A stretch of DNA of 25,525 bases. Source: a virus. The stretch covers positions 1-25,525 of IMG/VR virus record IMGVR_UViG_3300025769_000754; one strand, 5' to 3'. Made by a program: the position numbers and the translations under genes. Under the pieces are notes generated by a model. It saw only the letters and a list, made by a program, of their open reading frames with translations, was not told where the DNA came from and made no database searches. Of this stretch, positions 1 through 25,525 are shown piece by piece (within the stretch, counting starts at the first letter, position 1; each line of letters starts with the position of its first letter).

Positions 1-1
1 C

Positions 2-454
2 ATTGACTTTCGTACTCAGAAGCTCACACTTGAGCAGAGTAAACGTAGGGCTGACGTAGAGCTACCAATATCAGAAGATCTATTGCACATGTTGAATGAA
101 CAGCGTACAGACTTTGGTTTTCAAGACTACGTTGCCCCACATCCTAGACCTACGGATGGTTCGTATAACCCTTATGCTATGGAGAGACTATCCAAAGTGG
201 GTAGAAGGGTAATGCGTCTAGCCAAACTACCCGAAGAGTTACGTCTTATGGACTTACGTAGGACAGGTGTAACACAGATGGTTGATGCTGGTGTACCATT
301 GCCCCAAGTTATGGCAGTGACAGGACACAATCATGTGTCTTCTGTGAAACCATACATGAAACATACTTACACAAGTGCAAATAGTGCCTTGACACAGAGA
401 AATGTAAGTGTATCCTTGAGTGGAGCGAACAACATAGAAAGTGATACAGCATGA
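2..454 (+). CDS. int: Tyrosine recombinase (integrase), C-terminal part
   Basis: The gene is cut by the left window edge; about 150 residues of open frame are visible from base 2. Integrases of this family cut and rejoin DNA through a catalytic tyrosine to insert phage DNA into the host chromosome. Visible landmarks are the arginine box LMDLRRTGVTQ, then VTGHNHVSS, then YMKH with the likely nucleophilic tyrosine, in the order and spacing of the family's C-terminal catalytic domain. The usual His of the HxLR box is replaced here (MDLR). The stop codon overlaps the primase start as ATGA (451-454), so the two are probably translationally coupled. It could be an active integrase or a resolvase-like relative; the missing N-terminal half and the attachment site lie outside the window. 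Confidence 0.85.
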   Translation: MDFRTQKLTLEQSKRRADVELPISEDLLHMLNEQRTDFGFQDYVAPHPRPTDGSYNPYAMERLSKVGRRVMRLAKLPEELRLMDLRRTGVTQMVDAGVPLPQVMAVTGHNHVSSVKPYMKHTYTSANSALTQRNVSVSLSGANNIESDTA

Positions 455-1215
455 ATATGAATGATCTTATACATGATTTAGAATTGTCTAATGGTCAAAC
501 TAAACGTATGACATGCCCGTCATGTAATACTAAGAATACATTTACTATTACTAATAATATGGGTAAGATCATATGGAACTGTTACAAAGCTGGGTGCAGT
601 GTGTCGGGTGGCACACGTACTCAACTGACTGCTGATGACATACGTAAGTCATTGGGTAGTGTTGCAGAAGAGACACATGTATCAACATTCTCAAAACCAG
701 ATTGGTTTGTACGTGATGATGCAAAGATCAGAGACTTCTGTGACCAGTGGGTACTAAACCCACAAGATTTAGGCTTGTTGTATGACGTTAAGGAACATCG
801 TGTGGTGTTCCCTGTTGTACACAATGGAGTTACAGTCGATGCCACAGGCAGATCACTGGGTAAGCGTATACCTAAGTGGAAAAGATATGGTAAAAGTGAC
901 TTGCCATACGCTTCTGGACGTGGTAAAACGGCTGTAGTTGTTGAGGACTGCGTGAGTGCTGCTATTGTAGGTGATGGTGGTGTATATGTCGGGGTCGCAG
1001 TGTTGGGTACATCATTGTCCAATGGACACAAGAAGTACTTGTCGCAGTTCTCAACAGCAATAATTGCATTAGACCCCGATGCGTTACCCAAGACACTGCA
1101 GTTTGCACGAGAGCTACGTCAGTATGTGGATACAATCAAGATCCTGTACTTGCGTGACGATTTAAAATACCGTAACCCTACCGACTTTGAAAACCTTACA
1201 ACACTAGGAGACTAA
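451..1215 (+). CDS. DNA primase with zinc finger and Toprim domain
   Basis: Predicted primase of 254 aa that makes RNA primers for the replication fork. A zinc finger is formed by Cys22, Cys25, Cys44 and Cys49. A Toprim fold follows, with the acidic residue in VVVEDC (Glu165) and the DPDA metal-binding motif (Asp208, Asp210). This corresponds to the N-terminal half of T7 gp4; here primase and helicase are separate genes, with the helicase starting 3 bases downstream. The start overlaps the integrase stop (ATGA); a second in-frame ATG at 457 is possible. The Zn-finger and Toprim combination makes the class firm; template specificity cannot be read from the sequence. Confidence 0.9.
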   Translation: MNMNDLIHDLELSNGQTKRMTCPSCNTKNTFTITNNMGKIIWNCYKAGCSVSGGTRTQLTADDIRKSLGSVAEETHVSTFSKPDWFVRDDAKIRDFCDQWVLNPQDLGLLYDVKEHRVVFPVVHNGVTVDATGRSLGKRIPKWKRYGKSDLPYASGRGKTAVVVEDCVSAAIVGDGGVYVGVAVLGTSLSNGHKKYLSQFSTAIIALDPDALPKTLQFARELRQYVDTIKILYLRDDLKYRNPTDFENLTTLGD

Positions 1216-1218
1216 CAC

Positions 1219-2442
1219 ATGGAATTATCATTGATACGTAGTCTGATGGACAAAGACTTTTATGACGAGCATCGTGGTGCCCGTTGTCCTGACAGACTAT
1301 TCAGTAAAGATGTACGTAAGATCAAGCAGTCTATCGACACTGCTATGGATCGTTATGAACGTACAGTTACACCTGCAGAGATTGAGGCGTTGTTCATGGC
1401 AAACAACCCTACCCTCACTACTGCACAGAAGCAAGCGTACAGCCACTTGTTTGGGCAGGTAAACAAGGAACAGCCAATGGGCAGTGACGTAGCACAAGAG
1501 GTGCTATCTAAACTGTTCCAACAGGTAGTAGGCGAAGACATTGCTAACCTTGGCTTTGACTATGTAAATGGTGACAAGACAAGCCTTGAGCCTCTACGTA
1601 TGATGCTTGAGCAGTATGGTGATGACTTCACACCCAACTTACGTATTGAGTGGGAAGACATTGACCTTGATACTATCCTTGCCATGACTGACCTTGAGTC
1701 ACAATGGACATTCAATATACCTACGTTGACACGTAAGGTTGAAGGCATCAACGCTGGTCACTTGATTGAGGTAGGCGCACGTCCTAACACAGGCAAGACA
1801 TCCTTCCATGCATCCCTTGTTGCTGGGCCTAACGGCTTTGCATGGCAGGGTGCGCGTGTTGTTGTGTTGTGTAATGAAGAAGGTTATCACCGTGTGGCTC
1901 ACCGTTACATCACTGCAGCTACAGGCATGGACAAGTTTGAGATAGTCAAGAACAAACAAGAAGCTATGCGTGTCTTTGGTATGATACGTGACAAGATCAT
2001 GTTTAAAGATGCAACAGGACGTGACATGAATTGGGTTGAGTCTGTATGTAAGTCTTACAAACCTGATGTAGTTATACTAGACATGGGTGACAAGTTTGCC
2101 CGTACTGCTGGCTTCTCACGTCCTGATGAGGCACTCAAGGCTAACGCTATACAAGCACGACAGATTGCCAAGCAGCAAGAGTGTGCTATGTTCTACATGT
2201 CTCAGCTATCTGCAGAAGCAGAAGGTAAGGTTGTACTCAACCAAGCTATGATGGAAGGCTCACGTACAGGTAAGGCAGCAGAAGCTGACCTTATGATTAT
2301 GATTTCTAAGAACCCTACAGTTGAGGGTCAAGAGGAAGAAGACAACCAACGGCACATCAATGTCGTTAAGAATAAGTTGTCAGGGTGGCATGGTATTGTT
2401 CACACTGATCTTGAGTACAAAATAGCGAGGTATGTATCATGA
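1219..2442 (+). CDS. Replicative DNA helicase, DnaB/T7 gp4 type
   Basis: 407-aa RecA-fold hexameric helicase that unwinds the fork together with the adjacent primase. Walker A is GARPNTGKTS (about residues 186-195). Walker B is VVILDMGD (about 283-290). A later MSQLSAEAEGK segment matches the position of the polar residue that senses nucleotide and DNA in DnaB-family motors. The roughly 150-residue N-terminal part has no motif I recognise and may mediate contact with the primase. A GGAG site lies 8 bases before the ATG. The stop overlaps the next gene as ATGA (2439-2442). Confidence 0.92.
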   Translation: MELSLIRSLMDKDFYDEHRGARCPDRLFSKDVRKIKQSIDTAMDRYERTVTPAEIEALFMANNPTLTTAQKQAYSHLFGQVNKEQPMGSDVAQEVLSKLFQQVVGEDIANLGFDYVNGDKTSLEPLRMMLEQYGDDFTPNLRIEWEDIDLDTILAMTDLESQWTFNIPTLTRKVEGINAGHLIEVGARPNTGKTSFHASLVAGPNGFAWQGARVVVLCNEEGYHRVAHRYITAATGMDKFEIVKNKQEAMRVFGMIRDKIMFKDATGRDMNWVESVCKSYKPDVVILDMGDKFARTAGFSRPDEALKANAIQARQIAKQQECAMFYMSQLSAEAEGKVVLNQAMMEGSRTGKAAEADLMIMISKNPTVEGQEEEDNQRHINVVKNKLSGWHGIVHTDLEYKIARYVS

Positions 2443-2963
2443 CACATAACTGTATAAAATGTGATACTCACTTAGCCATAGGTGAAAACTGGCATGAGTC
2501 AAGAAAGGCAGCAAAACATTATATATGTAAATATTGCCACTCTACGGCGTGTAATGACAAACGTATGTTTGTAAACGGAAAGTACATATCAACGTCACAC
2601 CCACTGTACAAGGCAGGTAAATACAAAACCTTTGATGATGCGGCCTTTAGTTCTTTAACTAACTACAATGCTACTACATCTGGTAATGTCTATGCTATAG
2701 CTAATGCGGCATGGCCTGAGTGGATCAAGATAGGTAAAGCTATTGATGCACAAGATCGACTGAACGGGTATCAAACAAGTTCGCCTATGCGTGATTATAG
2801 ATTAGTGCATTCAGTTTATTTTGAAGACCGCCATAAGGCAGAGAAGAAAGCACACATTACGGCGGCATCAACTACTAAACATCCTTGGAATAAGGCAGAC
2901 AATGGTGAATGGTTTAAGCTGACACATCAGCAAGCAATAGATATATTAAAGGAGATAGAATGA
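2439..2963 (+). CDS. Zinc-ribbon / GIY-YIG (T5orf172-type) nuclease-like protein
   Basis: 174-aa two-part protein. The N-terminus carries Cys5, Cys8, Cys30, Cys33 and a further Cys38, consistent with a zinc ribbon. The C-terminal half (about 82-160) resembles the GIY-YIG superfamily in its T5orf172 form: GNVYAI for the first strand, WIKIGKAID for the second, an arginine in DRLNGYQ, a helix with Glu135 (AEKKAHI), and the closing GEWF. Such domains occur in homing endonucleases and phage nucleases. It sits between helicase and thyX with ATGA overlaps on both sides, so it looks like a settled operon member rather than a recent insertion. Nuclease activity is inferred only. Confidence 0.72.
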   Translation: MTHNCIKCDTHLAIGENWHESRKAAKHYICKYCHSTACNDKRMFVNGKYISTSHPLYKAGKYKTFDDAAFSSLTNYNATTSGNVYAIANAAWPEWIKIGKAIDAQDRLNGYQTSSPMRDYRLVHSVYFEDRHKAEKKAHITAASTTKHPWNKADNGEWFKLTHQQAIDILKEIE

Positions 2964-3607
2964 TACAAACATTTTACGTAGACCACATGGGTACTGACCT
3001 GTCTGTAGCTAATGCAGCACGAGTAAGTTTTGGTAAGCGTAGCGAGATGGATACCAGTGATGTGTGGGGTCCACCTAAGTTGAAAGACAGGGATGCCAAG
3101 CTCATACGTTACTTGGCAGAGCACAAACACATAAGCCCATTTGGGCATTGCTTTGCCAGCTTCCATGTCAAGGCACCTGTGTTCGTGGCACGTCAGCTTG
3201 TCAAACATAAGTTTCTACGCTGGAATGAGATTAGTCGTAGATATGTAGACCATGAGCCTGAGTTCTATCAGCCAACAGAATGGCGTGGTCGTAGTGTAGA
3301 TGCCAAGCAAGGTAGTGCGGGTATAGTTGACATAGGTGATTGGGGAGATGTAAATTGGGCTTGTCTCAAGGCTTACAAAGATTTGCTTAATCAAGGTGTA
3401 TGTCCAGAGCAAGCACGTATGGTGCTGCCACAGAGCATGGTCACTGAGTGGTACTGGTCAGGTAGCTTAGATGCATTTGCTGACATGTGCAACCTACGTT
3501 GTAAGCCTGACACACAGTACGAGACACAGGTTGTAGCTGGTCACATTGACACAGAGATGACTAAGCTGTTCCCTGTATCATGGAAAGCATTAAGGGAGAA
3601 TTACTAA
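2960..3607 (+). CDS. thyX: Flavin-dependent thymidylate synthase ThyX
   Basis: 215-aa enzyme converting dUMP to dTMP with FAD, NADPH and methylenetetrahydrofolate; it supplies dTTP for replication. The family signature RHRxxSxNxxSxRY appears as KHKFLRWNEISRRY (residues 82-95): the His, Asn, second Ser, last Arg and Tyr are kept, while both outer Arg are Lys and the first Ser is Arg. ISPFGHCFASFHVKAPVFVARQL before it and the ARMVLP and DTQYETQ segments after it also fit ThyX. Length matches the family. A GGAG site precedes the ATG, and the start overlaps the previous stop. The relaxed signature may be a phage subfamily trait. Confidence 0.92.
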   Translation: MIQTFYVDHMGTDLSVANAARVSFGKRSEMDTSDVWGPPKLKDRDAKLIRYLAEHKHISPFGHCFASFHVKAPVFVARQLVKHKFLRWNEISRRYVDHEPEFYQPTEWRGRSVDAKQGSAGIVDIGDWGDVNWACLKAYKDLLNQGVCPEQARMVLPQSMVTEWYWSGSLDAFADMCNLRCKPDTQYETQVVAGHIDTEMTKLFPVSWKALRENY

Positions 3608-3608
3608 T

Positions 3609-3800
3609 ATGACTACAGCAAAATCAATATGTGAGATACGTTTACATAATGCTATGGTACGTAATAATCTTACATTAGAAGAGTGTATAAATGCCATAGA
3701 TACGTATGCTATGGATAAAAAATTTCACGACGATCTTGACAAAGTATACAATGTCGAACAAGATACATGGGATGATTGGCACGATGGAGATATAAAGTAG
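3609..3800 (+). CDS. Small hypothetical protein
   Basis: 63-aa acidic protein that I do not recognise. It starts one base after the thyX stop, with a GGGAG site about 10 bases upstream, and ends 8 bases before the polymerase start. It has no membrane segment or cysteine motif; a LTLEECINAIDTYA stretch suggests a helix and the C-terminus is rich in Asp and Trp. Its place between two replication genes and its ribosome binding site support it being a real gene, but they say nothing specific about function. Confidence 0.65.
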   Translation: MTTAKSICEIRLHNAMVRNNLTLEECINAIDTYAMDKKFHDDLDKVYNVEQDTWDDWHDGDIK

Positions 3801-3808
3801 GAGACAAT

Positions 3809-5851
3809 ATGATACTGACCCTAGACGTAGAAAACACAGTAACTAAACGCAACGGCAAGATGCACCTTGATCCGTTTGAACCAGACAACACACTTGTTAT
3901 GGTGGGTATGCTAGATGATCACATGAATGAAACGATTGTAACGTTTGATCACGCAGAGCAACAACCTACCACAGATGGGCGGCGTATTGTTCAGGATGCA
4001 CTGGACTCTACCCGCCTGTTGATTGCACACAATGCACCCCATGATCTTGTATGGTTGTGGGAGTCAGGCTTTACTTATGACGGTGATATCTTTGATACCA
4101 TGCTAGGCGAGTATGTACTGCAGCGTGGACAGAAAGAGGCACTGTCACTTGAAGCATGTGCAGAACGCTACGAGCTTGACACTAAAAAGCAAGACACACT
4201 CAAAGAATACTTTAAGCAAGGCTTGTCTACTCGTGACATACCCCATGCTGAGTTGACTGAGTACTTGTCACATGACTTACATGCTACCCAACAATTGTTC
4301 AATCGTTTGCAGACGAAGTACGAGGAATGCATTTCACTAGAACCAACCATTACTCTTACTAATCAGCTTGCAATACATCTTGCACGTATATACCAGCGTG
4401 GCTTTCAGGTTGACATGGATGCACTGATGAAGGTGCGGGATGAGTTTGAACATGAGCGCAATGTTCTTACGATTGCATTAGAGGAACAGGTTGCAGATCT
4501 TATGGGTGACAGACCCATCAATCTTAACAGCCCAGAACAAAAGTCATGGGTAATATACAGCCGTAGACCACACGATAAAAAAGTATGGGCAGACTTGTTT
4601 GATGAACGTATGCCTGACACAGAGTATCGTAGCACAGTACGCTTACACAGTGAGCGTTTATATAAACAGAAAGCACATCAATGTAGAGAATGTTATGGCA
4701 CAGGTCAGGTAAGAAAGGTAAAGAAAGATGGCACTCCATTCGCTAGGACTAATAGATGCACTGCTTGTAATGCTGCTGGCTTTGTATACACTGATACCAC
4801 TACTCTGGCAGGACTAAAGTTCTCACCACCTACAGCCAAGTGGGTAAGCTCCAATGGCTTTGGTACAGACAAAGGTAACTTGCTGTACCTTGAGGGCATT
4901 GCACGTTCCAAAGGTATGAAAGAGGCAGAGCTATTCTTACAGAACCTACGTAGGTTGTCTGCTGTAGAAACATATCTCAGCAGCTTTGTAGAGGGCATAG
5001 CAACGCATGTAAAGAATGACGGTAGGTTGCATGTACGCTTACTGCAGCACCGCACTGGCACAGGCCGTTTATCAGGGGCAGATCCCAACATGCAGAACAT
5101 GCCACGCGGTGGTACATTCCCTGTTAAACGTGTGTTTACGTCACGGTGGGAAGGTGGTCAGATCATGGAAGCTGACATGGCCCAGCTAGAGTTCAGGGTG
5201 GCTGCATTCCTTGCGCAAGATAAGACTGCCATTGAGGAAGTGTCCACAGGCTTTGACGTACATGCTTACACTGCACAAGTTATCAGTGATGCAGGTCAGC
5301 CTATGTCACGGCAAGAGGCTAAGGCACATACGTTTGCACCTTTGTATGGTGCCAGTGGTTTCGGTAGGTCACAGGCAGAAGCGACATACTATCAGCAGTT
5401 TACGACAAAGTATTCTGGCATTGCAAAGTGGCATGAGGCACTAGCCAAAGAAGCATTAAACACAGGCAAGATCACTACACCTTCTGGGCGTGAGTTTGCT
5501 TTCCCTGACGTTGTACGTAGACGCTTTGGCGGTGTGACATTTTTCACACAGATAAAAAATTATCCAGTACAATCGTTTGCAACCGCTGACATTGTACCTA
5601 TATCTTTGATATACATTGATAGGTTACTAACAGCAAACAGGCTACACAGTTGTGTAGTAAACAGTGTACATGACTCAGTTGTGATTGATGTACACCCAGA
5701 TGAAAAGGACAGAGTACTAAAGGTTATTAGCGCAGCTAATGATAAACTAATATCAATCGTCAACCGTAAATGGAACATAGATTTTAATGTACCCCTATTA
5801 TTAGAGGCAAAAATTGGTCCGAATTGGCTTGACGTAAAAGATGTAATATGA
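3809..5851 (+). CDS. DNA polymerase, family A, with DnaJ-like zinc finger insert
   Basis: 680-aa replicative polymerase. The exonuclease residues are present: Asp6 and Glu8 (LDVEN), Asp79 (AHNAPHD), and Tyr152 with Asp156 (YLSHD). Between the exonuclease and polymerase domains lies a zinc finger with Cys292, Cys295, Cys317 and Cys320 in CxxCxGxG / CxxCxxxG form, like the DnaJ central domain. Motif A is DMAQLEFR (Asp456), motif B runs from Arg501 through Lys505 and Phe509 to Tyr513-Gly514, and motif C is HDS (621-623). The E. coli position-762 equivalent is Phe509. The start at 3809 is chosen over an upstream in-frame ATG (3776) because AGGAG lies 5 bases before it and 3776 is inside the previous gene. 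A partial DnaJ domain in the polymerase is characteristic of HMO-2011-type phages. Confidence 0.95.
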   Translation: MILTLDVENTVTKRNGKMHLDPFEPDNTLVMVGMLDDHMNETIVTFDHAEQQPTTDGRRIVQDALDSTRLLIAHNAPHDLVWLWESGFTYDGDIFDTMLGEYVLQRGQKEALSLEACAERYELDTKKQDTLKEYFKQGLSTRDIPHAELTEYLSHDLHATQQLFNRLQTKYEECISLEPTITLTNQLAIHLARIYQRGFQVDMDALMKVRDEFEHERNVLTIALEEQVADLMGDRPINLNSPEQKSWVIYSRRPHDKKVWADLFDERMPDTEYRSTVRLHSERLYKQKAHQCRECYGTGQVRKVKKDGTPFARTNRCTACNAAGFVYTDTTTLAGLKFSPPTAKWVSSNGFGTDKGNLLYLEGIARSKGMKEAELFLQNLRRLSAVETYLSSFVEGIATHVKNDGRLHVRLLQHRTGTGRLSGADPNMQNMPRGGTFPVKRVFTSRWEGGQIMEADMAQLEFRVAAFLAQDKTAIEEVSTGFDVHAYTAQVISDAGQPMSRQEAKAHTFAPLYGASGFGRSQAEATYYQQFTTKYSGIAKWHEALAKEALNTGKITTPSGREFAFPDVVRRRFGGVTFFTQIKNYPVQSFATADIVPISLIYIDRLLTANRLHSCVVNSVHDSVVIDVHPDEKDRVLKVISAANDKLISIVNRKWNIDFNVPLLLEAKIGPNWLDVKDVI

Positions 5852-5889
5852 TATAACCACCATTCGTAACAATGAAAAGGAGACTTAAT

Positions 5890-6783
5890 ATGAATCAAGT
5901 ATCAACAATCGACACAAACAATTTCTCAGCAATGGCCCAAGTAATGGGCATGAACGCAGACGCTACACAGCAGTCATCTAAAGCAAGCACACTTGCACGT
6001 TTACGTATTCATCACTCACCAATTATGGGTCAGCAAGAGATTGGTGGTAAGATGAAGAACGTAGAGGTTGTAAGTGGTGGCACATACAAGCTAGAGATTC
6101 CTGATGGGCCTACGTACTATGCTGAAAGTGTGTCTATTCGTCCTTACCTACAACGCTTCATGCACAAGAAGTTTGTCATGGGTAATGACTCAAGACCAAA
6201 TCGTTATGTGAAAACTGTTATGGCTAATGACCTTAACCATGACATGAAAGACAACGAAGGTGGCTTCAACTGCGGTAAACCTGCTGGGTTTATCAAAGAT
6301 TGGGCTGCACTACCAGACAGCATGAAGGACTTGATCAAATCAATCAAGCGTGTTCGTGCATTGTTTGGTGTCGTTGAGCTAGTCAATCCTACAGATGATC
6401 AAGGTAATTCTGTAGATGTGGAGTCTACACCATTCATCTGGGAGATTGACAACCGTGACGCATTTAAAACAGTGGGTGAAGTATTCAACAAACTGTCAAA
6501 GATGCGGCGCTTGCCACCACAGCACTACGTGTCACTCACCACAACAGAAGTGCCGTTACCTAATGGTAGCAGCTTCTATGTGCCTAACACTTCACTGGAC
6601 TTGAACAACACTTTGGACATGGACAATGAAGCACAGGAGAACTTTGCTAATTTCATGGCATGGATTCAGAATTACAATACGTACATTCTCAGTTCGTGGG
6701 ATGAGAACATGCACAAGAATGAAGAGGTTGACACAGATACTGTGGAAGAGTTCGTAGACATTGACGCAGAGGATTTTGTCTAA
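5890..6783 (+). CDS. Candidate single-stranded DNA-binding protein
   Basis: 297-aa protein with no domain I can name with certainty. The C-terminal 20 or so residues are strongly acidic and end DIDAEDFV, resembling the acidic, aromatic-ended tails of T7 gp2.5 and bacterial SSB, which bind partner replication proteins. The body is mixed alpha/beta with many aromatic and basic residues. It lies between the polymerase and a recombination-type nuclease, the usual neighbourhood of a phage SSB or annealing protein. The start is set at 5890, with GGAG 8 bases upstream, rather than at 5872. SSB is an inference from tail and context; a replication-associated unknown is the alternative. Confidence 0.5.
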   Translation: MNQVSTIDTNNFSAMAQVMGMNADATQQSSKASTLARLRIHHSPIMGQQEIGGKMKNVEVVSGGTYKLEIPDGPTYYAESVSIRPYLQRFMHKKFVMGNDSRPNRYVKTVMANDLNHDMKDNEGGFNCGKPAGFIKDWAALPDSMKDLIKSIKRVRALFGVVELVNPTDDQGNSVDVESTPFIWEIDNRDAFKTVGEVFNKLSKMRRLPPQHYVSLTTTEVPLPNGSSFYVPNTSLDLNNTLDMDNEAQENFANFMAWIQNYNTYILSSWDENMHKNEEVDTDTVEEFVDIDAEDFV

Positions 6784-7637
6784 TGAACCATCCTGCTGAA
6801 CTGGCAATTAATCAGTATCTTGAAGATGCTACATCTGGTAAATCAACAATGTCGGAAGAAACAATTAAACAGATTGGTTCAGATGTAATGGATGCTGTAA
6901 CACGTCAGTTCGGCGGGGGCAATAAGCGTGACAAGTTTAGGCTACGTATGTCTAATATAGGTAAGCCAACTTGTCAGCTTTGGTTTGAAAAGAATAAACC
7001 AGAGAAGGCATTGCCCAAGCCGACAACATTCGTAATGAACATGCTATTAGGTGACATAGTAGAAGCAGCGTTCAAGGGTATTATAAAAGAAGCAGGAGTT
7101 AAGTATGAAGATGATGATAACTTTGTCGAGCTACAGTTGGGAGACACAACAGTAAAGGGATCATATGATCTTGTGATGGATGGAGCAGTCGATGACGTAA
7201 AATCTGCATCGGACTGGTCATACAGAAACAAGTTTGAATCTTTTCAAACACTTAAAGACAGTGATCCGTTTGGTTATGTAGGTCAACTGGCAGGTTACGC
7301 TAAGGCTGCAGGTAAAAAAGCAGGTGGCTGGTGGGTAGTCAACAAAGCCAATGGTGGAATTAAATATGTTCCAGCAGAAGGTCTTGACATAGACAAAGAG
7401 ATTACTATATTAGAAGATACTGTTAACACAGTAAATACTAATGAGTTCAAGCGTTGTTTTGATCCTATACCTGAAACATTCAGAGGTAAGGCATCAGGCA
7501 ACAAAGTATTGAATAGCAATTGTAAGTTCTGTGATTACAGGTTTGAGTGTTATCCTACCCTACAAGAGCTACCATCTAAGGTGTCTCAGGCTAAGGTAAA
7601 ACCCATTGTACCATACATAGAAATAAAGGAGTATTAA
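6783..7637 (+). CDS. PD-(D/E)XK exonuclease, Cas4/RecB-like with probable Fe-S cluster
   Basis: 284-aa predicted nuclease. The core reads GSYDL (Asp129), then VDDVKSAS (Asp138, Lys140), then GQLAGYA (Gln158, Tyr162), the RecB-nuclease pattern with Asp in place of Glu in the ExK element. One Cys at position 64 and three near the C-terminus (247, 250, 256; CxxC-x5-C) match the split four-cysteine iron-sulfur site of Cas4, AddB and Dna2. In phages this class usually acts as an exonuclease for recombination or host DNA breakdown. It starts at a TAATG junction with the SSB-like gene, which fits a joint role on single strands. Confidence 0.8.
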   Translation: MNHPAELAINQYLEDATSGKSTMSEETIKQIGSDVMDAVTRQFGGGNKRDKFRLRMSNIGKPTCQLWFEKNKPEKALPKPTTFVMNMLLGDIVEAAFKGIIKEAGVKYEDDDNFVELQLGDTTVKGSYDLVMDGAVDDVKSASDWSYRNKFESFQTLKDSDPFGYVGQLAGYAKAAGKKAGGWWVVNKANGGIKYVPAEGLDIDKEITILEDTVNTVNTNEFKRCFDPIPETFRGKASGNKVLNSNCKFCDYRFECYPTLQELPSKVSQAKVKPIVPYIEIKEY

Positions 7638-7865
7638 ATGTTAGGTGATGAAGAAATAAAAGAAATGCAGGAGCAGATTGCTGCTATGGAAAAGGACATT
7701 GCAGAGCGTAAGAAACAGCTACACGAAGCTAGGTATGCAGGACTACGTTCAGCTATGGAAGCACGTAAGGCTGCGGAAGATGCGGTGCGACAAGAGCTAC
7801 GCTCACTAGGTGTGTCTACTGTAAGTAGTTTGCCTAGTCCTTGGAATGGGTTGTGGCGCATCTAA
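7638..7865 (+). CDS. Small coiled-coil protein
   Basis: 75-aa hypothetical protein. Residues 3-60 are highly charged and helical (KEMQEQIAAMEKDIAERKKQ), typical of a coiled coil; the end, SLPSPWNGLWRI, is not. AGGAG precedes the ATG. The stop overlaps the endonuclease I start as TAATG (7863-7867), so the two are translationally coupled. I do not recognise a family; it may be an assembly partner of one of the adjacent nucleases. Confidence 0.7.
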   Translation: MLGDEEIKEMQEQIAAMEKDIAERKKQLHEARYAGLRSAMEARKAAEDAVRQELRSLGVSTVSSLPSPWNGLWRI

Positions 7866-8317
7866 TGTATGGCAAGCAGTTTGCCGCTGCTCTAAAGCAT
7901 GGGTATAGGAGTGGGCTAGAGATCAAAGTAAAAGACTACTTGGTGGAGCGTAATGTTCGTGTCAAGTATGAAGCCATAAAGATTGAATGGGAAGATCTTA
8001 TGTACCGCACCTATACCCCAGACTTTGTGTTACCTAATGGGATCATAATAGAAACTAAAGGTAGGTTTACATCAGATGATAGACGTAAACATGCCGCTAT
8101 TAAGAAACAGCATCCAAAGCTAGACATTAGGTTTGTGTTTGAAAGTAGTAGACGTAAGCTGAGTAAAGGTGCTAAGACAACCTACGGTCAGTGGTGTGAA
8201 AAAAATAAGATCTTGTTTTACGATAGGATCATTCCAGAAGATTGGCTAAATGAAAAAGGTAAGGACATGCACCCTGATCTAATACATTTTCCATACAAAA
8301 AAGTGAAGAGGAAATAA
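7865..8317 (+). CDS. Holliday junction resolvase, T7 endonuclease I family
   Basis: 150-aa enzyme, nearly the length of T7 gp3 (149 aa), which cuts branched DNA before packaging and helps break down host DNA. The catalytic set is in place: Glu19 (SGLEIK), Asp53 (TPDF), Glu63 and Lys65 (ETKG). The 10-residue gap between Asp and Glu equals that of T7 Asp55/Glu65. The start at 7865 is preferred over 7841 because it forms a TAATG junction with the preceding stop and gives the T7-like N-terminus length. Members act as dimers; nothing here suggests loss of function. Confidence 0.93.
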   Translation: MYGKQFAAALKHGYRSGLEIKVKDYLVERNVRVKYEAIKIEWEDLMYRTYTPDFVLPNGIIIETKGRFTSDDRRKHAAIKKQHPKLDIRFVFESSRRKLSKGAKTTYGQWCEKNKILFYDRIIPEDWLNEKGKDMHPDLIHFPYKKVKRK

Positions 8318-8318
8318 T

Positions 8319-8648
8319 ATGGCAGAAGAAAAAGTATTTATGGACTTTGATCCAAATGATTTTATCATACGTATCACACCATTCCTAGACAAGAAGGGTA
8401 GCTGGACAGGAGAGTTAATGGTGGGCACTGTTACTACAGGAGAGAACACCACAACAGATGATGACTACGTTAATCTAATGCGGATGTGTCACATGGTTTG
8501 TGCATCTATCCCAGCTATGGAAGATAGTAATGACATACGAGAAACCCTTGCCAAGTATGCTAATGATGTGTTAGAAGAAGAAGATAACACACCAAAGGCT
8601 ACAGTGGAAAGTGTTGAAGATAATGTAGTTAAAGTAAAGTTTAATTAA
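8319..8648 (+). CDS. Hypothetical acidic protein
   Basis: 109-aa protein of unknown function starting one base after the endonuclease I stop, with GAGG upstream. It begins MAEEKVFMDFDPNDFIIRITPFLD, a likely beta-rich part, followed by a helical middle and an acidic tail. No catalytic or metal motif is visible. Small proteins of this composition are common among early phage genes, but I cannot assign a family. Confidence 0.7.
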   Translation: MAEEKVFMDFDPNDFIIRITPFLDKKGSWTGELMVGTVTTGENTTTDDDYVNLMRMCHMVCASIPAMEDSNDIRETLAKYANDVLEEEDNTPKATVESVEDNVVKVKFN

Positions 8649-8659
8649 AGGAGATACGT

Positions 8660-8887
8660 ATGTCAAATAAAGATATGGTAAACTCACCAGAGCATTACAA
8701 CTTTGCAGGGGTAGAATGTATTGATGCTATTCGTGCAGCAACTGGTGAAGAAGGGTTTCAGTATTACTTACAAGGTAACATTATGAAATACCTATGGCGA
8801 TACAGATATAAGAATGGCATAGAAGATTTACAGAAAGCACAGTGGTATCTGAATCAGTTGATTGAGGAAGAGAACGGTGATAGTTAA
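8660..8887 (+). CDS. DUF3310 family protein
   Basis: 75-aa protein matching the DUF3310 pattern: the opening VNSPEHYNFAGVECID, then a helix-rich body with GNIMKYLWRYRYKNGIEDLQKA and WYLNQLI. The family is widespread in phages and is related to part of T7 gp1.7, a nucleotide kinase, but these short forms have no demonstrated reaction that I can name. AAAGGAG lies ahead of the ATG. The next gene starts inside its last codons. Confidence 0.88.
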   Translation: MSNKDMVNSPEHYNFAGVECIDAIRAATGEEGFQYYLQGNIMKYLWRYRYKNGIEDLQKAQWYLNQLIEEENGDS

Positions 8888-9035
8888 AGTATTTCTTACA
8901 TTAAAAATAGACGAAGACGAATATCCTATTCCTGTGGATGGCTTTGTCGAAGAAGAAGTGAAGGATGCACTACAGGAATTTATCTACGATGTAGATGGTA
9001 TGGAAATTAAATCAATAAAATTAATAACGGAGTGA
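8877..9035 (+). CDS. Small hypothetical protein with GTG start
   Basis: 52-aa open frame that fills the otherwise empty space before the ribonucleotide reductase. It starts with GTG, overlaps the DUF3310 stop by 11 bases, and has a purine-rich GAGGAAGAG stretch as a possible ribosome binding site. The protein begins (M)IVKVFLTLKIDEDEYPIP, alternates hydrophobic and charged residues like a small beta-alpha-beta fold, and ends ten codons after the only internal ATG. The tight fit between neighbours and the operon style argue for a real gene; no family is recognised. Confidence 0.6.
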   Translation: MIVKVFLTLKIDEDEYPIPVDGFVEEEVKDALQEFIYDVDGMEIKSIKLITE

Positions 9036-9040
9036 TGCAC

Positions 9041-10939
9041 ATGGATAATTATTTACCAACAGACTATCAATCCTTCATTCATACTTCACGGTATGCACGA
9101 TGGCTTGAAAATGAAGGACGAAGAGAAAATTGGAGCGAGACAGTAGGACGTTACATAGATAATGTTGTTATCAATTTAGTCGATAACAAGATTGCTAACG
9201 AAATTCGTGACGCTATCTTAGGTCAAGAGGTTACGCCTAGTATGAGGGCTATGATGACTGCAGGTAAGGCATTAGAGCGTGACAACACTGCAGGTTATAA
9301 CTGTAGTTACTTACCCGTAGATGATCCTAAGTCCTTCGATGAGGCTATGTTCATTCTCTTGTGTGGTACTGGTGTCGGCTTTAGTGTCGAACGTCAGTTC
9401 GTATCTAAGCTCCCTGAAGTTCCTAAGTTGTTCGACAGTGATACAACAGTCGTTGTCAAGGATAGTAAGGAAGGTTGGGCTAAAGCGTTCCGTCAAGTGT
9501 TGGCACTCCTATGGGCTGGTGAGATCCCTAAGTGGGATGTCTCTAAGGTACGTCCTGCTGGGGCAAGACTAAAAATATTTGGTGGTAGAGCTAGTGGCCC
9601 TGCACCATTAGTAGAACTATTTAATTTTGCTATCACTACATTCAAGAATGCACAAGGACGTAAGCTATCTAGCATTGAGTGTCACGATCTTATGTGTTTC
9701 ATTGGTCAGATTGTTGTAGTGGGTGGTGTGCGTCGATCAGCTATGATTAGTTTATCTAATTTATCTGATGACCGTATGCGTCATGCTAAGTCAGGTCAGT
9801 GGTGGGAGACTGCTGCACATCGTGCATTAGCAAATAACAGTGTTAGTTATACAGAGAAGCCCGACATGGAAACATACATGCGTGAGTGGCAAGCATTAGT
9901 TGAAAGTAAATCAGGAGAACGTGGTGTATACAATCGTCAAGCAGCTAAAAACCAAGCTAAAAAGTTTGGGCGTAGAGATCCAGATCACGAGTTTGGAACT
10001 AATCCATGTAGTGAGATCATCTTGCGTCCATATCAGTTCTGTAATCTTACGGAAGTTGTTGTACGTGCTACAGACACTATGGAAGATCTTGAACGAAAAA
10101 TCCGTTTGGCAACAATTCTGGGAACTATCCAATCAACGTACACAAAATTCCCATATCTGCGAAAGGTGTGGTCTACAAATACAGAAGAAGAACGACTGCT
10201 TGGTGTGTCACTCACAGGGATAATGGACAACCCTTTGATGACATTACGCAACAAAGAATTGGAAAGTACTCTTGAACATCTTCGTGGGATCGCTGTATCT
10301 ACTAATGCTGAATGGGCTGATCGTCTTGGTATACCTGTTGCTGCTGCAATTACGTGCATTAAACCATCGGGAACAGTTTCGCAACTGGTGGATAGTGCCT
10401 CTGGCATACATGCTCGCCATAGCCCCTATTATATCCGCACTGTGCGTGGTGATAATAAAGATCCGTTAACAAAGTTTATGATGGATCAGGGTATACCTAG
10501 TGAGCCATGCGTTATGAAAGGTGACACTACTACAGTGTTTAGTTTTCCTATTAAGTCACCACCAAAATCAGTTACACGTAATGATATGACTGCCATTGAG
10601 CAACTAGAGATGTGGCTTAAATATCAACGACATTTTTGTGAGCATAAACCTAGCGTTACTATCTCTGTTCGTGAGGAAGAGTGGATGGAAGTAGGTGCCT
10701 TTGTATACAAATACTTTGATGAGATGTCAGGTGTATCATTTTTACCACACTCTGAACATACCTATCAACAGGCACCATACCAAGAGATAGACAAAGATGC
10801 CTACAATGTGTTACTAAAGTCTATGCCTAAACGTATTGATTGGGCTGGGCTGTCTGAGTACGAGAAAGACGATAACACCGTAGCAATGCAAACTATGGCT
10901 TGCTCTGGTGACGTATGCGAAATAGTAGACTTAGTATAA
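9041..10939 (+). CDS. nrdJ: Ribonucleotide reductase, class II (B12-dependent)
   Basis: 632-aa enzyme reducing ribonucleotides to deoxyribonucleotides with adenosylcobalamin as radical source, so it works with or without oxygen but needs B12 in the host. Compared with the monomeric Lactobacillus enzyme, every key residue is found at the same spacing: Cys88 and Cys334 as the active-site redox pair, Cys323 as thiyl radical site in NPCSEI, with Asn321 and Glu325, and a C-terminal reducing pair Cys621/Cys626. CIKPSGTVSQL is also typical. The start at 9041 has GGAG 8 bases upstream; the in-frame GTG (9032) and ATG (9035) are too close to that site. It is shorter than the roughly 740-aa Lactobacillus form. 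Confidence 0.94.
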   Translation: MDNYLPTDYQSFIHTSRYARWLENEGRRENWSETVGRYIDNVVINLVDNKIANEIRDAILGQEVTPSMRAMMTAGKALERDNTAGYNCSYLPVDDPKSFDEAMFILLCGTGVGFSVERQFVSKLPEVPKLFDSDTTVVVKDSKEGWAKAFRQVLALLWAGEIPKWDVSKVRPAGARLKIFGGRASGPAPLVELFNFAITTFKNAQGRKLSSIECHDLMCFIGQIVVVGGVRRSAMISLSNLSDDRMRHAKSGQWWETAAHRALANNSVSYTEKPDMETYMREWQALVESKSGERGVYNRQAAKNQAKKFGRRDPDHEFGTNPCSEIILRPYQFCNLTEVVVRATDTMEDLERKIRLATILGTIQSTYTKFPYLRKVWSTNTEEERLLGVSLTGIMDNPLMTLRNKELESTLEHLRGIAVSTNAEWADRLGIPVAAAITCIKPSGTVSQLVDSASGIHARHSPYYIRTVRGDNKDPLTKFMMDQGIPSEPCVMKGDTTTVFSFPIKSPPKSVTRNDMTAIEQLEMWLKYQRHFCEHKPSVTISVREEEWMEVGAFVYKYFDEMSGVSFLPHSEHTYQQAPYQEIDKDAYNVLLKSMPKRIDWAGLSEYEKDDNTVAMQTMACSGDVCEIVDLV

Positions 10940-10951
10940 GGAGATATAAAC

Positions 10952-11137
10952 ATGGCTACCGTCACCATAGGTGAAACAGAATACAATACAGATAACTTTA
11001 CTGAGGAACAAAATAAACTCCTTGGTGAGTTATCGTATTGTAATAAGTTAGTTACCCAACTGAAGTATCAGCTTGCTAGTCTTAATGTTACGAATGACAT
11101 TCTGATTGACAAGATAAAGAAATCACTAGAAACCTAA
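10952..11137 (+). CDS. Small DUF6447-like protein
   Basis: 61-aa protein starting MATVTIGETEYNTDNFTEEQ and continuing as a charged helix with two short coils. The opening strand followed by 'sxExNKLLxEL' and a helical tail resembles small phage proteins grouped as DUF6447, a recollection I could not check. TAAGGAGATATAAAC gives a clear ribosome binding site between it and nrdJ. Function unknown. Confidence 0.65.
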   Translation: MATVTIGETEYNTDNFTEEQNKLLGELSYCNKLVTQLKYQLASLNVTNDILIDKIKKSLET

Positions 11138-11156
11138 ACAGAATCGGAGTATTCTT

Positions 11157-11636
11157 ATGCAAAAAACAAATTCTTATAGAGAAGGAACAGAAGCAGAGCA
11201 AGAGTTTATTGCACTACGAGGTAGTCACGTTGTACGTGAAGCTAACTGGAATGAAAACGTTAACGAACATTGGGATGTACTAGACAAAGAGTTTGGTAGA
11301 GTAGATGTCAAAGCAGCTAAACGTAAGTATCGTAATGGTCCTGTCGATAATACTATTTGGTGGGAACTAAAAACAGTTAAGCGTCCACCTAATAATGAAT
11401 CAGCAAAAGGTTGGGGTGTACCTAATGGTATTGACAGATACATTGCAATTAAAACTGATGAATACTTTTTCTTAGTTAAACCAGAAAGAGTTATTGACAA
11501 AATAAATGAGAAGTGTAAGGATTATTACAGAGGGGAATTTGGATTACACACACGTCCTACCAGAGGTGATCTAATGACAATACTACCTTTATCTTTTTTA
11601 CAAGAACACGCAGAACATAAACTTAAAATAGCATAA
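11157..11636 (+). CDS. Possible PD-(D/E)XK-type nuclease, otherwise unknown
   Basis: 159-aa protein. The N-terminal half shows a pattern common in small restriction-like folds: a helix with Glu13 and Glu16 (GTEAEQEF), then NEHWD (Asp40), then RVDVKAAKR (Asp50, Lys52). The spacing fits an Asp...(D/E)xK metal site. A following IWWELKT strand and RYIAIKTDEYFFLVKPE resemble the later strands of such folds. It has a GGAG site and sits between nrdJ and the RMF-like gene. The nuclease call is inferred from motif spacing alone; a structural DNA-binding protein is the alternative. Confidence 0.45.
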   Translation: MQKTNSYREGTEAEQEFIALRGSHVVREANWNENVNEHWDVLDKEFGRVDVKAAKRKYRNGPVDNTIWWELKTVKRPPNNESAKGWGVPNGIDRYIAIKTDEYFFLVKPERVIDKINEKCKDYYRGEFGLHTRPTRGDLMTILPLSFLQEHAEHKLKIA

Positions 11637-11647
11637 GGAGAATACTT

Positions 11648-11911
11648 ATGAAGAACAATAATAAAAGCAGAGCCTCTCGTGGCTTAGGTAAACATGATGC
11701 ACCACTAAGAGTGCAATACCAAATGGGCTATTCCGTTTTTAAAAATGGTAGTAGCCTAACAAGCCCATTCGATAAGGATACGATGCAACATCGTGAATGG
11801 GAACGTGGGTTTAACAAAGCCTACTTTGAACAACTTAAAAGGGTGAAGGAGTATGAACGAACTACAGGCAGAGGCAGAGCAGTTCCTAAAGGAGAAGTAC
11901 AGCATGTCTGA
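11648..11911 (+). CDS. Small basic protein, RMF-like pattern
   Basis: 87-aa basic protein. Its middle, QMGYSVFKNG, then SPFD, then REWERGFNKAYF, follows the layout of ribosome modulation factor and related small phage/plasmid proteins (a GYxxG turn, a short loop, then RxxWxxGW-like helix). RMF pairs ribosomes into inactive dimers in bacteria. AAGGAG precedes the ATG. The MazG start lies inside its last codons. Similarity is by pattern only; many unrelated small proteins share such helices. Confidence 0.4.
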   Translation: MKNNNKSRASRGLGKHDAPLRVQYQMGYSVFKNGSSLTSPFDKDTMQHREWERGFNKAYFEQLKRVKEYERTTGRGRAVPKGEVQHV

Positions 11912-12233
11912 CTTTAACGCATATCAAAGGAGTGCATCACGTACTGCAATCTATCCTGAACAACACAAGATATTATACCCTGCGTTAGGGTTAGCTGGTG
12001 AGGCAGGAGAGGTAGCCAACAAAGTTAAGAAACTAATACGTGATGGCCCAGAGAACAGACCTGATACATGGAGAGAGGACATAGCCAGTGAGATAGGTGA
12101 CGTACTCTGGTACTGTGCAGCATTAGCTACTGATCTTAACCTTACCTTGGGTATGATTGTAGGACAGAATGAAAAGAAACTCATGGCTAGGAAAGATGCA
12201 GGTACAATTGGTGGAAGTGGTGACACTAGATAA
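11904..12233 (+). CDS. mazG: MazG-type nucleotide pyrophosphohydrolase
   Basis: 109-aa all-alpha NTP pyrophosphatase. The family metal-binding signature ExxE...ExxD is present as Glu33/Glu36 (GEAGEV) and Glu63/Asp66 (SEIGDVLWY). Phage MazG proteins hydrolyse nucleotides such as dGTP or dCTP to monophosphates and have been proposed to lower alarmone levels or recycle host DNA. The start at 11904 has GGAG 9 bases upstream and begins MSDFNAYQ as in the family; an upstream ATG at 11853 would add 17 residues with a badly spaced site. It is the last gene of the plus-strand arm; the stop codon lies at the A tract of the terminator. Confidence 0.85.
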   Translation: MSDFNAYQRSASRTAIYPEQHKILYPALGLAGEAGEVANKVKKLIRDGPENRPDTWREDIASEIGDVLWYCAALATDLNLTLGMIVGQNEKKLMARKDAGTIGGSGDTR

Positions 12234-12268
12234 AAAAATGGGGAGCTTAGTTGCTCCCCTGTTTATTT
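12232..12268. terminator. Bidirectional intrinsic terminator between convergent arms
   Basis: A perfect 7-bp stem GGGGAGC / GCTCCCC (12240-12246 with 12253-12259) encloses a 6-base loop. It is preceded by a run of seven A and followed by a T-rich stretch, so it can work as a Rho-independent terminator on either strand. It lies exactly between the end of mazG (plus) and the end of the 1278-aa gene (minus). Confidence 0.85.
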
Positions 12269-15200
12269 CTACATTCTTGGCAGACTCTTTTTTTCTGCCT
12301 CAATCAAGCCAAGTATCTCGTTGATGTGGTCTACGTTTCTAAAGTCTATCTCTTCATCTCTATTCATTCTAAATTTACGTATAGCAATTTTGCGTAAATC
12401 AGGATTAGCCCTACGTAGTGACCTATGTGCTATAAATATAGGTTTTGTTTCTGCTAACTTAACTTCTTTAACTAAGTCTTTAGCTATACGTTGTAGTTTC
12501 TTTACATATGGTTTAGCTTGCGTAGCTATATGGCTTTCTAATGGTACACTATCTCTATAAGATTGTTTAGTAGATGAACTATTATATTCATCTGTCCACA
12601 TGTTTTCGTATTCTTTTAGTACTTCTACTGTAGTAGGTAGCATTGTTAATAGATATTTGTTTTCTTCTACTCTAATAGAGTTAGTTCTTTCTTTACTACT
12701 TAGTTCAAACTCATTAAATCCAAGTCTTTCTAAATATTCTGCATCTTCTGAATCACGAGTAAACTTAGTAACACCAGCAACTAAACTTGTTCCTAAACCT
12801 TTTCTTTCTCTAACACCTTCATCAGCAAAGATAGAAACTCTTACAGGATTTTCGTACTCTTTAGATGGGTTAAGTATATTACTAAAGGGTCTTGCATCAC
12901 CTTCTACTCTACCAAGCCCACTTTGCTTGCCCATACGTTTCATTTCCATGCTAAGTTGTTCACCAAATGTAGCACCTAATGTTACATTATCTGTAGCTGC
13001 ATCACGAGCCGTTGTTGGTCTATATCCTAAAGCTCTTTGAGCTTCTACTACTTGAGTTAAAGGTATACCCCATGTTCTAACATAGTCAGATACAAACCTA
13101 GCAGCAAGTCTATTTTTTCTTTCGTTTCCTGTAACGTTTTCTACTTCTGGTGTAGATAATATGTCAGCCATCTCATTAGCAAACACACTTATAAATCCTG
13201 TACCTCTACCAGCACCACCTAAAAATACATCATTAGCTTCTCTTAAATCAAACCACTCCCCAAAAGTTCCTTCACCTTCTCCTGTTTCACCTGCTAGTGT
13301 TCTAGTAGCAGCAGCCAGAGGAACAACAGGAAGAGCATATGGGTTATCCATTAAGTTTTTGGTAGGTGCTAGTCGTTTAATAGCTTCAGCGAACCACAGA
13401 GCCTGTCTAAGAGGGAAGAAAGCTGTAGTATCTGTAACTGTACCATCATCACCACCCATTAGTTTGTAGTCAGCAGGTGCTCCTTCAGAATTTCTGTACA
13501 TAAGTGCAGCAGCAATAGCACTAACGCCTACCATATTACGAGATATATTCTGCACATCTTTGTTATCTAACTTACCACCTTTCAGACCCATAGCACGTTT
13601 TAATATAGGGTTAAATGCACCAGCAGAGTACTGACCCATAAGTTCTATAGACTTAAACATAAACCGTGGAAATGGTGTAGTTACTACGGTTAAACCATTT
13701 CTGGTTAACCAGTTAGACGCATCTGCAAAGAATTTAATTTCAGGTTGACTAGCAAAGGTAACATCTAATGCTCTACGTGTACTGTCTTCTATAAGTTCTT
13801 CAAATGCACGAGAACCTTTAGGTCTTACATTACTACTGTTCTGTATTAAATCTTGTATTTTACCATCTTGTAGTAAGTCGAGTAGTTCACTACCATACTC
13901 TTTCTTTACAAGTCTTTCTAGTTCTCCCATAAAAGTACCACGACGAATGATAAACTCTTGTATTCTGTTTGGTGTATTTAAAGCACCAACAATGTCTTCA
14001 CCAGTACTAAGTATAAAGTCAACACCTTTACCTGCTATAGTTTTAGCTTCACCTCTACCTAGTGTAGTCTGATACTCGTTGACCATATCAAACATTTCAC
14101 TAAACTGTTTAGAAAACTCTGGTCTATCTAATATAAAATCTGTAATGTCTTTAGCTAATTTAGGGTTAGCAAAGATACGTTGTAGTGATCTTGTGCTACC
14201 TTTCCATACTTCAGGTGATGCAAGGCTTGTAGTGCCTTTAGCTGTAGCAGAAACTAAGGCTTTCATTTTACTTTTACCTTGATGGTTTATAAACTCATCT
14301 TGCATATTAAGTATTACTGTACTAAAAACATTTTCCAGTGCTTCAGCAGGTGCTCTCATAGTAGCTGTACCAAAGTTACGTGTTGCAGTTTTAATCATAG
14401 AAACCATACCACCTCTACGTATGTTCTCTATCCTGCGCCATGTTTTAATAGCACTACCTTGTGCTAAATCAATAGCCCTTTGTTTCTGTCTAGCAGCTTG
14501 TCCTAGAGAACCTGCCCTACGTATTTGAGATAGCTTGTTAAGTATCTTACCAGCTTCTGATCCGCTACCTGTAACCATAAGCACATAGTCATCAAATGTT
14601 AATCCATACTTACTTAATATGTCAGCAAGTTCTTGTGCATCAGGTCCATCACCATCTAACCTATTACTAACAGTAAGTTCAAATAAACTATCTATGATAC
14701 TTTTATTTTTAGGAAAATACTTAGCTCCGTATTTACTTTTTAAGTCAGCAGATATAGCTACAATAGAATCAAACTTATCAGGATCAAGTAAAGGACTTAC
14801 TAGCTCTTCTACAGAAGCTAAATCACGTTCAGCTAAATCAGAACCAACAGAAGAACCACCAAAGGTATCTGCAAACTCTTCAGCAGCTTGATCTGAATTA
14901 TTTAAAAATGCTACGGCTCTTTTGTTTTGTAACTCATTAACTTCTTCAGCTATACTTAAACCTACAGTACGTGCTTTGTTATTGTCTAAACTTAGTTTAC
15001 CTTTACTGTCTTCTTGAGATACTAATTTTGCACTGTCAACAACCTCACCAGAAGCATTTCTTGCACCTATACTAATTTCAAATTCTTTAATTAAAGATTG
15101 TTTAGTCTCTGCATTTGCTTTAGCTACTTTACTAGATAGTGTTTTCTTTTCGGCTACGTCTATTGCTTCTGCATCTTTTATAGTTTTTACTAAAGCAATA

Positions 15201-16105
15201 TTTCCTTTTACATTTTTAGTAACCTTTTTAACAACCGCTGCACCACCAATTATACTAGCCCCAAGTTCTGCTAGAGTTAGACCTAATATTGCTGCTGCTC
15301 CACCAGCATTTCCTTGATCGTATAGCTCTTTAGCAACTGTAAGATTTTCAGGTGCATCAATTACACCAAGAACCGTACCTAAAAAAGGTGTCCAATCTGC
15401 GCCACCTACAATGTAATTAACTTCGTGAAAGTCATAACCTTTATCTAGTAAACTTCTTGTCATAGAAGCTCTAACTGGATTAGGATCATTGACCATATTC
15501 TTTACATTAGCAGCAATATTTTCAGATTTACTCTCATAAGCTAGTACCTGATCTAATTTTACGTCTTCTCCTGTAGTAATTTGTTCTTCCGTCAACTCTC
15601 TAGGAGCACCTAATCCAGCCATAAATGGAATAGGTTTACCTTCTTCAGTTTGACCCGATCCTATTTCATCAATTTTTATAGCTTGTTCTGTGACTAATTT
15701 TGTACGTTGTTCTACAAATGAATCATAGTCATCACTTTTAAGATACTTTTCTAATTGGACATCTACCTTATCTAAATAACTTTGATTAGTAGTTTTGGGC
15801 TGGGGTGGAGATAGAGCTTGTTCTGTTTCTGTTGGCTCTGTTTCTAAAGTTAGTTCATTATCTGTTGTTTCAAGATCAATAGGATCATATGCTTCTCTAT
15901 ATTCATTTGACTCTACGTAGTCTTCTACTCTGTACGGAGTACTAGTAGCTACAGGAGTAGTAGACGTAGTTTCTTTTTTAGTAGAATCTAAATAATCTTC
16001 TACCCTATAAACATTAGTAGTAGGCACAGTCTGCGTTTCTACAGAAGTATCTTCTTCTTCTTTTTCTTTATCTAAGTAGTCTTCTACTCTGTACACATTA
16101 TCCAT
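12269..16105 (-). CDS. Large internal/ejection-type virion protein, 1278 aa
   Basis: Very large protein whose family I cannot name with certainty. The first 70 residues carry three copies of a YRVEDY motif in acidic, Thr-rich linkers. A hydrophobic Ala/Gly-rich stretch near residues 265-295 (ILGLTLAELGASIIGG) could cross or insert into a membrane. The rest is mainly helical, charged and without catalytic motifs I can identify, including Arg-rich helices around residues 540-580. Size, position at the end of the virion operon and next to two other large structural proteins fit the internal core proteins that podoviruses eject with DNA. It starts at a TAATG junction with the preceding gene. Confidence 0.65.
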   Translation of the reverse strand: MDNVYRVEDYLDKEKEEEDTSVETQTVPTTNVYRVEDYLDSTKKETTSTTPVATSTPYRVEDYVESNEYREAYDPIDLETTDNELTLETEPTETEQALSPPQPKTTNQSYLDKVDVQLEKYLKSDDYDSFVEQRTKLVTEQAIKIDEIGSGQTEEGKPIPFMAGLGAPRELTEEQITTGEDVKLDQVLAYESKSENIAANVKNMVNDPNPVRASMTRSLLDKGYDFHEVNYIVGGADWTPFLGTVLGVIDAPENLTVAKELYDQGNAGGAAAILGLTLAELGASIIGGAAVVKKVTKNVKGNIALVKTIKDAEAIDVAEKKTLSSKVAKANAETKQSLIKEFEISIGARNASGEVVDSAKLVSQEDSKGKLSLDNNKARTVGLSIAEEVNELQNKRAVAFLNNSDQAAEEFADTFGGSSVGSDLAERDLASVEELVSPLLDPDKFDSIVAISADLKSKYGAKYFPKNKSIIDSLFELTVSNRLDGDGPDAQELADILSKYGLTFDDYVLMVTGSGSEAGKILNKLSQIRRAGSLGQAARQKQRAIDLAQGSAIKTWRRIENIRRGGMVSMIKTATRNFGTATMRAPAEALENVFSTVILNMQDEFINHQGKSKMKALVSATAKGTTSLASPEVWKGSTRSLQRIFANPKLAKDITDFILDRPEFSKQFSEMFDMVNEYQTTLGRGEAKTIAGKGVDFILSTGEDIVGALNTPNRIQEFIIRRGTFMGELERLVKKEYGSELLDLLQDGKIQDLIQNSSNVRPKGSRAFEELIEDSTRRALDVTFASQPEIKFFADASNWLTRNGLTVVTTPFPRFMFKSIELMGQYSAGAFNPILKRAMGLKGGKLDNKDVQNISRNMVGVSAIAAALMYRNSEGAPADYKLMGGDDGTVTDTTAFFPLRQALWFAEAIKRLAPTKNLMDNPYALPVVPLAAATRTLAGETGEGEGTFGEWFDLREANDVFLGGAGRGTGFISVFANEMADILSTPEVENVTGNERKNRLAARFVSDYVRTWGIPLTQVVEAQRALGYRPTTARDAATDNVTLGATFGEQLSMEMKRMGKQSGLGRVEGDARPFSNILNPSKEYENPVRVSIFADEGVRERKGLGTSLVAGVTKFTRDSEDAEYLERLGFNEFELSSKERTNSIRVEENKYLLTMLPTTVEVLKEYENMWTDEYNSSSTKQSYRDSVPLESHIATQAKPYVKKLQRIAKDLVKEVKLAETKPIFIAHRSLRRANPDLRKIAIRKFRMNRDEEIDFRNVDHINEILGLIEAEKKSLPRM
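15914..16100 (-). repeat. Triple YRVEDY motif at the N-terminus of the 1278-aa protein
   Basis: Three copies of YRVEDY(L/V) begin at residues 5, 33 and 58, separated by 28 and 25 residues of acidic/Thr-rich linker. At DNA level the copies share about 19 bases with small differences, so they probably arose by duplication and are kept by protein-level selection. Confidence 0.9.
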
Positions 16106-17232
16106 TAATATACAAACCCAAAAGTTGTTTTAATAGCCATACCTACTCTAGGCTTTCCTTCTGCATCTTCATACGTGTATCTTATAACAGCACCATCAGG
16201 AAAACTAGATGACATACTTTGTAAATCTTCTTCTTTTATTTTACCATCACCACCAAAAAACATATTTTCTTTTTCTTTTATTTTTTCTATATAACCACTT
16301 TTATCTTCAGCAAACTCAGCAGAGATAACATTTAATTTATTTCTTGCATGTACCCCATATACATTTGGTTCTATATATTCTTTTCTAATAGCCTCATTAA
16401 CACGACTTCTATAAAAAAGAACATCATGCTCATTGCCTGTTCTAATTTTTTTATATTTTGTTGTTACATCTTCTTCATACAAACCTACATAGTTAGCAAG
16501 TACACGTTGACCAGTATTATCAAAAAGTACATCTAGTGCCTTACCATCTGCTAAAGACCAATCTGTTTCTTGTTTAGGTTCTGCACCTGCTACTTTAAAT
16601 TCTTCATATAACTTTAATGTATCTTCTTTTAGTTTTAATAAAGAAGCATTCTCTGGATCATTAACTAACTGAGTATCTATTTCAATTAACCTAGCTTGAT
16701 ATGTTTTAGCATCTGTTTGTATTTTAGGATCAGGTCTAGTAAATCTTTCAGCAAAAGGTACAGCATTTTTTGCAGAAGTTAATTCAAGATTAATTTGTTC
16801 CATTTCTTTTTTAGCTACAGCAGGACTAGTTTGTGATCCTCTTATATCATCTATAGAAAAAGCATATTTACTTTGTACACCTTTTTTTATTTTATCCATA
16901 GGAAGACCATATCCTACAGAAGCTGAAAGACCATCATTTGCAAATGCTTCTGCTTGCGATAATGCGTATTGAGCTTTTTGTGTACCATTACTTAATATGT
17001 CTACTACTTGATCAGGTTTATAATGTATTGATAACTTTTCAGCTAACTCTTCAGCAGCCTTTTCTGTAGCACGTCTTTTTTCATAACGAGTTCTTTTATC
17101 AATAGCATCTTGCTGTTTATTAAACCTTCTATCCCATGACTCATCTTCACGAGCTTGAGCTTCTTCAGCCTTTACTTTATCTACAATAACATCTGCAAAC
17201 CCACCTGCAAACGACATAAAATCAAACGACAT
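16105..17232 (-). CDS. Probable virion protein, 375 aa
   Basis: Unknown protein between two other likely structural genes. The N-terminal 100 residues are rich in Lys, Glu, Arg and Ala (AEEAQAREDESWDRRFNKQQ) and probably form a long coiled coil; the middle is helical; the last 50 residues look beta-rich (GAVIRYTYEDAEGKPRVGMAI), perhaps a small oligomerisation domain. A clear AAGGAG site precedes the ATG, and the stop forms TAATG with the 1278-aa gene. An internal virion or tail component is inferred from position. Confidence 0.65.
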   Translation of the reverse strand: MSFDFMSFAGGFADVIVDKVKAEEAQAREDESWDRRFNKQQDAIDKRTRYEKRRATEKAAEELAEKLSIHYKPDQVVDILSNGTQKAQYALSQAEAFANDGLSASVGYGLPMDKIKKGVQSKYAFSIDDIRGSQTSPAVAKKEMEQINLELTSAKNAVPFAERFTRPDPKIQTDAKTYQARLIEIDTQLVNDPENASLLKLKEDTLKLYEEFKVAGAEPKQETDWSLADGKALDVLFDNTGQRVLANYVGLYEEDVTTKYKKIRTGNEHDVLFYRSRVNEAIRKEYIEPNVYGVHARNKLNVISAEFAEDKSGYIEKIKEKENMFFGGDGKIKEEDLQSMSSSFPDGAVIRYTYEDAEGKPRVGMAIKTTFGFVY

Positions 17233-17233
17233 A

Positions 17234-17755
17234 CTAAGCTCTCCTTGCCATTAATCCTGTAGCAGGTGGCTCACTAGCCTCTGCAGGTTCTTCTTCCACC
17301 ATAGACTTTGTGTCTTCTACAGGTGCATCACCTGCAGCTTCCATCTTAGCCTTAACTTTCTTCATAGCTACAGCTATAGTTGAATCTCTAAACTTATCTT
17401 CATCAGGGTCTTCTAGTTCTGTACCCATAACATAGTCAACACCTTCTTCATCACCTATATAAGCTAACATCTCCATGATTACTGGTAGTATGAGAACACC
17501 TACGTCAATAGTATGCTTGCCCATCATAACACCATTACCCTGTAGGGCATTAGCTATAGATGTAAGTGGCACACCTAGTTCCATAGTCTCTGCTATCTGA
17601 TCACGAAACAGTGGGTTCATTATGCGTTCAGCATAGAACTGCATGGCGTCATCTACATTAGTGTACTGTGCAGGTCTTTGCCAAGGGTACTGACCTAGTT
17701 TACTAGTTAAGCTCTGACCTGGGATATGTCTTTCAAAGTTAGGCTCTTCCATCAT
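17234..17755 (-). CDS. Conserved-looking hypothetical virion-operon protein, 173 aa
   Basis: Protein with an N-terminal segment of aromatic and Pro residues (LGQYPWQRPAQYTNVDDAMQFY), a central hydrophobic helix (TIDVGVLILPVIMEMLAYIG) and an acidic, Ala/Pro-rich tail ending TGLMARRA. It overlaps the preceding 70-aa gene by 17 bases and has only a weak purine-rich binding site, so it is probably translated by coupling. The stop is one base before the next ATG. I recall similar proteins in the late operons of marine podoviruses but cannot give a function. Confidence 0.65.
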   Translation of the reverse strand: MMEEPNFERHIPGQSLTSKLGQYPWQRPAQYTNVDDAMQFYAERIMNPLFRDQIAETMELGVPLTSIANALQGNGVMMGKHTIDVGVLILPVIMEMLAYIGDEEGVDYVMGTELEDPDEDKFRDSTIAVAMKKVKAKMEAAGDAPVEDTKSMVEEEPAEASEPPATGLMARRA

Positions 17756-17951
17756 TCAGTTTCTTTCTTTGATCACGTACTTGATTAAACATTTCTTGTG
17801 CTCTTTCGGCAGGTTCTAATGTTTTCTTTTTTTGTTCGGGTTTTTTACGCATCATACCCATAAGACCAGTGCTAACTGGCTCTACAGGTTTAATAGCAGT
17901 TCTGTTTTTCATGTATTTTGCATATGCTGTTCCAGCAGGATTAGTTTCCAT
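17739..17951 (-). CDS. Small basic hypothetical protein
   Basis: 70-aa protein rich in Lys and Met, with a TGLMGMMRKK segment that echoes the TGLMARR end of the following protein. AGGAG lies ahead of the ATG. Position between the 1359-aa protein and the 173-aa protein suggests a minor virion or assembly role. No family recognised. Confidence 0.6.
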   Translation of the reverse strand: METNPAGTAYAKYMKNRTAIKPVEPVSTGLMGMMRKKPEQKKKTLEPAERAQEMFNQVRDQRKKLNDGRA

Positions 17952-17964
17952 TGTATTCTCCTAA

Positions 17965-20900
17965 TTAAAATAGACCTTTAAGGATGCCACCTGACAAGTC
18001 ACCTGTAAGTATTGTTGCGGCAAGATTACCCAATGATTTTGCATTACCTGCATTGCGAGTAGCAGCAGCTTTATTGGCTTCAGCGGATGCACTTAGTTGA
18101 GCTATAGCATAGCTACTTGCACGACCTGCTTCTGACTCAGCAGAATTATATGCATTAGACATTTGATCACCGTAATGTTGCCACATATTATCGTATGCTT
18201 GGTTTTGAATGTCAAGAGTATTCTTAGCGTTAATTTCATTTGCTCTGTTCTGTGCTGCAGTATCTGCAGTTGCTACTTCTCTACGCCATGTAACATTAGA
18301 CTGTGCAATCACAAGTTCGTTCTGTGCATTAAATTGGTCAGCAGCATTAGCCTGTGCTACATTAAACTGTTCCATAGCATTGTCTTGCCCAGCATTAAAC
18401 TGTGATATAGCTGTCTGTTGTGCTTTATTAAACTGTTCTACCTGCGTTTTTAAGTTGGCATTAAATTGATCCACTTGCATTTCTGAGGTAGCATTAAATT
18501 GTTCAGATGCATTTGCAGATGCCTGATCAGATAGTAGTGTTTGCTGTATAGCTTGTGCTTTAAATATAGCTACCTGTTGTTCGTTACTTAGATTAGCTAA
18601 GTCAAGCTGTAAGAAGTTCTGTGCATTAAGAACTTGTGCCTGTTGAGCATTAGACAGTTCAGCTATATCTAAAGATGCAAAGTTAGCTGCATTCTGTAAG
18701 GTAGCTGCCTCTGTAGTATTAAGTTCTGCTAGTCCAATAGACTGCATTAAAGATGAGTTATGCAATATTTCTTGTTGATCAGAAGTAAAGTTAAGATTAG
18801 CTGCATCAGAGTAACGTGCTGCCTTACTAATAGCTACTTGTTGATCGTTAGTTAATACTTGACCTTGTAAAGCAGAGGCAAGGTTAGCACTAGTAATATA
18901 AGATTGTTGTTTTGCACCAGCATCTGCTAAGTTAGTTTGCAAAGCACCTACATTATCTTGTAACACAGCTTGTTGTTTATTACTCAAGTTTATATTAGCT
19001 TGTTCTGCATACCTAGCTGCAGTTACTATGTTAGACTGTTGTGTATTATCTAATACTTTACCTTGTAATGTAGCTCTAATCTGTGAATTAGCTAGTTCTA
19101 CAGACTGCCTATTAGATAAGTTAACTTTCTGTAGATCAAATGCTTGTGCACTATTTTGCAAGTTCATCTGTTGTTCATTACTTAGGTTTTGTAAAGACAA
19201 ACCTTGCTGTGCAGCAGCGTTAGCAAGTGATACCTTTTGTTGGTTATCTAAATTAGTTAAGTTCATTTTTGCATATGTTTGAGCGTCTTGTGTTGCAATA
19301 GGTATAGCACTTTCCATAGCGGCCTGTACGATAGCTGCAGCAGCCATAGAAGAATTTCCCATACCACGAGATAGCATAACTGCATTTGCTGTACGCATAG
19401 CCCCTGCAGCCCACGCAGGAGTGCCATTATCAAAACTTTTCATAAGCTCAGATAGTTGACCTTGTACAGTTGCCTGTGCTGTAACATCTCCCTGCATAGC
19501 TACTGCAAGTGTACCACTAGAAACAGTAAATGCTTCTGCCTTTGCAGCTATATATTCTGTAGTTTCCTGTGATAATCCAGCATCAGTTTCTTTTATTGCT
19601 TGCACACTTCGCATTATATTATCTGAAATTGTGGCAGGTGGTGGTAACTCTTTAGGATCAACAGTACGTGTTTGAGCTACAATCTTTTTTAATCTATCCG
19701 ATACAGAGATACTAGCTTCTATTGCTTTTAAATCTTTACCTTTAACTTCTGCAAGTTGGTTAGCTGTAACCTCTAAGTCTGTTGGATTTATGGCTTTTAA
19801 AATACGATCTTCAGCTACTTTAAGAGATTCATCAGCTTTACTATCATATCGTAAATCACCTTTCTGTCCTACTACTTCTCGTGTAAGAGTGTCTTGTGTT
19901 TGTGCTTCTAACTTTTTTAACTTTTCTTCTGCTGTATCAGTTATTTCTCTGCCATCATATGTCTGTTCTGATACAGTATCAGGAGCATCAGCATCAAATG
20001 CTTTAGCAGCAGTAGTATCACCTTGTGCTACACTATCTAATTGACCTGTACCTTTTTCAATAAATTGATCAGGTTGTACATCTATCTTATCAGCTATAAC
20101 TTTAGTACCAGCTTCTTCAGTAATGGCAGATGCAGGGTCTTGAAATCTTTCTTTAGTTAAATCTTTAACAGTTCTTTGTGTAGATTGATATACAGGAGCA
20201 AGGTCAGCTTGTCTTTCCATATCATCTGCAAGTTCTTCTACTTTTTTGTCTAATAGTTCTTGATAGTATGAGTTAACTCTAATTTCATTACCGTCTTCAT
20301 CTAGTTTAGGTTTACCTTCATCATCTAACAGTGTTGTATCAGGGTCTTTCTTTGCTAAAGCAGTTAACCTAGAAACTTCTAATTTTTTTGATTCAATATT
20401 TTTTACAGTTTTATTATATTCTTCTTCAATATTTTCTATATCTGTAGTAACGCCTTTTTCACTTTCATCAGTAATGTATTTGCGATACGAATCTTGATTA
20501 CTTTTAAATGTTTTAGTTTTTTCTTCAAAACCACTTTCTTTTAATTTAGATATAACTGGTGTAATTTCATCCGCAAGTGTTTTCTTAGCTTTCTTTAAAT
20601 CATATCTATTAACAACCGTAGATGTACCATCTTCAAAAGTAAAGATCCAGTTCTCTTCACCACCTGATACTGTATACTTAGATGGATCAGGCGTTAAACT
20701 TTCAGTACCATCAGGATTTGTTGTTTTAATAAACATTTCATCACTAGGTAACTTACCTGACTCCAAAAGCATATCAATGCCTTTTTGAGAATGATTAGCC
20801 CAAGAAAGACCTTCAAGCATTTCATCAGTATTAACTTTTTCAGGTGCACCTTTAGTAGGGTCATATGCACTAGCATTATTATCTATAGCCCATTTACGAA

Positions 20901-22044
20901 ATGCTTCTTCACCTTCTAAAGTTGCAACAGGTCTACCTGTACTATCTTTTATTGTATATATGTTACCACTATCTGTACCAGAAACTTTTGATGAAAAAGT
21001 AAAAGAACCGTCTGGTGTATTTAATACAATAGGAGAACGGCTAATTTTTTCAACTTCTTTTTTAACAACACTACCATCTATATTTCTTTGAATACCTTGA
21101 TCATCAAAGTATGTACTGTAGTCTGGTTCTTCATCTTCTACTGGTTGTACAAGTTGTTTATAATAATCATCTGTTTCTTTTTGAAATGCTTTATATGCAG
21201 GATTATTTTGTAATTGTTGACCTAATGCTTCAGCACCTTTAAAATCTTTTGCTGCTACTAAAGCATCTATTTTAGATTGAAAATCAGGTATAAAATTATC
21301 GGGATTACCTTTTTCTCCAAACTGTTTTTGCATAGCATCATTAATGCGTTTTTGTTCAGCTATTTGTTCTGGGGTAGGTTTGTATCCCATGTTAATAGGA
21401 TCAAGATCGGGTTTTTCAAATACTTCTTGTCCTGTAGTGTCTTTTGTTTCTTTAGCTTTTGCACCTGCAAGTGTGTCAACGCGGCGTTGTTCTTTTTGTT
21501 GTGCTGCCATTTGTTCAGGTGTAACTTGTGTAGCTTGAAGTCTAGGATCAACTAAACCTGTTGCAGCTTGTTCTGTTAATTGAGTATCCGTTACTTGTTG
21601 ATCGGTTGCTGCTGGCCCTAAACTAGCTTGATAGGTAGCACTTTGAGGATTGCCTGTTCCCATTTTCATTGCATTTTGATTAGCTTGATTAAATTTATTC
21701 ATATCAGATAATTGACCTGAACCAGAAGCAGATACTGTGCTTGCAGATGTAGTTGCATCAGGTCGTGTCTGACTAAAAGTAGGAACTAAACTACCATCAC
21801 TCTTTCTTAATCTACCTTCTTGATCAAAGTATTGTGAATAGTCAACATCACCACCATTAGCAAAGTTTTGCACCATGCCACCATTAACCATCTGAAGGGC
21901 TTTCTGTTGATACATACCCATCTGTTGCATCTTGTCAGGATTTTGATTTAAGTATTGATTAAACCCCTGCATATCTCCTTGATACCCTAGAGTACCAGCA
22001 ATACGTTGCATAGCTTCAGGTTTAAATCCTTTGAATTGTTTCAT
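17965..22044 (-). CDS. Giant repeat-rich virion protein, 1359 aa
   Basis: The longest gene in the window. Residues 1-60 are Gln/Met-rich with GGMVQNFANGG, a motif I associate with marine phage structural proteins. A DYSxYFDxxGxxRxxDGSxV motif occurs twice (near residues 68 and 305). Residues about 480-790 are charged and helical. Residues 931-1172 form eleven exact 22-residue repeats, and 1179-1244 six 11-residue QFN repeats, predicting a long hendecad helical rod. The C-terminus is Ala/Gly-rich and ends in a short hydrophobic segment. No enzyme motif is seen. Position and architecture suggest an internal core/ejection protein or a rod in the tail; a tape-measure-like role is possible. It starts at a TAATG junction. 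Confidence 0.7.
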   Translation of the reverse strand: MKQFKGFKPEAMQRIAGTLGYQGDMQGFNQYLNQNPDKMQQMGMYQQKALQMVNGGMVQNFANGGDVDYSQYFDQEGRLRKSDGSLVPTFSQTRPDATTSASTVSASGSGQLSDMNKFNQANQNAMKMGTGNPQSATYQASLGPAATDQQVTDTQLTEQAATGLVDPRLQATQVTPEQMAAQQKEQRRVDTLAGAKAKETKDTTGQEVFEKPDLDPINMGYKPTPEQIAEQKRINDAMQKQFGEKGNPDNFIPDFQSKIDALVAAKDFKGAEALGQQLQNNPAYKAFQKETDDYYKQLVQPVEDEEPDYSTYFDDQGIQRNIDGSVVKKEVEKISRSPIVLNTPDGSFTFSSKVSGTDSGNIYTIKDSTGRPVATLEGEEAFRKWAIDNNASAYDPTKGAPEKVNTDEMLEGLSWANHSQKGIDMLLESGKLPSDEMFIKTTNPDGTESLTPDPSKYTVSGGEENWIFTFEDGTSTVVNRYDLKKAKKTLADEITPVISKLKESGFEEKTKTFKSNQDSYRKYITDESEKGVTTDIENIEEEYNKTVKNIESKKLEVSRLTALAKKDPDTTLLDDEGKPKLDEDGNEIRVNSYYQELLDKKVEELADDMERQADLAPVYQSTQRTVKDLTKERFQDPASAITEEAGTKVIADKIDVQPDQFIEKGTGQLDSVAQGDTTAAKAFDADAPDTVSEQTYDGREITDTAEEKLKKLEAQTQDTLTREVVGQKGDLRYDSKADESLKVAEDRILKAINPTDLEVTANQLAEVKGKDLKAIEASISVSDRLKKIVAQTRTVDPKELPPPATISDNIMRSVQAIKETDAGLSQETTEYIAAKAEAFTVSSGTLAVAMQGDVTAQATVQGQLSELMKSFDNGTPAWAAGAMRTANAVMLSRGMGNSSMAAAAIVQAAMESAIPIATQDAQTYAKMNLTNLDNQQKVSLANAAAQQGLSLQNLSNEQQMNLQNSAQAFDLQKVNLSNRQSVELANSQIRATLQGKVLDNTQQSNIVTAARYAEQANINLSNKQQAVLQDNVGALQTNLADAGAKQQSYITSANLASALQGQVLTNDQQVAISKAARYSDAANLNFTSDQQEILHNSSLMQSIGLAELNTTEAATLQNAANFASLDIAELSNAQQAQVLNAQNFLQLDLANLSNEQQVAIFKAQAIQQTLLSDQASANASEQFNATSEMQVDQFNANLKTQVEQFNKAQQTAISQFNAGQDNAMEQFNVAQANAADQFNAQNELVIAQSNVTWRREVATADTAAQNRANEINAKNTLDIQNQAYDNMWQHYGDQMSNAYNSAESEAGRASSYAIAQLSASAEANKAAATRNAGNAKSLGNLAATILTGDLSGGILKGLF
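18313..18510 (-). repeat. Six 33-bp units encoding 11-residue QFN repeats
   Basis: Six consecutive 11-residue units (residues 1179-1244 of the 1359-aa protein) each carry QFN at the same place, such as VDQFNA, VEQFNK, ISQFNA and MEQFNV. A degenerate seventh with QSN follows (18280-18312). The unit is exactly half of the 22-residue repeat upstream. Confidence 0.92.
18529..19254 (-). repeat. Eleven 66-bp units encoding gapless 22-residue repeats
   Basis: Eleven consecutive units of exactly 66 bases (residues 931-1172 of the 1359-aa protein). The consensus starts NLSNxQQ, followed by a hydrophobic, a few variable, then an Ala/Gln-rich half ending in a hydrophobic. Units differ widely in sequence but none has an insertion or deletion, showing selection on repeat length. 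Confidence 0.92.
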
Positions 22045-22505
22045 TATCTAGTTCCTATCCATACCAAGCCAAACAAACTACCAGTACAAACTATAAATAA
22101 AAGTATACCTGCACTCCATTCTATTATAGATTGTTTAATTTCCATTTGTTTGTGCTCATGTTCTTTTTTTTGTTTTCTTATTTCTGCTTCTATTTTTAAT
22201 AATTCATCCCAATGTGAAGGACCGTACATAACACAGATGTAATCTTTTAGTTCCTTACGCATAGCTTCAGCTTTTTTCTTAGCTGCAAATATTTCCATTG
22301 CTTCTGCTTGAACGCCACCACCAAGAGTTTTATACCAAGGTGGTTTTTGAATTTGTCTATCGGCAAAGTCTAAATCAGATATACATCCAGCCCATTTAGT
22401 GAGTTGTGTTCCCATATCTTGTAAGTCTTTGCCTACTTGTATGCCTTTTTTAAGAGCATTAAAAGCGGCAGTAGCACCTGCAATAGCGGTAATTGGATCT
22501 ATCAT
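22044..22505 (-). CDS. Membrane-anchored protein with C-terminal TM segment, 153 aa
   Basis: Begins with a weakly hydrophobic Ala-rich stretch (MIDPITAIAGATAAFNALKKG), continues with a charged helical region (EAEIRKQKKEHEHKQMEIKQ) and ends with one clear membrane segment (about 130-149, AGILLFIVCTGSLFGLVWIG). I recall similar proteins in marine podoviruses but know no function. It sits next to another one-segment membrane protein, so a lysis or virion-membrane role is plausible. The stop forms TAATG with the 1359-aa gene. Confidence 0.7.
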   Translation of the reverse strand: MIDPITAIAGATAAFNALKKGIQVGKDLQDMGTQLTKWAGCISDLDFADRQIQKPPWYKTLGGGVQAEAMEIFAAKKKAEAMRKELKDYICVMYGPSHWDELLKIEAEIRKQKKEHEHKQMEIKQSIIEWSAGILLFIVCTGSLFGLVWIGTR

Positions 22506-22525
22506 ACATAGTGCCTCTTATAGTA

Positions 22526-22789
22526 TTAATCTTTAGTTGCCATCTTTTCTACAGAAGTACGAATAGCTTTTATGTTTTCATCTATCCTAGCCATAGATAC
22601 AGCCTGTCCATGTACAGCATCTTCCATACGGCCTAACCTCTGTTGTACCTCTATAATCTTAGAAGCATTAACCTCTATGTCAGAAGTCATTGTACTTACA
22701 GTCCAAACAATAGCGGCACCTTGTACAAATAATCCAAAGATTAATGTCAATGGTACAGATTTACTCAAGTGCCAGTTATCGTTAGCCAT
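22526..22789 (-). CDS. Small TM/coiled-coil protein, possible holin or XhlA-like
   Basis: 87-aa protein starting MANDNWHLSKSVPL, with one membrane segment (TLIFGLFVQGAAIVWTV, about residues 14-30) and a heptad-like helix after it (IEVQQRLGRMEDAV ... ARIDENIKAIRTSVEK). This layout matches XhlA-type and other phage lysis accessory proteins; it could also be a spanin-like or structural anchor. The ATG at 22789 has GGAG 10 bases upstream and is preferred over ATG at 22798 (too close) and GTG at 22888 (inside the ParB-like gene). The start overlaps the previous stop by 8 bases. Confidence 0.65.
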   Translation of the reverse strand: MANDNWHLSKSVPLTLIFGLFVQGAAIVWTVSTMTSDIEVNASKIIEVQQRLGRMEDAVHGQAVSMARIDENIKAIRTSVEKMATKD

Positions 22790-23219
22790 TGTTGTCATTC
22801 TCCATTTGTAACTTTTGAGGATCGTACTCTTGATAATCAGAAGGTATGACCTCAAAACACTCAGGGTAGGCTTCTGCACGTACTGCACTAATACCCGATT
22901 TAAAAAACTTACTAAGGTCTTTTACTGTAATTATTACACCTTGTGGGTTATTAAATGTATCTTCTTTGCAACAAACAATACAAGAAACTGTATCAATGTT
23001 TAACTCTTGTAAAGCTGCTAGGCACTGGTTGCCCCTGTTGACCCTGTATGTACCGTCTTGTTTTACATTACCACAACATAAAGGGTTGTTTAGTCCTTCT
23101 TTAAGTATAGACTCTTTTATTTTTTCTCTTGCATAAACATATCTAGTTTCATTTAAATTACGCGATACGCCAAAGTATAAATTATTAACAGGTATGTCAG
23201 CATAAATTAAAATATTAAT
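22782..23219 (-). CDS. ParB-like domain protein with apparent ATT start
   Basis: 145-codon open frame between the 113-aa and 87-aa genes, reading INILIYADIPVNNLYFG onward. The middle resembles the ParB N-terminal fold: REKIKESILKEGLNNPL, then a GTYRVNRGNQCLAALQEL box and a closing strand DTVSCIV; GNQCLAAL corresponds to the usual Gx(Q/R)RxxAx. Seven or so Cys are present, several in CC or CxxCC groups. No ATG, GTG or TTG exists in this frame before the domain. The best start is ATT at 23219, sharing its A with the previous TAA stop, exactly like the TAATG junctions elsewhere. ParB-fold phage proteins can be nucleases or CTPases; function here is unknown. Confidence 0.7.
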   Translation of the reverse strand: MNILIYADIPVNNLYFGVSRNLNETRYVYAREKIKESILKEGLNNPLCCGNVKQDGTYRVNRGNQCLAALQELNIDTVSCIVCCKEDTFNNPQGVIITVKDLSKFFKSGISAVRAEAYPECFEVIPSDYQEYDPQKLQMENDNNG

Positions 23220-23560
23220 TACCCATTAAGTGTGTCTAAATCATTCCATACTCTAGTGGCATGGGCTGCTGCATCAAAGGTAACATCATTACCATCGCTG
23301 TCTTGATCTTTCCAACCATTAGCATTAGCAGAGTTTGTTAGGTATGTCTGTAAGTCAGACTTGCTACTAATCTCAGCTATAGCACCTGATATGTCTGCAC
23401 CATCATCAGCTATACCTACCATAATCCAATCTTGAGGGCTTGCTGTATCAGCATCAGGTACAGGATACATACCACCTGTACCTTGAGGTACACCAAACTT
23501 TAACCATGTAGGTATTGTACCATTTGATTCTAGTCTATACTTTACTACTTTATACGCCAT
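23219..23560 (-). CDS. Hypothetical virion-operon protein, 113 aa
   Basis: Opens MAYKVVKYRLESNGTIPTWL, a beta strand and Gly/Pro-rich loop typical of small tail-associated proteins, and continues with an acidic region DSDGNDVTFDAAAHATRVWN. GAGG lies 9 bases before the ATG, which overlaps the end of the 278-aa gene by 11 bases. The stop is the TAA used in the TAATT junction with the ParB-like gene. Function unknown; position near the fibre gene suggests a tail or virion accessory part. Confidence 0.7.
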   Translation of the reverse strand: MAYKVVKYRLESNGTIPTWLKFGVPQGTGGMYPVPDADTASPQDWIMVGIADDGADISGAIAEISSKSDLQTYLTNSANANGWKDQDSDGNDVTFDAAAHATRVWNDLDTLNG

Positions 23561-24386
23561 TACTTTTGTCCTCTATCTGTGGTGTGTTAGCTAATGACGT
23601 AGGGTCAAACACATCAAACCCTCTACTGTTAGCAAACGCTGCAGGACACCCTGCCCATTTATCTGCACAACCCTCAAGCCACTGCACTGTATGCTTATGC
23701 TCTGGAGCTTTGCCTTGTTTAACTAATTCATTCTCCCAGTTAAGGTATGAGAATACTTCTGCTTGAGCTTGGGCTGCATTAATACCTAAGTCAAATAAAT
23801 AGATCATGTTACCTTCGTCAATAATACCGTTACGTGGTCTTGCACTATTTAATGCTTGTTTCATGCAAGTCATAATGTGGTAACGTGCTTCTTCTAGTTC
23901 GTAGTCTTCCTCACTTAATTCTTCTTTACCTATCTTCTTCATCAGGTTGTCATACTGATTAGTAAAAAAATTCATCTTACGTACAGCACCTTGTACTGCG
24001 TTACGTGTGCCTTCTAAGTGACCTTGTATCTCTAGTATTTCTATCTCTAATAACTCACGAGCAAGAGGTTCACGACAGTCTACCAGTTTAGCTTGCTTCT
24101 TCTTTAGCTTTACTTCTTTCTTACGTAGGTTTATGTAAGCCTCTTGTAGAGCACTACGTGTTTTGTCTATCTCAGCCAGTGTGTGCTTAATGCTACGTAT
24201 GGGTGTGATAGCTGTTACGTCTAGTGTAACTCCCATAAACTGACTGTGTGACTTGTGGAAGTTGCTGGTAGCCTGTGTGACTGCTGGCATCTTCTTAGCA
24301 ATGTTAGTAAGCATAGACTTATACTCAGGGGCAGCAGTAGGTAGTGCTTCATTTAGTGTAGTAGTGATAGCTAATTCTGTAGACAT
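23550..24386 (-). CDS. Coiled-coil hypothetical protein, 278 aa
   Basis: First gene after the predicted promoter. Residues about 75-155 form a long charged coiled coil (NLRKKEVKLKKKQAKL and ELLEIEILEIQGHLEGTR). The C-terminal third has several Cys and Trp (CADKWAGCPAAF) in a compact part. No enzymatic motif is recognised. CGGAG about 10 bases before the ATG supports the start. It may be a virion assembly, chaperone or scaffold-type factor; this is conjecture from the helix content and neighbours. Confidence 0.7.
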   Translation of the reverse strand: MSTELAITTTLNEALPTAAPEYKSMLTNIAKKMPAVTQATSNFHKSHSQFMGVTLDVTAITPIRSIKHTLAEIDKTRSALQEAYINLRKKEVKLKKKQAKLVDCREPLARELLEIEILEIQGHLEGTRNAVQGAVRKMNFFTNQYDNLMKKIGKEELSEEDYELEEARYHIMTCMKQALNSARPRNGIIDEGNMIYLFDLGINAAQAQAEVFSYLNWENELVKQGKAPEHKHTVQWLEGCADKWAGCPAAFANSRGFDVFDPTSLANTPQIEDKSNGV

Positions 24387-24420
24387 TTATTGTAACTCCG
24401 TTTCTTTTTGCTTTTATTGA

Positions 24421-24449
24421 GTTATATCATATTTTGTTAAAGGTTGCAA
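24421..24449 (-). promoter_or_regulatory. Sigma70-like promoter, minus strand
   Basis: TTGCAA (24444-24449) and TATAAC (24421-24426) are separated by exactly 17 bases, close to the TTGACA/TATAAT consensus. Transcription would start near 24414 and give a leader of about 28 bases to the 278-aa gene's ATG. The site begins only a few bases after the fibre stop codon, in the only sizeable gap (67 bases) of the minus arm. Confidence 0.6.
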
Positions 24450-24453
24450 CTGT

Positions 24454-25518
24454 TTAGTTACCTGCACCTACTAAGCCACCATGAGCATTAGAACTACCTG
24501 CAGGATAAAGATGTGCATTTAATAAATCTCCAAAATCAGCGGCATTACCAGTTGAAGCTATAGTTATATAGTCTATTATATTAACAGCACCTTCACTATT
24601 ACCTCCTGCATAAACACCTCTAGTTAAACTTGATCCACCTGCCATTTGATTTCTTGTGCCTGTTAAATCCCCAAAGTCTGATGTATTACCAACAGATGCT
24701 ATAGTTACATATTGCATTACATTAATATAAGCATTACCACCTGAAGTTTTAAACCCACCAGCAAATACACCTCTTGTTGCACTGTTTACACCTCCTGCTG
24801 TTCCTGATGTAGCTACACTTAAATTACCAAAGTCTGTAGCATTACCTGCTGAAGCCACAGTAATATAATCAATAACATCTGATCTAGCACTACTGTTATT
24901 CCAACCTCCTGCAAATAAACCTCTGGTTGTAGAAGATAAACCACCAGGGCTTTGTCTTCCAACAGTTAGATCACCAAAGTCTGCAGCATTACCAGCAGAA
25001 GCTATTGTTACAAAGTCTATAACTTCATCATCTCCTGAAGAACCACTGCCACCAATAACGCCTCTTGTTGTTGTAGAAAGACCTTTTTGATGCACTCCTG
25101 TAGAAGATAAATCACCAAAGTCTGCAGCATTACCTCTAGTAGCCCAAGTAAAATAATCTATTGTATTAAATTCAGCATTAGTATCATCATTATACCCACC
25201 AGCAAATACTGCACGAATTTCACTACCACAACCTGCTCCATTTTGTCTTTCAACAGTTAAGTCACCGTTCCAATCTACAGAATTACCTGTAGTAGATATA
25301 GTAATAAATTCTGCAGATATAGCAGAAGAAGACACAGGTCTACCAGCTTTCATAAAACTTGCAGCTAAATTAGATACATTAGGCCAATTACTACCCCTAG
25401 TGTAATCATATGCTTCTTGTAAGCTCCACACACCAGAAGCTGAACTATTTGTTTTATTACCATTTGGTTCTACTTTTGTGGCAGAGATTATGTTGCCTGT
25501 CATTTGTTTGTACGACAT
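24454..25518 (-). CDS. Repeat-built tail fibre or surface virion protein, 354 aa
   Basis: After a short N-terminal part (MSYKQMTGNIISATKVEPNG, then a Trp-containing SGVWSLQEAYDYTRGSNWP), the protein consists of about six repeats of 40-50 residues. Each has a TRGVFAGG-like element, a variable Gly/Asn/Ser-rich loop, and (I/V)DYITIASxGNAADFGDL. Such repeats are common in fibre-like proteins of marine phages and look kelch/beta-propeller-like. A role in host recognition is inferred. The start ATG lies at 25518, 7 bases from the window edge, so its binding site is not visible. Confidence 0.75.
   Translation of the reverse strand: MSYKQMTGNIISATKVEPNGNKTNSSASGVWSLQEAYDYTRGSNWPNVSNLAASFMKAGRPVSSSAISAEFITISTTGNSVDWNGDLTVERQNGAGCGSEIRAVFAGGYNDDTNAEFNTIDYFTWATRGNAADFGDLSSTGVHQKGLSTTTRGVIGGSGSSGDDEVIDFVTIASAGNAADFGDLTVGRQSPGGLSSTTRGLFAGGWNNSSARSDVIDYITVASAGNATDFGNLSVATSGTAGGVNSATRGVFAGGFKTSGGNAYINVMQYVTIASVGNTSDFGDLTGTRNQMAGGSSLTRGVYAGGNSEGAVNIIDYITIASTGNAADFGDLLNAHLYPAGSSNAHGGLVGAGN
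24480..25315 (-). repeat. Six degenerate repeats of about 45 codons in the fibre gene
   Basis: Anchors are GNxxDFGDL (with variants GNSVDWNGDL, GNATDFGNL and GNTSDFGDL) followed about 17-20 residues later by TRGxxAGG. Loop lengths between anchors vary by several residues, so unlike the repeats in the 1359-aa protein these tolerate insertions. Confidence 0.88.
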
Positions 25519-25525
25519 TATGAAA

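Follow-up and report, generated by a model that had tools for sequence, protein, structure and literature searches.

An ATT in place of ATG at the start of an accessory ParB-fold phage gene, possibly a recent start loss, and apparent ATA and ATC starts in homologues of a nearby gene

The window, the whole 25,525-nt stretch of DNA analysed, from a marine bacterial virus, carries on its minus strand a gene for a protein of ParB/sulfiredoxin fold lodged between two small genes, with a member of phrog_32327 beyond them (Table 1). Translation shows no stop in its frame between TGG at 23225 and the terminal TAA at 22784-22782. Read in this shifted frame, the junction with the upstream gene gives a stop, TGG, GTA, ATT, AAT, ATT and onwards to TAA, and the upstream gene itself ends with AAT GGG TAA. 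At the junction, GGGTAATTAAT, the stop codon of the upstream gene shares its final A with the ATT (TAATT). The sequence-only reading had described this overlap, as well as TAATG at four other junctions (the 6781, 7863, 16105 and 22044 regions), and both are borne out by the sequence. It was also right that the frame lacks ATG, GTG and TTG until its last residues: a codon-by-codon list contains neither these codons nor CTG between the ATT and the first ATG, which is codon 139 (22805). CTG or another in-frame start was rejected as a candidate on the same list. The first nine codons include, among potential starts, three ATT and one ATA.

Table 1. Positions of the genes and of the altered start codon in the window
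Feature	Position	Strand	Remarks
153-aa gene (phrog_32327)	22044..22505	-	ATG start in the window
Downstream 87-aa gene	22526..22789	-	8-nt overlap with the 3' end of the ParB-fold gene
ParB/sulfiredoxin-fold accessory gene	22782..23219	-	145 codons plus TAA; first usable codon is ATT
ATT where relatives L001 and L065 have their ATG start	23217..23219	-	
Upstream 113-aa gene	23219..23560	-	terminates with TAA at 23221-23219

The ParB-fold frame is open beyond chance expectation, since none of 20,000 base shuffles keeps it open. Compared with its nearest relative, substitutions at the three codon positions number 11, 7 and 25, and this third-position excess, together with an excess of synonymous changes (Fisher p ~7e-5), suggests that the frame was translated during most of its recent history. 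On these patterns we regard it as a real coding frame.

At the level of fold the label ParB-like holds. The protein matches phrog_3951, of unknown function (1.6e-6), and phrog_723, which is ParB-like (2.4e-6), so that PHROG support stands at E ~2e-6, and with Pfam ParB_N it scores 15 bits, below the cut-off of 26.3 bits. An AlphaFold model built from three sequences has a pLDDT of 68, which is moderate confidence, and a fold search with it places structures of ParB, Noc, free serine kinase (SerK), SbnI and sulfiredoxin at the top. The C-terminal part is modelled with low confidence. As modelled, the 145-residue protein is a single ParB/Srx-fold domain followed by a short tail. It shares this ParB_N/sulfiredoxin fold over ~80 residues with phrog_3951 and with the phage ParB-like partition proteins (phrog_723, phrog_620 and phrog_4715). 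Unlike the partition proteins, it reads RGNQCLAA in place of the GERRxRA motif of ParB and Noc; the aligned stretch NRGNQCLAAL, opposite AGERRWRAVQ of Noc (7ol9), lacks a nucleotide-binding motif of GERR type. No second domain, whether a helix-turn-helix for DNA binding or a C-terminal dimerisation domain, is recognised in the Pfam or PHROG matches of its 145 residues, and none of the ten proteins scanned in this 25.5-kb fragment contains a ParA-like domain. The window protein is ParB-like in fold and lacks the features of a partition ParB.

The identity of the start codon was approached through the junction in related phages, a comparison that the sequence-only reading had itself proposed. 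In a survey of 68 IMG/VR loci found with the upstream gene, in which the bases 3' of its stop were read, the ParB-fold gene occurs at the junction in only two other contigs, L001 (86% identical) and L065 (40% identical). In both, the exact position of the window ATT is taken by ATG, as TAATG, behind the same upstream gene, the junctions being GGATAATGAGTATTTTAATTTATG in L001 and GGATAATGAATTATT in L065, and an outgroup comparison of the start residue gives isoleucine for the window and methionine for both relatives. The presence of ATG at the same base in two relatives argues that the start position is right, that ATG is most likely ancestral at this junction and that ATT is a change private to this contig. 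The direction of the change is drawn from two relatives, a sample in which conservation of ATT is poorly represented. The earlier suggestion that an ATG had been destroyed, by a G-to-T change or by an error, gains support from this alignment. A non-ATG start is not conserved among the ParB-fold homologues, both relatives starting with ATG. Repeated IMG/VR profile scans returned only L001 and L065 as relatives, GTDB genome contigs yielded none and an exact search for the junction pattern retrieved only the contig of L001; among INPHARED phages the window protein matched nothing, and the L065 protein gave only weak matches to methyltransferase genes. The flanking genes keep conventional starts, with ATG in 54 of 54 homologues of the upstream gene, and, for the 87-aa gene, with ATG or GTG no more than two codons from the aligned start in all but one of 68.

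The frame is already open two codons ahead of the ATT and so shares the last bases of the upstream gene, which could indicate that it is read as a fusion, through a frameshift in the upstream gene or through a frameshift from an out-of-frame ATG 16 nt downstream. This is highly improbable. The overlap comprises just TGG-GTA and contains no slippery heptamer, and the downstream ATG opens a frame of only 16 codons. Relatives fused to or frameshifted from the upstream gene, which had been named in advance as evidence against an ATT start, were not seen; L001 and L065 each have a separate ATG, and for this reason and the lack of a slippery site a frameshift fusion with the upstream gene was rejected.

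Divergence from L001 differs sharply between the ParB-fold gene and its surroundings. For the ParB-fold gene dS is 0.28 and dN 0.074 (dN/dS 0.27), and for the upstream 113-aa gene dS is 0.51, against 2.8 (23553-24386), 1.2 (22529-22789) and 1.8 (22047-22505) for the outer genes. The low dS of the pair relative to its flanks suggests that it was exchanged by recombination far more recently than the flanks diverged. Contigs L004-L006, with 96-97% identity to the window across ~1 kb downstream, are without the ParB-fold gene, and their upstream gene is joined directly to the next gene. By these genome comparisons the ParB-fold gene is accessory, its absence being compatible with a viable phage lineage, and its dN/dS points to maintenance under purifying selection in the past. 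Across the contigs read, the slot between the 113-aa and 87-aa genes is variable: it may be empty or hold a ParB-fold gene, or the upstream gene may have quite different genes after it. In many contigs the upstream gene directly adjoins the 87-aa gene, and others carry different genes there. Within the 3' end of the ParB-fold gene lies a Shine-Dalgarno sequence belonging to the 87-aa gene, GGAGA with a spacing of 9; loss of ParB-fold expression would thus not have to shut off the gene after it. Relatives of the 87-aa gene are encoded in 595 IMG/VR stretches; its product contains a single hydrophobic stretch and gives weak matches to coiled coils, and neither Pfam nor PHROGs assigns it a function.

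We favour, with a probability of about one half, a recent loss of the start codon in a dispensable, exchanged cassette rather than a start codon maintained by selection. A horizontally exchanged ParB-fold cassette would have lodged between two late genes, with an ancestral start at the ATG of TAATG that was presumably used by ribosomes finishing the upstream gene. A change of G to T at this start, present in no relative, would then have left the ParB-fold protein most likely at a very low level or absent, and the loss would have arisen recently in the phage population. With L065 as outgroup, the replacements private to the window copy, leaving the start aside, number 2, and those private to the ATG copy of L001 number 5. 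The absence of a replacement excess in the ATT copy suggests that the change is recent, is an error or is tolerated, and in combination with the dN/dS of 0.27 it tells against an old pseudogene. No strong, well-spaced Shine-Dalgarno sequence lies upstream of the ATT, the best candidate being TGGGTA (-3.8 kcal/mol), which abuts the ATT with a spacing of 0. The ATG of L001 likewise lacks a good Shine-Dalgarno sequence, so its absence before the ATT is not specific. Counting against start loss, a fully intact frame is equally predicted by a functional ATT. If start loss is correct, expression of an accessory phage gene may be lost through a single substitution that leaves the reading frame untouched, and caution is warranted because gene-calling programs will miss or shorten genes of this sort.

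The T could instead have entered the start codon, in place of G, through faulty sequencing or assembly of this single contig, an explanation that is somewhat unlikely yet has an appreciable chance of being true. ATT is found in one contig only, the sequence comes from a viral contig of a metagenome and both known relatives have ATG. Against an error, the second codon also differs between the window and L001 (AAT versus AGT), as in ordinary divergence. Assembled contigs seldom contain single-base errors, and such an error would be rarer still in a start codon.

ATT starts have been experimentally established in E. coli for infC and pcnB, and AUU limits infC. The sequence-only reading had offered a real ATT start driven by termination-reinitiation that keeps ParB expression low. 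In such a scheme, ribosomes that finish at the TAA would move back by a single base and restart at AUU, and the amount of ParB-fold protein would be kept low by design, as with infC. The intact frame, the past purifying selection and the lack of excess replacements in the ATT copy are consistent with this proposal, as is the existence of conserved ATA/ATC starts in a nearby-gene homologue of other phages, described below. The one-base overlap of stop and start, which the window retains in the same geometry as the TAATG of L001 and L065, is suited to termination-reinitiation (PMC10666635). Set against these points, both relatives have ATG and none has ATT; a usable Shine-Dalgarno sequence is lacking, unlike at the ATA/ATC starts of the nearby-gene homologues and at the AUU/AUA starts of S. 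aureus (PMC13009471); and ATT initiates in E. coli at ~0.3% of the efficiency of ATG, according to the portion of Hecht 2017 quoted in PMC10666635. On balance a functional ATT is unlikely. While the known overlapping TAATG/ATGA pairs have an equal one-base overlap (PMC10666635), the window start is ATT, weak and not conserved. With infC, pcnB and cvfC1 (PMC13009471) the window shares AUU as the putative initiator of an intact frame. In cvfC1 of S. aureus, however, the AUU start is conserved and has a strong extended Shine-Dalgarno sequence (PMC13009471), whereas the window ATT is unique to one contig. The narrower claim, that the ATT is a working AUU start which depends solely on reinitiation and so holds down the output of a phage ParB-fold protein, is distinctly unlikely; if true, such a start would be of a rare kind.

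Homologues of the nearby 153-aa gene provide a more interesting lead than the ParB-fold ATT, and they show which features mark a credible non-canonical start in this neighbourhood of phage genes. In another group of marine phage contigs, homologues L156, L157 (on the contig of L040), L158 and L159 (each at position 1501) read GGAGATAGAACA-ATA-GACCCT, the leader of L157 being AGGAGATAGAACA-ATA, and a further homologue, L170:1501, reads TAAGGAGAAATAAA-ATC-GACCCT. In three of the four ATA contigs no in-frame ATG, GTG or TTG lies upstream of the ATA. Relatives that are ~60% identical (L160-L166 and L169) have ATG at the position of the ATA. Apart from the near-identical pair L156 and L157, the ATA copies differ from one another with dS of 0.35-0.99 and dN of 0.07-0.08 (dN/dS ~0.08-0.2), which argues for purifying selection on the gene while the ATA persists. 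Comparison of L157 with L158 or L159 shows detectable nucleotide similarity only from ~13 nt before the ATA, at the Shine-Dalgarno sequence, and the sequences differ farther upstream. The ATA homologue still matches phrog_32327 (5e-10). Its Shine-Dalgarno sequence has a predicted energy of -8.7 kcal/mol and a spacing of 7, and a strong one precedes the ATC as well. These starts therefore combine conservation with a strong, well-spaced Shine-Dalgarno sequence, in contrast to the ParB-fold gene, which has neither. From its pattern across contigs, the AUA/AUC start of the phrog_32327 homologues looks real and selected. Literature with partial full-text coverage yielded no report of phage starts of this kind, a slender hint that ATA/ATC phage starts may be novel. 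A search for the ATN-GACCC pattern also yielded a match with ATT, a 241-codon frame (L187:6634-7359) in which ATT-GAC-CCT lies behind AGGAG and an ATG stands at codon 6. This frame was set aside, since its homology is not clear and that ATG is present; it may represent another ATT start or may simply begin at codon 6.
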